Part shown: positions 1-64,000 of the stretch, piece by piece | Layout of the letters: the number at the start of each line of letters is the position of its first letter | Numbering within the stretch: position 1 is the stretch's first letter | Assembly (NCBI RefSeq): GCF_013372185.1 | Contig: NZ_CP053830.1 | Coordinates: 558,001-622,000 of the forward strand | Length of the DNA: 64,000 nt | Direction of reading: 5' to 3' | From: Campylobacter lari subsp. lari | GTDB lineage: Bacteria; Campylobacterota; Campylobacteria; Campylobacterales; Campylobacteraceae | Translations under genes and position numbers: made by a program | Notes under the pieces: model-generated | What the model saw: the letters and a program-made list of their open reading frames with translations, nothing else | Database searches by the model: none | What the model was told of the DNA's origin: nothing

Positions 1-420
1 CAAGGCAAAAATACTCATTAAGCCTTGAAACTCTAAAAATAAAAATCCTGCTATTAAAAACACATAAGCAAAAATTTTAAACAAAGAAAAAAAAGCTAAT
101 GCGTTTTTAAAAATACTTTTAAATTTTGGTTTTAAATCGTCATCTATATGGATAAATTTTATAATTTTTGGCAAAGAATATTGTTTTTTAGCAAAAATTT
201 GCAAAGGCCTTTGTGTAAAATCATAATTTTTAGCTGCTTTAAAAATAAAATTTTTATAATTTAAAAAAGAGATTAGAATGATTAAATTTTGAGCTAAAAA
301 GCCAAATTCAAAGCTTATAAAGGTATTAAAGCTTAATTCTTTATAGAAAAAAACTCCTGCTAAGAAAAGTAAATTTAATCCTAGCAAGAGTTTTAGTAAA
401 ATTTTAGGCTTTAGGATCAT
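1..420 (-). CDS. membrane protein, N-terminal 140 residues (cut by window edge)
   Basis: An open frame runs leftward from an ATG at 418-420 to the window edge without a stop, so only the first 140 residues are visible. A hydrophobic segment near residues 6-25 and another hydrophobic stretch near residues 115-140 point to an inner-membrane protein. Its start overlaps the end of the preceding gene (404-682) by 17 bp, as expected in one operon with hemL. C. jejuni has an uncharacterised integral membrane gene next to its AtpZ-like gene; this may be the counterpart, but I see no functional motif. Confidence 0.7.
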   Translation of the reverse strand, partial: MILKPKILLKLLLGLNLLFLAGVFFYKELSFNTFISFEFGFLAQNLIILISFLNYKNFIFKAAKNYDFTQRPLQIFAKKQYSLPKIIKFIHIDDDLKPKFKSIFKNALAFFSLFKIFAYVFLIAGFLFLEFQGLMSIFAL

Positions 421-682
421 TTTTTAAATCTTTATAGCGATTTTCTTCTTTAAATTCTTCATAGCTTTTTACTTGTGCTTTGTAAGCTTTATAAACATTT
501 AAAATCGCCGCAGCTACTCCTATAAACACTCCTATCCAAAAAAGCCAAGCTATACCGGTTAAATTTTTTAAAAAATAGCCTATGCCAACACCGATTAAAA
601 CAGCTACAACCATGGATATGCCAAGGCTTAATCCATCTGCAGCTTCTATACCTTTGCGAATGATTTTTTGTCTTTTATTCAT
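404..682 (-). CDS. AtpZ/AtpI-family small membrane protein
   Basis: A 92-residue protein with two transmembrane helices (about residues 20-40 and 44-64), a basic N-terminus and a charged C-terminal tail. The size, glycine-rich first helix and two-helix layout match the AtpZ/AtpI family, which assists F-type ATPase assembly or ion supply in some bacteria. It is not next to ATP synthase genes here, so a role at the ATPase is inferred from family only. Its start overlaps the hemL stop by 4 bp (ATGA), implying translational coupling. Confidence 0.75.
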
Positions 683-1956
683 AGGGCTTTAAAACTTTCT
701 TGTGCTGCTTGTATGGTTTTATCAATGATTTTTTTATCCATACATTCACATATAAAACCTGTTTCAAATTGAGATGGTGCTAAATATATGCCTTTGCTAA
801 GCATTTGAGCGTGAAATTTAGCAAATAATTTAGTATCTGATTTTAAGGCATCTTGATAATTATTTACAGGATTTTCACAAAAGAAAAATCCAAACATAGA
901 GCCAACGCAATTAACTTGCAAAGGAATTTTGCAATCATTTGCAGCTTCTTTAAAGCCTTGAGTAAGTCTTTTGCCTAGTTTTTCTAATTTTTCATATAAA
1001 CCTTCATAATTTCTTGCTTTTTTTAAACTAGCATAGCCTGCAGCCATAGCAAGAGGATTACCACTTAGTGTTCCTGCTTGATATACCCCGCCTAAAGGAC
1101 TTAGCAAGTCCATGATCTCAGCTCTTGCAGCAAAAGCAGCCGCAGGCATACCTCCGCCTATAACCTTACCAAAAGTTACTATATCAGCTTTTATATTATT
1201 AATCCCAAAAGAGCCTAAATACGAAGCCCTAAAGCCGCTCATAACTTCATCAAAAATTAAAAGAATTTGATGTTCATCGCATAGTTTTCTTAGCTCTTGT
1301 AAAAATTCTATTTTAGCAGGTACTAGGCCCATATTCCCTGCAATTGGCTCTATAATGATACAAGCAATGTCTGAGTGTTTTTCTACTAAATTTTTCACAC
1401 TATCAATGTCATTATAAATAGCAACAAGGGTGTTTTTGGCTACATCTTCTAAAACACCAAGTGAGCTTGGGGTATTAAAAGTAGCAGCTCCGCTTCCAGC
1501 ACTTACTAATAATGAATCAGAATGCCCATGATAGCACCCTTCAAATTTAATGATTTTATCTTTTTTGCTAAAGCCTCTTGCAAGACGAATAACGCTCATA
1601 GTAGCTTCAGTGCCACTGCTTACAAAGCGAATTTTATCTAGATGTGGCCAATCTTGCAAAATAAATTTAGCTAATTTAGTTTCAGCTAGGGTTGGTGCGC
1701 CAAAGCTCGAGCCATGCTCTAATGCTTTTTTACAAGCTTTTTCAACATCTTCATCACAATGTCCAAAAAGTAAAGGTCCCCAACTTTGTACATAATCAAT
1801 ATAAGTATTATCTTCTATATCTACAATATAAGCACCTTTGCCTTTTTTTATAAATAAAGGATTGCTTCCTACGCTAGCAAATGCACGCACAGGAGAATCT
1901 ACTCCACCTGCTATATATTCGCAAGCTTCTTCAAAGGCTTTTTTATTATTTTTCAT
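679..1956 (-). CDS. hemL: glutamate-1-semialdehyde 2,1-aminomutase
   Basis: A full-length 425-residue PLP enzyme that converts glutamate-1-semialdehyde to 5-aminolevulinate, the entry step of C5 heme synthesis in the cytosol. The PLP lysine is in [11 protein letters not shown] (K264), the substrate-side GTEAT motif is near residue 115, and the FDEVMSGFR cofactor motif is near 235. Its start overlaps the cytochrome c gene by 4 bp, so heme synthesis is coupled to a heme-binding protein gene. Confidence 0.97.
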
Positions 1957-2297
1957 TTTTTACTCCTTTTATTGTTAGTAATATAATCATAAAGCGATTT
2001 CATCTCATCTTCTGTTAATGAGTAAGTTGGCATAATGCTTTTTGCCTCTTGAGGTTGGCTTAGAATTTCTCTAAAACGTGTATAAGGAGTGTTTTTAATA
2101 CTTGGCACTATAAAAGGTGTTTTTTCTCCATTTTTAGTATAATATCCTAGTATTTGTTGTCCTCCATCACCATGACATTTAGCACAACTTATACCTCTTG
2201 GATTTTTGTAAAGGGATTCTTGGTATTCTTTAGGTGAGATAAAATCTTCAGCCCAAACACCATAAACTATAAAAAACAAAAATAAAATAATTTTCAT
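1953..2297 (-). CDS. periplasmic mono-heme c-type cytochrome
   Basis: A 114-residue protein with a signal peptide (about residues 1-16, cleavage after VWA) and one CAKCH heme-attachment motif near residue 38. A likely distal methionine lies in [12 protein letters not shown], the usual class I layout where the Met ligand precedes the last helix. It is the first gene of a leftward operon with hemL. The electron partners are not evident. It matches the small cytochrome c gene found beside hemL in C. jejuni. Confidence 0.88.
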
Positions 2298-2377
2298 TTA
2301 TCACCTTTAACAAAAAAAGAAGTTTTATTATGATACAATTTTTTAAGTTAAAGAAAGCTATAAATTTAAGGAAAGAA

Positions 2378-3226
2378 ATGACACTTTTAGATGGTAAAAA
2401 GCTAAGTGATGAGATAAAAAATAATCTAAAACAAGAAGTATTAGAACTTAAAACCCAAAGTATAGAGCCTTGTTTGGCCGTGATTTTAGTAGGTGAAGAT
2501 CCTGCTAGTGCTACTTATGTGGGTTCTAAAGCAAAGGCTTGTGAGCAATGTGGGATCAAGTCTTTGGTTTATAGACTTGATGTAAACACAACTCAAAATG
2601 AACTTTTGGCTTTGATTAATACCTTAAATCATGATGATAGTGTTGATGGAATTTTAGTTCAACTTCCATTGCCAGCACATATTAATAAAGATATTATTTT
2701 AGAAAGTATAAATTTTAATAAAGACGTAGATGGTTTTCATCCTTTTAATGTTGGGAATTTAAACTTAAATTTAAAAGGTGGCTTTTTACCTTGTACGCCT
2801 TTGGGAGTGATGAAAATTTTAGAGCATTATGGTATTAAATTACAAGGTGCTGATGTAGTTGTGATAGGAGCTTCTAATATAGTAGGTCGTCCTATGGCTA
2901 CGCTTTTGCTTAATGCTAATGCTAGTGTGAGTATTTGCCATATTTATACAAAAGATTTAAAAACTTATACCAAAAATGCTGATATTATCATTGTAGCGGC
3001 AGGTTGCCCAAAGCTTTTAAAAGAAGATATGGTTAAAGATGGTGTTGTGGTAATTGATGTAGGGATTAATAGAGTTGATGGAAAAATAGTAGGTGATGTT
3101 GATTTTGAAAATGTAAGCAAAAAAGCTAGTTATATTACTCCTGTGCCAGGCGGAGTAGGGCCTATGACTATAGCAATGCTTTTAGAAAATACTATAAAAT
3201 CAGCTAAGAATAGGATTAAAAAATGA
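2378..3226 (+). CDS. folD: bifunctional methylenetetrahydrofolate dehydrogenase/cyclohydrolase
   Basis: A 282-residue cytosolic enzyme that interconverts 5,10-methylene-THF and 10-formyl-THF with NADP. Visible signatures are the YVGSKAKACEQCGI active-site region with its lysine, GILVQLPLP, and the C-terminal PVPGGVGPMT motif. The frame is open from an ATG at 2330, but the start at 2378 has an AAGGAAAG ribosome site 5-8 bases upstream and gives the family N-terminus MTLLDGK. The stop overlaps the lepB start by 4 bp. Confidence 0.96.
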   Translation: MTLLDGKKLSDEIKNNLKQEVLELKTQSIEPCLAVILVGEDPASATYVGSKAKACEQCGIKSLVYRLDVNTTQNELLALINTLNHDDSVDGILVQLPLPAHINKDIILESINFNKDVDGFHPFNVGNLNLNLKGGFLPCTPLGVMKILEHYGIKLQGADVVVIGASNIVGRPMATLLLNANASVSICHIYTKDLKTYTKNADIIIVAAGCPKLLKEDMVKDGVVVIDVGINRVDGKIVGDVDFENVSKKASYITPVPGGVGPMTIAMLLENTIKSAKNRIKK

Positions 3227-4071
3227 ATTTTTTAAAAAAATTATACAAATTCACACAATCTTGGACAGGAACTTTAATAGTTGTTTTATTGATTATATTT
3301 TTCTTTATTCAAGCTTTTACCATACCAAGTGGTTCTATGAAAAATACTTTATTAGTAGGGGATTTTTTATTTGTAAAAAAATTCTCTTATGGTATTCCAA
3401 CTCCGCATATTCCTTGGATAGAAGTGCCTGTTTTACCTGATTTTAATAAAAATGGACATTTAGTAAGCGCTGAAGGTCCTAAAAGAGGAGATATTGTAGT
3501 ATTTAGATATCCACACGAACCAAAAATTCACTATGTAAAAAGATGTGTGGCTAAGGGTGGAGATGAGATAATTTTTGCAAATAAAACCTTATATGTACGT
3601 ATGGTTGAGGGTGATGAATATATGAGGGATTATTATCCTAATAAAACAAAAATCATAGGTGGAAAACTTTTTGTAAAAGAACCTTTTGTAGAAAAAGGAA
3701 TACATTATGATTCTAGAGTGGATATTGAAAGTGTGTTTTTTCGTTATTTAAATTTAAATCAATTTGCTATGAAGCCCGCTTCTTTTGATGAATTAGGTGC
3801 TAATAATATTTATGGTTTTAATGCTTATTATTATAAAGTGCCTGAAAATGAGTATTTTATGATGGGTGATAACCGTGATCACTCTAGTGATAGTAGGTTT
3901 TGGGGAAGTGTAGCTTATAAATATATAGTTGGTCAACCTTGGTTTATTTATTTTTCATGGGATGAAAATAAAAAAGTTAGATGGGAAAGAGTGGGGCGTT
4001 TAGTTGAAACTATAGAAAAAGATGAGCGTTTTATCCATCATAATGAAAGCGATATAGAAGCTTTAGAATAA
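3223..4071 (+). CDS. lepB: signal peptidase I
   Basis: A 282-residue inner-membrane serine protease that removes signal peptides from exported proteins. One transmembrane helix (about residues 16-33) is followed by the catalytic Ser38 in PSGSMKNTL, the general-base Lys106 in HYVKRCVAKGGD, and the GDNRDHSSDSR box near residue 220. It overlaps folD by 4 bp and a strong hairpin follows, so folD-lepB look like one unit. Confidence 0.96.
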   Translation: MNFLKKLYKFTQSWTGTLIVVLLIIFFFIQAFTIPSGSMKNTLLVGDFLFVKKFSYGIPTPHIPWIEVPVLPDFNKNGHLVSAEGPKRGDIVVFRYPHEPKIHYVKRCVAKGGDEIIFANKTLYVRMVEGDEYMRDYYPNKTKIIGGKLFVKEPFVEKGIHYDSRVDIESVFFRYLNLNQFAMKPASFDELGANNIYGFNAYYYKVPENEYFMMGDNRDHSSDSRFWGSVAYKYIVGQPWFIYFSWDENKKVRWERVGRLVETIEKDERFIHHNESDIEALE

Positions 4072-4100
4072 TTACTCAAAGAAACAATGTAAAATTTTTG

Positions 4101-4128
4101 TGTGTAGAAAATGTATAGTTTCTACACA
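4101..4128 (+). terminator. probable terminator after folD-lepB
   Basis: Perfect 10-bp inverted repeat (TGTGTAGAAA / TTTCTACACA) with an 8-base loop, 30 bp after the lepB stop and followed by AATTTATA. The trailing T-run is weak, so it could also act as a processing or stabilising hairpin. Confidence 0.6.
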
Positions 4129-4235
4129 AATTTATAAAAATATACACTCTTAATTTTATTCGTAGATTTTTTTAAGCTCCAAGTTGTAACAATTAACACA
4201 AATAAAAATCAAAGCAAAAAAATAAAGGATAAAAA

Positions 4236-5402
4236 ATGCTAAGTCAAAGATCTCAAAATTTAGGAGAATCCTTAACTTTAGTAATGACTGATATAGCCAA
4301 AACTTTAAAAGCAAATGGTGAAAAAGTTATTAGTTTTTCAGCAGGTGAGCCTGATTTTGATACTCCAGAAATCATTAAAAAGGCAGCAATTGAAGCTATT
4401 GAAAAAGGTTGTGGGGCTTATACACCTGTTGTTGGTATAAAAGAAGTTATAGAAGCTATACAATATAAATTTAAAAATGATAATAATTTAGAATATAAAG
4501 CAAGCGAAATCATTACCAATGTTGGTGCTAAGCATTCTTTGTTTATGGCGATTGAGTGTTTGGTTGAAGAGGGTGATGAGGTTATTATACCAAGTCCATA
4601 TTGGGTAAGTTACCCTGAAATGGTTAAATTTGCAGGCGGCACTCCTGTGTTTATAGAAGGGGATGCTAAAAATGGTTTTAAAATTACCCCAGAGCAATTA
4701 AAACAAGCCATTACTCCAAAAACTAAAGTTTTAATGTTTAATTCCCCATCAAATCCTACAGGAGCAATATATTCAAAAGATGAAATTATCGCTTTAGCTA
4801 AGGTTTTAGAAGGAAGTAAAATTGTAGTTTTAAGTGATGAAATTTATGAAAAATTAGTTTATGATGGAGAATTTTTTGCATTTGCTCAAGCAAGTGAAGA
4901 TGCTTTAAATAGAACTGTAACTATAAACGGGCTTAGTAAGTGCGGAGCTATGCCAGGATGGCGTTTTGGTTATATGGCTAGTAAAATGAGTGGGTTTAAC
5001 AAAGCTATAAAAAAATTACAAGGCCAAAGTACTTCAAATATTTGCTCTATAGTTCAACACGCTGCTTTACCAGCTTTACTTGGAAAAGCAAATGATGATA
5101 TTGAAATGATGAGACAAGCTTTTTTAAAACGTAGAAATTTAGCTTGTGAAATTTTAAGCAAATGTGAGAAAATAAAATTAGAGCAAATTCCACAAGGTGC
5201 GTTTTATTTGTTTATTTCTTGTAAAGAGCTTGATAATGATTCTATGAGATTTTGCAAAAGATTATTAGAAGAGCAAAAAGTTGCTTTAGTGCCAGGTGTA
5301 GGTTTTGGCATGGAAGGGTATTTTAGGCTCTCTTATGCAACTAGTGAAAATGATATAAAAGAAGGTTGTGAAAAAATTATCAATTTTGTAAAAAACTACT
5401 AA
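4236..5402 (+). CDS. aspB: aspartate aminotransferase (class I/II, PLP)
   Basis: A 388-residue fold-type I aminotransferase. The PLP lysine is K235 in NGLSKCGAMPGWRFGY, the substrate-binding motif is SPSNPTGA (about 170-177), and the DEIYEKLVY segment holds the cofactor Asp and Tyr. The family, AspB-like enzymes of Campylobacter and Helicobacter, transfers the amino group between aspartate and 2-oxoglutarate. Exact substrate range is inferred. The start has AAGGATAAAAA upstream. It is monocistronic, with a terminator hairpin just after it. Confidence 0.9.
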   Translation: MLSQRSQNLGESLTLVMTDIAKTLKANGEKVISFSAGEPDFDTPEIIKKAAIEAIEKGCGAYTPVVGIKEVIEAIQYKFKNDNNLEYKASEIITNVGAKHSLFMAIECLVEEGDEVIIPSPYWVSYPEMVKFAGGTPVFIEGDAKNGFKITPEQLKQAITPKTKVLMFNSPSNPTGAIYSKDEIIALAKVLEGSKIVVLSDEIYEKLVYDGEFFAFAQASEDALNRTVTINGLSKCGAMPGWRFGYMASKMSGFNKAIKKLQGQSTSNICSIVQHAALPALLGKANDDIEMMRQAFLKRRNLACEILSKCEKIKLEQIPQGAFYLFISCKELDNDSMRFCKRLLEEQKVALVPGVGFGMEGYFRLSYATSENDIKEGCEKIINFVKNY

Positions 5403-5408
5403 TTCCTT

Positions 5409-5436
5409 AAGCCTGCTTGAAAACAGGCTTTCTTTC
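5409..5436 (+). terminator. Rho-independent terminator after aspB
   Basis: Hairpin AAGCCTG / CAGGCTT (stem arms 5409-5415 and 5424-5430) followed by TCTTTC, 7 bp after the stop codon. Confidence 0.75.
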
Positions 5437-5491
5437 AAAAAACTTATAAGCAAGACTTTGGTATGATTATGCAAAAAATATAGGAAAATCA

Positions 5492-6613
5492 ATGGAATTT
5501 AAAGTTGAGTATAAAAGCGCAAACGCTAGAGCTTGTCGCATTAAAACTACTCATAGTGAAATTTTAACTCCTGCTTTTATGCCAGTTGGAACTTTAGCTG
5601 CAATTAAAAGTTTAGATGCTATTGATATGAGTGAAATTTTAGATGCAAAAATAATTTTAGCAAATACTTATCATTTGTATTTAAGGCCTAGTTCAAAAGT
5701 TATAAAACAAATGGGTGGCTTACATGGATTTAGTAAATTTAATAGATCTTTTTTAACAGATAGTGGAGGTTTTCAAGCTTTTTCTTTAAATAAAATTTCA
5801 AAGCCAGATGAAGAGGGGATTAAATTTAAAAGCCATATTGATGGGAGTTTGCATTATTTTACCCCAAAAAGTGTTTTAGATGCACAATATGATTTTAATT
5901 CAGATATTATGATGATTTTAGATGATTTAGTTGCCCTGCCAGCTTCTAAAGAGCGCATAGAACTTTCTTTAAAACGCACTATAAAATGGGCAAAAGAGGC
6001 TATTGATTATCATAAACTAAAGCAAAGTCAAGGTGTTGGAATAGGACAAAATATTTTTGGTATTATCCAAGGTGGGACTGATTTTGAAGCTAGAAGAATT
6101 TGTTCTCAAGCACTTTGTGAGATGGATTTTGATGGTTTGGCTATAGGTGGATTGAGCGTAGGGGAAGAAAATGAAGTTATGTATGATACGGTTGAAGCTA
6201 TGATGCCTTATGTTGATAATAATCGCCCTAGATATTTAATGGGGGTTGGTACGCCTGAGGATTTAGTGGAAAATGTTGCAAGGGGTGTTGATATGTTTGA
6301 TTGTGTTATGCCAACTCGAAATGCAAGAAATGGAACTTTATTTACTAGTTTTGGTAAATTTAATATTAAAAAAGCAGAATTTATAACAGATCATAGTCCT
6401 ATTGATTCAAAATGTTCTTGCTATACTTGTAAAAATTTTTCAAGAGCCTATTTAAATCATTTATTTAAAGCCAAAGAACTAACTTTTTTTAGACTTGCAA
6501 GTTTGCATAATTTACATTATTATTTAAATTTAGCAAAACAAATGCGTGAAGCCATTATCAAAAATGAGTTTGAAAATTTTAAAAAAGAATTTTATAGACA
6601 AAGAACATGCTAA
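5492..6613 (+). CDS. tgt: queuine/preQ1 tRNA-ribosyltransferase
   Basis: A 373-residue enzyme that exchanges G34 for preQ1 in tRNAs with GUN anticodons. It shows [12 protein letters not shown] with the catalytic Asp near residue 90, [10 protein letters not shown], the nucleophile region [15 protein letters not shown], and the zinc site CSCYTC followed by a His about 25 residues later. Length is normal for the family. It overlaps the next gene by 7 bp, the same pairing as in C. jejuni. Confidence 0.96.
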
Positions 6614-7365
6614 GTCAAACATTAAAACAATTTATCGATAGTATAAGCATTTCTAATGCTTATTATGAATTTGAAGAAAGTGATATTTTTATATTAGATA
6701 ATGATGATATAAGGCAAATTTTTATTTTTCAAAATGAAAAAATTTTTATTTATGAGAATAATAATTTGAGTGAATTTTCTAAGGATAAATTTTTACTTGT
6801 ATTAAAAAATATTTTACAAAATGAAAAAATAAAAATTCAAGCGATAAATTCATCTATAGAAAAACGCGAAAATTTAATTTTAGAAAACCAAAATGTAAAA
6901 AATTTCTTAACTAAGTATTTTACCTTAAAGGTAAGATTGAGCAAAAGTTATAAATTAATTTCATCTATATTAGAAGCTTGTAAAATGTGTCATAGCAAGC
7001 AGCATTTTATGAAAAAAAGCTTAAAAACTATTCTGATAAATTTAGGAAATTTAGAAAGAAGCATTAAAGAAAATATTACAAGATTAGAAAGTATTTATAC
7101 TTATATAAACACAGTAAGAAATGAAAAAATAAATAAAAATATATATTTTTTAAGCATTATGTCAGCGATATTTTTACCTTTGAATTTAATAGTTGGATTT
7201 TTTGGTATGAATACTAAAAATTTATTTTTATCTGAAAATGACTATGGAACTTATTATATTTTAGCTGTGATTTTAAGTATATTTTTTATTCTATTTTTAT
7301 GGTATCAATTTAAAGATAAAAAGGAATTAGACTTAGATGAATTTTCATCAAAAATAAAAAAGTAA
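6607..7365 (+). CDS. CorA-like membrane protein
   Basis: A 252-residue protein with a long soluble, helix-rich N-terminal part and two C-terminal transmembrane helices (about 177-198 and 217-235). The first helix ends in FFGMNTKN, the GMN signature of CorA Mg2+ and divalent-cation channels. It is shorter than canonical CorA (about 320 residues). It overlaps tgt by 7 bp. Cation transport is inferred from the GMN motif and topology; the transported ion cannot be read. Confidence 0.75.
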
Positions 7366-7366
7366 G

Positions 7367-7443
7367 TGGTACGCCCAAGAGGATTCGAACCTCTGACCTT
7401 TTGAACCGCAATCAAATGCTCTATCCAGCTGAGCTATGGGCGC
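7367..7443 (-). tRNA. tRNA-Arg(GCG)
   Basis: Cloverleaf read on the minus strand: acceptor GCGCCCA / TGGGCGT (G-T at the first pair), D-loop AGCTGGATA, anticodon arm TTTGA-TTGCGGT-TCAAA with anticodon GCG, T-loop TTCGAATC, discriminator A and an encoded CCA. Length is 77 nt including CCA. It sits between the CorA-like gene and the biotin carboxylase gene on the opposite strand. Confidence 0.95.
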
Positions 7444-7563
7444 AAAATAAAAGATTAATTTTATCAAAAAATTCTTAAACTTAGCAAAAATAAGTAATTT
7501 TATAGAATTTTTATATTTTTATGCTAATCTTCTTTAAATAATATTTTAGCTTAAGGCAAAGTA

Positions 7564-9006
7564 ATGATACATAAGATTTTAATAGCTAATAGAGGCGAGA
7601 TTGCAGTAAGGGTAATCCGTGCTTGTAGGGATTTGCATATAAAAAGTGTTGCTGTTTATACTGAGCCTGATTATGAGTGTTTGCATGTAAAAGTTGCTGA
7701 TGAAGCATATAGAATAGGAACTGATGCCATAAGAGGATATTTAGATGGTAAAAGGATAGTTGAAATTGCTAAAGCTTGCGGCGCTGATGCTATACATCCT
7801 GGATATGGCTTTTTAAGTGAAAATTATGAATTTGCAAAAGAATGCGAAGAAGCAGGGATTATTTTTATAGGGCCAAAATCAGATGTTATCCGTAAAATGG
7901 GAAATAAAAATATAGCAAGATATTTAATGAAAAAAAATGGAATCCCTGTAGTTCCAGGTACTGAAAAATTAAATCATTGTACATTAGAAGAAATCAAACT
8001 TCAAGCTTTAAAAATTGGCTATCCAGTGATTTTAAAAGCAAGCGGTGGTGGAGGCGGTAGAGGTATACGCGTAGTACATAAAGAAGAGGATTTAGAAAAA
8101 TCTTTTGAGGCTTGTAAAAGAGAAGCGCTTAGCTTTTTTAAAAACGATGAGGTTTTTATGGAAAAATATGTCATTAATCCAAGACATATTGAGTTTCAAA
8201 TTCTAGCAGATAATTATGGCAATATCATTCATCTTTGCGAAAGAGATTGCTCTATTCAAAGAAGGCATCAAAAAATCATTGAAATAGCCCCATGCCCTAG
8301 TATCTCAGAAAAATTAAGAAAAACCATAGGAGTTACTGCAGTAGCTGCTGCAAAAGCTGTTGGATATACTAATGTTGGGACGGTTGAGTTTTTACTTGAT
8401 GATTATAATAGATTTTATTTCATGGAGATGAATACAAGAATTCAAGTAGAACATCCAATAACAGAAGAAATTACAGGGATTGATCTTATTACAAGACAAA
8501 TTCGTATAGCAAATGGAGAAATTTTAGATCTTGAACAAAGTGATATTAAGCCAAGAGGTTTTGCTATAGAAGCTAGAATTACAGCTGAGAATGTGTGGAA
8601 AAATTTCATTCCAAGTCCGGGTAAAATCACAGAATATTTTCCAGCATTAGGGCCTTCTGTGAGAGTGGATAGTCATTTATATAAAGATTATACTGTTCCG
8701 CCATATTATGATTCTTTACTTGCAAAATTAATCGTTAAAGGTTCAAGTTATGACAGTGCGGTTAATAGGCTTGAGAGGGCTTTGAAAGAATTTGTGATTG
8801 ATGATATTAGAACAACTGTGCCGTTTTTGATTGCAATTACTAAAATAAGAGAATTTAGAAGAGGGTATTTTGATACTTCTTTTATAGAAACACATATGGA
8901 AGAGCTTTTAGAAAAAACAGAGGATAGACACCAAGAAAACAAAGAAGAAGTAATTGCTGCTATAGCTGCGACTTTACAAAAGATAAAAGAAAGTAGACAA
9001 TCATGA
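7564..9006 (+). CDS. pycA: biotin carboxylase subunit (pyruvate carboxylase subunit A type)
   Basis: A 480-residue ATP-grasp carboxylase that carboxylates biotin using bicarbonate and ATP. It has the glycine-rich ATP loop KASGGGGGRGIRVV (about 160-173), the ERDCSIQRRHQKIIEIAP box, and MNTRIQVEHPITEEITG with catalytic Glu and Arg. It could serve pyruvate or acetyl-CoA carboxylase. The following genes match those beside C. jejuni pycA, which favours pyruvate carboxylase; no carboxyltransferase gene is nearby. It overlaps the next gene by 4 bp. Confidence 0.85.
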   Translation: MIHKILIANRGEIAVRVIRACRDLHIKSVAVYTEPDYECLHVKVADEAYRIGTDAIRGYLDGKRIVEIAKACGADAIHPGYGFLSENYEFAKECEEAGIIFIGPKSDVIRKMGNKNIARYLMKKNGIPVVPGTEKLNHCTLEEIKLQALKIGYPVILKASGGGGGRGIRVVHKEEDLEKSFEACKREALSFFKNDEVFMEKYVINPRHIEFQILADNYGNIIHLCERDCSIQRRHQKIIEIAPCPSISEKLRKTIGVTAVAAAKAVGYTNVGTVEFLLDDYNRFYFMEMNTRIQVEHPITEEITGIDLITRQIRIANGEILDLEQSDIKPRGFAIEARITAENVWKNFIPSPGKITEYFPALGPSVRVDSHLYKDYTVPPYYDSLLAKLIVKGSSYDSAVNRLERALKEFVIDDIRTTVPFLIAITKIREFRRGYFDTSFIETHMEELLEKTEDRHQENKEEVIAAIAATLQKIKESRQS

Positions 9007-9263
9007 GTTTTTTAGATGAATTAAAAGATATAAAAAAAGCACTCCAAAAAGAACAAGGTCAAACAAAAAAAGAAAAGGTTAAAGCGAGTAAAAGTGGAGT
9101 TAGTATGAAAAATACCGACTTAGATGCTATACAAAAAGATTTAGCTAAGCAAAATGAAGATAAAAAACAAGAGCAAGAATTTGAAGATATGTTTTTAAAA
9201 GAAGAGCGTTTGGCTAATGAATTTATGGAATTTGTAAAAAATAGTGATATTAAAAAGATCTAA
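9003..9263 (+). CDS. small charged protein, function unknown
   Basis: An 86-residue protein very rich in Lys, Glu and Gln, predicted helical or coiled coil, without signal peptide or membrane segment. It overlaps pycA by 4 bp and bpt by 1 bp, a tight operon also present in C. jejuni. I do not recognise a domain. Confidence 0.75.
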
Positions 9264-9982
9264 TGAATAATATTATTGGTTTTTGTACTTTAGAAGAAGA
9301 ATGTCCTTATCTTGAAAATAGGTATTGTAGAAATGAGTATAATTATATATCTTTTATCACAAAAACACAAAATCAAGAACTAGTTTCAAGAGGCTGGCGT
9401 CGCTTTGGTTCGTATTTTTCAAGACCAATATGTAATGATTGCAACGAATGTCAAAATTTGCGTATTTTAGTGGAGAATTTTCATTTTAGTAAAAGTTATC
9501 GCAGGGTTTTAAAAAAAAATACAGCCACTAAAATAATCTTACAAAAACCTTCTTTAAGTGATGAGCATTTATTGCTTTATGAAAAATACCACCGCTACCA
9601 AAAAGATAAAAGAAATTGGAAAATTTATGATTTAAATTTTAGGAAATATTATAATCTTTATGTAGATAATGCTGGTACTTTTGGATATGAGCTTGATTTT
9701 TATATAGACAATAAGTTAGTTTGTGTTGACTTGATTGATATTTTAGAAGATGGAATTTCTAGTATATATTGTTTTTATGATCCTGATTTTTCTCATTTAA
9801 GTCTTGGTAAATACTCGCTTTTAACAGAAATTAAACTTGCACAATTAAAAAAATTAAAATATATTTATTTGGGATATTTTGTAAAAGGGTGTCAATCTTT
9901 AGCATATAAAGCCGATTATAGTCCAAATGAAATTTTAAAACACACTAGTGCTTTAAATGAACAAGCATTTTTGTGGAGTTAG
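9263..9982 (+). CDS. bpt: aminoacyl-tRNA-protein transferase (Bpt/Ate family)
   Basis: A 239-residue GNAT-fold enzyme that adds Leu (Bpt) or Arg (Ate) from charged tRNA to N-terminal Asp or Glu, marking proteins for N-degron turnover. It shows the N-terminal cysteine cluster CxLxxxCPYLxxxYC, a second C..CxxC group in [10 protein letters not shown], and C-terminal [18 protein letters not shown]. Bacterial Bpt enzymes have this length. The leucyl assignment comes from family distribution, not from a visible residue. Confidence 0.9.
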
Positions 9983-10000
9983 GTTTATAGAGAGGATTTT

Positions 10001-10807
10001 ATGCAAGTAGTGCAAACTTTAGAATCAGTTAGTGTTAATACTGATGATTTTTTAATGTTTAAATATTTTCAAGATCTTATCCGTAAAAATTTTTCCAAAG
10101 TTATAGGTAATAAAAATAAAACCTTGTCTTTTTTTGTAGAAAATGAAATTCCTCAAAGAAGATATTTTTTAAAACTTGTTAATCACAAATATAAAAAAAA
10201 TACTGGAAATGATATAGATAATCTTGCTTTTGCTCACTATAAAACTTTTAAATTAAATTTAGCTCAAGCAAATACTTTAAAACCTGTTATTTTTGCAAAG
10301 ATTGGTTTTTCGCAAAAAAATATTTTAATCACACTAAGTTCGAATGAAAAATTATTTGCTGTGTATTTAGAGCAGTATTTTAAAGATCACAAAAGCGTGT
10401 ATGATGAAAAAAATTGTATTTTTTCAGTAGAATACAAAGATGATAACACTTTAAATCTTTTAGAAATTTTAGCTAGCGTAAATGAGCATTTAAAATATTG
10501 TGTTGATTTTACGATCAATGAAACCCAACTTTTAGAATTTAGAAATAAAATGAAGAATAAAGCTAGTACTAATTGGAAATTTAATGCCCTAGCAAAGCTT
10601 TTTGAAAATTATTTTCAAACACTAGGATGCAATTCTAGCGATGACTTTGCCACTATTAGACAAAATTATCTTAATTTGGTTAAAATATATCACCCTGATC
10701 GTCATCAAGGTAAAAGCAAGATAGAACAAGCTTATTGTAGGGAAGAATTTGAGAAAATTCAGCTTGCTTATGAGAGTTTAAAATCTTTATATAAAAATAA
10801 TACTTGA
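10001..10807 (+). CDS. DnaJ-domain protein
   Basis: A 268-residue protein whose last 70 residues form a J domain with the HPD tripeptide in KIYHPDRHQGKSKIEQAY, the motif that stimulates Hsp70 ATPase. The first 190 residues are not similar to anything I recognise and lack a membrane segment. A C-terminal J domain is unusual; it suggests a specialised co-chaperone whose N-terminal part picks the client. GAGAGGA precedes the start, and the gene follows bpt by 18 bp. Confidence 0.85.
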   Translation: MQVVQTLESVSVNTDDFLMFKYFQDLIRKNFSKVIGNKNKTLSFFVENEIPQRRYFLKLVNHKYKKNTGNDIDNLAFAHYKTFKLNLAQANTLKPVIFAKIGFSQKNILITLSSNEKLFAVYLEQYFKDHKSVYDEKNCIFSVEYKDDNTLNLLEILASVNEHLKYCVDFTINETQLLEFRNKMKNKASTNWKFNALAKLFENYFQTLGCNSSDDFATIRQNYLNLVKIYHPDRHQGKSKIEQAYCREEFEKIQLAYESLKSLYKNNT

Positions 10808-10877
10808 TGCTAAAATAACATCATTTTAAGTTGCAATTTATTAAAATTAACTTTTTATAAAAATTTAGGGAATAATA

Positions 10878-12041
10878 TTGGTTGCTGATAGAAAGTTATT
10901 TTTTTTAAGTTGCATTCTTATAACTATAGGAATACTTTTTTCATATTCTTTAAGTGCTTTTACTGTTCTTTATTTAGAATATAATGAATTTCACTTTTTT
11001 ATCAGACAGCTTTTTTTCGGGCTTAGTGGTATAGCTATTATTTATTTTGTTTCAAGATTAAATCCTGATAGTAAAATGGCGCACTATTTGATGATAAGCG
11101 TTTTGCTCATCTCTTTTTTATTTATACTTATTTTACCTTTTTTACCCACCTTTCTTGCTACTGCAGCAGGTGGTGCTAAAAGGTGGATTAGGCTTGGTCC
11201 TTTATCTATCTCTCCAGTTGAATTTTTTAAAATAGGTTTGATTTATTTCCTTGCTTGGTCTTATACAAGAAGGATTGATGATAGTAAAAAAGCAATCAAG
11301 CATGAAGTTTTAATTTTAATTCCTTATTTTATTTTAGCTGCTTTTGTTATTGGTTATATTTATATGACACAAAATGATTTAGGGCAAAGCGTTATTTCTT
11401 TTTTCTTGGTTTTCGCTCTAGCTTTTTTTGCAGGAGCTAGTAAAAGACTTTTTGCTTTTGGTGTGGTTATTGTTGGAATGATTGGGGTTTTGGTAATCTT
11501 AAGCAATCAAAGAAGAATACAGCGTATTTCGGCTTGGTGGGGAAATATCCAAGATGCGTTTTTACCTTTCTTTCCTGATTGGCTAGCAAGTGTTTTAAGA
11601 GTAAGTCACAACTCAGAGCCTTATCAAATTTCACATAGTTTAAATGCTATAGCTCATGGTGGATTTTTTGGAGAGGGTTTAGGGCTTGGAACTTTTAAAC
11701 TAGGATTTTTAAGTGAGGTTCATACAGACTTTGTCTTATCGGGGATTACTGAAGAGATAGGACTATTAGGATTAAGTATTATTTGTTTTATATATTTGAT
11801 GGTAATACTGCGAATTTTTAGAATAGCAGGGCGTTGTGAAAATAAAGTTCATTTTTTATTTTGTTCAGGTGTGGCTTTACTTTTATTGTTTTCATTTTTT
11901 ATGAATGCTTTTGGAATTATTTCCTTGACTCCATTAAAAGGCGTAGCTGTACCGCTTTTAAGCTATGGAGGTAGTTCTATGTGGTCAATTTGTTTTGGAA
12001 TAGGTTATGTTTTAATGATTAGTAAAAAGGTAAAAATATAA
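10878..12041 (+). CDS. ftsW: SEDS peptidoglycan polymerase FtsW
   Basis: A 387-residue polytopic membrane protein with about ten helices and SEDS signatures: GAKRWIRLGPLSISPVEFFK near residue 95, QNDLGQS near 165, and the C-terminal GVAVPLLSYGGSS. FtsW polymerises septal glycan strands with its cognate PBP. The start is a TTG at 10878 preceded by TTAGGGA; no ATG gives a full N-terminus. Length and the absence of an adjacent mreB/mrdA favour FtsW over RodA. Confidence 0.9.
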   Translation: MVADRKLFFLSCILITIGILFSYSLSAFTVLYLEYNEFHFFIRQLFFGLSGIAIIYFVSRLNPDSKMAHYLMISVLLISFLFILILPFLPTFLATAAGGAKRWIRLGPLSISPVEFFKIGLIYFLAWSYTRRIDDSKKAIKHEVLILIPYFILAAFVIGYIYMTQNDLGQSVISFFLVFALAFFAGASKRLFAFGVVIVGMIGVLVILSNQRRIQRISAWWGNIQDAFLPFFPDWLASVLRVSHNSEPYQISHSLNAIAHGGFFGEGLGLGTFKLGFLSEVHTDFVLSGITEEIGLLGLSIICFIYLMVILRIFRIAGRCENKVHFLFCSGVALLLLFSFFMNAFGIISLTPLKGVAVPLLSYGGSSMWSICFGIGYVLMISKKVKI

Positions 12042-12099
12042 ATTTGTTAATTAAAATATATAAAAAATAACTTAAATAAAAAATATTTGCTATCAAGTC

Positions 12100-12127
12100 T
12101 TTACAAAAAACTTTTTTCTGCTATAAT
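12100..12127 (+). promoter_or_regulatory. promoter upstream of leader peptide and binding-protein gene
   Basis: TTTACA (12100-12105), 16-bp spacer and TATAAT (12122-12127). The expected transcript starts near 12134 and carries about 100 nt before the binding-protein ATG, enough for the small leader ORF at 12159. Confidence 0.6.
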
Positions 12128-12158
12128 TATGCTATATTTATTATACAAGGAGGCGGAT

Positions 12159-12191
12159 ATGAAGAAATACAGGCGTTTAAACACATTATAA
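12159..12191 (+). CDS. possible 10-residue leader peptide
   Basis: ATG with a near-perfect AAGGAGG ribosome site at 5-base spacing opens the ten-codon ORF MKKYRRLNTL, ending 41 bp before an amino-acid binding lipoprotein gene. Two adjacent Arg codons (AGG, CGT) sit mid-peptide. Position and translation signals fit a regulatory leader, possibly sensing arginine supply. No clear alternative hairpins or T-run are visible, so the mechanism is inference. Confidence 0.45.
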   Translation: MKKYRRLNTL

Positions 12192-12232
12192 TCATTTATC
12201 AATTTTATTTTAATTTTTAACAAAGGAAAGAA

Positions 12233-12991
12233 ATGAAAAAAATATTATATGTTGTTTTAGCGTTATTTGGTATATTGGCTTTAGGTGCTTGCTCAAGCGA
12301 TAAAAATCAAGCTAGTGCTTCTAGTGAAAAAGTTTATAAAGTAGGTATAGCTGCAAATTATCCTCCTTTTGATTTTATTAAAGATGCAAAAATTACCGGA
12401 TTTGATGTTGATTTGCTAGAAGAGATTGCAAAAAGAGAAAATTTAAAACTTGAGTGGGTAAACATGAGTTTTGATGGTTTGATCCCTGCTTTAAAAGCTG
12501 GAAAGATTGATATGATAGCTTCTGCTATGAGTTCAACACCACAAAGACTCACTAGTATGGATTTTAGTGATACTTATTTTAATACTAAAAATTTATACTT
12601 AAAACTAAAAACAGATTCTAGTATTAGTGATAAACAAAGTTTGGAAGGTAAAAAAATAGGTGTTCAGCTTGGAACCATCCAAGAAAGTGCTGCTAAGGCT
12701 ATTCCAAATGCTCAAGTGGTGGCTAGCGAAGAAATGTTAGCTGCAATTTTGGCTTTAAAAGCTGGTAAAGTTGATGCTGTTTTAACAGATAAGGATATTG
12801 GTAAAGGTTATTTAAAAACTAATGAAGAGCTAGAAGCATTTTTAGAAGAAAATGATGGAAGTTCAGGGTTTTGCATAGCTTTTGATAAAGGAAAACAAAT
12901 TGAGCTTGTTCAAAAAATTAATGCAGGTTTAGAAAAAGTTAAAGCCGATGGTACTTACCAAAAAATCGTAGAAAAATACGATTTACAATAA
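12233..12991 (+). CDS. amino-acid ABC transporter substrate-binding lipoprotein
   Basis: A 252-residue family 3 solute-binding protein. The lipoprotein signal ends in LALGAC with Cys20. The mature protein shows the family marks YPPFDF, GFDVDLLEEIAKR, WVNMSFDGLIPALKAGKIDMIASAMS and the C-terminal GLEKVKADGTYQKIVEKY. No permease or ATPase gene is adjacent, but a permease/ATPase pair lacking a binding protein lies at 56499-57981. Basic or polar amino acids are the likely ligands; the residue cannot be named. Confidence 0.88.
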   Translation: MKKILYVVLALFGILALGACSSDKNQASASSEKVYKVGIAANYPPFDFIKDAKITGFDVDLLEEIAKRENLKLEWVNMSFDGLIPALKAGKIDMIASAMSSTPQRLTSMDFSDTYFNTKNLYLKLKTDSSISDKQSLEGKKIGVQLGTIQESAAKAIPNAQVVASEEMLAAILALKAGKVDAVLTDKDIGKGYLKTNEELEAFLEENDGSSGFCIAFDKGKQIELVQKINAGLEKVKADGTYQKIVEKYDLQ

Positions 12992-14257
12992 TCAACTTAA
13001 AGCCTTGATACTTGCTTTCAAGGCTTTAAAAAAATACTCTATATCTTCTTTTGTATGTGTATAATGAAAACCCACTCTTAGCCAACCTGGTTTGAAATTT
13101 AATTTTTGATTATCTTTTAAATTTAGCAAATCATGTCCATAAGGTCCTGCGCAAGCACAACCTGCTCTTGTTTCTATCTTATAAGTTTTGCTTAGTTTAT
13201 AAGCTAAATCAAAAGGAGAAATTCCTTCTATGTTAAAAGCAAAAATAGGTAATCTATGAGTGATATTTTTTGCATATAAGATCATTTTTGGAAAATTTAT
13301 GCATTGTTTTAAAAAATATTCACAAAGCTCTTTTTCTTTTTTTTCTATATTTTTTAAGCCTATTTCATTGCGTACTTTAAAAGCTAAACTTGCTCTAATA
13401 AGTTGAATAATTCCAGGTGTGCCACCTTCTTCTAAATTTTCAACTTCGCATAAGTATTGTTGGGAAGTTCTTGAAACATAGCCTACAGTTCCACCTGCAG
13501 CAAAACTAGGAGTATTACCACATAGATTTTTTTTAATAACAAGTAAACCACAAGATCCTACACCACCAAGTAATTTATGAGAACTAATAAATACTGCATC
13601 ATAAAATTTAGGATCCAAGTTAGCATAAGGAGCTAAGGTGGAAACATCAAAGGCAACTATGCCATTATATTGTTTGATCAGAGTGTAGATTTTTTTATAA
13701 TCACTTAAAATTCCTGTGACATTTGAAGCTGCGTTAAAACTTGCGATGATTTGTCTATTTTTAGATTTTTTTAATAATTTTTCCAAAAAAGCATAATCTA
13801 ACTCGCCTTTTTTATCTAAGGGTATGCGAACGCATTCACACAAAGCTTCTCTAAATGAAAGCTCGTTAGAGTGGTGTTCATAGGGTCCTACTATAACTAA
13901 AGGCAAGGTGTTTTTATCTGTATTTTTAAAGTATTTTTCTTTAATAAGCGGGGGTATATATAAACCTAAAAGCTCTTGAAATTTTTTAATAGCAGCTGAA
14001 GATCCACTCCCACAAGCTATAAGAGCAAAACTATCATCTAAATCAAGATATTCTTTTAAATTTTTTCTTGCATCTTCGTAATATTTTTGTGTCAAAAAAG
14101 AATTTATAGAGCTATCTGAGTGAGTGTTAGCATAAGTTTTTAAAATTTTATTAATTTCTTTTTCCACGCTTTTTAAGGCTAAAGCACTAGCTGTAAAGTC
14201 AAAATAATATATGCCTTTTTTTAAAATAATATCTTGTTTTAATGTTTCAATATTCAA
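12992..14257 (-). CDS. class V aminotransferase / cysteine desulfurase-like protein
   Basis: A PLP enzyme of the NifS/SufS/Csd superfamily, about 421 residues. The PLP lysine is in FISSHKLLGGVGSCG and a reactive-cysteine candidate is in RAGCACAGPYGHD. The frame is open to 14296, but a TTG at 14255-14257 has GGGGGA five bases upstream and begins NIETLKQD, a better start. In C. jejuni an equivalent gene sits next to flgS. It is not the main IscS by context, so sulfur donation is uncertain. An 11-bp inverted repeat (12997-13029) at its 3' end may terminate the facing gene. Confidence 0.8.
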   Translation of the reverse strand: MNIETLKQDIILKKGIYYFDFTASALALKSVEKEINKILKTYANTHSDSSINSFLTQKYYEDARKNLKEYLDLDDSFALIACGSGSSAAIKKFQELLGLYIPPLIKEKYFKNTDKNTLPLVIVGPYEHHSNELSFREALCECVRIPLDKKGELDYAFLEKLLKKSKNRQIIASFNAASNVTGILSDYKKIYTLIKQYNGIVAFDVSTLAPYANLDPKFYDAVFISSHKLLGGVGSCGLLVIKKNLCGNTPSFAAGGTVGYVSRTSQQYLCEVENLEEGGTPGIIQLIRASLAFKVRNEIGLKNIEKKEKELCEYFLKQCINFPKMILYAKNITHRLPIFAFNIEGISPFDLAYKLSKTYKIETRAGCACAGPYGHDLLNLKDNQKLNFKPGWLRVGFHYTHTKEDIEYFFKALKASIKALS

Positions 14258-14314
14258 AAAAATCCCCCAAAAATTTGTTAAAATTATATCATACAAAATA
14301 TTTAAAATAAGGAT

Positions 14315-15166
14315 GTGGTTATAAATTTTAGTGATTTTTCAAAACGCTGTGAAGCTTTGGAGCTTAAAAATATTTTTGATTTTTATAGTATTTTTGATGA
14401 ATTTGAATTTGATTTGAAATTAAGTTTATATGATAATATTTTAAATGTTTTTGTTTTAAAAGCTTTTGATATTTTATCTTATTTAAATTTAGATGATAAT
14501 GCTTTGAAGGCTTTGAGTGTTCTAAGTAAAAATGATAGAAAACGCTATTCTATTAATAAATCCATTCCGCATTTTCAAGCTCTAGGACTTGTTAATAAAC
14601 TTTTAGAAAAAAATATTTTGATTTTGGAAAAAAGTCAAGAAAAACCTATTGTAAAAAATAAAAGACAAAAGATTAAAAAAGAATTACGCTCATATAACAT
14701 TCAAGATAAGGTTGTTTTTAAAAATCAAGGATTGAGATTTTTCTTTTATTTTATATATCCTAATTTAAACTTAATTGAGATGAAAAGATATAACGAGCTA
14801 ATGGAAATAATCCAAGAAAATTTAGAAAAATATCAAAGCTTTACTTTTGAGCTTTTGTGCAAGGAATTTTTAGCTAAAAAGCTTAAGGTAGAGCAGGTGT
14901 ATAGTTTTTGGAATTATTATTGTGAGATAGATCTTTATTATAAAAAAGAAAATTTTTGTGTTTTAGGTGAGGCTAAATTTAAAGATAGAAAAATTTGCAA
15001 AAATGTCTTAAATATTTTAAAAAATAAAGCAAAAATACTAAATTTAAAACCAAATTTATATGTGCTTTTTTCTAAAAATGGTTTTAGTAAAGAACTTGTT
15101 GAAAACAAAGAGTATAATGTGCTTTTATATACCTTAGATGATTTTGATTTTTTAATTAAAGGGTGA
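14315..15166 (+). CDS. uncharacterised protein with PD-(D/E)XK-like C-terminal domain
   Basis: A 283-residue soluble protein upstream of flgS. The last 120 residues show EIDLYY followed by VLGEAKFKDRK, the spacing of a PD-(D/E)XK nuclease core (D then ExK), similar to the DUF234 tail of archaeal-type ATPases. The N-terminal part contains a probable winged-helix region but no ATPase. The start is a GTG at 14315 just after AAGGAT, an unusually short spacing. Function is unknown; the nuclease link is by motif only. Confidence 0.7.
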   Translation: MVINFSDFSKRCEALELKNIFDFYSIFDEFEFDLKLSLYDNILNVFVLKAFDILSYLNLDDNALKALSVLSKNDRKRYSINKSIPHFQALGLVNKLLEKNILILEKSQEKPIVKNKRQKIKKELRSYNIQDKVVFKNQGLRFFFYFIYPNLNLIEMKRYNELMEIIQENLEKYQSFTFELLCKEFLAKKLKVEQVYSFWNYYCEIDLYYKKENFCVLGEAKFKDRKICKNVLNILKNKAKILNLKPNLYVLFSKNGFSKELVENKEYNVLLYTLDDFDFLIKG

Positions 15167-15168
15167 AA

Positions 15169-16185
15169 ATGGATGAAAAAATTTTAAAAAGTTTAGACTC
15201 TAGTGAAAAGGAAGATTTTCAAAAAGGATTAAAATTTTTAATAGAGCAAACCTTTGTAGTGGAAAATGCTTATAATCAACTCAATGAAAACTACACAGCT
15301 TTGATGCAAACAATGAATGAAATTATTGAAGTTTTACCAATGGCTTTGTGGGTTTTAGATACTAATAAAAAAATCACACTTCAAAATAATTTAGCCAATC
15401 AACAACCAAAACTTTTAGAAAAAATTGATCTTGAAAAATCTCACTATGAGCTTGAATTTGATCATAAGTTTTATCTTATAAAAGTTACATCTCATGCTGA
15501 TAAACTTATAGTAAGTGCAACTGATATTAGCGATGAAAAAAGAAATGAAAGGCTTGCTAGTATGGGTACGGTAGCAGCACACCTAGCACATGAAATACGC
15601 AATCCTATTGGTTCTATTTCTTTATTGAGTTCAACTTTATTTGAAAGAAGTGAGTTAAAAAATAAACATATAGTTTTAGAAATTCAAAAGGCTATTTCTA
15701 GGGTGGAGCGCATAGTAAATTCTACTTTGCTTTTTACAAAAGGGGTGCATGTTAATTTAAATGAGTTTGATTTAAAAGAATTACAAGATGAATGTGAACA
15801 AGCTATTGGGGCTTATAATTATCTAGCTAATATTGATTTCACATTTGAATTTTTAGATTTAAAAATCAATGCAGATAAATCTTTACTTGCTTTAGTCTTG
15901 CAAAATTTACTTTATAATGCCATAGATGCTATTGAAGAAAGTGAAAATGATGATGGTTGTATAAAAGTTAAATGTGAACAAAAGGAAGATAGAGTTTTTA
16001 TTAAAGTTTATGATAATGGAGTAAGTATCAAAGATAAAAAAATGGTTTTTGAGGCTTTTAAAACAACCAAGTTAAAAGGCAATGGTTTAGGGCTTTCTTT
16101 ATCAAAACAAATTATTGATGCGCATAATGGAGTTTTAGGTTTTGATGAAAATCCAAAATGTTTTTTTATAGAGCTTAAAATTTAA
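15169..16185 (+). CDS. flgS: flagellar sensor histidine kinase
   Basis: A 338-residue cytoplasmic kinase of the FlgS/FlgR system, which reads flagellar export assembly and activates sigma-54 genes. A PAS-like N-terminal region is followed by the H-box HLAHEIRNPIGSI, the N-box LLYNAIDAIEE and GNGLGLSLSK of the ATPase domain; no membrane segment is present. An in-frame GTG lies at 15163, but the ATG at 15169 has AAAGGG at proper spacing and starts MDEKILKSL like C. jejuni FlgS. FlgR is not in the window. Confidence 0.93.
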   Translation: MDEKILKSLDSSEKEDFQKGLKFLIEQTFVVENAYNQLNENYTALMQTMNEIIEVLPMALWVLDTNKKITLQNNLANQQPKLLEKIDLEKSHYELEFDHKFYLIKVTSHADKLIVSATDISDEKRNERLASMGTVAAHLAHEIRNPIGSISLLSSTLFERSELKNKHIVLEIQKAISRVERIVNSTLLFTKGVHVNLNEFDLKELQDECEQAIGAYNYLANIDFTFEFLDLKINADKSLLALVLQNLLYNAIDAIEESENDDGCIKVKCEQKEDRVFIKVYDNGVSIKDKKMVFEAFKTTKLKGNGLGLSLSKQIIDAHNGVLGFDENPKCFFIELKI

Positions 16186-16227
16186 GCTCTATAAAATAAA
16201 TTTTTTCTTAAAATAATAAAAATATTT

Positions 16228-16304
16228 GTCCTCATAGCTCAGCTGGATAGAGCGCAGAATTCCTAATTCTGAGGCCGCAAGTTCAAACCTTGCTGGGGAC
16301 ACCA
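16228..16304 (+). tRNA. tRNA-Arg(CCT), prophage integration target
   Basis: Cloverleaf with acceptor GTCCTCA / TGGGGAC, anticodon arm CAGAA-TTCCTAA-TTCTG (anticodon CCT, reads AGG), T-loop GTTCAAACC, discriminator A and encoded CCA. Its 3' 25 bases lie inside the left attachment repeat, so the gene stays intact after integration. Confidence 0.96.
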
Positions 16305-16306
16305 TT
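16280..16306 (+). repeat. attL core (27-bp direct repeat)
   Basis: These 27 bases, the T-arm and acceptor end of tRNA-Arg(CCT) plus two bases, recur exactly at 55996-56022. The bases just outside differ. The pair brackets a complete phage gene set, with the integrase gene starting 180 bp inside. Confidence 0.93.
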
Positions 16307-16406
16307 ATTATTTAAATATATTTCTTACATTTCTTTAAACATCTATTTTTAGGTATTTGTAGTATTTTATTTATTTCTTTTGTTTCATTTATTTGATATA
16401 ATTTCA

Positions 16407-16422
16407 ATACCCATTTTATACC
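16407..16422 (+). repeat. left arm-type integrase site candidate
   Basis: ATACCCATTTTATACC, found again in the same orientation at 55927-55942 near the other prophage end. Inverted relatives (TTGGGTATA and TGGGTATAAAA) follow at about 16444-16476, just before the integrase ATG. Shared motifs near both ends are typical arm sites bound by the N-terminal domain of tyrosine recombinases; they may also let integrase regulate itself. Confidence 0.65.
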
Positions 16423-16486
16423 CAGCGTTATTTTTTATAGGTATTGGGTATATTTTTGGTATTTTTTGGGTATAAAAAGGCGAAAA

Positions 16487-17698
16487 ATGGCACTCTCTCA
16501 AAGTGATATAGAAGCATTAGAAATAAAGGAAAAACAATACTTAGTTCCGCTCGGTGAGCCAAAAGAGCTTTATTTAAAAATTCATCCTACAGGTAGAAAA
16601 GTTTTTCAACTTAGAGAACAAAAATTAAAAAAATATATAACCATAGGAGAGTTTAGAAAAGGATTGTTAAGTCTTGCAGAAGCTAGAAAGGAAGCGATTA
16701 AGATTTTGCAACAATTAAGAAGCGGGGATTTTATTGATAATAAGAATAAAAAATTTACATTAAATATGGCAAATGATCACTATATGGAAACTATAGGAAA
16801 AAAACTTTCATATTTTACTATAAAAAAGGAGCAGGGGACTTTTGTAAAATACATACAGCCTATGCTAGGAGGAAAGCCTATTAATTTGCTAGAAAAGAAA
16901 GACTTTCTTCCTATTTATGATCATATGAATTCAAAAAATATTTATTCAACTTTAAATAAAAGTATTGCTTTTATTTGCAGAATTTTAGAACTTGCAAGAC
17001 AAAGAGGAGAATTAAAAACTAGCATTATTACAGATTTGAAGGATTTACAAAAGTACTATAGATTAATCAATGATGATTGCAATGTGAAGCATTTTAAAGC
17101 TTTAGTAGAAGAAAAAGAAGTTAAGTTTATGCTCGAATGTATGAAAGAATACAGACAAAGAGCTAGGGTTAATGTGAATATTATAAATGCAATTTATTTT
17201 ACGCTTTTGACAGCGCAAAGAAGTAAAAACATACGATTTGCTAAATGGAGTGAGATAGATTTTGATAATAATCTTTGGGTTATACAAGCTGAAGATATGA
17301 AGGTAAAAAGCAATGGTGAAAATATTATCCCATTGAATGAATATGCATTAAAAATATTACAAATGCAAAAGATGTTTAATGTAAACAAAGAATATGTGTT
17401 TTTTAATTTTGATAAATGCATTAGCGATAACTTTGCAAGCAAGTTTTTCAAAATGTATGATTTGAAACATACAATACATGGATTTAGAAGTACTTTTAGG
17501 AGTATATGTACAGAAAAAAGCAACGAGCTTATAAAACTTGGCATAGGCAAAGATATCGCTGAGATGATATTGCACCATGTAAATGGAAGTGAAGTTGAAA
17601 GAGCTTATAATAGAAGTAAGGCCATTGATTTAAGAAAACAGCTTATGAATTGGTATGGCGAATACTTAAATTCTTTGTGTCCATTTGATTTTAAATGA
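16487..17698 (+). CDS. int: tyrosine recombinase / prophage integrase (P4-type)
   Basis: A 403-residue site-specific recombinase. The N-terminal DUF4102-like arm-binding domain (about 1-85) is followed by a core-binding region and a catalytic domain. The catalytic domain shows the first Arg in LTAQRSKNIRFAKW, the HGFR box (HxxR) near residue 335, a His in ILHHVNG and the tyrosine nucleophile in ERAYNR. The frame opens at 16466, but the ATG at 16487 has AAGGCG upstream. It reads away from the target tRNA and converges on the Xis-like gene with 8 bp overlap. Confidence 0.93.
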   Translation: MALSQSDIEALEIKEKQYLVPLGEPKELYLKIHPTGRKVFQLREQKLKKYITIGEFRKGLLSLAEARKEAIKILQQLRSGDFIDNKNKKFTLNMANDHYMETIGKKLSYFTIKKEQGTFVKYIQPMLGGKPINLLEKKDFLPIYDHMNSKNIYSTLNKSIAFICRILELARQRGELKTSIITDLKDLQKYYRLINDDCNVKHFKALVEEKEVKFMLECMKEYRQRARVNVNIINAIYFTLLTAQRSKNIRFAKWSEIDFDNNLWVIQAEDMKVKSNGENIIPLNEYALKILQMQKMFNVNKEYVFFNFDKCISDNFASKFFKMYDLKHTIHGFRSTFRSICTEKSNELIKLGIGKDIAEMILHHVNGSEVERAYNRSKAIDLRKQLMNWYGEYLNSLCPFDFK

Positions 17699-17870
17699 TA
17701 ACTTTTTTAGATTTAAACCAATGATCTAGTTCTGTTTTTTTGTACCTGATTGTTTTAACATCAATCTTGTAGTGTGGCATGCCATTGCTTCTTGCTCTAA
17801 ATTGTTGTAAAGGGTTTAATCCATACATTTGCTCTACTTGCTTTGGTGTTAAAAATTCTATATTTGACAT
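17691..17870 (-). CDS. small excisionase/AlpA-like DNA-binding protein
   Basis: A 59-residue ORF with AAAGGA six bases before its ATG. It begins FLTPKQVEQMYGL and continues with a basic wing and KKTELDHWFKSKK. This pattern (helix, 'pxqvaxxygl', then basic wing and 'l..W') matches MerR/AlpA/Xis-type winged-helix proteins. Position next to the integrase, on the opposite strand and overlapping its end by 8 bp, fits an excision factor and likely mutual control by convergent transcription. Confidence 0.75.
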   Translation of the reverse strand: MSNIEFLTPKQVEQMYGLNPLQQFRARSNGMPHYKIDVKTIRYKKTELDHWFKSKKVII

Positions 17871-17880
17871 GGAGTTTCCT

Positions 17881-18540
17881 TTAAATATTGTATTTTATAT
17901 TGATGATTTTAAACAAAATGTCTTTGTATGCATTCCATACTTGCGTATAATCTTCACGACCATCGTTTAATTCTTCATTTTTTACATTTTTCCACCATGA
18001 TATGCTTTCTTGTTTACAACCTATGGCTATATCTTGAGAATTAAAGGATATGGAAAATTTTTCTACTTGTAATGAGCATATGTTTTCCATATCTCCTATG
18101 GTATTTGAAATTAAAGTATTTTTAAAAAATGGATTTGTAATTCTTGTTTTTAAGAAATTGTTTTCTCTTAAATCAGCCCCGCTAAAATCACAATCTATAA
18201 ATCTAGCAGAATTTGAAAAAATGTTTTGTAGCGAGCAATTTTTAAAATTAGTTTCATTTGCAATTACATCTTGCATATAAGCGTTTTTTAAAACAGCATT
18301 TGTAAAAACAGCATTTGATATAATGCTTGATTCAAAATCGCAATATTGTAAAATGGCATTAGTGAAATCAGCCCCGATTAGATCTAAACTATTAAAATCT
18401 ATGCCTGCTAAATTTTGCTCTTTAAAATTAGCATTTTTTAAAGATATTTTTTGCTTTCTGCAAAAATCAAGTAATTCACTCAAACTAAATTCAGTTTTTT
18501 CTATAATAATATTTCCATTTTTGTCATAAATTGTAGCCAT
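17881..18540 (-). CDS. pentapeptide-repeat protein
   Basis: A 219-residue protein when started at the ATG 18538-18540 (AGAGGAAATAAA upstream); the frame is open further without a better start. Residues about 40-150 carry repeated A(N/D)(F/L)xx five-residue units (LKNANFKEQNLAGIDF, LIGADFTNA, FSGADLRENNF), which fold as a right-handed beta-helix. Some relatives mimic DNA and protect gyrase, but most are uncharacterised. It lies in the leftward early block. Confidence 0.8.
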   Translation of the reverse strand: MATIYDKNGNIIIEKTEFSLSELLDFCRKQKISLKNANFKEQNLAGIDFNSLDLIGADFTNAILQYCDFESSIISNAVFTNAVLKNAYMQDVIANETNFKNCSLQNIFSNSARFIDCDFSGADLRENNFLKTRITNPFFKNTLISNTIGDMENICSLQVEKFSISFNSQDIAIGCKQESISWWKNVKNEELNDGREDYTQVWNAYKDILFKIINIKYNI

Positions 18541-18583
18541 TTTATTTCCTCTTGTTTTAGAATTAATATTGTTTTTTGTGGGT

Positions 18584-18961
18584 TTAGATGTGGTTTTCGT
18601 GGATATTACCGATGATTTCAATGGTATATGCTTCATCTTCAACTAAATAAATTAAAGAACCCATATAGTCTCCATTTTTTCCCTCAAGATAAAAAGTTCC
18701 TTCTTTATGAATGCTAATTTTTGCTATAAAGCAATCATATGGACTTTTCATTCTAACAATATCATTCTCATATACTTTCTTACCATTCCTATCTATGATT
18801 CTAGTCCATAGCTCTATTTCTACATCTTTACCAATAAATTCTGATAACATATTCTTAGCGTGTTCTCCAAGTGTATATTTTGATTGACACTTACAATCTT
18901 TATTACCACAATCTTTATGATTTTCATCCCAAATCCTAAAATCAAAATCTTTTAATTTCAT
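18584..18961 (-). CDS. YopX-family phage protein (copy 1)
   Basis: A 125-residue protein beginning MKLKDFDFRIWDE and ending EIIGNIHENHI, with a central DRNGKKVYENDIVR. This is the hallmark of the YopX family (PF09643), common in phages and of unknown function. A second, diverged copy lies at 19579-20073. AAGGAG precedes the start; the gene overlaps its upstream neighbour by 4 bp. Confidence 0.85.
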   Translation of the reverse strand: MKLKDFDFRIWDENHKDCGNKDCKCQSKYTLGEHAKNMLSEFIGKDVEIELWTRIIDRNGKKVYENDIVRMKSPYDCFIAKISIHKEGTFYLEGKNGDYMGSLIYLVEDEAYTIEIIGNIHENHI

Positions 18962-19149
18962 TGTTTCTCCTTAATTCTTTTTTCTAAAAGCTCAATTTTT
19001 TTAATATTTAATTCCAAGATTTTAATACTTAATTCTAATGTTTTTTTGTTTTGTTCTAAAAGCTCAACTTGTGCTTTTTGATATTTATAGTTAAAAAACA
19101 TCAGAATGAAAAATAATACAAAAAGTAAAACTGAGATGATATTTAACAT
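18958..19149 (-). CDS. small membrane-anchored coiled-coil protein
   Basis: A 63-residue protein with an N-terminal transmembrane helix (about 3-21) followed by a heptad-rich segment (LELSIKILELNIKKIELLEKR) likely to form a coiled coil in the cytoplasm. It overlaps the YopX gene downstream by 4 bp. Function unknown. Confidence 0.65.
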   Translation of the reverse strand: MLNIISVLLFVLFFILMFFNYKYQKAQVELLEQNKKTLELSIKILELNIKKIELLEKRIKEKQ

Positions 19150-19181
19150 TTTATAACCTGCAACTTTAATTTTTATTTTAA

Positions 19182-19592
19182 TTATTTATCATTAACTTTA
19201 AGCTTTAAAACTCTTTTACAGTCTTTTATTAAATCTTTTAATGCCCTTCTTGTATTTGGTATTTCTCTTGATAACTCAAAATATAAATCATCAACAATTC
19301 TTTTTACATTTCCGCAGTAAAAATCATAATCTCCTTCAAAAATGGTAACTTTAGTATTATGTTCAAGGTCACCAAGTGAAAACAAATTGAAACGAGCTTC
19401 AATATGAAAATTTCCTAAATCAAAAATTAAATCAAAAGTAAGATTTTTAATATCAACCCTTAAAAGATTATCTCTATCTGCGTTAGGAATACTTGCGTTA
19501 AATCTTTCATCTTTTAAAATCGCCTCCATAACTTGTTTTCTAAGTGGTTCTACTTTTGCTTGTGCTTCTTGCCAAGAATTATAATCTAACAT
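19182..19592 (-). CDS. early phage protein, function unknown
   Basis: A 136-residue soluble protein with mixed alpha/beta character, no cysteine cluster and no membrane segment. AAGGAG is seven bases before the ATG. It overlaps the second YopX gene by 14 bp and so is part of the leftward early operon. I recognise no family. Confidence 0.65.
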   Translation of the reverse strand: MLDYNSWQEAQAKVEPLRKQVMEAILKDERFNASIPNADRDNLLRVDIKNLTFDLIFDLGNFHIEARFNLFSLGDLEHNTKVTIFEGDYDFYCGNVKRIVDDLYFELSREIPNTRRALKDLIKDCKRVLKLKVNDK

Positions 19593-20073
19593 TTAATAAC
19601 TCCTTGTTTTCATGGATATTACCAATAATAGACATTTCTTCTATTGTATTGTTTTTATCATTCATAAAATGTTCAAAAAACCAACCGAATTCTCCGTTAA
19701 GTAATTTGGAATAAAGCCCTCCATTTGTATCAAAACAAACAACTTCATAAATAGTTTCTGAATGTTCGGCATCTTCCATATATTGTTCGCACCATCTAGT
19801 ATACTCAAGTATATCACCTTCATAAATCTTATTTCCGTTTTTGTCATAAAGCCCTGTAAAAAGTTCTATTTCATAATCATCTTCAGTGTAGTTTTTATTT
19901 ATTAAGGGCATACTATCATATGGTGAAAACTCTACTGCTAGTATTTTGTTTTCTCTTGCATTATATTCAAGACTACTATCACTTGCTATGGATATTATAT
20001 TACCACAAGTTTTCTCGACATAAAAATTAGATTTTTTATTCCAAACCCTAAAATCAAAATCCTGTAGTTTCAT
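19579..20073 (-). CDS. YopX-family phage protein (copy 2)
   Basis: A 164-residue YopX relative: MKLQDFDFRVWNKK at the start, LYDKNGNKIYEGDILEY in the middle and IIGNIHENKE near the end. It is longer than copy 1 by an insert near residues 30-60. Two YopX genes 600 bp apart suggest an old duplication or two independent acquisitions. Confidence 0.85.
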   Translation of the reverse strand: MKLQDFDFRVWNKKSNFYVEKTCGNIISIASDSSLEYNARENKILAVEFSPYDSMPLINKNYTEDDYEIELFTGLYDKNGNKIYEGDILEYTRWCEQYMEDAEHSETIYEVVCFDTNGGLYSKLLNGEFGWFFEHFMNDKNNTIEEMSIIGNIHENKELLNVRL

Positions 20074-20127
20074 TACTTATCCTTTAAGCTGTGTTATTTT
20101 TTTAAAGTTAACTTTTTTATTAGTCCT

Positions 20128-20568
20128 TTATTGGTTTTGCAAGCTTAAGTTTAAAAATTCTCTAGTAAATATAAAAATTCTTCTCCTTACAATGTTTTCT
20201 AAAAATTCATATGAGACACAATTAGGTATATTTACATACATTTTCATAGGTAAGAAAGATCTAGACATATCAAATATAATAGCATTCTTAGCTTTATTTT
20301 CTAAAGCTTTTGTGCTATCAGACATATCTTTATTAAGTGTTATAGAGAATATAACTTCACTATTATTCATATAAACATTATAACTGCTAGAAATATCATT
20401 AAATCTACCCCTCATTAAATCTATAATCACATCTTTGTTTGTATTAATATATGATTTAATTTCCTTAATGGCTAAATTTTTCTTTAAAATCTTTCTTGTG
20501 GAACTTACTTTACCATCTACATAATAAATACTACACTCTTCATCTTTTATTAAATCTTGTATCTTCAT
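20128..20568 (-). CDS. early phage protein, function unknown
   Basis: A 146-residue soluble protein with AAGG upstream of the ATG. There is no recognisable domain. The C-terminal part (VRRRIFIFTREFLNLSL) is basic. It belongs to the leftward early run by orientation and spacing. Confidence 0.6.
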   Translation of the reverse strand: MKIQDLIKDEECSIYYVDGKVSSTRKILKKNLAIKEIKSYINTNKDVIIDLMRGRFNDISSSYNVYMNNSEVIFSITLNKDMSDSTKALENKAKNAIIFDMSRSFLPMKMYVNIPNCVSYEFLENIVRRRIFIFTREFLNLSLQNQ

Positions 20569-20589
20569 TTACAAACCTTTTTTAATTAT

Positions 20590-20700
20590 TTAAACCCTAA
20601 TCATGCCATTTACATCAATACTTTGATTAGTATTAAAATTTTCTAATTCTTTCCCATACAAAGCATAAGCTACTGCATAACTAATTTTAATTTGTATCAT
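20590..20700 (-). CDS. 36-residue hypothetical protein
   Basis: Small ORF (MIQIKISYAVAYALYG start) with AAAGG about nine bases before the ATG, fitting exactly between two early genes on the same strand. No motif. Its reality rests on the ribosome site and tight packing. Confidence 0.45.
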   Translation of the reverse strand: MIQIKISYAVAYALYGKELENFNTNQSIDVNGMIRV

Positions 20701-20715
20701 TTTTTTTAACCTTTT

Positions 20716-20946
20716 CTATAATTTATGAAATTGTGTAAAATTGATATTTTCTATATTGAATTTTTCTTTTATATGATTAACTACATATCTATGCGTAATA
20801 TTTGGGTCAGATGTTTCCCAAAAATATCTTTTGTCTGTAGCTATACAGCTTCCTTTAATTCTTTCTCCATCGTTTATCGTTGCCTCGTAAGCGCAAAAAT
20901 AATGAGTTTGAATTTTTAAAAAGTTAAGTATTTTTTCTGTATTCAT
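20716..20946 (-). CDS. early phage protein, function unknown
   Basis: A 76-residue protein starting MNTEKILNFLKIQTH. The frame is open to 20973, but the ATG at 20944-20946 has AAGGATTAAT immediately upstream. Charged and soluble, with a YVVNHIKEKFNIENI helix at the end. No family recognised. Confidence 0.6.
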   Translation of the reverse strand: MNTEKILNFLKIQTHYFCAYEATINDGERIKGSCIATDKRYFWETSDPNITHRYVVNHIKEKFNIENINFTQFHKL

Positions 20947-20947
20947 A

Positions 20948-21040
20948 TTAATCCTTAGTAACCAAATAAACAACCCAAGCTATTAAGGCTATTATTGATA
21001 ATAAAAATATTGTTGAATGTATATAAAGCAAAGTAATCAT
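20948..21040 (-). CDS. 30-residue single-helix membrane peptide
   Basis: ATG with AAGGACTAAT before it opens a 30-codon ORF. A short polar head is followed by one transmembrane helix (IFLLSIIALIAWVVYLV) and ends TKD. The stop is next to the ribosome site of the following gene, so it is packed as a real gene would be. Function unknown. Confidence 0.5.
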   Translation of the reverse strand: MITLLYIHSTIFLLSIIALIAWVVYLVTKD

Positions 21041-21053
21041 ATTAGTCCTTGTT

Positions 21054-21242
21054 CTATTTTTTAAATTTAAAAATCCTTTTACATTTTTTAAGATTATCTT
21101 TTGAGAAAATTTCAAGAATAAATAATCCTATGATAATCACACAAATCCCAAGAAATGCAAAAGTTAAAGCTAATATTGAGATGATAATATTAAAAGCTTT
21201 TGAGAGGGCATTTAAAGCAGATCTTATTGTTTTTGTAATCAT
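21054..21242 (-). CDS. small two-helix membrane protein
   Basis: About 62 residues from the ATG at 21240-21242, which overlaps the stop of the upstream gene (ATGA) and has GAGGG upstream. A central hydrophobic stretch (about 18-48) can form one long or two short helices; the C-terminus is strongly basic (KKCKRIFKFKK). Unknown function. Confidence 0.55.
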   Translation of the reverse strand: MITKTIRSALNALSKAFNIIISILALTFAFLGICVIIIGLFILEIFSKDNLKKCKRIFKFKK

Positions 21243-21442
21243 AGCTTGCAACCCTCATAATCAGCTTTGTACCATTTGATAAAATTTAATTCCATATCAC
21301 CACCTATATACCACTCAGGACCGCTCGCATAAGCATTATTTCCAAGATTATAAGGTATATCAGCTATTACAAGCTGTGCTTTTGGTATATGATACCTTTT
21401 GTGGTTTTGAAAGTGATCATTAAATAATTTAGGTGTATGCAT
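21239..21442 (-). pseudogene. truncated phage DNA adenine methyltransferase, N-terminal remnant
   Basis: A 67-residue ORF opening HTPKLFNDHFQNHKRY and containing AQLVIADIPYNLGNNAYAS. This matches the start of phage-type DNA methyltransferases, where (D/S)xPY is the catalytic motif IV ('DIPY' here). The remaining two-thirds, including the SAM-binding FxGxG, is missing: the frame ends after WYKADYEGCKL. AAAGG precedes the ATG. It may still be translated, but catalysis is not expected. Confidence 0.6.
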
Positions 21443-21444
21443 TT

Positions 21445-21621
21445 TCAACCTTTCAATAATTCTTTTGCTTTTATCAAGAGTTTTTTTAAGTCATCTAAGT
21501 TAGATCTTAATTCATCCTCATCACACTCTTCCATGTAGTCAATCAACTCTAAGCATTCTTTGTTAATTAAAGCCAAAGCTCTTGCGTGTTCTATGGCTGT
21601 GTTAATTTTTTCTTTTAACAT
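21445..21621 (-). CDS. 58-residue helical protein
   Basis: ORF from ATG 21619-21621, acidic in the middle (MEECDEDELRSNLDDL) and basic at the end (KKLLIKAKELLKG), probably a helical hairpin. It ends three bases before the ATG of the methyltransferase remnant. No family recognised. Confidence 0.55.
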   Translation of the reverse strand: MLKEKINTAIEHARALALINKECLELIDYMEECDEDELRSNLDDLKKLLIKAKELLKG

Positions 21622-21632
21622 TTTTACTTACT

Positions 21633-22328
21633 TTAAAATGGAAGCTCACCATCATCTTCTAAAGTGGCATCTAAAGTATGAATTTGTTGAGGTTTTTGAT
21701 TAAAATTTTGTGCATATGGATTAAATGAAATGCTTTGAGCTTGAAACTCATTTTGCTCTTGTGGTAATTTTTTGTGTCTGGCTTTAAAGTTTTTATATGC
21801 AACTGGCTCTTTTTGGTTTTTAAATTCATCAAGACTTTGTAGTTTTGAGTTAAAAATTCTACTAAGTACTATTTTATTTTCAACTTGATTGTTTTTATTT
21901 AAAAACTCTTCTGTGTCAAAGCCTAAAAGCAAAGTTTTATTTGTTAACTCATCAAGACTTGTAGCTTCTGTTTCTTTTCCGTAGATATTTGCTTTTGTTT
22001 TTTTACTAAGATCAAGTTCTTCTATGCCTAAAAATAGCATTATTGCGTTAAGTTGTCTAAAACCTAAGTAGCTTTCCTTTTCGCCTTTTGAAGTTGTGTA
22101 TGTAAAATCTCCATTCTTTGCAATAAATAAATTAAAATCAGCTAATTTATTGTGTTTTTGGCATACAAATTCACATTTTACAAAAGTATTTGTATGGCCT
22201 GTGTTGCCGATAGTATCATATAAGAATATTTTTCTAAAATAGCCACTATATAAACCACCTTCGTTTAAATATTCAAGTAGTGGCTGATAATTTGCCACTT
22301 CATAATTTGCTTTAAATGTTGGTATCAT
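21633..22328 (-). CDS. candidate phage single-stranded-DNA-binding protein
   Basis: A 231-residue protein. The first 150 residues look beta-rich and are followed by a Gln/Asn-rich linker and an acidic, aromatic tip DDGELPF. That tip strongly resembles the C-terminal tail of SSB proteins (DDDIPF), which docks recombination and replication partners. It is third in a row after an exonuclease and a likely annealing protein, overlapping the latter by 17 bp. The OB fold itself cannot be confirmed by eye. Confidence 0.6.
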   Translation of the reverse strand: MIPTFKANYEVANYQPLLEYLNEGGLYSGYFRKIFLYDTIGNTGHTNTFVKCEFVCQKHNKLADFNLFIAKNGDFTYTTSKGEKESYLGFRQLNAIMLFLGIEELDLSKKTKANIYGKETEATSLDELTNKTLLLGFDTEEFLNKNNQVENKIVLSRIFNSKLQSLDEFKNQKEPVAYKNFKARHKKLPQEQNEFQAQSISFNPYAQNFNQKPQQIHTLDATLEDDGELPF

Positions 22329-23028
22329 TTTTTAGTCCTTGTTTAAGTTCGAATATTTTATTTTTATCATCTAACAATTCTTTTATTTTCTCTCTTGTAA
22401 AGATATTGTTGTTTTTGATAAATGCATTTTGTTCTTCTTTATTTAAACCCATATCCTCTAAGGTTTTTCTTAGTTCAAGCCCAAGTTTTTTTAGCTCATT
22501 TGCTTCATCTTTTATTAGCGTTGCTTTAGTATTGTTATAGTCTTTGATAGTATCTAATTCGCTCTCATCTAACATTCCAAGACCGCAAATACTTAAAGTA
22601 ACGCGCCTTTTAGCTTTAGTTATGGCTTTCATTAGAGCATTTGCTAGGTTGTCTCCACCTAAATTTTTAATATTTAAAGCTCCTGTGTCGCAATCTGTTC
22701 TACCATCTGGGGTGCTAGCATAAACTGTGACCATATAAATATCTCCTATTTGATTAGCTTCTGTTTTAGTGATAGATACTTTATGGATTTGTCTTAACTG
22801 ATCTGTTGCTGTTTTTGTTGCATAAAGAGTTAATTTGCCATTAAGTTCAATGTACTCAAAAGGCTTAGTTAGCATATTGATGCCTAAGCTATCGCAAATA
22901 CTTTTTACATAAGAAGTTCTTTCTTCATCACTTAATTTTGATAAATCTCCTTTAACTAGTGCTAATTCATATGGATTAAAGTTAAAATTATTTTTTTGTG
23001 TTTTTTCAGCTACTACTAATTCACTCAT
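22312..23028 (-). CDS. probable phage single-strand annealing / recombination protein
   Basis: A 238-residue soluble protein. The segment LYATKTATDQLRQIHKVSITKTEA and especially ITKAKRRVTLSICGLGMLDESE matches a phage recombination protein type found beside lambda-Exo-like nucleases. Residues 180-238 form a charged helical tail. Gene order exonuclease - annealer - SSB supports a strand-annealing role. I cannot say whether it belongs to RecT, Erf or another superfamily. Confidence 0.6.
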   Translation of the reverse strand: MSELVVAEKTQKNNFNFNPYELALVKGDLSKLSDEERTSYVKSICDSLGINMLTKPFEYIELNGKLTLYATKTATDQLRQIHKVSITKTEANQIGDIYMVTVYASTPDGRTDCDTGALNIKNLGGDNLANALMKAITKAKRRVTLSICGLGMLDESELDTIKDYNNTKATLIKDEANELKKLGLELRKTLEDMGLNKEEQNAFIKNNNIFTREKIKELLDDKNKIFELKQGLKNDTNI

Positions 23029-23029
23029 T

Positions 23030-23890
23030 TTATGCTCCTTTTTTGATTTTTAAACACATTGAGATACTTTGTTTTATATATTCTTTTGGGATTTCTAATT
23101 TAGTAAAATCTAAAAAGCCTTTATAATCAATCGTTGTTCTATTTTGCGGATAAACACTAATATCCAAGCATTTAACTTTCTCACCATTTGCTAGCTCTAT
23201 AAATTCTTTTTTAAGAGCTTCTAGTTTTTCTTTTATAGGCTTCATTGTGCTTTCAAGTCTAATTATTTCTAAGGCTAATTCTTTTGCATGAGCATCATCA
23301 AGTTCTTTGTAGTCGCTTTTTTGATTAACGAGATAATCTTTTATAAACTCATCTATTTTTCTAAGCATAAAATCTTGATATTCCTTATCGCTTTTAACCA
23401 CACAATAAGTCAAATCATCATTCTCATTTAAGACTGCAAAAACACATTTTTCAAAACCACCTACAAAAAGTTGAAATTGAACTTGAGCGTAGTATTTTGG
23501 GCTAGGTTTTTTAAATTTTAACACTTGCTCGTATTCTTCGTTGTTTGTTGAGTATTTAAACTCGTATATTGTTTTTTCATCATCTATACCATCTAAAGAA
23601 GCCATAAAAAGCTCATTTTCTAAGCTTTGAATAACAATAGGAGTTATATCTTTTCCTATTATAAATTCCATTTTTGCTCTGATTAATTCCTCATACTCTC
23701 TACCTTTTTGCATGGCTTTATTGGTATATGGTTCAAAAAGTCCTTGTATAAGTTCTTTTGCCTTTTCTTTGCTTAAAAAAGCACCTTTTTCACCAATGCA
23801 AGAAGCGACTATACTAGCTGTGATTTTTCCTTTTCTAAACTCAAGCCATTCTTTAGAGCCTTGTTCTAATTTTATGATTTTATATTTCAT
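23030..23890 (-). CDS. YqaJ-type viral recombinase (lambda Exo-like exonuclease)
   Basis: A 286-residue PD-(D/E)XK nuclease. Visible features are the N-terminal GSKEWLEFRKGKITAS motif of YqaJ proteins, KAMQKGREYE with the helix Glu, catalytic ASLDGIDDEKTIYEFKYS (D ... ExK) near residues 112-128, and YYAQVQFQL. It would resect one strand of double-stranded ends to feed the annealing protein encoded next. Start supported by AAAGGAG. Confidence 0.88.
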   Translation of the reverse strand: MKYKIIKLEQGSKEWLEFRKGKITASIVASCIGEKGAFLSKEKAKELIQGLFEPYTNKAMQKGREYEELIRAKMEFIIGKDITPIVIQSLENELFMASLDGIDDEKTIYEFKYSTNNEEYEQVLKFKKPSPKYYAQVQFQLFVGGFEKCVFAVLNENDDLTYCVVKSDKEYQDFMLRKIDEFIKDYLVNQKSDYKELDDAHAKELALEIIRLESTMKPIKEKLEALKKEFIELANGEKVKCLDISVYPQNRTTIDYKGFLDFTKLEIPKEYIKQSISMCLKIKKGA

Positions 23891-24131
23891 TTGTTTTCTC
23901 CTTTAGTGTTTTTATTTTTTTAATTGCTAATTCTTCAGCGTTATCCATAGCTATAAGCCCTAACTCATCAAGTATTTTTATTTTAAAAGAGTAAAGCTTT
24001 CTAAGCTCTTTTTCTTTTTCTTCTAAAGCTAATAAGCTTTGATTGATTGCCTTGTTTTTAAGTCTTATGTGGTTTTGGGCTTTGAAAAGCTTTATTTTTA
24101 AATCATCATCTTTTTTGAAAAATAACAACAT
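23880..24131 (-). CDS. small coiled-coil protein
   Basis: About 83 residues from the ATG at 24129-24131, which overlaps the preceding stop (TGATG) and has AAAGGAG upstream. Strongly helical with heptads (KNKAINQSLLALEEKEKEL). Possible accessory factor of the exonuclease it precedes; no direct evidence. Confidence 0.6.
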   Translation of the reverse strand: MLLFFKKDDDLKIKLFKAQNHIRLKNKAINQSLLALEEKEKELRKLYSFKIKILDELGLIAMDNAEELAIKKIKTLKEKTNEI

Positions 24132-24334
24132 CAAAGCTCCTTTGTTAATAAGCTTAATAGTTTAATGTTTTCAACTTCTATAGCCATTCTTAAGTTATTT
24201 TCACTTTTAAATAAGTCTTTAGCTTCTTTTAGTTTTTCTTCTAATAAAACTATTTTCTTTTTATATTCGCTGACTTCATTTGCATAATCATCAAAACGAA
24301 CATATGCCTTTTTGTTTATTACTTCTGCTCTCAT
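24131..24334 (-). CDS. small coiled-coil protein, first gene of the recombination operon
   Basis: 67 residues from the ATG at 24332-24334 (AAAGGA upstream); the frame extends further without a ribosome site. The sequence is mostly helical and charged. It begins the leftward recombination set. A TATAAA box at the edge of the inverted repeat 24356-24376 lies just upstream and probably drives it. Confidence 0.6.
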   Translation of the reverse strand: MRAEVINKKAYVRFDDYANEVSEYKKKIVLLEEKLKEAKDLFKSENNLRMAIEVENIKLLSLLTKEL

Positions 24335-24355
24335 TGATATTCCTTTCAAAATCTT

Positions 24356-24491
24356 TATACTCAAAAGAGCGCAAAGCAAAAAGGAAAAAATATGTCTTAT
24401 TGTTTATAATTAAGGAGTAATCGCAATGAAAAAAAACTTAATGAATGTGATGTAAAATCAAAACAAAAATCTTTGCGCTCATTTGAGTATA
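24356..24491. promoter_or_regulatory. mirror-image promoter pair (21-bp inverted repeat arms)
   Basis: Arms at 24356-24376 and 24471-24491 match at 20 of 21 positions in inverted orientation, 94 bp apart. Read outward, each runs CTTTGCGCTC, one variable base, then TTTGAGTATAAA, so each ends in a -10-like box pointing away from the centre. The left arm would start the recombination operon, the right arm a short rightward RNA. TTTGAGTATAAAA recurs at 25342-25354 before the 225-residue membrane protein gene. A common regulator site is likely. Confidence 0.6.
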
Positions 24492-24497
24492 AAAAGG

Positions 24498-24634
24498 GGT
24501 TTAAGAAAGCCGAAAGCCACGCTCTCTTTCGGTTATTGTGTTATAATTGTATTAAGCTTAGACTAAGCGTGGATATATATAATATGCTCTAAGGATTTTA
24601 GATGAGATAATTAACGAGCTTAATTATCTCTTTT
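24498..24634 (+). ncRNA. candidate small RNA, about 135 nt
   Basis: Downstream of the right-arm -10 box there is no plus-strand gene, but three hairpins in a row: CCGAAAG / CTTTCGG (about 24513-24533), GCTTA / TAAGC (about 24555-24567) and the terminator at 24604-24630 with a T-run. A second TATAAT (24542-24547) could start a shorter form near 24554. The 3' end is antisense to a 26-codon peptide ORF at 24598-24678, so it may act as a cis-antisense RNA. Confidence 0.5.
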
Positions 24635-24678
24635 ATTAATTCTAAAATAAGAATTATAAAATCAATTATCTTGCTCAC
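24598..24678 (-). CDS. candidate 26-residue amphipathic peptide (possible type I toxin)
   Basis: GTG start (24676-24678) with AAAGGGGG six bases upstream, a very strong ribosome site. The peptide starts MSKIIDFIILILELIKEI and continues with KLVNYLI. Hydrophobic residues alternate with charged ones (K3, D6, E13, K16, E17, K20) as in an amphipathic helix. An in-frame TTG lies one codon earlier. The coding end overlaps the terminator of the opposing RNA. Size and layout resemble type I toxins, but toxicity is inference. Confidence 0.45.
   Translation of the reverse strand: MSKIIDFIILILELIKEIIKLVNYLI
24604..24634 (+). terminator. Rho-independent terminator of the candidate small RNA
   Basis: Perfect 10-bp stem GAGATAATTA / TAATTATCTC with a 7-base loop, directly followed by TTTTATT on the plus strand. 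It lies inside the minus-strand peptide ORF, whose codons form the stem. Confidence 0.7.
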
Positions 24679-24775
24679 CAATAACCCCCTTTCTAAAAAA
24701 CCGAAAGAGTAGCCATACTTAATACAATTGTTATTGTACAAAATTATTTCTTAACCCTTAAGTTTTCTGTCATTT

Positions 24776-24916
24776 TTAAAGTGCAAGAAAACATAAAATA
24801 GCACTATAAACATTTATACTAAGCCAAGTTTTTGGATAACTTGCTAACCCTTCTGCTATAAGAACTATCAACGCGATAGCAAAGCTTAATTTCCAAGCAG
24901 TCAAAAGCTTAATCAA
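24776..24916 (-). CDS. possible 46-residue membrane protein
   Basis: Open frame from a TTG at 24914-24916 to TAA at 24776. It encodes two hydrophobic segments (LSFAIALIVLIAEGLA and INVYSAILCFLAL) joined by SYPKTWLS, a believable two-helix membrane peptide. The ribosome site is weak (AAAAAGA), and a hairpin (24915-24936) sits at its start, so it may be translated from read-through or be a remnant. Confidence 0.35.
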   Translation of the reverse strand: MIKLLTAWKLSFAIALIVLIAEGLASYPKTWLSINVYSAILCFLAL

Positions 24917-24936
24917 GTCTTTTTAATAAAAGACTT
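24915..24936 (-). terminator. hairpin after the 91-residue gene
   Basis: Perfect 9-bp stem AAGTCTTTT / AAAAGACTT with a 4-base loop, 3 bp after the stop of the leftward gene 24939-25214. No clean T-run follows on the minus strand, so termination may be partial. Confidence 0.5.
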
Positions 24937-24938
24937 TG

Positions 24939-25214
24939 TTAAACTTTAATAGCATTTAAAGTTTTTTGCGTTTGCTTTACTTTGGATATTAAATCCCAAA
25001 TCTCAAACTCAACATTTTCTTTGTAAGTTTCTAAAGAAGTTGAAAACTCCCAATCTTCCATTTTGCACTCAAGATCTGTTATAAAATCTTCTATCAAATC
25101 TTTAAGATAAAAAAGATTTTTGCTACTCATACTCTCATCATGCATAAGCTCTTTAGCTAGAGTATCAGCTTCTCTTTCTCTTTTTTCTAAATCAAGGTAG
25201 CAACTATCTAACAT
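24939..25214 (-). CDS. early phage protein, function unknown
   Basis: A 91-residue acidic, mostly helical protein with no membrane segment. AAAGGATTTAAA precedes the ATG. It is the first leftward gene beyond a divergent intergenic region, so possibly the first gene made after release of repression. No domain recognised. Confidence 0.6.
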   Translation of the reverse strand: MLDSCYLDLEKREREADTLAKELMHDESMSSKNLFYLKDLIEDFITDLECKMEDWEFSTSLETYKENVEFEIWDLISKVKQTQKTLNAIKV

Positions 25215-25376
25215 TTTAAATCCTTTTTTGTTTCTTAGGTTTCATTTGTTTCGATGAAGAAAGAATATAATAAATATACTTAAAATTAAATTAAAAAGAA
25301 TATATATTTTATACTTTTTAAAAATATGTTTATGATATAATTTTGAGTATAAAATAAAGGCAAAAAAAGGGTTTTG

Positions 25377-26051
25377 ATGAGATTACTGATAAAAAGTTTT
25401 TTGGCAATAATATTATTTTCTTTAGTAGATTATTATGTTACGAATATTAAATATTCAGAGCCTTGGCTATATACTATTATCCCTTATATAATTGTTTATT
25501 TTTTATGTTTCGGCTTATTTTATATAGCTAAAAGAATTTATTATGGCAAGGATAAATGTAAAAATTTTGTTTTTAATTCTATTATTCCTGTGTTTGTATT
25601 ATCTATTATTTTAAAAATGCTTTTGATGGTTTCTTTAAGAGTTTTAGTTGCTAATAATTATGATAATGCTGATATATATACTTATGTTATTTCCACAATA
25701 TTAGGTATTTATGCATATGTGATTGTGTTAACTTTACTCGCAAGATTAATATTTAAAGGGTTTGTTGTAAATTACCCTATAAAAAATAATTTTTTAACAA
25801 GACTTTTAAAAGTTTTGCACATAGCTTGTTTAGTTGCTGATTTGACAATTATTGGAGCTTTTTTTGGAATTCCTATATTTCTAGCATTGTGGATTTTTCA
25901 GTATATTTTTGCAAATGAAAAAAATCCATTTTTTGTATTTAGAAAATACAATCCTAAGTCATATCAAGAAGAAGAAATTATAAATGTTGAGGTGGAAGAT
26001 GAAAAACCAAAAAAATCCTTAAAAACATTTTTAGAGAATTGGAAAGATTAA
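25377..26051 (+). CDS. polytopic membrane protein, probable prophage cargo
   Basis: A 224-residue protein with five or six membrane helices (for example about 4-22, 28-50, 65-85, 100-125, 145-180) and an acidic tail ending TFLENWKD. AAGGG precedes the ATG at 25377. It has its own promoter region (TATAAT about 25335, TTTGAGTATAAAA at 25342) and faces against the surrounding leftward genes, as lysogenic cargo often does. No family recognised; superinfection exclusion would be a guess. Confidence 0.65.
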   Translation: MRLLIKSFLAIILFSLVDYYVTNIKYSEPWLYTIIPYIIVYFLCFGLFYIAKRIYYGKDKCKNFVFNSIIPVFVLSIILKMLLMVSLRVLVANNYDNADIYTYVISTILGIYAYVIVLTLLARLIFKGFVVNYPIKNNFLTRLLKVLHIACLVADLTIIGAFFGIPIFLALWIFQYIFANEKNPFFVFRKYNPKSYQEEEIINVEVEDEKPKKSLKTFLENWKD

Positions 26052-26142
26052 AAATGAAATTGAAAAACGCAATAAAAACAAAACGAATATTTTAAAAGAA
26101 AAATTAGCAGAATATGAGAAAAGGTTTGGAAAGATAGAATAA

Positions 26143-26247
26143 TATTCGTGGATAATCATTAAACAAGCAAAAAAATACTATGGCTTAGCTTGTGATGGCG
26201 GTTATCAACTTGGCTGTGATGGATATAAAAGGTTGATGGGGTATTGA
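26143..26247 (+). pseudogene. Sel1-repeat (Hcp-like) protein remnant
   Basis: After a stop, the frame reads KQAKKYYGLACDGGYQLG then CDGYKRLMGY and a stop. The A..YY..AC..G...GC spacing is the core of a cysteine-rich Sel1 repeat as in Helicobacter/Campylobacter Hcp proteins. No start codon or ribosome site is present, and only one repeat remains. It is probably the tail of a host or phage gene lost by recombination. Confidence 0.4.
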
Positions 26248-26262
26248 GAGAATAGTTTGGTG

Positions 26263-26550
26263 TTAATAGAAAGTAGAATTAAATTTTTTCCAATGATCTC
26301 TTAAGATAATAAAAACACTTTTACAGAAATCTTTTTGTTTTTCATTGTCTGTTAAACCAATACAAATAAAGTAGTCTTGCTCTATATTATTTAAAGCTTT
26401 AAAACACTTATCTTTTTCAAAAACACTACTATCTCCTAGATGAGATAAGTATTTAAGTAATTCGTTTTTGTGTTCAAGTAAAATTTCTATATCTATATCA
26501 GTCATATTAGAAAGAAGAATTAAGAAATATCTAAAATTAATTAAGGCCAT
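26263..26550 (-). CDS. candidate toxin partner of the Panacea antitoxin
   Basis: A 95-residue protein whose start overlaps the end of the Panacea-domain gene by 10 bp, so the two are translationally coupled. A hydrophobic start (MALINFRYFLILL) precedes an acidic helical region with two cysteines; an in-frame ATG at 26503-26505 could give a shorter form. No family is recognisable. Panacea antitoxins pair with many unrelated toxins, so a second small gene in the same operon is the natural candidate. The order antitoxin first is seen directly; toxicity is inference. Confidence 0.55.
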   Translation of the reverse strand: MALINFRYFLILLSNMTDIDIEILLEHKNELLKYLSHLGDSSVFEKDKCFKALNNIEQDYFICIGLTDNEKQKDFCKSVFIILRDHWKKFNSTFY

Positions 26551-27056
26551 AATTCATTAATTTCCATATCATTTTTTTGTAATTCTTTTAGTCTTAATGC
26601 TTCTTTTTTATTTTCTTCCTTAAAAAAAGTAGCTATTGTATCTTGTGTAATTTCATTTCCAAGACTTGCAACATAAGAACTTTTCCAAGGATATTCTTCG
26701 TGGGTTTTTTCTCTAAGCTCCCAAGCCCCCATAGAACCGTATTTGTCAAAAATAAGAACTAAAAGTTCATGGGCATCTTTATTGTCAGCAATACAATCTG
26801 TATCAAAATCTTCAAGTTCATCAAAAGAGATAGAATTTGATCCATATTTTTTAAATTGCTCATACACTGCTTTAACCACTGGTCCATGCGGCCACGCTTC
26901 TATTCTATCATCAAAGAGTGGTTTTTCAAATATGGCAAGCATATACCCTTGTGCATAATAAAGCATTTTTTGTATTTTTAAATTTGATAGCGTGTCACCA
27001 GCTTCTTTACTTCTTGCTAAGAATAAAAAGTATTTTGCAACATCTAATGCTTTCAT
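26541..27056 (-). CDS. Panacea-domain (DUF4065, SocA/GepA-like) antitoxin
   Basis: A 171-residue protein with the DUF4065 signature: DVAKYFLFLARSKEAGDTLS, then LKIQKMLYYAQGYML, then EAWPHGPVVKAVYEQFKKYG. This domain defines the Panacea family, found with many toxins and in SocA, the ClpXP adaptor antitoxin of Caulobacter. AAGG lies before the ATG. The upstream DNA is a striking 10-bp repeat array. A prophage-borne addiction or anti-phage role is likely but unproven. Confidence 0.88.
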   Translation of the reverse strand: MKALDVAKYFLFLARSKEAGDTLSNLKIQKMLYYAQGYMLAIFEKPLFDDRIEAWPHGPVVKAVYEQFKKYGSNSISFDELEDFDTDCIADNKDAHELLVLIFDKYGSMGAWELREKTHEEYPWKSSYVASLGNEITQDTIATFFKEENKKEALRLKELQKNDMEINELWP

Positions 27057-27085
27057 AGTTTTTACCTTATTTTAAGATATAAAAT

Positions 27086-27193
27086 ATATTATCTTATATT
27101 ATCTTATATTATCTTATATTATCTTATATTATCTTATATTATCTTATATTATCTTATATTATCTTATATTATCTTATATTATAGTTTAAACTA
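27086..27193. repeat. 10-bp tandem repeat array upstream of the Panacea operon, plus palindrome
   Basis: Nine exact copies of ATCTTATATT run from 27091 to 27180, preceded by a partial copy and followed by the 12-bp palindrome TAGTTTAAACTA (27182-27193). On the operon strand the unit is AATATAAGAT, containing a TATAAG box, and TATAAT occurs at the palindrome/array junction. The period equals one DNA turn, so bound protein would line up on one face. From 27194 to 27348 I see nothing coding. Confidence 0.9.
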
Positions 27194-27348
27194 AAAAATC
27201 GTTTAAGACTGATGATTATTGCTAGTTAAAACATCACAATTGAACTTATATCTTTTTATACTTAAATTATCGACTTCATAATTTGGAACTTTATAACATT
27301 CTTTAAAATTATTACCTTTTTTATAAATACTATTCTTAATATTAATAT

Positions 27349-28113
27349 TTAAGCCACTAAATAATCTATATATTCTTTTCTTTTGCTCCAAAGAAATGCT
27401 TTTACATTATGCTCTTTTGAAGCATTGACTAAAGCGTCCATATTTCTACCTTCCTTATTGTTAAAAATAATAATATTATCAGCATTAGCTTTTCTTTCTT
27501 GAGGTAAATCCATAAAAGAGAATAATGTTGCCTTTAAATTATCATTCTTTGGATTATTAATTATTTTTATAAGTCTTTCTTTTTGCTGCGAAGATTTTGT
27601 AATTAAAAAATCAAATTTATGATTTAAATGACTTTTTCCGTCCAAACTAATATTTTCTGTATATCTAATAAAATTTTCTTCAAAAAAATTTTTTACATCA
27701 TCAAAAAAGAAGCTTTGTATTTTGCCTTGAGCTAACACAAACATATCATTAACACTTATAAGTGCTTGTATGAGATTATGTTGTTTTTTTGCAAAATCAC
27801 TTTCATTTGCGCGAGTAAATAAAATATCATTGTTTTTTTGAATATTGAAGCCATTAAGAATTATTTCTAATTCTTTTAATCTTTTTTGAGAATTAAAATC
27901 AAAACCGCTTAATGATAAATTTCTTAAGGTTTCTCCACCATCGCTTAACTCTATCAAATCATCTTTTTTTTCTATATAAAATAAAATATTATCATTGCTT
28001 TTATCTAAAAATGGTGTTGTAACTTCATATATGCTATTTTCTATTTTGGATACATCAAAGCTGTTTTTAACATAAGAAAAATAAGAATTCATAAGATTTT
28101 CTATATTTAACAA
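27349..28113 (-). CDS. DUF1828/DUF1829-like protein, possible effector
   Basis: A 254-residue soluble protein. Residues 27-70 (YEVTTPFLDKSNDNILFYIEKKDDLIELSDGGETLRNL in parts) match the DUF1828 pattern of a 'tPf.d...d.i..yi' strand followed by 'DgGetl'. The second half contains KFDFLITKS and DNIIIFNN, as in DUF1829. A nuclease-like core is possible but no clear ExK is visible. It overlaps the preceding DUF6978-like gene by 7 bp, in a row behind the repressor gene. These domains recur together in prophages; function unknown. Confidence 0.7.
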   Translation of the reverse strand: MLNIENLMNSYFSYVKNSFDVSKIENSIYEVTTPFLDKSNDNILFYIEKKDDLIELSDGGETLRNLSLSGFDFNSQKRLKELEIILNGFNIQKNNDILFTRANESDFAKKQHNLIQALISVNDMFVLAQGKIQSFFFDDVKNFFEENFIRYTENISLDGKSHLNHKFDFLITKSSQQKERLIKIINNPKNDNLKATLFSFMDLPQERKANADNIIIFNNKEGRNMDALVNASKEHNVKAFLWSKRKEYIDYLVA

Positions 28114-28610
28114 AATAAATCACCTTTTGCAAATTTTATATTTATTATATTACAAAATTGACAAAAATCATAACTTTGATTTAAAAAATCTTCATTTGGT
28201 TTGATATTAAATTCATTTAAAGGGAAAGCCCATTTATCTGCATAATTTTCCATAAAAATATGGATATGATTTTCGTTTCTAAATCTAAATTCGCTATATT
28301 TTTCCATAAGTTCTGATAATCTTTTATCGCTTGGAATTTTATTTGGATTAAATTCTGGATTTGTATGAGAAGAATAAAAATCAATTCTTGCTATTACATT
28401 AATTGCATTGTAGCGGTATTGGTTTGTTTTTCTTTGGAATTGTACGCTAGATCTTGAAATATCAAGTATAAAATTCTCTTTATGATATTTATCATCATTG
28501 CATTGTAATTCTATTTTTAAAGATTTAGAATTTTCAAGACTTGGCAATATATAAGTTTGTTGTATTTTTGGATATTTTTTAATGCATAATAGTTCTTTAA
28601 CATTTATCAT
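28107..28610 (-). CDS. DUF6978-like partner protein
   Basis: A 167-residue soluble protein. The motif FILDISRSSVQFQRKTNQYRY followed by a strand and 'H.NPEFNPNKIPSDKRLSELM' and a C-terminal CQFCNI segment fits the DUF6978 type that I recall next to DUF1828 genes. It overlaps the repressor gene by 4 bp and the DUF1828 gene by 7 bp, so it is expressed in the lysogen with the repressor. Probable two-gene module; which is effector and which is control is unknown. Confidence 0.6.
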   Translation of the reverse strand: MINVKELLCIKKYPKIQQTYILPSLENSKSLKIELQCNDDKYHKENFILDISRSSVQFQRKTNQYRYNAINVIARIDFYSSHTNPEFNPNKIPSDKRLSELMEKYSEFRFRNENHIHIFMENYADKWAFPLNEFNIKPNEDFLNQSYDFCQFCNIINIKFAKGDLFC

Positions 28611-29329
28611 CTTACAAACTCAATAAAATTTTTAAAGGTTTCAACTGTCATTTTTGATACAACCACCCCTATAATTTCACACTGTGCAAAATCGCTAATT
28701 TTAACTTCTTTATAGTCTTTGTTTTCAGATACTAAATAAATAAAATCGCAAAAAGCTTCTTTTTTAATTTTTTTGCAATATAGATCTTCGCCTTGTCTAA
28801 AAATAACTATATCAGCACTCGATATAGTACCAAGAGTATTTTTGCTTCTATCAATAACAACAAAATCTCCATGTGTTAAAAGTGGCTCCATGCTATCGCC
28901 ATTTATTTTTATAATATCGTAGCTTTTTTTTATAGGAATGTCTAAAATCTCTTTTAGAAAACTTCCATCAACACAAATACTAGTATAATTTATATCTTGT
29001 GCTAAAACTCCATATCCAGCTGAAGCAGAAATATCAGGATAGTATTTAAGTTCGATTTGATTGTAGTTTTTAAATATATCTTGTGTGATGATTTCATCAA
29101 ATGGTATGTTAAGTTCATCACAGATCACTTTAATTACTCCCATAGGTGGCTCTGTTCTACCATTTTTCACAAACCACTTTTTTATTCCAGGCTCTGTATA
29201 TTCTATGCCGTGTTTATATAAAATTTCTATTAAGTTTTGATATGTTATTTTTTTTTCTCTATTTCTTAAATAAAATTGAAATTTATCTTTATTAAACAAA
29301 TAATCTATGGTTTTATCTTTTCTTGCCAA
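28607..29329 (-). CDS. CI-like prophage repressor with S24 peptidase domain
   Basis: A 240-residue repressor. The N-terminal helix-turn-helix (about 20-75) is followed by a self-cleavage site SASAGYG (Ala-Gly bond near 105), catalytic Ser in INGDSMEPLLTHGD and Lys in LYCKKIKK, the LexA/CI autoprotease pair. RecA-dependent cleavage would induce the phage. The start is TTG (29327-29329) with AAAGGAG at five bases. It heads a co-transcribed set with the DUF6978 and DUF1828 genes. Confidence 0.92.
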   Translation of the reverse strand: MARKDKTIDYLFNKDKFQFYLRNREKKITYQNLIEILYKHGIEYTEPGIKKWFVKNGRTEPPMGVIKVICDELNIPFDEIITQDIFKNYNQIELKYYPDISASAGYGVLAQDINYTSICVDGSFLKEILDIPIKKSYDIIKINGDSMEPLLTHGDFVVIDRSKNTLGTISSADIVIFRQGEDLYCKKIKKEAFCDFIYLVSENKDYKEVKISDFAQCEIIGVVVSKMTVETFKNFIEFVR

Positions 29330-29346
29330 ACTATCTCCTTTTTTTG

Positions 29347-29430
29347 GTATAAAAATTATACACTTTTATCTATGCAATTATCGTTCCTTATATCTATTCT
29401 TTTTAATTTTCATATAAGAATATTTATTCT
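29347..29430. promoter_or_regulatory. repressor/Cro operator region
   Basis: The divergent gap between the repressor and the Cro-like gene holds two inverted repeats: GTATAA-AAA-TTATAC (29347-29361) and AGAAT-ATTT-ATTCT (29417-29430), plus a lone TATTCT at 29395-29400. The right repeat overlaps the TATACT box of the Cro-like gene, so binding there would block it. Confidence 0.5.
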
Positions 29431-29441
29431 ATACTTTAACT

Positions 29442-29663
29442 ATGAAAAAAATTGATTTTATGAAATTTACTAATTTAATGAAACAACATTATTCATTGGT
29501 AAGTATTAAAAAAATTAGAACTAATAAAACACGCCCTTCTTTTAAAAAACAAATAGAGTTTAAAAGGCTATATGGAATTCCGCATGAGTTTTGGGTAGAT
29601 GTGCGTTCTAATCTTACAAATATACCAAAAAGAGGAAGAAAACCAAAAAAGGAGTGTGAGTGA
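29442..29663 (+). CDS. Cro-like small DNA-binding protein (possibly leaderless mRNA)
   Basis: A 73-residue basic protein facing the repressor. A helix-turn-helix-like stretch (KQIEFKRLYGIPHEFWVDVRS) is followed by an AT-hook-like tail KRGRKPKK. No ribosome site precedes the ATG, and TATACT (29430-29435) ends six bases before it, so the transcript would begin at or beside the start codon. Place and features fit Cro. Confidence 0.65.
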   Translation: MKKIDFMKFTNLMKQHYSLVSIKKIRTNKTRPSFKKQIEFKRLYGIPHEFWVDVRSNLTNIPKRGRKPKKECE

Positions 29664-29830
29664 AAGAGCAAAACAAAAGAATTGAAGATATTTCTATGGA
29701 TTTAAAAGAAATACTTTTAATCATGAGAAAGCATAACTTAGGCGACCAAGCTAAGATTTTAAAAATGCTGAATGCTTTTTATGAAAATAGCATTGAAATT
29801 AAACCGATTGTGGTTGCTGGTAGCATTTAA
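29660..29830 (+). CDS. 56-residue early lytic protein
   Basis: GTG start overlapping the stop of the Cro-like gene, with AAGGAG five bases upstream. Helical and charged (RIEDISMDLKEILLIMRKH). Second gene of the rightward early transcript. No family recognised. Confidence 0.6.
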   Translation: MKEQNKRIEDISMDLKEILLIMRKHNLGDQAKILKMLNAFYENSIEIKPIVVAGSI

Positions 29831-29994
29831 TTGTCATATTTTATGGTTTCAAAAATGGTGTTGTATATGTTTGATAATTCTTTTGCCAAATCTTGTGGTT
29901 GTTTATTGGTATATCCATCATCTTGTGTAACATCAAGAGGGAGATACTCTAATAGTTTTTTAGTTAATTCTAAAACAATTTCATTTTTTGTCAT
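29827..29994 (-). CDS. 55-residue hypothetical protein
   Basis: Minus-strand ORF with AAAGGA seven bases before the ATG (29992-29994), reading MTKNEIVLELTKKLLEYLP and then an acidic, Asn-rich tail. The frame extends upstream without a better start. It converges on the rightward gene before it with 4 bp overlap. Function unknown. Confidence 0.55.
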   Translation of the reverse strand: MTKNEIVLELTKKLLEYLPLDVTQDDGYTNKQPQDLAKELSNIYNTIFETIKYDN

Positions 29995-30060
29995 GATTAG
30001 ATCCTTTATAAAGTATTTCTTAGCTTGGCAAAAGAATTTTAACAAAATTAAGGATGTTTT

Positions 30061-30174
30061 ATGAGTGTGATTAACTACTTGCTTTCAGGTCTTAGCATAG
30101 GATTTTTAATCGGAGTTTTTATTTATTCTTTGTCTCATTTTTTACATCAAAAGTTCGGAGGTAAAGGCAAGTGA
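30061..30174 (+). CDS. 37-residue single-pass membrane peptide
   Basis: AAGGATGTTTT precedes the ATG. The peptide has one helix (LSGLSIGFLIGVFIYSLSHF) and a basic tail QKFGGKGK. Probably real on codon pattern and ribosome site; function unknown. Confidence 0.5.
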   Translation: MSVINYLLSGLSIGFLIGVFIYSLSHFLHQKFGGKGK

Positions 30175-30460
30175 CTTTTGTTTTCGCACAAATGCCATCT
30201 TTTCTTAAAAAATCGCATTTTGGAGCTTGTTCTATTCCATCTTTATATACCAAAGTGATGGGTATTTTAACTCTTAAAATAGCGTTGCATGTGCTTTGGA
30301 ATGTGGTTATTTGCGTTTTGTTTTGCGCTTTTGTAAAAAAACGCCCAAGTAAAAAACCTATGATAAGCCCATATATAAAAATGGCTTGTTTTTCACCTAG
30401 TATCTGCACTAAAGAGTTAAGTAGATCTATTTTAGGCCTTTTTGTGTTTGATTTTATCAT
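30119..30460 (-). CDS. membrane-anchored cysteine-containing protein (strand uncertain)
   Basis: A 113-residue frame with a transmembrane helix (AIFIYGLIIGFLLGRFF, about 26-42) and a soluble part with four ordered cysteines (C..., CDFLRKDGIC, VTC), which may bind metal. No clear ribosome site. A plus-strand frame of similar length (30171-30512) overlaps it and has AAAGG and a GTGA coupling, but looks less protein-like and runs into the next gene. I favour the minus strand with limited certainty. Confidence 0.45.
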   Translation of the reverse strand: MIKSNTKRPKIDLLNSLVQILGEKQAIFIYGLIIGFLLGRFFTKAQNKTQITTFQSTCNAILRVKIPITLVYKDGIEQAPKCDFLRKDGICAKTKVTCLYLRTFDVKNETKNK

Positions 30461-30492
30461 ATTAAAAATGAGAAATAAATTAAGGAAAAATG

Positions 30493-31482
30493 ATGAGTAT
30501 ACCGCATTTTAAAGCTAGTTTAGAGGTGGCTTTAGGAGCTAAAAAGCCACTTAGAGCTAGAAGAGGTTTTGCAAAAGTAGCTAATACGATTTTTTATGGT
30601 GGCTTAAGTATGGATGCTTTGGCACTTTATTTACAGCTTAAGAGAATGAGTGAAAAAACTTTAGTAAGTGAAATTTACTTAAGAGAACTTATTTTAATCA
30701 AAAAAGATACAAGAATAAGCTTGCAAAGACTTAGGGTAGCAAAGAGAGAATTAATAGATTTTGATTTATTGCAAATAGATAAAGTAAGAAAAGGTTCTTT
30801 AAACTTTTTTGAATGGATTTTATTTGATGAAAATAAAAACATTATTAAGCATTTTAATAAAACTGAGTATAAGCTTAAACTAGAAGATAAAAACCTAAGC
30901 AAAGTCGCTGAAAATAACACTTTATCAATCGACACAAAAATGACTATTGAAAAAGAAAAAAATGAAAATTCCCTATATATAGAAACACGCACGCACGCGT
31001 ATAAAGAAAATAATATAAATATAAATAATAATAAATTTATAAATTTAGAAAATTTAGAAAATAAAGAGAATACAAATAAAAATAATAACGCTACGCGAAC
31101 TTTTTTTGTTGTTGATTTTGGAGCTTTAAAAACACAGGAGTTTAGCATGGGTAAATTTAAAAAACCTAGTGTAGATGATCTAATGGAGCAGATTAATACC
31201 TTTAATCAAAAGCACAATACTTGCTTTGATGAGAGTTTGGCTGAAGATTTTATAGAGTATTGGGATGTTAGGCAGTGGAAGAGAGGCAACAAAAAAATGG
31301 CTTCTGTTGCTGGTAGCTTACATACTTGGCTCAAATATGCAAAGGAAAATGCATTAAGAAAAAATGCTTTTAAAGTTAGAAAAAAAGAGGCTGAAGCTTG
31401 TGTGGTGAGCTCTTTGATGGATTATTATGGATTTGAAGATAGTCAAGAACAAAAATGTATTGATGTAGTAAGTATTAGTTGA
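30493..31482 (+). CDS. probable phage replication/replisome-organiser protein
   Basis: About 329 residues. Residues 20-110 resemble a winged-helix (MDALALYLQLKRMSEKT then EIYLRELILIKKDTRISLQRLRVAKREL). A low-complexity Asn/Lys linker (about 150-200) leads to a C-terminal domain containing DESLAEDFIEYWDVRQWKR and SLHTWLKYA, as seen in phage replication initiators of the DnaD/GntR-like type. No helicase or loader gene follows, so replication must rely on host factors. The second of two ATGs has better spacing to AAGGA. Confidence 0.55.
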   Translation: MSIPHFKASLEVALGAKKPLRARRGFAKVANTIFYGGLSMDALALYLQLKRMSEKTLVSEIYLRELILIKKDTRISLQRLRVAKRELIDFDLLQIDKVRKGSLNFFEWILFDENKNIIKHFNKTEYKLKLEDKNLSKVAENNTLSIDTKMTIEKEKNENSLYIETRTHAYKENNININNNKFINLENLENKENTNKNNNATRTFFVVDFGALKTQEFSMGKFKKPSVDDLMEQINTFNQKHNTCFDESLAEDFIEYWDVRQWKRGNKKMASVAGSLHTWLKYAKENALRKNAFKVRKKEAEACVVSSLMDYYGFEDSQEQKCIDVVSIS

Positions 31483-31489
31483 GGGTGAA

Positions 31490-32155
31490 ATGAAAGAAAA
31501 AGTTAAAATTTTAATGAATTTGTTAGAGCTTAATGAAGCTCAAGCGGTGGATATAGTTGGTAGATATTTAAAAGATGTCAAAGATATACATGTTTTTTTA
31601 GATTATTATTTTGAGACATGTATGAGTGAAAAAATCATCGGTTCTACTTATGAAAAACTTAGAATTGTTTGCAAGATAGCACAACTTGAGTTTAAAGAAC
31701 GATTTGAGAATAAAGAAAGTTTTTTAAAATGGCTTTTTAGAAATTACAAGTCAAGAGCTTTTTTTAGATTATATAAAAATGATTTCACATATGAATATTT
31801 TGCTTATGATAGTTTCAAAAATAAAGTAAAACTTGAAAATAGCTCAAATGATTGTTTAATATGTATAAATGGCTTTAAAGAATTAACATATCACGATGGG
31901 TCTTTGGTAGAAGATGGGTATTTTAAAGAGGCACTTATAGACTTCATGTTTAAAAACCAGCATAGAGTTGGTAAAGATTTGAGCTTGGACATTCAAAAGA
32001 TAGAATTAAAAACAGAACTTTGCCATCAAAAAACAAAAGAAGAAGAAAAAATATTGCACTTGCAAAATTTGGAAAAGTTTTCTCAAAAACTAAAAGAAAA
32101 AACCAACACCAATTTTAATTATTTAAGCAAAAATAAAGAAAAGGTGAAGCGATGA
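31490..32155 (+). CDS. phage protein, function unknown
   Basis: A 221-residue soluble protein, rich in aromatic residues in the middle and with a coiled-coil, Lys-rich tail. Located between the replication gene and RusA; overlaps RusA by 4 bp. I recognise no domain. Confidence 0.65.
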   Translation: MKEKVKILMNLLELNEAQAVDIVGRYLKDVKDIHVFLDYYFETCMSEKIIGSTYEKLRIVCKIAQLEFKERFENKESFLKWLFRNYKSRAFFRLYKNDFTYEYFAYDSFKNKVKLENSSNDCLICINGFKELTYHDGSLVEDGYFKEALIDFMFKNQHRVGKDLSLDIQKIELKTELCHQKTKEEEKILHLQNLEKFSQKLKEKTNTNFNYLSKNKEKVKR

Positions 32156-32526
32156 ATTATTCTTTAAAATTAGAGCTTAAAAATAACCCTGTACCTTATA
32201 AAAGAACAACTCAAAGGGCTAAGTTTGTTTGCAAGGATTATCTTAAGTATTTAGATTTTAAAAAACTCTTGCAAATTGAGTTTAGAAAGCAAAATGGAAT
32301 AAGCCCTAATCAAGCTTTTGACTCTAAAAAGCAATACGAGTTTTCTTTAAAAATAGGCTTTAATAATAAAAAGCATGGCGATGCAGATAATATCGTAAAA
32401 GCCGTATTGGATGCGCTGTTTGAAAATGATAAGAACGTGTTAAAAGGGAAATATGAAATTGTTGCTTTTAAAAAGGCTTTTTTGGAAATTGATATTAAAG
32501 AATATGAGTTTAAAGAGGTTTTATAA
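32152..32526 (+). CDS. rusA: RusA-family Holliday junction resolvase
   Basis: A 124-residue endonuclease with the RusA layout: N-terminal NPVPYKRTTQRAKF, and the catalytic KHGDADNIVKAVLDALF with its Asp pair, near residue 80, which cuts four-way junctions. It would debranch phage DNA before packaging. It overlaps the previous gene by 4 bp, and TerS begins right after it. Confidence 0.9.
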   Translation: MNYSLKLELKNNPVPYKRTTQRAKFVCKDYLKYLDFKKLLQIEFRKQNGISPNQAFDSKKQYEFSLKIGFNNKKHGDADNIVKAVLDALFENDKNVLKGKYEIVAFKKAFLEIDIKEYEFKEVL

Positions 32527-32904
32527 ATGGGCGGTCGAGTTTTAACAAAAGAAGAATTAGAACAAAAAATAGAAGAGTTTTTTAATATTAAAAAAGTAAT
32601 CAAAGAAACAAAAAACGAGCTTGTTTATGCTCCAAAAACTATCGAAAGTCTAGCGGTGTTTTTGGGTATTACGACAAAAACTCTTAGTGTTTGGGAAAAA
32701 GATGCAGATTTTGGAGAATTGGTTCAAATGGCTAAACAAAGATGTGCTAGCTCTATAATAGAGCATTCTTTAATAGGAACTTATACTCCTAGTGTGAGTA
32801 TGTTTTTACTTAAAAATAACCATGGCTATGTAGATAAACAAGAAGTGGTTAGTGATAGTGTTCAAAAAATAGAAATCATAAGAAGTGAAGTTAAATGCAA
32901 TTAA
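32527..32904 (+). CDS. terS: terminase small subunit
   Basis: A 125-residue protein. An HTH (SLAVFLGITTKTLSVWEKD) and then the IGTYTPSVSMFLLKNNHGYVDKQ segment form the familiar small-terminase pattern. It would recognise the packaging site and recruit TerL, encoded immediately after with 10 bp overlap. Confidence 0.85.
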   Translation: MGGRVLTKEELEQKIEEFFNIKKVIKETKNELVYAPKTIESLAVFLGITTKTLSVWEKDADFGELVQMAKQRCASSIIEHSLIGTYTPSVSMFLLKNNHGYVDKQEVVSDSVQKIEIIRSEVKCN

Positions 32905-34187
32905 AACTTGATTTTTCTTACACTCCGGCACAACTTAAAGTTTTTGATGATAAAAATCCACGCTTCATAACTGTAGCAAAAGGGAGAAGATTGGGTTTTA
33001 CAAGAGGAAGTGCAAAATATGTAATAGAAAATCTTTTAATGGGGTTAAATGTTCTTTGGGTTGACACGGTTCAAAGCAACTTACAAAATTATTTCGAGCT
33101 TTACTTTATGCCTGAGCTAAAAAAACTCCCAAAAGAATTTTATTCTTGGAGCGTTCAAGATAAAAAACTCATTTTAAATAATGCTGTGCTTCATATGAGA
33201 AGTGCTGAAAGACCTGAAAATATAGAAGGCTTTGGCTATGATTTGGTAATTTTAAACGAAGCAGGAATTATCTTAAAAGGCTCTAAAGGGGAGTATCTTT
33301 GGTATAACGCCATACGCCCTATGTTGCTTGATAATCCTAAATCAAGAGCGATTATAGGTGGAGTTCCTAAAGGAAAAAATCTTTTTTATGAGCTTTGTAA
33401 AAAAGAATTAAGTGATGAAAATTGGAAACATTTTCAGTTCTCAAGTTATGATAATCCTTTTTTGAGTAAAGATCAAATCAAAGAGCTAATCGAAGAAGTA
33501 GGCGGAGAAGATAGCGAAGTAGTTAAACAAGAAATTTATGGAGACTTTATAGATAACTCTAGTGCAGAACTTTTTGCTTTAAGTGATATTGAAAAAAGTA
33601 TGAATGTTATTAGTTTTGATATGCAAAAAATGCAAGGAGACAATATATGGGGACTTGATGTAGCAAGATATGGAGATGATAAGAGTGTTTTGGTCAAAAG
33701 AAAAGGTTTTGTTGTAGATGAGATTAAAAAATATAGTGGGCTTAGTATTAGTGCTTTAGCAAATGTTGTTTTAGCAGAATTTAATAAAGACAAGGAAAAG
33801 CCACGAGGTATTTTTATAGATACTTGTGGGCTTGGAGTTGGTGTATATGATATATTGAGTGATTATGGCTTGCCTGTATTTGATGCCAATTCTGCAAATT
33901 CTGCAACTAGCAATGAATACTTAAACAAAAGAGCGCAAATGTATTTTACTTTGGCTAAAAACATAAAACATATGCAAATTATCAAAGATGATGAGCTAAA
34001 AAAAGATTTACGCATGATTGAATATGAGTATTCTGACAAGGGGCTTTTAAAGATAAAGGCAAAAGAACAGATAAAAAAAGATTACGGAAAAAGCCCTGAT
34101 ACTAGTGATGCTTTAGCTTTAACTTTCTTTGAAAAATTGCACCCAAAAAACAATACTAGTGAAGATTGGAGTTATGATGGCTGGTGA
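32895..34187 (+). CDS. terL: terminase large subunit (ATPase/nuclease)
   Basis: A 430-residue packaging motor. P-loop-like GRRLGFTRGSA near residue 30, Walker B LVILNEAG near 120, then an RNase H-like nuclease with WGLDVARYGDD (about 250), IFIDTCGLGVGV (about 305) and TSDALALTFFE. It sits between TerS and the portal in the usual order. Confidence 0.93.
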   Translation: MQLKLDFSYTPAQLKVFDDKNPRFITVAKGRRLGFTRGSAKYVIENLLMGLNVLWVDTVQSNLQNYFELYFMPELKKLPKEFYSWSVQDKKLILNNAVLHMRSAERPENIEGFGYDLVILNEAGIILKGSKGEYLWYNAIRPMLLDNPKSRAIIGGVPKGKNLFYELCKKELSDENWKHFQFSSYDNPFLSKDQIKELIEEVGGEDSEVVKQEIYGDFIDNSSAELFALSDIEKSMNVISFDMQKMQGDNIWGLDVARYGDDKSVLVKRKGFVVDEIKKYSGLSISALANVVLAEFNKDKEKPRGIFIDTCGLGVGVYDILSDYGLPVFDANSANSATSNEYLNKRAQMYFTLAKNIKHMQIIKDDELKKDLRMIEYEYSDKGLLKIKAKEQIKKDYGKSPDTSDALALTFFEKLHPKNNTSEDWSYDGW

Positions 34188-34440
34188 GTTTTTAATGGTA
34201 TATGAGAATATAGATCCGCTTAAGATTAAAGAGTTAGCTAAGAAAGAAGATGATGTTATAAAAATAATTTTGGCTAAGTGGATATTAGATCTTTTTGGGG
34301 GTTTTAGAAATATTTCTAAAAAGCAATACAAAAGAGAAATGGTGAAAATTTTAAAAGAAAAAGGTGTGAGTGATGATGATATTGCTAAGCTAACAAAGCT
34401 TAGTAAAGTTACCATATGGAGAATTAATAATGAGAAATAA
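34177..34440 (+). CDS. small HTH protein between terminase and portal
   Basis: About 87 residues, ending in a resolvase-type helix-turn-helix (VSDDDIAKLTKLSKVTIWRI). Starts overlap the terL end; the ATG at 34177 has TGGAG upstream, and 34195 is an alternative. A DNA-binding protein at this place may help packaging or regulate late genes. Function not known. Confidence 0.6.
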   Translation: MAGEFLMVYENIDPLKIKELAKKEDDVIKIILAKWILDLFGGFRNISKKQYKREMVKILKEKGVSDDDIAKLTKLSKVTIWRINNEK

Positions 34441-35926
34441 AGAAGAAAAAATTACATATTTAGTAAAACTTATAAGTGAAAGTAAAAATGCTTATGAAAA
34501 ATACAAGCCTTATTTTTCTGCCTTGCAAGATGCATATTTATTAAAAAATGAAAAAAAAGAAATTTATGAAAAAAGAAACAAATCTTGCATCTTTATACCA
34601 AAGATTAATGCAAAAATTAAATATTTAATAACTGCTTTAAATGATGTGTATTTTAACAGTGAGAGAATGGCAGATATTGAAAGTTATATTAATTCAGATG
34701 AGCAAATTATAGCTATGTGGCAAAGAGCTTTAGATTTTTATACAGGAGAAATTAATTTATTTAAGCTCTTTCAACCTTTATTTTTAGATGTTTTAACAAC
34801 AGGAACATCTATAGCAAAAGTAACTTGGCACAAGGGTATGCCTCGTATTGAAAGAGTTGGTATAGATGAGGTTTATTTTGATCCAAATGCTTTAAATAAT
34901 GATGATATTAGTTTTATCGTAAATGAGATTTATCTTTCACACGCACAAATTAAGCAAAGGCAAAAATTAGGATTTTATCAAAAGACAAATATAGATGTGC
35001 ATTTTGACAAAAATGAAGAGTTTAAAAAGGTTAAGTTATATGATATTTATGTGAAAAAAGATGATGATAAATGGGTTGTTTCAACACTTTTAGAAGAGGA
35101 ATTGCTACGCGATGATGTGGTTTTAGAAGATGGACAGCCTTTTGTTTGGGGGTCAATGCTTCCACAATTAAAAACAATAGACAATGAAGAATATGTGTGT
35201 GCTTATGGCGAGCCTGTTATGTCAAGCGCATTGTCTTTACAAAAGGAAATAAATATTACAAGAAATCTTTTAATAGATGCAATGAGAAGTGCATTAAACC
35301 CAAAAATAATACTTCAAAAATCTGCCGGAGTTTCAAGAGAAGACTTAGAGACTGTTGGTAAGCCAATATATCTTACAGAGCCTTCAAGTGTTGGTTTTTT
35401 ACCAACACCGAATATAAGTAGCTCGGGAGTTAATTTAGAACTCTTAGAGAGTGAAATCACAGAGGTTACGGGTGTTAGCCCACAAAATAACGGCGCGCAA
35501 ACTGCACAAAATGAAACTGCTACTGAAATTAGCATAAAAGCACAAGAAGGTGGTCGAAGAAGTGCTGATTATATTAGATCATATAATGAGACTTTTGTAG
35601 AGCCTTTGTTTGATAGATTTGCAAAACTAGTATTTAAGTATGGAAATGATGAATTTTTTAATGGGTTTACAAGAGAGGATATACCTAGTTTTAGATTTAA
35701 TATACAAACAGGTACTGGAGCTATGAATAAAGAAGTTAGAAGGGCAGGACTTCAAGCAAGTATGCAAGTATTTTCACAACTTTATCAAATGTATATGAGT
35801 ATAGGTGATATGCAAAGTGCATATGGAATTGTTAAAGCTAATGAAGAGTTAGTTAAAGAACTTTTGCCTATTTTGGGGATAAAAAATGTCAATTCTTTAT
35901 TTGCTTTCAACAAGGGTATGCAATGA
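34430..35926 (+). CDS. portal protein (P22-like)
   Basis: A 498-residue protein with the P22-type portal pattern: LTTGTSIAKVTWHKG, RVGIDEVYFDP, then a clip/wing region and EITEVTGVSPQNNG, QNETATEISIKAQEGGRRSADYIRSYNETFVEPLF. It forms the dodecameric DNA gate at one capsid vertex. It overlaps the neighbours on both sides. Confidence 0.88.
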   Translation: MRNKEEKITYLVKLISESKNAYEKYKPYFSALQDAYLLKNEKKEIYEKRNKSCIFIPKINAKIKYLITALNDVYFNSERMADIESYINSDEQIIAMWQRALDFYTGEINLFKLFQPLFLDVLTTGTSIAKVTWHKGMPRIERVGIDEVYFDPNALNNDDISFIVNEIYLSHAQIKQRQKLGFYQKTNIDVHFDKNEEFKKVKLYDIYVKKDDDKWVVSTLLEEELLRDDVVLEDGQPFVWGSMLPQLKTIDNEEYVCAYGEPVMSSALSLQKEINITRNLLIDAMRSALNPKIILQKSAGVSREDLETVGKPIYLTEPSSVGFLPTPNISSSGVNLELLESEITEVTGVSPQNNGAQTAQNETATEISIKAQEGGRRSADYIRSYNETFVEPLFDRFAKLVFKYGNDEFFNGFTREDIPSFRFNIQTGTGAMNKEVRRAGLQASMQVFSQLYQMYMSIGDMQSAYGIVKANEELVKELLPILGIKNVNSLFAFNKGMQ

Positions 35927-36129
35927 AGATTTTATTGGATTTAAATTTTGATATACAACAAACAAAAGGAGGTAAGAGGCTAGTTGATTTTATAGATAAA
36001 AAATACCAAGAATGTTTTGCAATGGCAAAAAACCAACAACAAACAGCAGAGTATAGGCTAAAAGCTTTAGAGCAAATGGCTTTTTTAGACACGATAATAA
36101 ATTTACTAAAGGAAGAAGATGATGAATGA
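35923..36129 (+). CDS. small virion-morphogenesis protein, function unknown
   Basis: A 68-residue helical protein starting 4 bp inside the portal stop (ATGA) and ending 11 bp inside the scaffold gene. No domain recognised; the coupling suggests expression at set ratio with portal and scaffold. Confidence 0.65.
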   Translation: MKILLDLNFDIQQTKGGKRLVDFIDKKYQECFAMAKNQQQTAEYRLKALEQMAFLDTIINLLKEEDDE

Positions 36130-36760
36130 ACAAATGAATGAAAATGATGCTTTAAATGAACTTTTAAACTCACTTAATGACAATGAAGAAACCATTCAAA
36201 ACAAAGAGGAAGGACAAGAAGTAGAGCAAGTAGAACAAGATGAACAAAATAATCAAGATTTATCTAAACTTTTAAAAGAGCAAGCAAATGAAATTAAAAC
36301 CTTAAAAGAAAGCTTAGCACTACTTAATAATAAAAATAAGCCAAGTAAAGAAGAAGAAGAAAGGAAAGAGTATTTAAAGCAATTAGGGCTTGATGGAATT
36401 GATGAAAGGCTCAAAAAGCTAGATGAATTAGAAGCAAAAGCTAAGCAAAAAGATGAGGAAGAAAGCTTGCGTGCTAAATACATGGAGATTGAAAGAACAA
36501 TTAGAAAAGAGTATCCAAATGCTGATTTGAAAACTATGGGAGAATTAGCAAACAAACTTGGTGGATTAGCAAGTGGAGATTTACAAAGCTGGAGAACACT
36601 TTTGGCTATGGTTTATAAAAAAGATACTGGTAAAAAGGCAGATGAGAGCTTACCTAGATCAAATTACGCAGGTGGTGAGAGTGATTTTAACTCAAAAATA
36701 AAAAAAGGTGATGATATTTCTAATATTGATTTAGGAAAAGAATTATTATCTTTAGCATAA
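36119..36760 (+). CDS. probable capsid scaffolding protein
   Basis: A 213-residue acidic, Gln/Glu/Lys-rich protein. A disordered N-terminus leads to a long coiled coil (about 55-125) and a compact C-terminal part, the usual composition of scaffolds. It follows the portal, but the coat gene is 7.5 kb further on. AAAGGA precedes the ATG. Confidence 0.7.
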   Translation: MMNEQMNENDALNELLNSLNDNEETIQNKEEGQEVEQVEQDEQNNQDLSKLLKEQANEIKTLKESLALLNNKNKPSKEEEERKEYLKQLGLDGIDERLKKLDELEAKAKQKDEEESLRAKYMEIERTIRKEYPNADLKTMGELANKLGGLASGDLQSWRTLLAMVYKKDTGKKADESLPRSNYAGGESDFNSKIKKGDDISNIDLGKELLSLA

Positions 36761-36773
36761 AGAGGGGTATTTA

Positions 36774-37133
36774 ATGAATTACGCAGCATTGATGAATAAT
36801 GGTTTTGATTTTTCAAAAAACTTAGTTAAAGCTCAGGCTCCAAAGGCTGGTGGTTTTTCATTTACTGATTTTCTAAGTAAAGGTTTTGATAATTTTAGTA
36901 AATGGGGGAATAAAGAAATAGCAAAAAATGGAGCAAGAACTAATTTTGATAGGCTTATAGACCTTGGTGGGCTTGCCGGAGGACTTTGGGGCGGATATGA
37001 AGAGCAGAAAATGGCAAAAAAGAATTTTGAGCTTCAAAAAGATGCTTACAATTTTAACAAATACTTAGCACAAGAGGAGCTTAGAAGAAGACAAAATAGA
37101 GAAAATAACTTAAAAGAAGTTTGGGCTAGTTAA
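36774..37133 (+). CDS. small virion protein, possible ejection protein
   Basis: A 119-residue protein with a short Gly-rich central helix (LIDLGGLAGGLWGGYEEQ) and a charged helical C-terminus. Similar small Gly-rich proteins accompany ejection proteins in podoviruses. It lies before two larger proteins of that type. Function inferred from position. Confidence 0.55.
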   Translation: MNYAALMNNGFDFSKNLVKAQAPKAGGFSFTDFLSKGFDNFSKWGNKEIAKNGARTNFDRLIDLGGLAGGLWGGYEEQKMAKKNFELQKDAYNFNKYLAQEELRRRQNRENNLKEVWAS

Positions 37134-37216
37134 AGTTTATGGATTTAAGAGTTTGTGTTTTTAAAGGGTAAATCTTAACCCCTCCTTTTTATAAGGAAGG
37201 GCTTTGCCTATTATTG

Positions 37217-37276
37217 CTAGTTTGCGTTGACAACAATAGTGCAAAGTAGTATAATAACTATTAAGATTTGTAGCAT
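37217..37276 (-). CDS. 19-residue hydrophobic peptide, candidate type I toxin A
   Basis: MLQILIVIILLCTIVVNAN, from ATG 37274-37276. GGTGG (37284-37288) lies seven bases upstream. On the mRNA this ribosome site pairs with CCACC (37298-37302), and the stem is extended by AAAT/ATTT. A minus-strand TATAAT (37349-37354) would start a 5' leader with an 11-bp hairpin (37310-37335). A homologous peptide with the same layout is at 52821-52883. Size and composition resemble E. coli Ibs peptides; toxicity untested. Confidence 0.65.
   Translation of the reverse strand: MLQILIVIILLCTIVVNAN
37227..37255 (+). promoter_or_regulatory. antisense promoter inside toxin A ORF
   Basis: Consensus TTGACA (37227-37232), 17-bp spacer and TATAAT (37250-37255) on the plus strand, lying within the minus-strand peptide ORF. 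A full -35 box is rare in Campylobacter, so this is likely strong. The same arrangement recurs at 52831-52859. Confidence 0.75.
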
Positions 37277-37350
37277 CTTATTTCCACCGCCTTTCTAGGT
37301 GGTAAATTAGTGCTAAGGGTGGCGACCCTTGGCACCACACCCTTTATAAT
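37262..37350 (+). ncRNA. candidate antitoxin RNA A
   Basis: A transcript from the promoter at 37227-37255 would start near 37262 and run antisense to the start codon, ribosome site and leader hairpin of the peptide mRNA. The 11-bp hairpin 37310-37335 (loop GGCG) near its expected 3' end is followed only by CCCTTTAT, so the exact end is unclear. Confidence 0.5.
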
Positions 37351-37372
37351 TATACACAAACCTTTCTTAAAT

Positions 37373-37398
37373 CCTTTATTTTAGATATTAAATAAAGG
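37373..37398 (+). promoter_or_regulatory. hairpin covering the ribosome site of the 372-residue protein
   Basis: CCTTTATTT (37373-37381) pairs perfectly with AAATAAAGG (37390-37398) around an 8-base loop. The AAAGG in the right arm is the ribosome site for the ATG at 37406, so this structure could limit translation. Confidence 0.5.
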
Positions 37399-37405
37399 TA
37401 AAAAA

Positions 37406-38524
37406 ATGGCACATTATAACCCACAACAAGTAGTATTTAATCCAAGTCTTGGTGTAATCCAAAATGCAGGAAAAGTAGGCGGAGTTTTATACGACAGTAT
37501 GAAACAATATAGAGAAGAAGAAAACAAAAGAAGACTTTTGGCGCAGCAAGATGAAGAATTAAAAGCTCGACAAGAGCAAAATGAGATTAATAATGCTTTT
37601 TTAAATAATAATTTATTGCAAAAGGAAAGAGCTTTTGAGTATGCTATGGAGCAAGATAGAATAAAGAATAATTTAGCTTTGCAAGATTTGCTTTTTAAAA
37701 AAGAAAAAATAGACTTAGAACAAGCAAAAGAACAAAAACAAAACCAACTTTTAGCAGAACAAGCAATGCTTAATTTACCAAGTTATACAAAGTCAAATCC
37801 GGAGATGAGAGCAATAGAAGAAAGATTTAATACCATAAAAAAAGCCGGTGGCAGTTCTTATTATGATGGGCAAGGGCTTTTGGGCGGAACTTGGCAAAAT
37901 ATAAAAGGACTTTTTGGAGCAGATAATATAAATGATGCTCAAGATAGCTTATTTAAATTTATGAGTGATGGTATTTATAATGAAAAAGTTAGAAGAGATA
38001 CAACTTATAACAGAACAAGGCATGATGAAATTTATAAAGAGCCTTCAGCTTGGAAGCCACAAACCATAAATGCTAAAGAATTTGAAAGAATAACAAGAGA
38101 TTATATAGCTGTTAATGAGGCTAAGATTAATGCTTACTATGATGAGCAAATGGCAAAGATTTCTAATTTAAAAAATCCTTACATTAATCATCTTTATGAA
38201 GAGCAAAGACAAAAAAGTTTAAAAGGTTTTAGAGAGGGTTTAGCAAAAAAGCTTAGTGATTATTATATTAAAGATGGAAAGTATGACAAACCTAGCGAAA
38301 AAGCAATTACAGTAGAAAATCAAAAAACAAAAGAGGCTCAGCAAAATTCTCATAACTTATTAGCGTTTGCTAATAATCAAAAATTTTATGATGTGAATTT
38401 AGGAGGCTTTGAGGCACAAATTTCTGAACCTGATTCCAATGGAAATGTTATTTTAATCAACAGCGTAGGAAAAAGAAAACAAGTAAGCTTGGAAGAACTA
38501 AGAAAAGAGGGGTTAGTAAAATGA
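37406..38524 (+). CDS. helical virion protein, probable ejection protein
   Basis: A 372-residue protein with extended coiled coil (about 28-125; Glu/Gln/Lys-rich) and a mixed second half. It overlaps the 1211-residue gene by 4 bp. Such pairs (medium coiled-coil protein then giant protein) are typical internal/ejection proteins of short-tailed phages. No enzymatic motif seen. Confidence 0.6.
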   Translation: MAHYNPQQVVFNPSLGVIQNAGKVGGVLYDSMKQYREEENKRRLLAQQDEELKARQEQNEINNAFLNNNLLQKERAFEYAMEQDRIKNNLALQDLLFKKEKIDLEQAKEQKQNQLLAEQAMLNLPSYTKSNPEMRAIEERFNTIKKAGGSSYYDGQGLLGGTWQNIKGLFGADNINDAQDSLFKFMSDGIYNEKVRRDTTYNRTRHDEIYKEPSAWKPQTINAKEFERITRDYIAVNEAKINAYYDEQMAKISNLKNPYINHLYEEQRQKSLKGFREGLAKKLSDYYIKDGKYDKPSEKAITVENQKTKEAQQNSHNLLAFANNQKFYDVNLGGFEAQISEPDSNGNVILINSVGKRKQVSLEELRKEGLVK

Positions 38525-41500
38525 GCATAAGAGAATTTTTAAAAGAAAAACCAAGAGAAAGTGATATTTTAGCTTTTTTGCAGCAGGATAATAAAGATAA
38601 GAATGATTATTTAGATGAGTTAAGAAATGACATAGATAAAGCAATTACACAAAATAGAAATAATATCTCAATATATAACATACAAGACCAAAATCTAACA
38701 AATCCACTCGGCCATATTAGTCAATACAAGCGAGATTTGTATGATTATGAAAATAATCAGGAAATGAATGCTGATGATTTAAGTGATTATATTTTAGATA
38801 AACAATCTCAATTTAATGCTTCTAAACCTATTTTTGCTGATGATAACGAAGTGGCGAGAAAAAGCAATCAGTTTATGAGAGATTTAGGAGATGAGCTTCA
38901 AAAATCCGGAAGAGGAAAACTTTTACAAGATAGCGATGGTTCATATTGGGTTAAAGATGTAAAAGGTAATTATGCTAAGGTTCAAGGAAGCCTAATAGGT
39001 GACTTATATCGTGGGATTAGAGATAATGGTGCTAGTGTAGCACTAGGAACAGCAGGTGCAATTGGCGGTGGTATGTTAGGTGGTGGAGTTGGTATGGTCG
39101 CTGGGGGTGCATTAGGTGCATCTTTAGGAGCTGGATATGATTATTATGGGAACACAAAAGATACAAATCAGGAAGCAAATTTAAAAGAAGCTCTTATGCT
39201 TATGGGGGAAAATGCTGGACTTTCTTTAGTTGGAGATGCAGCTTTCGCCGGAGTAGCTAAAGGTGCAAGAACTTTAAAAAATACATACGCTATGGCAAAA
39301 ACAGGGTCAGCTGTCGGCAAAGATATGATAGATGGGATAGCTGTTAAGGGAAATAGAGTTATTGATAAAATCAGTCAAAAAGATATTCCCATAGTTGGCA
39401 AGTTTAGTGATGGTGGCTTGCAAAATGCTGAAACAATTTTTAACAATCTTACAAAAAATGTGGAAAATAAAGCCCAAATTGATGAATTAATATTAAAAGA
39501 AAACCCAATATACTTAGAAAATGGAAAACCTACAATAGAAATATTAAAAAACCTTGTTGAGCAAGGACTTAACAAAAACAATCCGCAATTTATACAAGAT
39601 AGTGCTAAAAGAACAAGTGCTATTTTAAAAAATATTTCTAATGCTTTGTCGGGTTACCCCACTACACAAAGAAGAGAAATACTACTAAAAGCAGCACAAG
39701 CGTATCCTGAAATAGGTAGTTTTTTAGATGATGTTTTAAAAGCTGATAAAGATGCTAGCATTTCTTTTTTAAACATAGTTAAAGAACAAGATGAGATGTT
39801 TAAGAATAAAACTGGTTTAAGTGGGGAGTTTGATGTTAAGGCTTGGCAAAAAGATAATAGCTCTTATAAAAAAAGAATTAATAATGAATATGCTCAAGCT
39901 ATAAAAAGTATAGATGAGCTTAACAACGGCTCAATAAGGTTAAGCAAAGAAGATTTAGCAAAGATTGAAGAGTTTAAAAACAACAATTTTTTAGAGCAAG
40001 ATATAAAAACAAATATTAGTAGCTTTCTAGAAGATGCTATTGATAAAGACTTAAGTGCTGAGCAAATATTTAACTTAAGAAGTGCTATAAATAAGCAATT
40101 AGCCACAGGAAACAAGACATATAATACTAAAGAAGCTTATAGACTAGTAAAAGATACTTTAGATGAAACTATGATAAAAAATGCAAGTGATAAAGAACTA
40201 GCAAGGAAGATTTTAGAAGATGCTAATAAAAACTATGCGTTAAAAGAAAATTTTAATAATAGTTATCTAGGAAAAATAAAAGACCAAGAAACGCCCGAAG
40301 CGCTCGCACAAAGAATAGCTAATGGTGCTAGAAATATCAATGAAGATAAGGATTTAAAAAGAGCTTTTGAAGGTATGAATGAAGCAGAGCGAAAAGCAAA
40401 TGAAAAACATGTTTTTAATGCATTACTAGCAAAACATAGAATTGAAGATATAGGATATGATTTTAAGAGCCTAGCAAAAGATATGGATAATGTAGAATTT
40501 GTAAGTAAAGACTTAAAATATGCAAAAGAAGTAGTAAATGTTTATGCAAAAATTTATCAAAACAATAAAGACTTAATAATGACGGCTTTAGCTAGTAGTG
40601 GCAAAAAAACAAATTCTGCAATGGCTACAACAATAAGTGGTGTTTTTGATAGAATATTAATAAGCGGTGTTTTTGCTAGAATACATGCTTTAGCTCCTTT
40701 TATGAAAAGTGCTAAAGAGCAAGCGTTAAGAAATCAAATATTAGATGCATTAAAACTTGCTAAAACCAACAAGCAGATTATAAAAAATCTCAAAAACATA
40801 AAAATATCAAATCCAGAACAAAGTAAAATCTTTAAAGATGCTTTGGATAATTATATTAAAGTAGATAAAGAGCAAAATAAAATATTAAAAGATGCACTAA
40901 TAAAAGAAGGGCTTATCAAAGGCGATAATTTTTATATGGATAAGCCTAATCCTAAGGATAGTTCTTTAAAATTTATAGGCAAAAATGGTAAAGAATATAT
41001 TATAGATAAAAATGCCAGAAGCGAATGGATGAAAACTTTTAATCTTAAAAGTATTGATGATGATTATATCCCTAATATGCCAAATGAAGTAAAAATGGCT
41101 TTAAAAGATAGAGAAATAAAGCTTACTAAGGGGAGTTTGTTAAAACTAGTTGAAAGAGATAGAATTAAATATATACCACATATAAAAGATACTTTAGAAA
41201 ATCCACAAGTAGTCTTAAGAGATAAGGATGATTTTGTATTTATTAAAAACATAGATAACCAAACTTATTTTACAAGCATAGGTAAAGATTATGAAACGCA
41301 TTTAACTATAATTAGCAATTCGCCTAAAAAGCAAAATAATATAAGAAATAAAATGAAAAATGCTAAAGTAGTGTATTATAATAATGCGAGAGCCTTACCG
41401 ACATCTAGGGCATCTTCAGAGACAAAACAAGTGTCGTTCTCTAATGGAAATTCTACCCAAGATAAGCCTAAAGAAAACTTAATTGAGAAATTAAAGGAGG

Positions 41501-42156
41501 ATAGGAAAAACAAGAAAAGAGTTAAAGAAAAACTTGATGAAAAAATTAAAAATCAAAAAGAGAGCGATGAGGATAAATGGAAAAGATTTGATAATTTTTT
41601 AAAAGAGAATAAAGACTATAATCTTGATGTTATGGGTAATTTAGATGTTGTCACTAGAGAATTTATACTCAATGCTAAAAAAAAGACACATAAGGGCAAA
41701 AAAGCTGATATACCTGATCTAATGCGTTCTAAAATAGAAAATGAATTAAACATCAAGCCTTTAAAAGAATTTGGAAAAAATTACGCAGAGTATTACCATG
41801 ATGGAAAGGGTGCTTTGCAAAAATTACTCATTGAAAAACAAGGACAAGTAGCAGGTGCCTTTCATAGAAAAGACTTAGGGGATATTGATTTGGTTTGGGG
41901 AGATGGTAACTTTGGATTAAGTCATATTGTTAATCGAAGAGAAGAAGATTTTATTAAGCAAGGGCTAAATAAAATAGAAGCAAAAAATAAAGCTTTAAAT
42001 TTTATAAAAGAAATAGAAAATATTATAAATAATGGAAATGTAAAAAAGGGTAATAATAGAGCTTTTATTGATACTAAGAATAGTAGAGTTATGGTAGCAC
42101 TTGATTATAAAGGTAAAGATAAAAAGTGGATTATAACTGCATATAATTTTTATTAA
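38521..42156 (+). CDS. giant virion/ejection protein with two nuclease-like (PBECR-type) domains
   Basis: A 1211-residue protein. Residues 170-205 form a glycine-zipper membrane segment (GAIGGGMLGGGVGMVAGGALG). A long helical middle follows. Around residues 835-945 a domain with KLTKGSLLKLVERDRIKYIP and a strand-rich end resembles PBECR folds. The C-terminus (about 1120-1211) has GAFHRKDLGDIDLVWGDGN, GLSHIVNRR, NNRAFIDTKNSRVMVALDY and ends WIITAYNFY, the barnase/EndoU/colicin-E5-like pattern known in phage head proteins. It may deliver RNase activity at infection. Confidence 0.75.
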   Translation: MSIREFLKEKPRESDILAFLQQDNKDKNDYLDELRNDIDKAITQNRNNISIYNIQDQNLTNPLGHISQYKRDLYDYENNQEMNADDLSDYILDKQSQFNASKPIFADDNEVARKSNQFMRDLGDELQKSGRGKLLQDSDGSYWVKDVKGNYAKVQGSLIGDLYRGIRDNGASVALGTAGAIGGGMLGGGVGMVAGGALGASLGAGYDYYGNTKDTNQEANLKEALMLMGENAGLSLVGDAAFAGVAKGARTLKNTYAMAKTGSAVGKDMIDGIAVKGNRVIDKISQKDIPIVGKFSDGGLQNAETIFNNLTKNVENKAQIDELILKENPIYLENGKPTIEILKNLVEQGLNKNNPQFIQDSAKRTSAILKNISNALSGYPTTQRREILLKAAQAYPEIGSFLDDVLKADKDASISFLNIVKEQDEMFKNKTGLSGEFDVKAWQKDNSSYKKRINNEYAQAIKSIDELNNGSIRLSKEDLAKIEEFKNNNFLEQDIKTNISSFLEDAIDKDLSAEQIFNLRSAINKQLATGNKTYNTKEAYRLVKDTLDETMIKNASDKELARKILEDANKNYALKENFNNSYLGKIKDQETPEALAQRIANGARNINEDKDLKRAFEGMNEAERKANEKHVFNALLAKHRIEDIGYDFKSLAKDMDNVEFVSKDLKYAKEVVNVYAKIYQNNKDLIMTALASSGKKTNSAMATTISGVFDRILISGVFARIHALAPFMKSAKEQALRNQILDALKLAKTNKQIIKNLKNIKISNPEQSKIFKDALDNYIKVDKEQNKILKDALIKEGLIKGDNFYMDKPNPKDSSLKFIGKNGKEYIIDKNARSEWMKTFNLKSIDDDYIPNMPNEVKMALKDREIKLTKGSLLKLVERDRIKYIPHIKDTLENPQVVLRDKDDFVFIKNIDNQTYFTSIGKDYETHLTIISNSPKKQNNIRNKMKNAKVVYYNNARALPTSRASSETKQVSFSNGNSTQDKPKENLIEKLKEDRKNKKRVKEKLDEKIKNQKESDEDKWKRFDNFLKENKDYNLDVMGNLDVVTREFILNAKKKTHKGKKADIPDLMRSKIENELNIKPLKEFGKNYAEYYHDGKGALQKLLIEKQGQVAGAFHRKDLGDIDLVWGDGNFGLSHIVNRREEDFIKQGLNKIEAKNKALNFIKEIENIINNGNVKKGNNRAFIDTKNSRVMVALDYKGKDKKWIITAYNFY

Positions 42157-42322
42157 TATTATCGCCCCTAGCTCAGCCGATACGCACTGAAGCTAGGCTT
42201 AATACTGACACTTTAAGCGTGAGTAGTGCCAATGGCGATTATTAATTATATCATAAATCCATATAATATTTTAAAATTAAAAGATGTTGGAATTGTTGCT
42301 GTTTTTGAAAAGATTTAAGAGA
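42157..42322 (+). other. intergenic remnant with hairpin, no clear gene
   Basis: The first 80 bases are richer in GC than the surroundings. They include CCTAGCT / AGCTAGG arms and a stop-free frame (RTEARLNTDTLSVSSANGDY) without a start, which looks like the end of a lost gene. A 28-codon ORF (ATG 42232) lacks a ribosome site. Probably a recombination scar before the minus-strand island. Confidence 0.4.
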
Positions 42323-42354
42323 AAAAGCAAGAAGGTAGCAACTCTCTTGCTTTT
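42323..42354 (+). terminator. terminator between ejection gene and regulatory island
   Basis: Stem AAAAGCAAGA / TCTTGCTTTT (10 bp, 12-base loop) with built-in A and T tails, so it can end transcripts in both directions. A second hairpin, AAGGGC / GCCCTT, follows at 42358-42377. Confidence 0.7.
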
Positions 42355-42459
42355 ATAAAGGGCGAGATTCTGCCCTTAAACTCTTAATTAAAATTCTAAC
42401 AAACAAAGCTAAAAACAAAATTAAGTTAGCTTTGATTTGTCTTGTTTTTTAAATGTAAA

Positions 42460-42927
42460 TTAATTTTTAGGTTTGCTTTTTATAGAGTCAAATACTTTAG
42501 GCAAAAGTGTCAACACTCCGAGTATAAAAGAAAAATAAGCACCATCATTATGTCCATTAAGTATAAGATACAATCCAACACTTATACTAGCAATAGTTAT
42601 AAGCAGAAAAGATACCATTCCAAAGCCATTCCAAAGATGATAAGATTTTATATCTTTTCTTCTAATCTCTAAGTTTTTATTTTCTAAATCTAATATTTTA
42701 TTGTCGTTATCTTTTTTATATTCTAAAGATTTTTCTAGCATTGTCATAGTTCTATCTGCTAAATCTGAAGGAAGTTTTGCTATAGCATTGAGCTCATTTT
42801 CCATAAGAAAATTAAACTGAGTATTGAAAGTTTGAGGTGGAATTTCTTTATTTTGATTTTCTTGTTTAATAGTATTAGGTGTTTTTTGTTTTTGCGATTT
42901 TTTCAATTTGTTTCTCTCTAAATTCAA
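42460..42927 (-). CDS. DUF2335-family membrane protein
   Basis: A 155-residue protein. An acidic cytosolic part (NAIAKLPSDLADRTMTMLEKSLEYKK) and two C-terminal membrane helices (about 102-122 and 128-148) match DUF2335 proteins, common in phages and plasmids. The start is unclear: TTG at 42927 or 42906 gives the longest forms. It overlaps the upstream small gene by about 50 bp, so coupling or a later start is possible. Function unknown. Confidence 0.7.
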   Translation of the reverse strand: MNLERNKLKKSQKQKTPNTIKQENQNKEIPPQTFNTQFNFLMENELNAIAKLPSDLADRTMTMLEKSLEYKKDNDNKILDLENKNLEIRRKDIKSYHLWNGFGMVSFLLITIASISVGLYLILNGHNDGAYFSFILGVLTLLPKVFDSIKSKPKN

Positions 42928-43051
42928 TATTTTCTTTATATAACTTTGCTTGTTTTTCTCTTATAATAGCATTTAAATCCCATAGATTAAAGCATTCATT
43001 TTTTATAGGTCTGCCTATAAAACCATCTACAAAAGCTTGTGTTTTTGTCAT
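42875..43051 (-). CDS. 58-residue hypothetical protein
   Basis: ATG at 43049-43051 with AAGGAATAAC upstream; reads MTKTQAFVDGFIGRPIKNE then a charged helix. The conserved-looking FVDGF(I)GRP start appears in small phage proteins beside DUF2335 genes in my recollection. Unknown function. Confidence 0.55.
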   Translation of the reverse strand: MTKTQAFVDGFIGRPIKNECFNLWDLNAIIREKQAKLYKENIEFREKQIEKIAKTKNT

Positions 43052-43157
43052 TTTGTTATTCCTTTTTTTACACACTTATTATATAATATCACAAAATAAT
43101 TAATATTTTATTGTGTTTAAGAATAAAGCAAAAAACATTCCTATTTATATTCTATAC

Positions 43158-43367
43158 CTATTTTATAAAAGGTTTTATAGATTTTGAAATTTCATCTAAA
43201 ACTTTTGCTTTTTCATAATTAATAAGCCAACTATTTACCCAGCCGGGTATAGAATTTGTTTGTCTCCAATTGGTTACGCCGGTATAGCTCATTTTAACCA
43301 TTTCAGAAAAATCTTTTTTGCTTAAACTGATTGATTTTAATTTATTCTCAAATTCATCATAATTCAT
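43158..43367 (-). CDS. HTH regulator of the late-region island
   Basis: A 69-residue DNA-binding protein: KDFSEMVKMSYTGVTNWRQ is a helix-turn-helix and PGWVNSWLINYEKAK follows, a form common in Campylobacter prophages. It diverges from the Rha gene; repeated AAAACAAAT/ATTTGTTTT sites between them are the likely operators. Confidence 0.8.
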   Translation of the reverse strand: MNYDEFENKLKSISLSKKDFSEMVKMSYTGVTNWRQTNSIPGWVNSWLINYEKAKVLDEISKSIKPFIK

Positions 43368-43434
43368 TTTAACACCTTTACAAATAAAATATTTATTATT
43401 TTACAAAAAAACAACTAAAATATTTATAAAATTA

Positions 43435-43494
43435 TTGACAATATAACTAAATAATGTTATAATTTACTCATAAAACAAATGATTTATTTGTTTT
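43435..43494 (+). promoter_or_regulatory. Rha promoter and operator
   Basis: TTGACA (43435-43440), 17-bp spacer and TATAAT (43458-43463). Just downstream is the inverted repeat AAAACAAAT-GATTT-ATTTGTTTT (43472-43494), followed by another AAAACAAA half-site at about 43501-43508, next to the ribosome site. A repressor bound there would block the promoter. Confidence 0.8.
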
Positions 43495-43515
43495 AAATCA
43501 AAACAAAGGGAAAAA

Positions 43516-44241
43516 ATGGAAAAATTAGCTGTAATTAATGGCGTAGGTGTAGAGTTGGAGGTAGCCAACGACCAAGTAACGACTACCTCTTTAAGTGTGG
43601 CGGCGGTTTTTAATAAACGCCACGATAATATTATAGCAAAAATTAATGAATTACCACAAGATGAGTTTAACGCCCTTAATTTTAAGGCGGTTGAATATAA
43701 AGATAAAAAAGGCGAGTTAAGACCTTGCTACAACCTAACTCGTGATGGTTTTTCTTTACTTGTTATGGGTTTTACAGGCGAAAAAGCCTATAAATTCAAA
43801 GTTGAGTTTATCAAAGCTTTTAATGAAATGGAAAAATGCTTAAAAAACTTAGAACAAGAGCAAATGCAAAAACTAGCTTTTAGACAAAGCTTAGGTTACA
43901 AATCTCAACTTAAACAGCAAAAGCTAAAATATGAAAATGAGATTAAAGCTTTAAAGTATGATTTAGAACATAAAAACGAGTTAAGCTTTAAAAGAAAACT
44001 TAGCGATGAAGAATTATTAGAGCTTAGGAAATTTCTAGCAAAAGATTATGAAATAGTTTGTTTTAAAAAATGGGAGTATATGTTATTTGCTGAAAGCATT
44101 TCAAGAAAAAACTATAAACTAGACAAAGCAAATGGTTTTTGTATTTATAAAAGTATAGAAGAAAAGTTTAATTCTAGGCTTGATTATTATAAACATTATG
44201 ATGAATATGAAGAAAAGTGGGGTAACTTATTAAGAAGGTAA
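43516..44241 (+). CDS. Rha-family phage regulatory protein
   Basis: A 241-residue protein. The N-terminal Rha domain (about 15-110) shows TTSLSVAAVFNKRHDNIIAKI, then YNLTRDGFSLLVMGFTGEKAYKFKVEFIKAFNEME. A coiled coil and a C-terminal domain follow. Rha proteins interfere with lytic growth when host integration factor is missing. Its strong regulated promoter suggests expression during lysogeny or a switch of the island. Confidence 0.88.
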   Translation: MEKLAVINGVGVELEVANDQVTTTSLSVAAVFNKRHDNIIAKINELPQDEFNALNFKAVEYKDKKGELRPCYNLTRDGFSLLVMGFTGEKAYKFKVEFIKAFNEMEKCLKNLEQEQMQKLAFRQSLGYKSQLKQQKLKYENEIKALKYDLEHKNELSFKRKLSDEELLELRKFLAKDYEIVCFKKWEYMLFAESISRKNYKLDKANGFCIYKSIEEKFNSRLDYYKHYDEYEEKWGNLLRR

Positions 44242-44282
44242 AAGTTTTTTAATTTATTTCAAAATATACTAGTTTTGAAATA

Positions 44283-44333
44283 GCCATTTTTGTCAAAATC
44301 TCCAAAAAATATCAAAGGAGATTTTAAAATGGC
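44283..44333 (+). promoter_or_regulatory. hairpin hiding the ribosome site and start codon of the major capsid gene
   Basis: GCCATTTT (44283-44290) and AAAATCTCC (44295-44303) pair without mismatch with GGAGATTTT (44317-44325) and AAAATGGC (44326-44333): 17 bp, one 4-base bulge, 13-base loop. Both the GGAG ribosome site and the ATG (44329) are in the stem. A further 9-bp inverted repeat lies just upstream at 44256-44281. Confidence 0.8.
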
Positions 44334-45345
44334 TTTGTCATCTATGGACTTTACCCCACCAGCAACACAAAATGTTAAATTAAAACCTAGTGTATATGAA
44401 AAGATTATACAAATAGGTGCAAGCGAGACACCACTTTTAAACAAAATAGGCACATCAAGTGTTACAAGCCCACTGTTACATTCTTGGCTTACAGACACAT
44501 TAGCAGATCCAAAGAAAAATGCTAATTTGGAATTAAGTAAATTTAATGGCGAAACAAAAAACACAACTCAAAAAACATCTAATGCAACACAAATTTTTAT
44601 TACAGAAGTTTCAGTTACCACAGCTTTAATGAAGGCTAAACAATATGGCGGTAATGAGATGGAATATCAAGTTGGTAAAAAGACAAAAGAGCATAAAAGA
44701 GATATAGAATATGCTTTGTTTGGATTAGGTCGTGATGATGATGCAAAAGTGTCAGTGTTTAAAGAGCATATTCAAGCGCAAAATGGCGTAAGTGGAGAAA
44801 TGGCAGGGTTGTTTCACTATATAGCAAAAGGACAAACAAACTTTAGAGATGGAAAAAGAGGCAATGTATTAGCATTTGATGAAGCAAAAGATTGGAGCGG
44901 AACTCCTAGCTTGCTTACTGAAGATAAATTAAGTCAAATTTTACAAAGCATTTGGGATAGTGGTGCCACACCTAAAGATGTATTTTTAGGAGCTAGTTTA
45001 AAACCGGCTATTAATAAACTCGCTACTAGGATTTTTGGAAATGAGAAAAATCTAGTTGGAAATGTTATGAGTCTTGAGACAGATTTTGGAACAATCAATT
45101 TTCACTTACATAGACTATTAAGCCCTAAATATGGATTAGGTGATGTTTTAATAGCAGGTGATTTTGAGTTTATGAAACACGGGCTTTACATTCCTACTTT
45201 TATTGAAGATGTACCTACTGATGCAACAGCAAAAGCAAAAAGATTTTACACTCAAAGCACATTAGAAGTAAGAAATGCTGATGCATTTGCTATAGGTGTT
45301 GGGCTTAGTAGTGTAGAAGGTGGAGCTTTAAAGCTTAAAAAATGA
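44329..45345 (+). CDS. major capsid protein (DUF5309 / SU10-type, HK97 fold)
   Basis: A 338-residue coat protein. The start MALSSMDFTPPATQN and the segments KIGTSSVTSPLLHSWLTDTLADP, KTSNATQIF and MEYQVGKKTKEHKRDIEYALF follow DUF5309 coat proteins. The frame opens at 44290, but GGAG fits the ATG at 44329. It is separated from scaffold by 7.5 kb, which is unusual, and its start is in a hairpin. Confidence 0.88.
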   Translation: MALSSMDFTPPATQNVKLKPSVYEKIIQIGASETPLLNKIGTSSVTSPLLHSWLTDTLADPKKNANLELSKFNGETKNTTQKTSNATQIFITEVSVTTALMKAKQYGGNEMEYQVGKKTKEHKRDIEYALFGLGRDDDAKVSVFKEHIQAQNGVSGEMAGLFHYIAKGQTNFRDGKRGNVLAFDEAKDWSGTPSLLTEDKLSQILQSIWDSGATPKDVFLGASLKPAINKLATRIFGNEKNLVGNVMSLETDFGTINFHLHRLLSPKYGLGDVLIAGDFEFMKHGLYIPTFIEDVPTDATAKAKRFYTQSTLEVRNADAFAIGVGLSSVEGGALKLKK

Positions 45346-45740
45346 AAAGTGTATTAGTTAGGGATATTATCTTAAAGAAAATGTCCAAAGAAAGAACTAG
45401 TGTTGATGATAAATTTATAAAAGCCTATATTATGGAGGCTTTTTATTATATTTGTGGCAAATGTGAGCCTAGCGTACTCACTAAAACCATAAGAGAAGAT
45501 GACCAAGTGGTCTTAAGAAACACTAGAAACAATGCATTTTTGATAGTCCCTGATGAGCCAAATTTTGAAGATGAACAAGAACATTTAATGATAGATGAAA
45601 GCCTTTGCTACGCTGTTATTAATTATGTATGTTTTTTGATGAGCAAAGGCGAAAATGTGATGTATTTAAAGCTTTGCAATGAAATTATCAATGATTATAT
45701 TAGTAACGATGGAAAGGAGCTTGAAAATGCACACTTGTGA
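45342..45740 (+). CDS. probable head-tail connector protein
   Basis: A 132-residue helical protein right after the coat gene (4 bp overlap), the usual place of adaptor proteins. The sequence (VDDKFIKAYIMEAFYYICGK and LCYAVINYVCFLMSKGE) has the composition of gp6/gp7-like adaptors. Assignment rests mainly on position. Confidence 0.55.
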   Translation: MKSVLVRDIILKKMSKERTSVDDKFIKAYIMEAFYYICGKCEPSVLTKTIREDDQVVLRNTRNNAFLIVPDEPNFEDEQEHLMIDESLCYAVINYVCFLMSKGENVMYLKLCNEIINDYISNDGKELENAHL

Positions 45741-45912
45741 TACATATAAAAAATTTATCAGAGCAAAGAGTTATGATGATTATGAAAAAAGTATTACAAA
45801 CTTAGATTTTATAGCTTATTTGGATACTAAAAAATGGCTTGAAGCAATGGATGATTTGTTGTTATTTTGCCAAAGAAGAATAAAAGATAGCGATTTTTAT
45901 ACAGGGGAGTAA
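45727..45912 (+). CDS. small virion protein, function unknown
   Basis: 61 residues from the ATG at 45727, which has AAAGGAG at good spacing; the frame extends upstream to 45679. Reads MHTCDTYKKFIRAKSYDDY; helical and charged. Overlaps the connector gene by 14 bp. Confidence 0.6.
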   Translation: MHTCDTYKKFIRAKSYDDYEKSITNLDFIAYLDTKKWLEAMDDLLLFCQRRIKDSDFYTGE

Positions 45913-45913
45913 A

Positions 45914-48900
45914 ATGGTAAGTTTGGCTGAATTGAAAACAGGCAAAGAAAAGCTAGAATTAATTAATCAAATTTTATTAAGAATTGATACTATAGCTAGA
46001 GCTTTAGACAATACAAGACTTGATGAAATTGTCGGTTTAAAAGAGAGCGTGAATTCTTTACACGAACAAACACTAGAACTAAAACAAGAAGTTTTAACAA
46101 TGTATACTAGTTTTAGTGAAAATAAAAAAGATTTTGATACTAAATTTTCTAGTGTTAATGAAAAATTTAGCATTATGCAAGAGCGTTTTAGTTTTATAGA
46201 GCAAGTTTATAATGATTTTTCAAGTTCTAAAGAAGAACTTGAGTTTATAAAAGGCTTTATAGAAGAAAATAAACCTGTATTTGAAAGCTTAAAAGATGAT
46301 TTATCTAAATATGAAAGTATGAAGATAGATCTAGAAGTCATTATCACAGAAGCTACAAATAATACAAAATTATCAAAAGAATATTTTGAATTAAGCTCAA
46401 AAATAAAAGATGATATTTTAAGAGAATTAGAACATTGTAAAGATTTGGTGCAAGAGTTAAACTATAGTGCTGATGAGCTTAGGGGACTAAAGCCAGAGCT
46501 TTTGCAGATAAAAAAAGAAGTAAACGAGCTTTCATCGCAAGCTAGTAAAGTAGTTTTAGATGCAAGCGAAATTATAAAAAATAAAATAAATACTATCTTT
46601 TTTGAAAATCAAAGATTAAATCAAGAAATGATAGATAGTGTCAAAAAATTAGAGGAAATAAAATATGATATTGGCATAAAGTATAAAGAAATAATACAAG
46701 CTTATAATCTTTTACTAGAAACCAAAGAGAGTTTAGAAGAGTTAAAAGAAGTTATTGCTTTATACAAAGAATTTGAAAACGACATTAAATCATATTCAGA
46801 GCTTATAAAAAATTTCAAAGAACAAATTGCGAATTTAGAAAGTGATTTAGAAAATAAAGCACAAGGTTTACACGAAGCTTTAGAAGCAAAAGGTGAACAA
46901 GTAATCTCATCCATAGAAACAGCAAAAAATGAAGCTATTGTTAAATTTGATGAGCTTGTTGCAAAATGTGAAGGATATAAAATACATTTTGAGCAAAGTT
47001 ATGATAGGTTTAATCAAAGAGCTTTAATAGCTAATGAAGATTTGGGGAGACTAGCAGAAGTTGCTAAAAAAGAGCTAGGCAATGACAAGTTAATCTATGA
47101 GACAGAATTAAAAGCTTTGCGTGATAGCACTATCGAAGCTATGAATGATATCTATCAAAAAATGTGCGATGATGCAACAGGTATAGTTTCCAATATAGAA
47201 GAAAGAGAAAGTAATTTTAGAGAATATATAGAAACATCAAAAGCTTTGATTGATAATTTAACTCAAATTTTTATCACTACTTATCAAGGGTATAAAAATG
47301 AATTTGATGTTTTTGTAAATAATCATTTGCAAAATTTACATACTCAAAAAGAAGAATATAAACAAGAACTTGATGTAAAAAAAGAAGAATGTAAAGTCGA
47401 ACTTGATGCAAAAAAAGATGAGTGTTTGGAAGAGATAGATGCAAAGGCTATTGATTATGATATAGTGAGTATAAAAGAAGAGCTAGAATATATACTTTCT
47501 TTACTTGAAAAAGATGAAGAGCTAACAAATAAAGAAGAGAGTATAAAAAATTTAGAAGATGAAATAAAAAATAAAGAAGAAATTATAAAGGATTTAGAAG
47601 AAAAAATAGAACAAGGCTTATCTCAAGAGCCACCTCAAGATGTTAGTAACTTAGAAAATCAAAAAGAACAAATAGAAGAAGAACTCAAGCAAGCTCAAGA
47701 GGAATTAACACAAAAAAAGAACGAATTAGAGCAAATTTTAGAAGATAAAAGTTTGGTTGATTTAAAGACTTTAAATGAAGCTCTTGCTTTAAAGATAAAC
47801 AAAAATGGCGATGAAAGTATAAATGGAATAAAAACATTTACAGAAAATGCAGTATTTAATAAAGAGGTGCAAGTTAAAGGAGCGTTAAGAGCTTTACTTG
47901 ATTTGATAATAACTAGAAATCTAAGTGTAACTGGCACTACTACTTTGAATGGAAATACCACAACGAAAGTTTTTACAGCCACAGAAAATGCAGTATTTAA
48001 CAAAGAGGTGCAAGTTAAAGGAGCGTTAAGAGCTTTACTTGATTTGATAATAACTAGAAATCTAAGTGTAACTGGCACTACTACTTTGAATGGAAATACC
48101 ACAACGAAAGTTTTTACAGCCACAGAAAATGCAGTATTTAACAAAGAGGTGCAAGTTAAAGGAGCGTTAAGAGCTTTACTTGATTTGATAATAACTAGAA
48201 ATCTAAGTGTAACTGGCACTACTACTTTGAATGGAAATACCACAACGAAAGTTTTTACAGCCACAGAAAATGCAGTATTTAACAAAGAGGTGCAAGTTAA
48301 AGGAGCGTTAAGAGCTTTACTTGATTTGATAATAACTAGAAATCTAAGTGTAACTGGCACTACTACTTTGAATGGAAATACCACAACGAAAGTTTTTACA
48401 GCCACAGAAAATGCAGTATTTAACAAAGAGGTGCAAGTTAAAGGAGCGTTAAGAGCTTTACTTGATTTGATAATAACTAGAAATCTAAGTGTAACTGGCA
48501 CTACTACTTTGAATAATACTCTAACCGCAAATGGAACTACTAATTTAAATGGAAATACTACTTTTAAGCTTATTCCAAATTGTGCAGTTAATCCAACAGC
48601 TGATAATCATTTAGCTAGAAAGTGGTATGTAGATTATGGTGGTGGTATTAAAAATTTAGGAACAGTAGGTTCAACAAACATAGACTTAAGACAAGCTCAA
48701 CATTTTATTTTAACAGCAAATGCAAATACAGAGTTGGGCATAGCTAATTGGGGCGGGGCAGGTAAAAGTGGAACCATAACCATAAATAATTGTCAAAACA
48801 TAAAATCTTTTAAAGCACCATTTAAATTTAGAATAGCACAAAGTGGTTTTAGTGGAACTGAGACCTTTGCTTATTTTTGTATAGCAGCAAATAACATCAG

Positions 48901-48916
48901 ATTAGTAAGGTCTTAA
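45914..48916 (+). CDS. tail stalk/fibre protein with 47-residue tandem repeats
   Basis: A 1000-residue protein. Residues 1-610 are nearly continuous coiled coil, suited to a trimeric stalk. Residues 644-867 contain 4.8 nearly identical 47-residue repeats, each with ALRALLDLIITRNLSVTG and TTTLNGNTTTKVF. The C-terminal 120 residues (WYVDYGGGIKN to the end) are likely the tip. It is the prime candidate for host attachment; repeat number may vary between isolates. Confidence 0.8.
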   Translation: MVSLAELKTGKEKLELINQILLRIDTIARALDNTRLDEIVGLKESVNSLHEQTLELKQEVLTMYTSFSENKKDFDTKFSSVNEKFSIMQERFSFIEQVYNDFSSSKEELEFIKGFIEENKPVFESLKDDLSKYESMKIDLEVIITEATNNTKLSKEYFELSSKIKDDILRELEHCKDLVQELNYSADELRGLKPELLQIKKEVNELSSQASKVVLDASEIIKNKINTIFFENQRLNQEMIDSVKKLEEIKYDIGIKYKEIIQAYNLLLETKESLEELKEVIALYKEFENDIKSYSELIKNFKEQIANLESDLENKAQGLHEALEAKGEQVISSIETAKNEAIVKFDELVAKCEGYKIHFEQSYDRFNQRALIANEDLGRLAEVAKKELGNDKLIYETELKALRDSTIEAMNDIYQKMCDDATGIVSNIEERESNFREYIETSKALIDNLTQIFITTYQGYKNEFDVFVNNHLQNLHTQKEEYKQELDVKKEECKVELDAKKDECLEEIDAKAIDYDIVSIKEELEYILSLLEKDEELTNKEESIKNLEDEIKNKEEIIKDLEEKIEQGLSQEPPQDVSNLENQKEQIEEELKQAQEELTQKKNELEQILEDKSLVDLKTLNEALALKINKNGDESINGIKTFTENAVFNKEVQVKGALRALLDLIITRNLSVTGTTTLNGNTTTKVFTATENAVFNKEVQVKGALRALLDLIITRNLSVTGTTTLNGNTTTKVFTATENAVFNKEVQVKGALRALLDLIITRNLSVTGTTTLNGNTTTKVFTATENAVFNKEVQVKGALRALLDLIITRNLSVTGTTTLNGNTTTKVFTATENAVFNKEVQVKGALRALLDLIITRNLSVTGTTTLNNTLTANGTTNLNGNTTFKLIPNCAVNPTADNHLARKWYVDYGGGIKNLGTVGSTNIDLRQAQHFILTANANTELGIANWGGAGKSGTITINNCQNIKSFKAPFKFRIAQSGFSGTETFAYFCIAANNIRLVRS
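47843..48514 (+). repeat. 141-bp tandem repeat in the fibre gene (4.8 copies)
   Basis: Copies begin at 47843, 47984, 48125, 48266 and 48407; the last is cut near 48514. Copies are almost base-identical (AAT versus AAC near the start of copy 1). In-frame 47-codon units mean copy number can change by recombination without breaking the frame. Confidence 0.95.
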
Positions 48917-48917
48917 T

Positions 48918-49367
48918 ATGAATACTCTAATGCTTGCAAATTCAATATTTCAAGTTAATTTACCTCCAGAACTTGGCGGAGGTGTGGCTAATTATAATTA
49001 TATGTTTAGTTTAAATAATCTAGTAAGGCCTAATGAATATGTTGTGCCTGCTAATTTAGCAAATAAAGAAGTTTTAGTTGTAGGAGAAGTTTGGACTGCA
49101 AACAACATGAATAATAAAACTTCAGCAAATTCTATTGATATAACTTGGAATAATTATGCTAATTCGCATCGTTTTTATGGTCCATCAAGATCATACACAG
49201 CTAATAAAAAAATACCCGTAAAAGCAAAAATAAAATTTGGCGCTATAAACTCAAATAAAATTAGATTTTCTTCATATCAAACAGGTAGTCACAACGCATA
49301 TGCAGGATGGGATACTAGCGATTGTAGTTTGCAATGTCGTGGAAACTTGACATTTTATTATAACTAA
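48918..49367 (+). CDS. probable tail-tip / receptor-binding accessory protein
   Basis: A 149-residue Asn/Tyr-rich beta protein (PPELGGGVANYNYMFSLNN, NSHRFYGPSRSYTANKK) with two cysteines near the end. It follows the fibre gene by 1 bp and precedes a DUF4376 protein. Composition is typical of distal tail proteins; no family named. Confidence 0.55.
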   Translation: MNTLMLANSIFQVNLPPELGGGVANYNYMFSLNNLVRPNEYVVPANLANKEVLVVGEVWTANNMNNKTSANSIDITWNNYANSHRFYGPSRSYTANKKIPVKAKIKFGAINSNKIRFSSYQTGSHNAYAGWDTSDCSLQCRGNLTFYYN

Positions 49368-49376
49368 GGAGGAAAG

Positions 49377-50012
49377 ATGTTTTACAAGATAGATGATAAG
49401 GCTTTTTTTAATGAAGATGTGTATTTAAAAAAAGTTATTATTAAAGTAGATGAGGAAGAATTAGAAGGAGAAGATACTTATTTTTTAAGTAAATTAAATG
49501 ATGATGAGCTTAAAGCTCTTGGTTTTGCTAGAGTGAGTGAGCAAGAATTGCCAAGTTTTGATGAAAAAAGCCAAGAGCTTGTTAGAAAAGAAGAATTTGA
49601 TGAGCTAAGTAATATCTTTCATATAAAATATGAAGTACGCCAAAAAAGCTTAGAAGAACTAAAAACAATTAAGCTTGATGAAATAAGAGCTAAAAGAGAT
49701 GAAGCTTTAGAAAGTGGACTTGTTTATAATGAGCATACTTTCCAAACAAGAGAAAAAGATAAGCTTAATATCAATGGAGCTGTAACTAATTTAATGCTTG
49801 ATATGCAAAGTAAAGCTAACTCAATTTCTGAAATCATTTGGATTGATATCAATGATGAAAAAGTAACTTTTACACCACAAGATTTTTTAAAATTTGCTTC
49901 AATGGTGGCTTTTCATACCCAAGAAATTACCTTTAAAGCAAATGAATTAAAAGAAAGAATAGAGCAAGCTAAATCTGAGCAAGATTTAGAAGCTATTGTT
50001 TGGGAGGATTAA
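49377..50012 (+). CDS. DUF4376-containing tail fibre accessory protein
   Basis: A 211-residue protein. The second half (IRAKRDEALESGLVYNEHTFQTREKDKLNINGA and TFTPQDFLKFASMVAFHTQEI, in parts) is a clear DUF4376 domain, frequent in fibre or fibre-assembly proteins. AAGGAGGAAAG precedes the ATG. Confidence 0.8.
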   Translation: MFYKIDDKAFFNEDVYLKKVIIKVDEEELEGEDTYFLSKLNDDELKALGFARVSEQELPSFDEKSQELVRKEEFDELSNIFHIKYEVRQKSLEELKTIKLDEIRAKRDEALESGLVYNEHTFQTREKDKLNINGAVTNLMLDMQSKANSISEIIWIDINDEKVTFTPQDFLKFASMVAFHTQEITFKANELKERIEQAKSEQDLEAIVWED

Positions 50013-50013
50013 T

Positions 50014-50511
50014 ATGTCTCATTTAGAAAATTCAGCCAATATAGCTTTATTTGGAGGTTCTTTTATCTTAGCTTTTTTCTTTCAGTTTTTAGCATATACT
50101 GGTATTAAAGAAGCTCAAGCTTTTACTTTGTTTATTATTTTTATATTTTCAGCAATAGTAGGTTTTTGCAGAACTTTAGCTTTAAATGAGAGTACTAAAG
50201 TTTATACCTTTTCTGATCTTTTGTCAAAGTTTTTAATGTTAGGAATACCTTTTATGTTTGCTTTGGGTGCAAAGCAAATAGATGCTTTATATTATTTTGT
50301 AGATTATAGTTTTAGCTTCTTGATTTTAGGAGAAATCCTTTCTGTAATGATTAATATTCAATGTATAAAAACAAGAAAGGCAATAGCTGAAGTAGACATT
50401 TACAATATTGCAGTTGAGAAAATAAAGAATTTTTCAAGCGGTTTTTTAAAAACAAATACTTATATAAAAGAAGAAGAAAAGGGTAGGCAAGATGATAAGA
50501 AAAACACTTAA
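50014..50511 (+). CDS. probable holin
   Basis: 165 residues from the ATG at 50014 (GGAGGA upstream). Three or four membrane helices (about 12-30, 38-56, 70-88, 95-112) and a basic tail, resembling phage holin families with three or more helices. It lies before the DUF1353 and lysis genes. Holin function is inferred from size, topology and place. Confidence 0.6.
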   Translation: MSHLENSANIALFGGSFILAFFFQFLAYTGIKEAQAFTLFIIFIFSAIVGFCRTLALNESTKVYTFSDLLSKFLMLGIPFMFALGAKQIDALYYFVDYSFSFLILGEILSVMINIQCIKTRKAIAEVDIYNIAVEKIKNFSSGFLKTNTYIKEEEKGRQDDKKNT

Positions 50512-50866
50512 AAGGGTTATAGTTAAACCTTTTGGTAAAGATAGATTTGAAGTTGTAAAAGAATTTGAAGTTAGTTTGTGTGGTTTAAATTTTATCGTGC
50601 CAAAAGGCTTTATTAGTGATGGTGCTTCAGTGCCACGCATTTTTTGGAGTATTTATCCTCCATATAAAAGTGAGTATTTTAGTGCTAGCATCGTGCATGA
50701 TTATTTATGCCAAAAAGCATATTCAAAAGATGATTATAAGTTAGCAGATAAAGTTTTAAAAGAAGCTATGAGTGAGCTTGGTTGCTCTAAAGTAAAGACT
50801 TTTATTTTTTATCATGCGTGTAATACATTCCATGTGGTTAAATGTTTTTTGAAAGGAATAAAATGA
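50492..50866 (+). CDS. DUF1353-family phage protein
   Basis: A 124-residue protein with FIVPKGFISDGASVPRIFW and ASIVHDYLCQ, the DUF1353 signature (His-Asp pair conserved). Found in many tailed phages near lysis and tail genes; enzymatic role unproven. Overlaps the holin gene by 20 bp and the next gene by 4 bp. Confidence 0.88.
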   Translation: MIRKTLKRVIVKPFGKDRFEVVKEFEVSLCGLNFIVPKGFISDGASVPRIFWSIYPPYKSEYFSASIVHDYLCQKAYSKDDYKLADKVLKEAMSELGCSKVKTFIFYHACNTFHVVKCFLKGIK

Positions 50867-52266
50867 GTTTAGAACAAGTTATTCAAACACAAAATGAAAG
50901 CTTAAATGAGCTTAAAAACAAAATGGAAAAATTGGTGCAATTTTATGAAAATGGTAAGATAGATAAAGAAGAATTGATAAAAATCATAAATGAAGAGCTA
51001 GATAAGATAAATCTAGATGATAGTATAAAAGATGGTATTTTATCTTATATTACAGAAAATCAAGCTAGTTTAAAAGGCGAAAAAGGCGATGCATTTACTT
51101 ATGAAGATTTTACGCCTGAGCAACTTCAAAGTTTAAAAGGCGATAGTGGGGCCAAAGGAGAAGATGGAAAAAGTGCTTATGAACTTTGGCTTAACAAAGA
51201 AGGTAATGCGGGAAAAAGTGAAGATGAGTTTTTAGCTTCTTTAAAGGGTGAAAAAGGAGACAAAGGCGAAGCAGGGGAGCAAGGAGCCAAAGGTGAAAAA
51301 GGAGATAAAGGTGATAGTATATCTAAAGAAGATCTAAAGCCCATAGTAAAAGAAGTTGTAGATGAATTAGGTATCTCAAATGGTGGTATAGTGGGTGAAG
51401 ATGGTCAGGTAATAACAGATGATAAGCTAAAAGAAGTTATAAGCAGTGTTACTATGCCTTTTCTTGAAGAAAATATTATAAAAATTTCAACCATAGAAAA
51501 CAATTGTTTGAGTACTTTTTTAAATGCTATGCAAAACAATGCATTGATGTGTAATATTGCAAACACTCCTCCACCTGAAAAAATTGGAAACTACGTAGGA
51601 TATGAAAAAGGCTTTATATGGGTTGATAAAAGTACTACTCCAAATACATTTTATGTAAGTAATTTAACTGAATGGGTAAAAGTCGAACTTTCAAAAGAAA
51701 TACCAATAAATAAGCTATCTTTTAAGGTTTCAAGAAATAATGTAGCTACAACTTACTCAGCTTGTTGTGTTTCTAATTTTGGTCTTATTGATATAAATGC
51801 AAATGCAATATTTGCTAAGGAAGCTAATATTGCTACAAGTCCAAATGGAAGTGTTGTTTTTGAAATAAATGGAAAAGATTATACGGCTACTATATCAAGC
51901 ACTATACCACTTTATGGAACAGGCTATACATACAATATTTTTCAAGCTAACAATAAATCTTTACTAAGTGGTGCCTTAACAAATGATGGAATTTATGAAT
52001 ATACACTTATATTTGATCAACCTTTGCCAGCAAATATTATAGGTTTTGGATTGCGTCCTTATGGGAATGTTGTTAGCAGAGATTGGACTCCTAAGATGAT
52101 TTTAGAAGCTTTTTCAAATGGTATCTTAGAACCTATGAGCAGATTAGAAAAAATCGCAAAGACTAATGCAGAAGTTTCTAAAAAAGGCATATATGCAATA
52201 GATATTAGAACAGGTGATGATATTTCTAAAGATGTAACATCATACTCACAATGGAACATAAAATAA
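50863..52266 (+). CDS. collagen-like tail fibre protein
   Basis: 467 residues from the ATG at 50863 (AAAGGA upstream, overlapping the previous stop). An N-terminal coiled coil (about 1-65) is followed by interrupted GXY triplets (about 73-150: GEKGDKGEAGEQGAKGEKGD and others), then a beta-rich C-terminal part (about 200-467). Phage GXY segments form collagen-like triple helices in fibres. A second adhesin beside the repeat-containing stalk. Confidence 0.8.
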   Translation: MSLEQVIQTQNESLNELKNKMEKLVQFYENGKIDKEELIKIINEELDKINLDDSIKDGILSYITENQASLKGEKGDAFTYEDFTPEQLQSLKGDSGAKGEDGKSAYELWLNKEGNAGKSEDEFLASLKGEKGDKGEAGEQGAKGEKGDKGDSISKEDLKPIVKEVVDELGISNGGIVGEDGQVITDDKLKEVISSVTMPFLEENIIKISTIENNCLSTFLNAMQNNALMCNIANTPPPEKIGNYVGYEKGFIWVDKSTTPNTFYVSNLTEWVKVELSKEIPINKLSFKVSRNNVATTYSACCVSNFGLIDINANAIFAKEANIATSPNGSVVFEINGKDYTATISSTIPLYGTGYTYNIFQANNKSLLSGALTNDGIYEYTLIFDQPLPANIIGFGLRPYGNVVSRDWTPKMILEAFSNGILEPMSRLEKIAKTNAEVSKKGIYAIDIRTGDDISKDVTSYSQWNIK

Positions 52267-52283
52267 ATCAAAAAGGAGAATAA

Positions 52284-52751
52284 ATGAAACTAAAATTAAC
52301 TAGAAAGTATTTAAGAAATACTTGTGTCATAGGAGAGTTTAAAGTATTAGATGAAAAAGAAAATATTCTTTTTGAATGTTTTTCTTTAGAAGAAGATAAA
52401 GAAGGTGTTGAAAGAGAAAAAGACTTAAGAGTTCCTGCGGGAGTTTATAATCTAAAAAGACATATACTATCTAGTTTTAATGATAAAGGTAAAAGGGTAG
52501 TAGCAGGAGTTAAGGTTTTAAACGATGATGATAGCGTTGTAAATATCTACAACGATGATGTACCTTTTGATAGACATATTTTAATACATTGGGGAAATAC
52601 AGACAAAGATACAAAAGGTTGTATTTTACTAGGTTTAACTAAGAGCGATGAAAGTATAGGCCAAAGCAGACAAGCTTGTAAAGAATTATATGACTTGTTA
52701 TATCAGCAAGATTTATCAAATATAAAATTAGAAATCACAAACAAATTTTAG
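52284..52751 (+). CDS. DUF5675-family protein, possible lysis enzyme
   Basis: A 155-residue protein: CFSLEEDK, VPAGVYNLKRH, then HILIHWGNTDKDTKGCILLG, the DUF5675 signature. The H.GN...GC(I)L pattern recalls L,D-transpeptidase folds. Lying between holin and spanins it may act on peptidoglycan, and no other endolysin is recognisable here. Catalysis not shown. Confidence 0.75.
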   Translation: MKLKLTRKYLRNTCVIGEFKVLDEKENILFECFSLEEDKEGVEREKDLRVPAGVYNLKRHILSSFNDKGKRVVAGVKVLNDDDSVVNIYNDDVPFDRHILIHWGNTDKDTKGCILLGLTKSDESIGQSRQACKELYDLLYQQDLSNIKLEITNKF

Positions 52752-52820
52752 AAAGGAGATAAAAGTTTAAGTAAGCCAAAGGTGGTATTCTAGCTCCCCT
52801 TTTTAAAGGGGAAATCAAAG

Positions 52821-52883
52821 CTAATAAGCCTTGACTATAATTATACAAAGTAGTATAATTATTACTAGAATTTTATGGTTCAA
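52821..52883 (-). CDS. 20-residue hydrophobic peptide, candidate type I toxin B
   Basis: From TTG 52881-52883 the peptide is MNHKILVIIILLCIIIVKAY, homologous to peptide A (shared IL, ILLC, V-x-A pattern). GTG at 52890-52892 is an alternative start. AGGTGG (52892-52897) is the ribosome site and lies in a 9-bp stem (52887-52895 with 52904-52912, one mismatch). A minus-strand TATAAT (52953-52958) and an 11-bp leader hairpin (52913-52940) complete the same layout as locus A. Confidence 0.6.
   Translation of the reverse strand: MNHKILVIIILLCIIIVKAY
52831..52859 (+). promoter_or_regulatory. antisense promoter inside toxin B ORF
   Basis: TTGACT (52831-52836), 17-bp spacer and TATAAT (52854-52859) on the plus strand within the peptide ORF; CAAAGTAG before the -10 box is the same as at locus A. 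Confidence 0.75.
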
Positions 52884-52950
52884 TTTAATCACCACCTAAC
52901 TGAGTGTTGATTAACACCAAAGGCGGCCACCTTTGGTGTTCCACCCTTTG
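52866..52950 (+). ncRNA. candidate antitoxin RNA B
   Basis: A transcript from the promoter at 52831-52859 would start near 52866 and cover the peptide start, ribosome site and leader hairpin (AACACCAAAGG / CCTTTGGTGTT, loop CGGCCA). It might read on into the spanin genes; no T-run marks its end. Confidence 0.5.
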
Positions 52951-52990
52951 AAATTATACTCAAATCTTACTTAAACTTCTAAAATAAGAA

Positions 52991-53383
52991 ATGATAAATC
53001 TTTTATTTAAAAACACAAAGCTTTATATTGCTTTAGCATTAATGCTTATGCTTAATGTATTTTTATATCTTAAGCTAGATAGCACAAACGCAAAATTAGA
53101 AAAAAGTCAAAGTGATTTAAATTTAGCTTTGGGTGTAAATAATGAACTCACGAGGATTACTCAGGAGTTGAAAGCAAGACACGAACAAGAGCTAAAAGCA
53201 CTATTTCATGCAAATACTCAAAAAAATCAAATCAAAACAAGGGTTGATGATGTTAAAAACTATATATCCAAAAGCAATGAAACTAATACCACTAAGCTTT
53301 TTAATGCTATGCTTGATAGGCTGTGGGAGCAAAACACAAGTATTAACCAAAATACAAATTCAAAAAGTACAAATACCAAATGA
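52991..53383 (+). CDS. inner-membrane spanin (Rz-like)
   Basis: A 130-residue protein with one N-terminal transmembrane helix (about 10-27) followed by a periplasmic coiled coil. The last third is nested with the lipoprotein gene in another frame, the hallmark of Rz/Rz1 pairs, which fuse inner and outer membranes at lysis. Position after the DUF5675 gene fits. Confidence 0.8.
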   Translation: MINLLFKNTKLYIALALMLMLNVFLYLKLDSTNAKLEKSQSDLNLALGVNNELTRITQELKARHEQELKALFHANTQKNQIKTRVDDVKNYISKSNETNTTKLFNAMLDRLWEQNTSINQNTNSKSTNTK

Positions 53384-53525
53384 GCTTTTAGAATTTGATA
53401 GAGCGCATAAACCTATAGTTCAAGATGAAAAAGATATATTAAAAGCTTATAGTGAGCTTTTTTATCACTATAAGCAATGTGAGATCAATATAGATAAAAT
53501 AAAGGAGTTGAATGATGAATTATGA
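53250..53525 (+). CDS. outer-membrane lipoprotein spanin (Rz1-like)
   Basis: 91 residues from ATG 53250, with AAGGG six bases upstream inside the Rz-like gene (different frame); ATG 53247 is an alternative. A basic start and hydrophobic core end in the lipobox LIGC (Cys about residue 25). The mature part is helical. The overlap with Rz (53250-53383) covers the signal peptide. Confidence 0.8.
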   Translation: MLKTIYPKAMKLIPLSFLMLCLIGCGSKTQVLTKIQIQKVQIPNELLEFDRAHKPIVQDEKDILKAYSELFYHYKQCEINIDKIKELNDEL

Positions 53526-54261
53526 GCAAAGATTAAATCAATTTAAAAAAATATATCCCGAAATTTTAGAGTTAAGCTTGGCGGAAAAATCCCCATTTGG
53601 AGAATTAAAAAAGATATTAGATGATAGCATAAAAAATGATGTTATTAAAAATGAAGAGCAGTTTAAAACTTTAGCGAATGCATTATCTTTAGTAGGCCAA
53701 AGCATAGTAGCACAAAGCCAAGTAACATCTCTTAATATGATTTTGCAAGGCGATGAAAATGAAGTTAATTTTTATGCTAATGAGTTAAAAAAAGCACAAA
53801 CAGAAACAGAAAAAGCACAAACTGATTTGGTTGTAAGACAGACTAAGCAAATAGATGATGATATTGAATTAAAAGAGCAGGGGCTTAATATTGAAAGAAA
53901 TATTTCCATAGAGAAAATTAATTTATTAAAAGCACAAACAGAAACAGAAAAAGCACAAACTGATTTGGTTGTAAGACAGACTAAGCAAATAGATGATGAT
54001 ATTGAATTAAAAGAGCAGGGGCTTAATATTGAAAGAAATATTTCCATAGAGAAAATTAATTTATTAAAAGCACAAACAGAAACAGAAAAGAAAAAACCAG
54101 CACTTATAGTTAGACAACAAGAACAAATAGATGATATGTTAAGAATAGAAATGGCAAAAGTTGCACAAGGATATAGTTTTGGGCTAAGCGCAGGTGGACT
54201 TGAAATACCAAAAGAGTTGGAAGCTTGGGTAAGAGAAAAAATTGAAAATATAGATAAATGA
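53515..54261 (+). CDS. protein with two 46-residue identical repeats
   Basis: About 248 residues; the second of two ATGs has the better spacing to AAAGGAG. Helical throughout. Residues about 95-186 are two identical 46-residue units with QTDLVVRQTKQIDDDIELKE, a pattern found in phage proteins that carry 'AQTEKAQTDL' units. Function unknown; end-of-operon place suggests a minor virion protein. Confidence 0.7.
   Translation: MNYEQRLNQFKKIYPEILELSLAEKSPFGELKKILDDSIKNDVIKNEEQFKTLANALSLVGQSIVAQSQVTSLNMILQGDENEVNFYANELKKAQTETEKAQTDLVVRQTKQIDDDIELKEQGLNIERNISIEKINLLKAQTETEKAQTDLVVRQTKQIDDDIELKEQGLNIERNISIEKINLLKAQTETEKKKPALIVRQQEQIDDMLRIEMAKVAQGYSFGLSAGGLEIPKELEAWVREKIENIDK
53794..54090 (+). repeat. 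138-bp exact tandem duplication in the gene at 53515
   Basis: Copy 1 from 53794, copy 2 from 53932, and the first 20 or so bases again at 54070. The copies are base-identical over the full 138 bp, so the duplication is recent or kept uniform by gene conversion. Confidence 0.93.
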
Positions 54262-55850
54262 TTGATAAAAAATATAGAACTCCAAAATATTTTTTAAGAG
54301 CCAAATATCCACAGAATGCAAATGACATAGGATATGTAGAATGCTATCAAGCTTGGTTTTTATACGGAACTACCTTTGTGCATAAATATGTAGAGCTTTT
54401 GCATAAACAATTAATAAGAAAAGGTAGGGCTGTAAAAACAAGAATTTATCACCCGCTCTTCCCAAATTCCTATGGGATTGATTTTTATGATATTAAAAGT
54501 CCTTCTAGGGCTCCATATAATTACCATAATAGTGGGGATTTGGGGTTAAATCAGTTTTTTGTAGGTCAAAACCCTTATGAATGGTATAGAGGAGACCCTG
54601 GAGATAAAAGTGGAATATATCATGATACTTGTCAAATTGTAAGGAAAAGACAAAATTTAAGCTTGTTTAACTTTGATTTTCATGGAAAAAATGTTGTTAC
54701 AAACCCTAGCTATCTTTTAAAATACAAAGAAGAGTTAAAGAATTTTTATTATCTACATGATCTTACTTTTGAAAAAATACATGGCTTTTATGGTGCTATA
54801 GTCCCTGGATATGGTAAGCCAAAATATATTTTTGTAAAATCTAATATAATTAATAACGAGCTTATAAAACCTAATTTTATTTTACCGGATAAAGACAAAT
54901 TTAAGCCAAGTTTAGTAGAGAGTGAAGATGGTAGATATTACAATTTAAGACCATATTATGATGAGTTCTTGAGATTAAATAAAAATGTATTTATTGTACC
55001 TGAAAAAATATCTAATATTGATTTTTTAAGTGCATTTAACAATAACATCAATGTTTCTAAATTAGGCGATATATTTCACCCTCTAGCATTTCTTTCTAAT
55101 TTAAATAATATAGCTTATCAAGAGCCTGTTGTTTTGAGAAGTCAGAATAGTCTTTTTAATAAAAATATTTCATTGATGCCTTGTTATAATAATGAAAGCA
55201 ATATGCCTTATGGAAGAAAAGATAGATGGTTTATTTTATGGGATAGTATGTATGATCTTTATGTGAAAGAAGATAAGGAATGGTGGGAGTTTATAATAGC
55301 TCCTGTTGTTTCTGCTGTGATTGTTTTTATTAGTTTTTATACAGGTGGAGTTATAGGTGGGGCTTTAGGTGGTATGATAGGCGGAGCTTCGGCTACAATT
55401 ATAACAAATATAACAATCGCACTTAGTACGCTTGGAGGTGTTATAGACGCATTAAGTTTTTTAGGCATAGTAGATAATGGAAGTTCTTTAGCTAAAATAA
55501 ATAAAGTTTTAAAATTGGTTTTAGCTGTTGCAGGATTGGTAAGTGCTGGATATAAAATAGGAGTTGATATTAATAGTGCAATTTCTAATCAAACCCCTAT
55601 AGTTGATGTTTTAATTAATAAAGATGCTACATCTTCAGATATTATAGGTTATATTAGTGATATATTTTTAAGCTCTAATTTAAAAGAAGCTAGTTTGCCT
55701 TTAGATGAAAATAGTGATATTGATGAGCATGTTTTTTTTGGAGAGGCTTCGAAGGAAGATGTTGAAATGGTAACTAAAAATCTACTAAATGAAAACTGGT
55801 ATAGTTTTGACACCTTAGATATTTTAAATGAAAAAGATGTTGAGATATAA
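54258..55850 (+). CDS. large protein of unknown function at the right prophage end
   Basis: A 530-residue protein. The first 350 residues are soluble and rich in Tyr, Asn and Pro. Residues about 350-440 hold Gly-rich membrane segments (IIAPVVSAVIVFISFYTGG, VIGGALGGMIGG). The acidic C-terminus follows. It overlaps the previous gene by 4 bp. Possibly a membrane-penetrating virion protein or cargo; not recognised. Confidence 0.6.
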   Translation: MIDKKYRTPKYFLRAKYPQNANDIGYVECYQAWFLYGTTFVHKYVELLHKQLIRKGRAVKTRIYHPLFPNSYGIDFYDIKSPSRAPYNYHNSGDLGLNQFFVGQNPYEWYRGDPGDKSGIYHDTCQIVRKRQNLSLFNFDFHGKNVVTNPSYLLKYKEELKNFYYLHDLTFEKIHGFYGAIVPGYGKPKYIFVKSNIINNELIKPNFILPDKDKFKPSLVESEDGRYYNLRPYYDEFLRLNKNVFIVPEKISNIDFLSAFNNNINVSKLGDIFHPLAFLSNLNNIAYQEPVVLRSQNSLFNKNISLMPCYNNESNMPYGRKDRWFILWDSMYDLYVKEDKEWWEFIIAPVVSAVIVFISFYTGGVIGGALGGMIGGASATIITNITIALSTLGGVIDALSFLGIVDNGSSLAKINKVLKLVLAVAGLVSAGYKIGVDINSAISNQTPIVDVLINKDATSSDIIGYISDIFLSSNLKEASLPLDENSDIDEHVFFGEASKEDVEMVTKNLLNENWYSFDTLDILNEKDVEI

Positions 55851-55926
55851 TTTAGATAATTAAGTTTTGTCTAATATATTTTAAAGTATCTTTTGGAAAA
55901 TAAAAAATATATGTTCTTAGCAAATT

Positions 55927-55942
55927 ATACCCATTTTATACC
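55927..55942 (+). repeat. right arm-type integrase site candidate
   Basis: ATACCCATTTTATACC, identical and in the same orientation as 16407-16422, 54 bp inside attR. A related TTGGTATAAAATA follows at about 55958. Confidence 0.65.
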
Positions 55943-55995
55943 TATTTGTGAATTTTTTGGTATAAAATATCTATAAATAAGCTATTTTATAGCAT

Positions 55996-56022
55996 AGTTC
56001 AAACCTTGCTGGGGACACCATT
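55996..56022 (+). repeat. attR core (27-bp direct repeat)
   Basis: Exact copy of 16280-16306. To its right is AAGGA and the trmL ATG (56035), showing that before integration trmL followed tRNA-Arg within about 30 bp. Confidence 0.93.
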
Positions 56023-56034
56023 TTAAGGAAAAAT

Positions 56035-56502
56035 ATGTTTCATATAGTCTTGGTCGAGCCTCGTATACCGCAAAATACAGGAAGTATAGGTAGAATGTGC
56101 TTTAATGCAGGTTTTACTTTGCATATCATCAATCCACTTTTTAGTATAGATGAAAAAGCAGTTAAAAGGGCAGGACTTGATTATTGGAAAAAATTAAATC
56201 CTATGCTTTGGAATAATTTAGAAGATTTTTTAAAAAAATATGAAAAATTTCAAGATAGATTTTTCTTTGCGACAACTAAAACAAATCAAGCTTATTTTGA
56301 TGTTAAATTTCAAGAGGGGGATTTTTTGTTTTTTGGAAGCGAGAGTTTTGGTTTGCCAGAACAGCTTATGCAAAAAAATTGGAAAAATGCCATTACTATA
56401 CCTATGAAAGATTGTGGCAGAAGTTTAAATTTAGCCACAAGCGTGGGTATAGTGAGTTATGAAGCTTTAAGACAAAATTTTGCTTCTTTTAAAAAATCTT
56501 AG
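56035..56502 (+). CDS. trmL: tRNA (cytidine/uridine-34-2'-O)-methyltransferase
   Basis: A 155-residue SPOUT enzyme: [16 protein letters not shown] at the start, [15 protein letters not shown] in the middle, and [26 protein letters not shown] at the knot. It methylates the wobble ribose of tRNA-Leu isoacceptors. It now lies directly beyond attR, so the prophage has separated it from its former upstream sequence. Confidence 0.95.
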
Positions 56503-57227
56503 TGATTTAAAACTTGATTTAAAAATTCTTTCAATCTTTCATTTTTTGGGTTTTCAAAGGCTATTTTGGGACACTCATCTACTGCTATAATGCCTTTATC
56601 CATGAAAAAAATTCGATTAGCTACATTTCTTGCAAAACCCATTTCGTGAGTAACTACAAGCATGGTAAGTCCTTCTTTAGCTACTTCTTTCATGATATTT
56701 AAAACTTCACCTATCATTTCAGGATCAAGGGCTGAAGTTGGCTCATCAAATAAAATCACATCAGGGTTCATCATCAAAGATCTTGCTATAGCAATGCGTT
56801 GTTTTTGTCCGCCTGAAAGTTTATGGGGAAAATAATTTTCTTTATCACTTAATCCAACTTTTTCAAGTAATTTTCTCGCTTTTTTTATAGCCTCATCTTT
56901 GCTCATGATTTTAGTTTGCACAGGAGCTAGACATAAATTTTCTAAAACATTTTTATTATTAAAAAGGTTAAAGTGTTGAAATACCATACTTACTTTTTGA
57001 CGAATTTGATTGATATCTGCTTTGTTATCAAGTACATTAACATCATTGATATAAATATTACCACTATCTGGTGTTTCAAGTTTATTTAAACAGCGTAAAA
57101 AGGTACTTTTACCACCTCCACTAGGCCCTATAATAGCAATAATATCACCTTTGTGTACTTCAACACTAATATCTTTTAAAACTTCTAAATCTCCGTATTT
57201 TTTAACTAAATTTTCTATTTTAATCAT
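56499..57227 (-). CDS. polar amino-acid ABC transporter ATPase (GlnQ-like)
   Basis: A 242-residue ATPase with Walker [14 protein letters not shown]-loop MVFQHFNLF, signature [14 protein letters not shown] and Walker [13 protein letters not shown]. It overlaps the permease gene by 8 bp and converges on trmL (4 bp overlap). The closest visible binding protein is at 12233, far away, so partners are uncertain. Confidence 0.95.
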
Positions 57228-57981
57228 GTTTGTTTAATCTTTCTTCTAGAATTCTTGCAAATAGTGTAAAAATTTTAACACTTACATAATACACAAGTCC
57301 TGTAAAAATGATAGGTTTAGGATTATAATAAATTGCTTGTAAGCTTTTACTTTGCATGGTTATATCCATAACGCTAATATAACCTACTATTGAAGTTTCT
57401 TTAAATAAAGAAATAAATTCATTCATTAAAGAAGGTAAAATGTTTTTAATTGCCTGTGGGAAGATGATTAGTCTCATAGAAGCAGAATAATTAAGTCCCA
57501 TAGCTCTTGCTGCTTCCATTTGCCCTTTATCTACGCTTTGTATTCCACTTCTTACAATCTCAGCTACATATGCTGAACTATTAAGCCCAAGTGCGATAAT
57601 AGCTACATAAAAATTATCACTCCAAGTAGCAAAAATCACTACTGAAAAAATTAAAAGTTGTAAAAGAATAGGAGTTCCGCGTATGATGTCTATGTATTCA
57701 TCTATAATAAAATTTAAACTTTGGATTTCTAAAAATCTCAAAAATGCTAGGAAAAAACCAAGCACAATACCTATTAAAATTCCACCCACTGTTAAACCAA
57801 GTGTTATGAAATAACTATGAACATAAGCTTTAGCTTCTATAGTATAAGCATATTCTCCTGTGGCTAAACCATTTTGATCTTTAACTTGTAAAATTTCAAT
57901 AGGAAATGAAAAATAAGCCCAAAAAACAATAATGGCAAAAAATACAAAAATTTTCATCGTATTTTGTTTCAATTTAAACAC
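57220..57981 (-). CDS. amino-acid ABC transporter permease
   Basis: A 253-residue protein with five membrane helices and the EAA-loop [28 protein letters not shown] of HisM/GlnP-type permeases. An extra periplasmic loop lies after the first helix. First gene of the leftward pair with the ATPase. Confidence 0.93.
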
Positions 57982-58195
57982 CTTATAGAATTTTAAAAAA
58001 ACTAAGTGTATAAAAATTAAGTTTTCTTTTTACTTAAAAGCATTTTTATATGTTTTTTTGGTAAATATCGTGAGTTAAATTTTCACATAGCTATAAAAAA
58101 TAAAATAAAATTAATATAAAATTATATTTTTTTGTAGCAAATTCATTTTTTTATGATAAATTTACACTCAATTAAAATATAAAAAGGAGATAAAT

Positions 58196-59638
58196 ATGGA
58201 TTTAATATCCCAATTTGTTGGCTTTGTAAATAATCAATATTATTCCATTTTGGTTATTTTGCTTATTATTGTAGGGTTTTATTATAGTTATTTGACGGGT
58301 TTTGTGCAATTTCGAATGCTTCCTTATGTGTTTGATATCTTGACAGAAAAGCAAGAAAAGCATGAAAAACACCATATTACTCCTTTTCAAGCTTTGATGA
58401 TTTCAACAGCTTCAAGAGTTGGTATAGGAAATATCGCAGGTATCGCAGTAGCAGTTGTTTTGGGCGGGCCTGGTGCTTTATTTTGGATGTGGGCTATGGC
58501 ATTTTTTGGAGGGGCTTCAGCCTTTGCAGAAAGTACTTTAGCACAAGTTTATAAAAGCCGTGATGGTAAAAGTTTTAAAGGTGGTCCTGCTTATTATATT
58601 AGCAAAGCTTTAAATTTAAAATGGCTTGGAGCTGTTTTTGCGGTGATTTTAATCATTACTTATGCATATGGTTTTAATGGTCTTCAAAGTCAAACTATGA
58701 CTTCAGCATTTGAGTTTTACTATAAAGGTATGGTTGATGCTAGTGAAGTAAGCTTTGCTCAAAGTTGGTGGCCTATTGTGATAGGAGCAATCTTAGCTGT
58801 TTTTGCTGCTTATATGTTTTTTGGTGATCATACTAAAATAGGTAAAGTAAGCTCAGTTATCGTTCCTATTATGGCGATGATTTATGTGGGTTTATCTATC
58901 ATAGCGATGTTTATGAATTTTGATAAAATTCCTGAAGTATTTTCTATGATTTTTAAAAGTGCTTTTGATTTTGAAGCTATTTTTGGTGGATTTGCAGGAT
59001 CAGCTTTGGTTATAGGTATAAAAAGAGGATTATTTTCAAATGAAGCGGGTATGGGTTCAGCGCCAAATGCAGCAGCTTCTGCTCTTACAACTCATCCTGC
59101 AAAACAAGGGGTTATTCAAGCATTTTCTGTATTAATTGATGTGATTATTTGCACAAGTTCAGGATTTTTAGTGTTATTTTCACTTGCTTATGCAAACAAC
59201 ATTGGTGTAGATGGCAAGCCTATTTTAACAGCACTACCTTTGGTGCAAGAATCTATGAAAGAATATTATGGAAATTTAGGTGTGCATTTTACTACTGTTA
59301 GTATAGTTTTATTTGCTATTACTTCTTTGATAGGAAATTATTATTATGCTCAAGCAAATATTAAATACCTTACTCAAAATCCTATTATTATTAATCTTTT
59401 TAAAGCAAGCGCTGTGCTTATGATTTTTATTGGTGCAAATATGGATTTAAAATTTGCATGGGATTTAGCTGATACTACTATGGCGTTTATGGCTACGATT
59501 AATATCATTTCTATTTTATTGCTTGGTGGTATAGTGAAAAAGGTATTAAAAGACTTTAGCGAGCAAAAAAGACAAGGTAGGGATCCAGTATTTAGTGCTT
59601 CAAAGCTTGGTATTAAAAACGCAGAGTGTTGGGATTGA
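58196..59638 (+). CDS. alanine/glycine:cation symporter (AGCS family)
   Basis: A 480-residue transporter with about eleven helices; signatures GIGNIAGIAVAVVLGGPGALFWMW and GLFSNEAGMGSAPNAAASA are characteristic of AGCS. It probably imports alanine or glycine with Na+. AAAGGAG precedes the ATG. The stop overlaps a small membrane ORF. Confidence 0.93.
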   Translation: MDLISQFVGFVNNQYYSILVILLIIVGFYYSYLTGFVQFRMLPYVFDILTEKQEKHEKHHITPFQALMISTASRVGIGNIAGIAVAVVLGGPGALFWMWAMAFFGGASAFAESTLAQVYKSRDGKSFKGGPAYYISKALNLKWLGAVFAVILIITYAYGFNGLQSQTMTSAFEFYYKGMVDASEVSFAQSWWPIVIGAILAVFAAYMFFGDHTKIGKVSSVIVPIMAMIYVGLSIIAMFMNFDKIPEVFSMIFKSAFDFEAIFGGFAGSALVIGIKRGLFSNEAGMGSAPNAAASALTTHPAKQGVIQAFSVLIDVIICTSSGFLVLFSLAYANNIGVDGKPILTALPLVQESMKEYYGNLGVHFTTVSIVLFAITSLIGNYYYAQANIKYLTQNPIIINLFKASAVLMIFIGANMDLKFAWDLADTTMAFMATINIISILLLGGIVKKVLKDFSEQKRQGRDPVFSASKLGIKNAECWD

Positions 59639-59778
59639 TGATAGATTATATTATTATTGCTTTGTTTGTAGCTTTTATGGTTTTTCTTGTGTTTGGCTTT
59701 AACCGCCAAATGCAAGAAAAAGCCAAACAAAGAGAAGAAAAACTAAAAACAAAGAAAGATTTTAAAAAAAATAGGTAA
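59638..59778 (+). CDS. small hydrophobic protein
   Basis: A 46-residue protein starting in the TGATG stop/start overlap with the symporter gene. One transmembrane helix (about 4-23) and a strongly basic tail (QEKAKQREEKLKTKKDFKKNR). C. jejuni has a small hydrophobic protein gene in this neighbourhood. Possibly a symporter accessory. Confidence 0.7.
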   Translation: MIDYIIIALFVAFMVFLVFGFNRQMQEKAKQREEKLKTKKDFKKNR

Positions 59779-59811
59779 AATACACTAAAAATTTTTAAAA
59801 AAGAGTGTAAA

Positions 59812-61806
59812 ATGAAATTATTAATAGAAGTAGGCACAGAAGAACTTCCTGCTATTCCTTTATTGAAAGAACTTCCAAATATTAGTCAAAAATGGGAAAA
59901 AATTTTACAAGAGTATCATTTAGAAGCTGAATTTAAATTTTTTTATACGCCTAGAAGATTAGTTTTTATCCATGAAAATTTTAAAGAAAAACAAGATGAT
60001 TCTTTTGTGGAATTTATAGGAGCTCCTAAAACTATAGCTTATAAAGATGGAAAGCTTACTCAAGCAGGACTTAGCTTTTTAGAAAAAAGTGGTTTGAAAG
60101 AAGAAGAGCTTGAATTTAAAGAAATTAAGGGTAAAGAAGTATTGTATTGTCAAAAACAAGTGCAAGGTTTACAAAGTAAAGAAGTTTTAGCTCAAATGAT
60201 AGAAACTTTTTTAAAAAGTTTGAGTTTTGGTAAAACTATGAGATGGGGCGATGGTAGCTTTGAATTTATCAGAGCTATTCGCTCGCTTTGTTGTATTTTA
60301 AATGATGAATTAGTTGAGTTTGAAAGCTATGGTGTTAAAAGTGCAAAAAGTACTTTTGTACATAGAAGTGTTAGTTATGATTTAATACCTTTTAAAAATA
60401 TTGATGAGTATTTTAAAACTTTAGAGAAAAATTATGTAATTTTAGATCAAGAACAAAGAAAAAAACTTATCATTGAGCAATTAAAAACACTTGAAAAAGA
60501 AAATGATATTATGATTTCAGAAGATGATGAGCTTTTGGCTGAAGTTGTGGCTATCACAGAGTATCCAAAAGCATTGTTAGGACATTTTGAAAAAGAATAT
60601 TTAGAAATCCCAAGTGAAGTAATCATCACTTCTATGAGGGAAAATCAACGCTATTTTGCAGTATTTAAAAATAATACTTTGAGTAATCATTTTGTGGTTG
60701 TATCTAATGCAGTTTGTGAAGATTATTCTAAAATCATTAATGGCAATGAAAGGGTTTTAAGAGCAAGATTAAGCGATGCGATGTTTTTTTGGAAAAATGA
60801 CTTAGCACAAGGCTTAAATAATGATAAAATAAGTCAAATGGTCTATCTTGAAGGACTTGGAACCTTAAAAGATAAAATCATCAGAGAACAAAAAATTGCT
60901 ACTAAGCTTTGTGAAATTTTTGCTAATACTCAAAAGAATGAAATTTTAAAAGCTATAGAATACTCAAAAGCCGATCTAAGTACTCAAATGGTATATGAAT
61001 TTACCAATCTTCAAGGTATTATGGGTTCTTATTATGCTAAGGCTATGGGTATGAGTGATGAAATTACATTAGCTATTAAAGAACAATATCTTCCAAATGG
61101 TGATAATTCAGCTATGCCAAGTAATGAATTTAGCTCTATCGTAGCTTTAGCTAATAAACTTGATACTCTCATGGGACTTTTTTCTATAGGAAAGATTCCA
61201 AGTGGTACAAAAGATCCATATGCGCTAAGAAGAGCAGCAAATGGTGTTTTAAAAATTATCCTAGCTTTAAATAAAAACTTTGATTTAAAAGTATTTTTAG
61301 AAGCAATAGCTAGTGAGTATAAAAGCTTTGATTTGAAAATTTTACTAGACTTTATCTTAGAGCGTTTATATACTTTTTACAATGCAAATCCTTCTTTTAT
61401 CAAAGCAGTACTTAGTTCAAAAAATTATGATATTGTTTATATTGATTCTTGTATTAAAGCTTTGATTCAAAGTGCAAATAAGGCAGATTTTAGTCAAAAT
61501 TTTGCCACCTTTAAGCGTTTGGCAAATATTGTAGTATTAAGTGAAGTTCCAGTTAATGAGAGTTTATTTAACACTCAAGAAGAAAAGGATTTATATCAAG
61601 CATTTTTAAAATGCAAAATAAAAGAAAACAACACTCAAGAGCTTTTAGAAAGCCTTTTTGAGCTAAAACCTCAAATTGATGCTTTTTTTGATAAAGTAAT
61701 GATTAATGACAAAGATGAAAATATAAAAAACAATCGTCAAGCTTTAGTATGCGCGATTTACCACGAGTTTTTAAAAATAGCTGATATTAAAGAGCTTAGC
61801 GTATGA
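59812..61806 (+). CDS. glyS: glycyl-tRNA synthetase beta subunit
   Basis: A 664-residue subunit starting LLIEVGTEELPA, with MRWGDGSFEFIRAIRS, PKALLGHFEKEYLEIPSEV and the C-terminal anticodon-binding DALR-like part. Works with GlyQ (not in the window) to charge tRNA-Gly. It overlaps the next gene by 4 bp. Confidence 0.97.
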   Translation: MKLLIEVGTEELPAIPLLKELPNISQKWEKILQEYHLEAEFKFFYTPRRLVFIHENFKEKQDDSFVEFIGAPKTIAYKDGKLTQAGLSFLEKSGLKEEELEFKEIKGKEVLYCQKQVQGLQSKEVLAQMIETFLKSLSFGKTMRWGDGSFEFIRAIRSLCCILNDELVEFESYGVKSAKSTFVHRSVSYDLIPFKNIDEYFKTLEKNYVILDQEQRKKLIIEQLKTLEKENDIMISEDDELLAEVVAITEYPKALLGHFEKEYLEIPSEVIITSMRENQRYFAVFKNNTLSNHFVVVSNAVCEDYSKIINGNERVLRARLSDAMFFWKNDLAQGLNNDKISQMVYLEGLGTLKDKIIREQKIATKLCEIFANTQKNEILKAIEYSKADLSTQMVYEFTNLQGIMGSYYAKAMGMSDEITLAIKEQYLPNGDNSAMPSNEFSSIVALANKLDTLMGLFSIGKIPSGTKDPYALRRAANGVLKIILALNKNFDLKVFLEAIASEYKSFDLKILLDFILERLYTFYNANPSFIKAVLSSKNYDIVYIDSCIKALIQSANKADFSQNFATFKRLANIVVLSEVPVNESLFNTQEEKDLYQAFLKCKIKENNTQELLESLFELKPQIDAFFDKVMINDKDENIKNNRQALVCAIYHEFLKIADIKELSV

Positions 61807-62609
61807 GAAAAATTCTTTTTTTTCTTTGCTTTTTATTTTTTACTTTAAAAGCTAGAGAGATTGAGCTTATAAAAGGGCAAGTAGTTTTTTTAGAATTTGA
61901 TAAAAATAATTTTTTACAAATTAGCTCAAATTCTAAAAAACTTCCTTTTTTTGAGTATAAAAATAAAATTATCGTTAGTATAGCTATGCCTTATAAAAAC
62001 CCCAAAGATAGAAAATTAATAGTAGAATTTAAAGATAATTCTAAAGAAGAAATTAATATAAAATTTAATGAGGGAAATTACAAAAAAGAATTTTTAAAAG
62101 TGAGTGCTTCTAAGGTCAATCCACCTAAAGAAACACTTGATCGCATTAGCAAAGAATATCAAGAAGCTATTAAGGTTTATAATACCTATACTAATATGGC
62201 CTTTTTTGAAGGCAATTTTACATATCCTTTAGAAAGTAAGATTACTAGCGATTTTGGAAAAGCAAGATTGTTTAATGATACTCTTAAAAGCTATCATAGT
62301 GGAACTGATTTTAGAGCAGCAAGTGGAACCAAAATATATGCGAGTAATGATGGTATTGTAAGAATTGCTTCAAATCGTTATTATGCAGGAAATTCGGTGG
62401 TGATTGATCATGGATATGGGATTTATTCTCAGTATTATCATCTATCAAAACTTAATGTAAAAATAGGACAAAAGGTAAAAAAAGGCGAGCTTATAGGTTT
62501 AAGTGGAGCTAGTGGTAGGGTTACTGGACCACATTTGCATTTTGGAATTTTGGTTAATGGTGTGCAAGTTGATCCGCTTGATTTTATAGCCAAATTTAAT
62601 GCCTTATAA
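61803..62609 (+). CDS. M23-family metallopeptidase, periplasmic
   Basis: A 268-residue protein with signal peptide (about 1-17) and a C-terminal M23 domain: HSGTDF (first zinc His and Asp) and GPHLHFGILV (second site, HxH). It probably trims peptidoglycan peptides and so shapes the cell. The same order glyS - peptidase exists in C. jejuni. Confidence 0.92.
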   Translation: MRKILFFLCFLFFTLKAREIELIKGQVVFLEFDKNNFLQISSNSKKLPFFEYKNKIIVSIAMPYKNPKDRKLIVEFKDNSKEEINIKFNEGNYKKEFLKVSASKVNPPKETLDRISKEYQEAIKVYNTYTNMAFFEGNFTYPLESKITSDFGKARLFNDTLKSYHSGTDFRAASGTKIYASNDGIVRIASNRYYAGNSVVIDHGYGIYSQYYHLSKLNVKIGQKVKKGELIGLSGASGRVTGPHLHFGILVNGVQVDPLDFIAKFNAL

Positions 62610-63562
62610 TGATAGCTTTTAGTGAGTTTTTTCAAAATTGGATTGATAAATACTATTCCCAAGCTGTGAGTGTTGGCAAAAACGGAGATTTTTATACCGC
62701 AGTTAGCGTGGGAAATCTTTTCGGGGTACTATTAGCTAATCATTTTTTAAAACTTATAGATGATAAAAAATTAACTTTACCCGCCCAAGTTGTAGAAATA
62801 GGAGCAAATGAAGGGCATTTGATGCTTGATTTTATTCAAGCTTTATATACACTTAGGGCTGATGTTTTAGAGCAAATTGAATGTTTTATCATAGAACCAC
62901 ATGAAAAATTAAAATGTGTTCAAAAAAAACTTTTTGATAAATATGATTTGGATGTAAAAATTTATAATTCTTTAGAAGAATGCCATTTTAAAAATGCATT
63001 TTTTTACGCTAATGAATTGTTTGATTGTTTTGCGTGTGAGCTTATAAAAGATAAAACAATGGCATATATTGATGATGATTTAAACATCATTTTTAAACCG
63101 ATGAGTGAAAATCTTTTAAAAGAATGTGAAAAATATGCTATCACCAATAGCGAGCTTTGTATTTCTTATAAACCTTTTCTAACCAAATTAAAACAAGCTT
63201 GCGAAAAATTAATTTTTGCTTGTTTTGATTATGCAAAAAAAGAAGAAAAAATTAGCATTAGAATGTATAAAAATCACCAAGTGTATAATCTTTTTGAAGA
63301 GAATTTAAAAGATTTTTTTGCAAAAAGTGATATTACATATAATGTAAATTTTAATCATTTTTTGCAGGTTTTAAAAGAAGAGGGTTTTGGTGTATTAGAA
63401 TACAAAAACCAAAATCAAGCCTTAATTGATTTTGGTTTGGAAGAAATTATCGAGCAAGCTAAAAATACTAACCCCCAAATTTATAAAAACTTTATCAGCC
63501 AAAGTAAAAATTTGATGTTTAACTTTGGCGATAAGTTTAAGTTTTTAGAATTTAAGCTTTAA
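62609..63562 (+). CDS. MidA-like SAM-dependent methyltransferase
   Basis: A 317-residue protein: GDFYTAVSVGNLFGVLLA, the SAM-site VVEIGANEGHLMLDF, and FYANELFDCFACEL match the MidA/NDUFAF7 family, whose mitochondrial members methylate an arginine of complex I. The bacterial substrate is unknown. Starts at the peptidase stop and converges on ribBA (11 bp overlap). Confidence 0.82.
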   Translation: MIAFSEFFQNWIDKYYSQAVSVGKNGDFYTAVSVGNLFGVLLANHFLKLIDDKKLTLPAQVVEIGANEGHLMLDFIQALYTLRADVLEQIECFIIEPHEKLKCVQKKLFDKYDLDVKIYNSLEECHFKNAFFYANELFDCFACELIKDKTMAYIDDDLNIIFKPMSENLLKECEKYAITNSELCISYKPFLTKLKQACEKLIFACFDYAKKEEKISIRMYKNHQVYNLFEENLKDFFAKSDITYNVNFNHFLQVLKEEGFGVLEYKNQNQALIDFGLEEIIEQAKNTNPQIYKNFISQSKNLMFNFGDKFKFLEFKL

Positions 63563-64000
63563 AATCACTGCTTGTAATATCAAGCCCAAAACCTTTTAAG
63601 CCTATAAATTCTTTATCGGTATTTTGACTTAGAAGTTTGATTTTTGAAATTTTTAAATATCTTAAAATTTGCGCTCCTATGCCGTAATTTTTAAATTGAG
63701 TATTTTCTTGTTTTTCATTTTTCATGAAAATGATTACACCACCTTTTTGGCTTAAAAATTCAATTTGTTTTAATAATTCATTAAATTTATTAGAAGTTAA
63801 AAGCTCAAAATCACTTCCGCTAAGATAAAATTTAACATTCTCACATTCTTTTAAAGCACCAAAACTAAAAGCTATATGTTCATTTGCATTATGATCTTTA
63901 AAAATCATCTTTTTAGCTTTAAAACCTGCTAAAATACTATCCTCTTCTTTAATTAAAGAAATCAAACTTTCATTTTTTAAACGATACTCGATTAAATCTG
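63552..64000 (-). CDS. RibBA-type riboflavin synthesis enzyme, C-terminal part (cut by window edge)
   Basis: The frame is open to the window edge. It begins (visible part) DLIEYRLKNESLI, the end of a DHBP synthase domain, followed by about 130 residues related to GTP cyclohydrolase II (NYGIGAQILRYLKISKIKLL and the final GLKGFGLDI). The GCH II zinc cysteines are not visible, so the second domain may be a non-catalytic version, as in other epsilonproteobacterial RibBA proteins. Confidence 0.8.
   Translation of the reverse strand, partial: DLIEYRLKNESLISLIKEEDSILAGFKAKKMIFKDHNANEHIAFSFGALKECENVKFYLSGSDFELLTSNKFNELLKQIEFLSQKGGVIIFMKNEKQENTQFKNYGIGAQILRYLKISKIKLLSQNTDKEFIGLKGFGLDITSSDFKA

What the first reader, a model, noticed from the sequence alone, without database searches (positions are those of the whole stretch)
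37140..37360. Candidate type I toxin-antitoxin locus A inside the late region
The minus strand encodes a 19-residue hydrophobic peptide (MLQILIVIILLCTIVVNAN). Its ribosome site GGTGG is paired with CCACC and its leader has an 11-bp hairpin. On the plus strand a near-perfect promoter (TTGACA, 17 bp, TATAAT) sits inside the peptide ORF and fires across its start codon. This is the architecture of Ibs/Sib and AapA/IsoA systems. I know of no description in this phage family.
Basis: partly seen in the sequence, partly recalled or inferred. Interest (0 to 1): 0.88.

Follow-up and report, generated by a model that had tools for sequence, protein, structure and literature searches.

The report
Phage-borne peptide toxin with antisense antitoxin
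A Campylobacter prophage carries, among its virus-building genes, a tiny gene for a 19-residue membrane-type peptide whose message folds shut on itself and is overlapped by an opposing RNA; it belongs to a large class of toxin-antitoxin modules of a known kind, and nearly all copies face against the genes around them, which suggests that the host element's own transcription may help to silence the toxin.

Summary
The minus strand encodes MLQILIVIILLCTIVVNAN; a perfect TTGACA-17-TATAAT promoter lies on the plus strand inside that ORF. The module spans 37155-37345. It is one of a large family: four copies in this genome, 35 of 49 Campylobacter genomes, many Helicobacter, phages and plasmids. The peptide frame is conserved, not just the DNA. 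The toxin mRNA has two co-varying long-range pairings (ORF with 3'UTR, 5' end with 3' end) and a sequestered Shine-Dalgarno site, the logic of H. pylori aapA/IsoA. The peptide is Ibs-sized and unlike AapA, and my covariance model does not recover H. pylori AapA loci: it works like AapA/IsoA but is a separate subfamily by these tests. New here: the modules sit in phage late and plasmid transfer operons, antiparallel to both neighbours in 73 of 82 contexts (parallel to both in one); different toxin types swap at the same site; a phage 99% identical upstream lacks the module and has a 10-bp hairpin there. From memory, Arnion et al. 2017 reported similar systems in Campylobacter, so the kind is known. 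Interest moderate.

The parts
37155..37345 (-). toxin mRNA (predicted full-length, R1 model span)
   Evidence: covariance model match 143.7 bits, E 1e-31; fold z -7.0
37217..37276 (-). toxin ORF MLQILIVIILLCTIVVNAN plus stop
   Evidence: sequence; coding conservation in 43 distinct promoter-spacer sequences
37284..37291 (-). Shine-Dalgarno GGCGGTGG, sequestered
   Evidence: sequence; helix 3
37297..37302 (-). anti-SD strand CCACCT; can alternatively pair with the 5' end
37349..37354 (-). toxin promoter -10 TATAAT
   Evidence: sequence; upstream of the 5' end in nearly all homologues
37339..37345 (-). 5' end AAAGGGT, pairs with 3' ACCCTTT
37163..37169 (-). 3' end ACCCTTT, partner of the 5' end
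37260..37269 (-). ORF segment AAATCTTAAT (codons 3-6), pairs with the 3' UTR
   Evidence: own pairing far above swapped partners
37170..37179 (-). 3' UTR segment GTTAAGATTT, partner of the ORF segment
37227..37255 (+). antitoxin promoter TTGACA-17-TATAAT inside the toxin ORF
37262..37345 (+). predicted antitoxin RNA (3' end not determined), antisense to first codons, SD and leader
   Evidence: inferred from the promoter; fold z -4.9 (folded to 37400)
37141..37158 (+). left arm of outer inverted repeat (GGATTTAAGA GTTTGTGT)
   Evidence: closes the module in operon-sense RNA
37354..37374 (+). right arm of outer inverted repeat (ACACAAAC ... TCTTAAATCC)
   Evidence: the outer 10 bp persist as a hairpin in the empty-site phage
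36774..37133 (+). upstream late gene (119 aa, phrog_6508)
37406..38524 (+). downstream late gene (372 aa, phrog_10391)
52770..52949 (-). second module of the same family (toxin LNHKILVIIILLCIIIVKAY, ORF 52883-52821, TTG start)
   Evidence: R1 176.3 bits

Best explanation
It is a type I toxin-antitoxin module of AapA/IsoA-like design carried as cargo in the late operon of a Campylobacter prophage. The minus strand makes a short mRNA for a 19-residue hydrophobic, presumably inner-membrane peptide. The nascent mRNA hides its SD in a leader hairpin; the finished mRNA is further locked by two long-range pairings with its 3' UTR, so it should accumulate untranslated. 3' trimming would loosen the lock. 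A strong plus-strand promoter inside the ORF makes an RNA antisense to the start region and leader, which should pair with the loosened mRNA and lead to its loss. When the antitoxin is no longer replenished (loss of the element, or transcription shut-off by an invader) the toxin would be made. Shown by sequence: ORF, promoters, co-varying structure, family, mobile context, orientation. Inferred: transcripts, 3' processing, RNA-RNA inhibition, toxicity, and the role (element maintenance or phage exclusion).
For: Homologues: 4 copies in this genome, 35 of 49 genus genomes, 40 of 121 Helicobacteraceae genomes, at least 120 viral stretches by pattern, 34 Campylobacter plasmids, two isolated phages. 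Coding: in the 18-nt promoter spacer codon-position entropy is 0.94/0.41/1.16, no in-frame stop in 43 distinct spacers, hydropathy 3.5 against at most 1.9 in shuffles; 119 of 128 copies have an intact SD-led ORF. mRNA: ORF-3'UTR pairing 19.8 against 12.7 +/- 0.4 for swapped partners, 0 of 20000, 38 of 39 classes above median; 5'-3' pairing 21.7 against 17.5 +/- 0.4; two-sided compensatory changes. Removing the 3' end that pairs with the 5' end lowers SD opening energy in 25 of 28 copies (11.2 to 9.0 kcal/mol); SD closed within about 20 nt of being made. Antisense promoter kept.
Against: No RNA or toxicity data. Deeper truncation that also removes the ORF partner does not open the SD on average, so the activation step is only partly supported. 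No intrinsic terminator was found for either RNA. Many members use TTG or GTG starts. A few copies are broken, e.g. L009:2264-2440 and L065, and the module is lost from site A in two phages.
Confidence: 0.85

Rival explanations
1. Operon-gated toxin (an extension of the best explanation): the orientation is functional. Read-through of the phage late operon (or plasmid transfer operon) makes a full-length antisense of the toxin mRNA, a second antitoxin, so the toxin stays off while the element runs its own programme and can act when another agent shuts transcription off.
For: Toxin antiparallel to both flanking genes in 73 of 82 copies with both flanks scored, parallel to both in 1; by distinct gene context 24 against 2, p 1e-5. 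Annotated plasmids and phages agree. No intrinsic terminator between the genes. In operon sense the module is closed by an 18-bp stem, z -8.2.
Against: The same bias would arise simply because sense insertions would let operon read-through make toxin and be lost. No expression data.
Confidence: 0.35
2. A pair of regulatory RNAs derived from a degenerate TA, without a functional peptide.
For: Some copies are broken. PMC8687705 mentions that sRNAs such as NikS may derive from degenerate type I TAs.
Against: The peptide frame is under selection across the family, and is intact here and in 119 of 128 copies.
Confidence: 0.07
3. A mobile, MITE-like insertion whose terminal inverted repeats are the point and whose TA content is passenger.
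For: Outer inverted repeats co-vary (21.2 against 17.2 +/- 0.5 swapped); empty site L268 has a 10-bp hairpin where the window has 224 nt between arm starts; different toxin types at the same site.
Against: Repeats differ between sites, are weak or absent in many Helicobacter copies, and no transposase or target duplication was seen; swapping by homologous recombination explains the exchange.
Confidence: 0.1
4. Chance hydrophobic ORF and promoter in AT-rich intergenic DNA.
For: Promoter-like matches are common in this DNA.
Against: Family-wide conservation with compensatory changes; model match E 1e-31.
Confidence: 0.01

Closest known systems
aapA/IsoA (Helicobacter pylori, AapA1, AapA3)
   Same: Hydrophobic peptide; cis antisense RNA whose -10 box lies in the toxin ORF; SD sequestered in a hairpin; 5'-3' long-distance pairing in which the 3' end mimics one arm of the 5' hairpin (AapA1 CCCCCATAAGT:ACTTATGGGGG).
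   Different: AapA1 is 30 residues ending in KR; here 19-22 residues, usually ending VKAY (VNAN at this locus). No peptide alignment. The antisense -10 is encoded in another frame (II codons here, TLY in AapA1). Model R1 does not find H. pylori AapA. Here on phages and plasmids.
Ibs/Sib (Escherichia coli)
   Same: 19-residue hydrophobic toxin, antisense RNA (IbsC described in PMC8309996).
   Different: No Sib family match in Rfam, no Pfam match; antisense promoter here sits inside the toxin ORF; the fold-back mRNA architecture is AapA-like.
Prophage type I TAs such as sprG1/SprF1 of Staphylococcus aureus (PMC10579593, abstract)
   Same: Type I TA carried by a prophage.
   Different: Unrelated peptide and RNA; no operon-antiparallel rule known to me.

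Membership tests
Type I toxin-antitoxin | small hydrophobic peptide ORF with SD, conserved as protein | tested here: met
Type I toxin-antitoxin | antisense RNA promoter overlapping the toxin gene | tested here: met
   promoter sequence only:
Type I toxin-antitoxin | peptide toxic, RNA neutralises it | not testable with these tools
   needs expression
AapA/IsoA | 5'-3' long-distance interaction in the toxin mRNA | tested here: met
   same in H. pylori loci
AapA/IsoA | SD sequestered by leader hairpin, early in transcription | tested here: met
   predicted fold and covariation only
AapA/IsoA | 3'-end trimming makes the mRNA translatable | tested here: inconclusive
   short trimming lowers SD opening energy in 25 of 28; deeper trimming mixed
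AapA/IsoA | peptide related to AapA | tested here: not met
   no BLASTP alignment with AapA1-28
AapA/IsoA | same RNA family by covariance model | tested here: not met
   17 genomes of the H. pylori genus carrying VacA: best E 0.026; the hits inspected were mostly tRNA genes, none an AapA locus
AapA/IsoA | RNase III degradation of the duplex | not testable with these tools
   needs an RNase III mutant and RNA blots
Ibs/Sib | 18-19 residue hydrophobic peptide | tested here: met
   19 residues; IbsC is 19
Ibs/Sib | Sib RNA family | tested here: not met
   no Rfam match to Sib
Ibs/Sib | peptide in a described Ibs family | tested here: inconclusive
   no Pfam or NCBIfam match, but queries of 20-22 residues are at the limit and the 19-residue one could not be sent

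The most novel reading that the evidence does not exclude
A toxin-antitoxin family whose members are placed inside phage and plasmid operons so that the operon's own transcription acts as a second antitoxin, letting the element tell its own activity from foreign interference; modules swap as units in the loop of an intergenic hairpin.
Probability: 0.3. Interest if true: 0.78.

Novelty: new variant of a known kind. Interest (0 to 1): 0.58.

Why it matters
It shows that fold-locked AapA-like type I modules are common cargo of Campylobacter and Helicobacter mobile DNA, gives a natural set of co-varying variants for testing the 5'-3' and ORF-3'UTR locks, and supplies a strict placement rule that makes a concrete question testable: does host-operon transcription silence the toxin? 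Closely matched phages with and without the module exist for that test.

Tried and rejected
Rfam (no relevant match). Pfam and NCBIfam with 20-22 residue members (nothing relevant). Solved structures (none). R1 in H. pylori: matches were mostly tRNA genes and none an AapA locus, so rejected as kinship; L080-L082 likewise. The first ORF-3'UTR test on the wide set used a window that cut off the partner and was redone (one search replaced). Equilibrium folding did not show a clean on/off switch. Arnion et al. 2017 is not held, so its statement on Campylobacter is from memory. Searches for a description in Campylobacter phages found none in the library.

Full report
What is there. The window is bases 558001-622000 of a 1.51-Mb genome whose same-genus set includes contigs matching by length C. 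coli, C. jejuni, C. estrildidarum and C. helveticus records, so it is a Campylobacter. Locus A lies between two late genes of a prophage, downstream of terminase and portal-type genes. The predicted mRNA folds far better than shuffles (z -7.0), and its closing helix joins the 5' AAGGGU to the 3' ACCCUUU.

More than chance. The same segment finds three more copies in the genome: B at 52770-52949 in this window, and two at about 834.6 and 835.5 kb. BLASTN finds matches in 21 of 49 genomes of the genus (a few of the weakest are spurious). A covariance model from 30 homologues (R1) finds 35 of 49, 28 of 299 over the order (L080-L082 are tRNA false positives) and 40 of 121 Helicobacteraceae. Named hosts include C. 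coli, C. jejuni, H. pullorum, H. rodentium, H. apodemus and H. turcicus. Two isolated Campylobacter phages carry the orthologue of A at 89% identity, and 34 Campylobacter plasmids carry relatives. The peptide is not annotated in either phage; a different small ORF is.

Is it a peptide gene? The ORF overlaps the antisense promoter, so identity alone could reflect the promoter. In the promoter spacer, where neither hexamer constrains the sequence, 43 distinct spacers show no in-frame stop, second codon positions vary least (0.41 bits against 0.94 and 1.16), and hydropathy is 3.5 against at most 1.9 in 2000 shuffles. A pN/pS ratio by itself did not single out this frame (0.47 here, 0.42 in a frame full of stops), so the case rests on the other three measures. 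119 of 128 copies with distinct flanks keep an SD-led ORF; a few are frameshifted or lack a start. The copies were picked by the promoter core, so promoter conservation was checked separately.

How the mRNA is built. Every class has its own sequence for a segment of ORF codons about 3-6 and its own matching 3' UTR segment, e.g. AAATCTTAAT:GTTAAGATTT here, ATTCTAGT:GCTAGAAT in B, ATTATCCT:AGGATAAT in C. Own partners score 19.8 against 12.7 +/- 0.4 for swapped partners, 0 of 20000, and 38 of 39 classes exceed their median (first seen). The 5' end or the 5' hairpin arm likewise matches its own 3' end (21.7 against 17.5 +/- 0.4). On the alignment, 12 pairs show two-sided changes. A competing pairing of the 5' GGGUG with the anti-SD strand is formed by 92% of cells. 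Trimming about 10 nt of the 3' end lowers the cost of opening SD and start codon from 11.2 to 9.0 kcal/mol, in 25 of 28 copies, but removing the ORF partner as well brings it back up. So lock-and-trim is plausible, not proven.

Antitoxin. The plus-strand promoter matches 10 or more of 12 consensus bases in 35 of 36 homologues outside the training set (the remaining one, L293, may be a coordinate error of mine). This stands out because sigma-70 promoters of C. jejuni mostly lack a -35 box (Dugar et al. 2013, PMC3656092). The RNA would start near 37262 and cover the first codons, SD and leader. Its 3' end is unknown.

Placement. The toxin gene is antiparallel to both neighbours in 73 copies, mixed in 8 and parallel to both in 1, among 82 with both flanks scored. 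Collapsed to distinct gene contexts it is 24 against 2; flanking genes there are mechanical ORF calls, but annotated plasmid and phage records agree. At site A, 58 fetched sequences (some of them overlapping fetches) hold 10 toxin types between the same two genes; at site B 28 hold 8. Two phages lack the module at site A. One, L268, is 99.3% identical upstream to an occupied phage, has 15 nt where the other has 225, and shows a perfect 10-bp hairpin GGATTTAAGG-GGTTA-CCTTAAATCC (19 of 20000 shuffles have one). The arms flank the module in occupied phages, so the module sits in the loop, and operon-sense RNA is closed by an 18-bp stem (z -8.2). Whether the empty hairpin is the ancestral site or a deletion scar cannot be told. 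Outer arms co-vary over many copies but are weak in several Helicobacter ones.

What it is and is not. It works like H. pylori aapA/IsoA: the H. pylori loci show the same 5'-3' pairing and antisense -10 in the ORF (Masachis et al. 2019; review PMC8322730). As a family it is separate by my tests: no peptide alignment and R1 does not recover H. pylori AapA loci. The peptide size is that of Ibs. From memory, not checked because the paper is not held, Arnion et al. 2017 reported homologous mRNA structures in many Helicobacter and Campylobacter genomes; these modules may well be among them. I therefore call it a new variant of a known kind; the parts I have not seen described are the phage and plasmid late-operon setting, the orientation rule, the unit exchange at fixed sites and the breadth of the covariation evidence.

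Function. Element maintenance or exclusion of other phages are the likely roles, by analogy only. The orientation rule fits either operon gating or purging of sense insertions; the data do not separate these.

Noticed in passing
window 52770-52949 (-): Second module of the same family beside an Rz-like spanin gene (52991-53383); in other phages this site holds other toxin types.
   Followed up: yes
window 43435-43463 (+): Another perfect TTGACA-17-TATAAT that is not part of the family.
   Followed up: no
window 42316-42394 (+): Weak R1 match (E 0.05), possibly a remnant.
   Followed up: no
   Followed up: partly
L268 near 1944: Empty site A in a phage contig 99% identical upstream; a 10-bp hairpin is there instead.
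   Followed up: yes
L316 (PV052265.1): Record filed under Rountreeviridae, Minhovirus, although it is a Campylobacter phage; the taxonomy looks odd.
   Followed up: no
L055:1501-1674: One of two contexts in which the toxin runs parallel to both neighbours.
   Followed up: no

Follow-up and report, generated by a model that had tools for sequence, protein, structure and literature searches.

The start site of the major capsid gene in a Campylobacter lari subsp. lari prophage can fold into a strong hairpin, which is probably a lock on read-through transcripts, bypassed by a capsid promoter nested in its 5′ arm. The window analysed is a stretch of 64,000 nt (NZ_CP053830.1, positions 558,001–622,000), to which all coordinates refer; every result was computed from sequence. 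RNA running in from upstream would hold both arms of the hairpin, so that SD and AUG would be hidden and hardly translated in the cell. The dedicated capsid promoter, made up of a dyad, TAGTTT, CAAAAT and a predicted +1, would overlap the DNA encoding the 5′ arm. RNA begun there would start in the loop without this arm, leaving the ribosome site open. Capsid synthesis would thereby be tied to the firing of a late promoter, probably under a phage regulator at the dyad, and the phage's own capsid transcript would probably be the sole source of coat protein.

The sequence-only reading had taken the gene to encode the major capsid protein. Its product matches PF17236 SU10_MCP (E = 1e-61) and the major head protein family phrog_1328 (E = 3e-101), and the N-terminus MA(L/I) is kept in nearly all relatives. 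The prophage extends from the integrase gene (16466; Pfam) to about 55850. One phage record (PV052265.1, L026) is classed as Rountreeviridae/Minhovirus, perhaps in error, since its capsid shares 79% identity with the present SU10-type one.

Folding of 44275–44345 gave two helices separated by a bulge (Table 1), with GGAG and ATG both paired, as had been claimed. The bulge of four bases and one block of 9 bp also stood; the other block has 9 bp rather than the 8 bp first counted. The minimum free energy is −21.6 kcal/mol against −8.0 ± 2.5 kcal/mol for shuffled sequences (z = −5.4), and none of 200 shuffles was equally stable. When 303 genes with ATG and SD, taken from 464 kb of this genome (the window and 20 sampled stretches), were ranked by the cost of opening SD through AUG, the capsid gene came third with 16.0 kcal/mol (mean 4.3, SD 2.7). 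Strong start-site hairpins are thus rare but not unique in this genome, both costlier sites belonging to host genes. By eye, these two (L099:19033 and L086:19222, both on the minus strand) resemble peptidase E and a small flagellar chaperone-like protein. A search of 43000–46000 against Rfam gave no match near the gathering threshold.

Table 1. Features around the capsid start in the window (coordinates of the 64,000-nt stretch).
Feature	Position	Strand	Basis
rha promoter TTGACA-17-TATAAT, likely read-through source	43435–43463	+	12/12 consensus match, with TG
Rha-type regulator gene, upstream of capsid leader	43516–44241	+	PF09669, phrog_2657
Dyad TATTTCAAAA-TATACTAG-TTTTGAAATA, 28 bp, probable regulator site	44255–44282		10/10 arm pairs
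−35-like TAGTTT (consensus TAGWTT)	44270–44275	+	Dyad-anchored columns +2 to +7
Hairpin outer helix, AGCCAUUUU/AAAAUGGCU, 9 bp	44282–44290/44326–44334	+	Folding of 44275–44345
Hairpin inner helix, AAAAUCUCC/GGAGAUUUU, 9 bp	44295–44303/44317–44325	+	Same fold
5′ arm of outer helix, anti-start-codon	44282–44290	+	Fold
Bulge UGUC, 4 nt	44291–44294	+	Fold
−10-like CAAAAT, preceded by TGT (extended −10)	44294–44299	+	Columns +26 to +31
5′ arm of inner helix, anti-SD; common to −10 and stretch preceding +1	44295–44303	+	Fold
Hairpin loop, 13 nt	44304–44316	+	Fold
Predicted transcription start, A, in hairpin loop	44306	+	A at +38 in 19/19 clusters
3′ arm of inner helix, with SD core GGAG at 44317–44320	44317–44325	+	Fold
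3′ arm of outer helix, with ATG at 44329–44331	44326–44334	+	Fold
Major capsid gene, SU10-type, 338 aa	44329–45345	+	PF17236, phrog_1328

The promoter emerged from a profile of 19 clusters aligned on the dyad centre, nothing downstream being used for anchoring. At fixed spacing from the dyad, A is found at +27, +28 and +29 in 18, 17 and 18 of the 19 clusters, and T at +31 in 17. Conservation is sharp at these four columns and at +38, and there is little at +16 to +25 and +32 to +36. This is the pattern of a putative promoter with a −10 element nAAAnT, a +1 A seven bases on and a TAGWTT 18 nt upstream of the −10. The −35-like columns weigh less at +2 to +4, where the anchoring rule favoured T(A/G)(A/G/T) and made them partly circular. 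Many members lack the −12 T of the −10, and the −35 departs strongly from consensus; an activator or a special sigma factor would therefore be needed.

Relative to the predicted +1, the inner 5′ arm spans −11 to −3. Because the predicted start lies in the loop, its transcripts would be without the 5′ arm and could not form the lock. The computed opening cost in the window is 14.5 kcal/mol for read-through RNA and 2.8 kcal/mol for RNA from the predicted start. Over 23 relatives the means are 9.6 and 2.9 kcal/mol, the shorter RNA having the lower cost in all 23, whereas cutting the leaders of other genes to 24 nt as a control shifts the cost by 0.76 kcal/mol. If the assignment is right, the capsid transcription start is predicted for a widespread prophage family of Campylobacter and relatives. 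A literature search for transcript data on Campylobacter prophages returned CJIE4, which has an HK97-type capsid, and DA10.

The fold had been expected to need opening by a factor, by passing ribosomes or during transcription. Such opening is probably unnecessary, as the conserved nested promoter predicts transcripts that lack the 5′ arm. Alternatively, every capsid transcript might carry the lock, with a phage or host protein, an RNA or temperature opening it in trans; this would fit the strong and conserved sequestration, and we consider it unlikely. It would also have fitted our first promoter idea, in which TAGWTT inside the dyad served as the −10 and transcription began near 44282, leaving the hairpin whole. 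That candidate was rejected: it is broken in L031 and L165, and the profile has a better −10 and +1 downstream, whose conservation at fixed spacing places the start in the loop. Neither an RNA nor a protein partner was found for opening in trans. As for an RNA thermometer, opening at 37°C costs about 14–18 kcal/mol here and in several relatives, which is not the marginal stability of such an element and would be too high for one operating near 37–42°C.

The dyad has 10-bp arms and an 8-bp centre. It occupies −51 to −24, its centre 37.5 bp upstream of the predicted start, and its distance to the ATG, counted from its start, is 72 to 79 nt in nearly all Campylobacteraceae members. In 21 leaders of the second group, all 10 arm pairs have changed on both sides and 79% of the cells pair; this covariation score was reached by none of 500 shuffles, and slid registers pair in 28–46%. 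Between close relatives the centre is exactly inverted (ATAGGTGT in L165 and ACACCTAT in L166; TTAGGTAA in L170 and TTACCTAA in L171), the pattern that small inversions at a palindrome would leave. Genome G029 carries, in one prophage, three dyad copies with the common core GACAAATNNNCTAGTTTTGTC: one precedes the capsid gene, one a DUF5675 gene and one a small gene close to the structural genes, and each is followed at roughly the expected distance by an AT-rich −10-like sequence. Within the window, no further dyad copy was better than chance.

Three same-core copies and a centre in both orientations favour a DNA site, and the dyad is probably bound by a late regulator, for which it would be a handle in these prophages. 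An RNA hairpin in the leader (a protein site, a processing site or a terminator) would also explain covarying arms and a partly conserved centre, but it is improbable: the covariation counts hold a single G–U cell, although close relatives of the window have a G·T pair at one position, and the inverted centres and the copies upstream of three genes speak against it. A terminator reading was rejected, as there is no T run. Pairing of the dyad 3′ arm with the hairpin 5′ arm, considered as an on-state, was found in some members only. A weak lock on a second gene is possible at L073:7366–7435: a dyad copy there precedes a DUF5675 gene, and the SD AAAGGT has a potential pairing partner in ATCTTT.

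Homologues came from genomes of the genus (49), the family (153) and the order (399), together with IMG/VR and phage records. Their leaders often carry an upstream arm complementary to the SD, the AUG or both, and both arm and target vary. In the window AAAAUCUCC pairs with GGAGAUUUU, and in L029 AUUGCCAUU with AAUGGCAAU. L053, close to L029 but with changed arm and spacer, has UUGCUCUU with AGGAGCAA; L165 has AUAGCCAU with AUGGCUAU and L059 UCCUUGAA with UUCAAGGA. The distant L045 forms a perfect SD stem of 12 bp. In the nearest relatives, most substitutions in the anti-start arm exchange C and U opposite a G, and pairing persists as G–U; one pair of this arm is broken in L113. The lock is weak or absent in L031, L034, L054 and L171 (arm stems of 3–5 bp), and H. 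pullorum prophages have none.

The statistics were run after the pattern had been noticed; the swap test and the downstream columns were not selected by it. With the start region held constant and the upstream part alone shuffled, p ≤ 0.05 was reached in 11 of 44 capsid leaders and in 4% of 358 other genes from the same prophages (difference in opening cost, p = 1e-5; in z-scores, p = 0.004). Nine of the 44 leaders belong to lytic gammaproteobacterial phages with the same capsid family, and none of the nine has the lock. In the swap test the leader–start duplex was −12.3 kcal/mol for own pairs and −9.35 kcal/mol for swapped pairs (p = 5e-5) over 34 Campylobacterota clusters, which are related and so not fully independent. 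The result was significant in each of three Campylobacterota sub-groups as well, and null in the set of gammaproteobacterial lytic phages and H. pullorum (p = 0.94). The swap-test z was −7.6 for capsid leaders against −0.17 ± 0.86 in 60 random sets of other prophage genes. Among the control segments, those taken downstream and the reversed leaders were null; two from farther upstream were borderline (p = 0.04–0.05).

The 12-nt arm at +27 to +38 from the dyad centre, taken alone against its own start region, gave z = −6.6. Its partner is the SD in L001 and L059, the AUG in L029, L052 and L165, and the SD again in L053, and most of the partner-specific pairing is held by the unconstrained nucleotides +32 to +37. 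Since the leaders pair with their own start far better than with the starts of others, and by different solutions, the own-partner pairing across the Campylobacterota relatives points to selection. The translational lock proposed in the sequence-only reading, with conservation across related prophages as its check, is supported in this form: the pairing is kept in Campylobacterota by compensating change, some members lacking it. It is very unlikely that the hairpin has an incidental origin or does no more than stabilise the mRNA, its SD/AUG pairing being a by-product of AT-rich promoter sequence. The AAAAT in the −10 does complement the AUUUU that follows the SD, a promoter constraint might bias what the arm pairs with, and some relatives have no lock; but the outcome of the swap and shuffle controls and the alternation of SD and AUG as partners are not what composition would lead one to expect, and the partner-specific pairing falls mostly outside the constrained columns.

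A lock bypassed by its own promoter also suits the upstream neighbourhood. The rha-type gene ends 87 nt before the capsid ATG, and no plus-strand terminator-like site was found between its consensus promoter and the capsid gene; in L009-type relatives a strong CAAAGTAGTATAAT promoter precedes the capsid gene by about 300 nt. Transcription would therefore be expected to read through into the capsid gene, and a lock sparing only the phage's own capsid transcripts would be a sensible answer. On the basis of this upstream promoter and the rha-type gene without a terminator-like site, a role of the hairpin in lysis–lysogeny, as first suggested, is plausible. More tentatively, each phage lineage may have a private dyad and a private lock: capsid would be made only from transcripts whose start depends on the cognate regulator, co-resident prophages could not cross-activate each other's capsids, and read-through would be harmless. 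It is likewise possible, though doubtful, that in one relative the DUF5675 gene and the small gene beside the structural genes are under the same control.

A palindrome with 10-bp arms, probably an operator, lies just 3′ of the rha promoter −10 (43471–43495), and a divergent 69-aa gene is found nearby at 43158–43367. Elsewhere in the prophage, a protein of 1211 aa (38521–42156) has PBECR2 and terminal PBECR1 nuclease-like domains, and the translations of 45914–48916 and 53512–54261 contain perfect internal repeats, with units of about 47 and 37 aa.

The proposed arrangement has a precedent in T4, where genes e, soc, 49 and the intron gene I-TevI have SD and/or AUG sequestered in transcripts from upstream (PMC3014915). 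In gene e the 5′ strand of the structure coincides with late promoters, so that late mRNA lacks this strand, is unstructured and is well translated; relatives keep the arrangement (PMC3014915). As in gene e, SD and AUG are paired here in the computed upstream-derived RNA, a promoter predicted from the conserved −10 and +1 overlaps the 5′ arm and would give transcripts without it, and relatives maintain the structure through compensating change. T4 is a lytic phage with gp55-type late promoters, which have TATAAATA as −10 and no −35, whereas these temperate Campylobacterota prophages have nAAAnT with TAGWTT 18 nt upstream and a dyad at about −37.5, and do not fall into that class. Unlike in T4, the locked gene is the major capsid gene. 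If our reading is true, the T4 lysozyme-type device, by which only transcripts of the right origin are translated, serves the most abundant virion protein of an unrelated temperate lineage. In the open-licence literature, no earlier description of a lock of this kind on a major capsid gene was found.

The translational operator of T4 gene 43, where the gp43 protein binds the RNA and represses (PMC3014915), likewise has a hairpin upstream of the ribosome site and sequence overlapping that site. In the capsid leader, by contrast, the structure itself would hide the site, with no binding protein implied.

In activator-dependent phage late promoters of the P2 Ogr kind, a dyad lies upstream of the −10 and there is no good −35. 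The predicted capsid promoter resembles them in both respects, and in one relative several late genes carry the element. It differs in that the dyad centre is at about −37.5 and the arm sequence varies from phage to phage.

A separate repeated element was noticed before late genes. It consists of a TTGAC(A/T)-N17-TATAAT promoter with invariant CAAAGTAGTATAAT, followed by an RNA of about 110 nt with two stem-loops, and occurs at 37222–37360 and 52826–52965 of the window and at L072:13530–13680, L072:19830–19985, L077:9330–9500 and L025:1256–1367. The second stem is strong and covarying (GUGCUAAGGG/CCCUUGGCAC in the first copy). The first copy had no Rfam match; the element may act as a put-like antitermination leader, or it may be a small RNA present in several copies. 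Another possible lock lies at 37373–37398, where CCTTTATTT pairs with AAATAAAGG, the SD of the gene at 37406 (opening cost 8.4 kcal/mol, p = 0.05).
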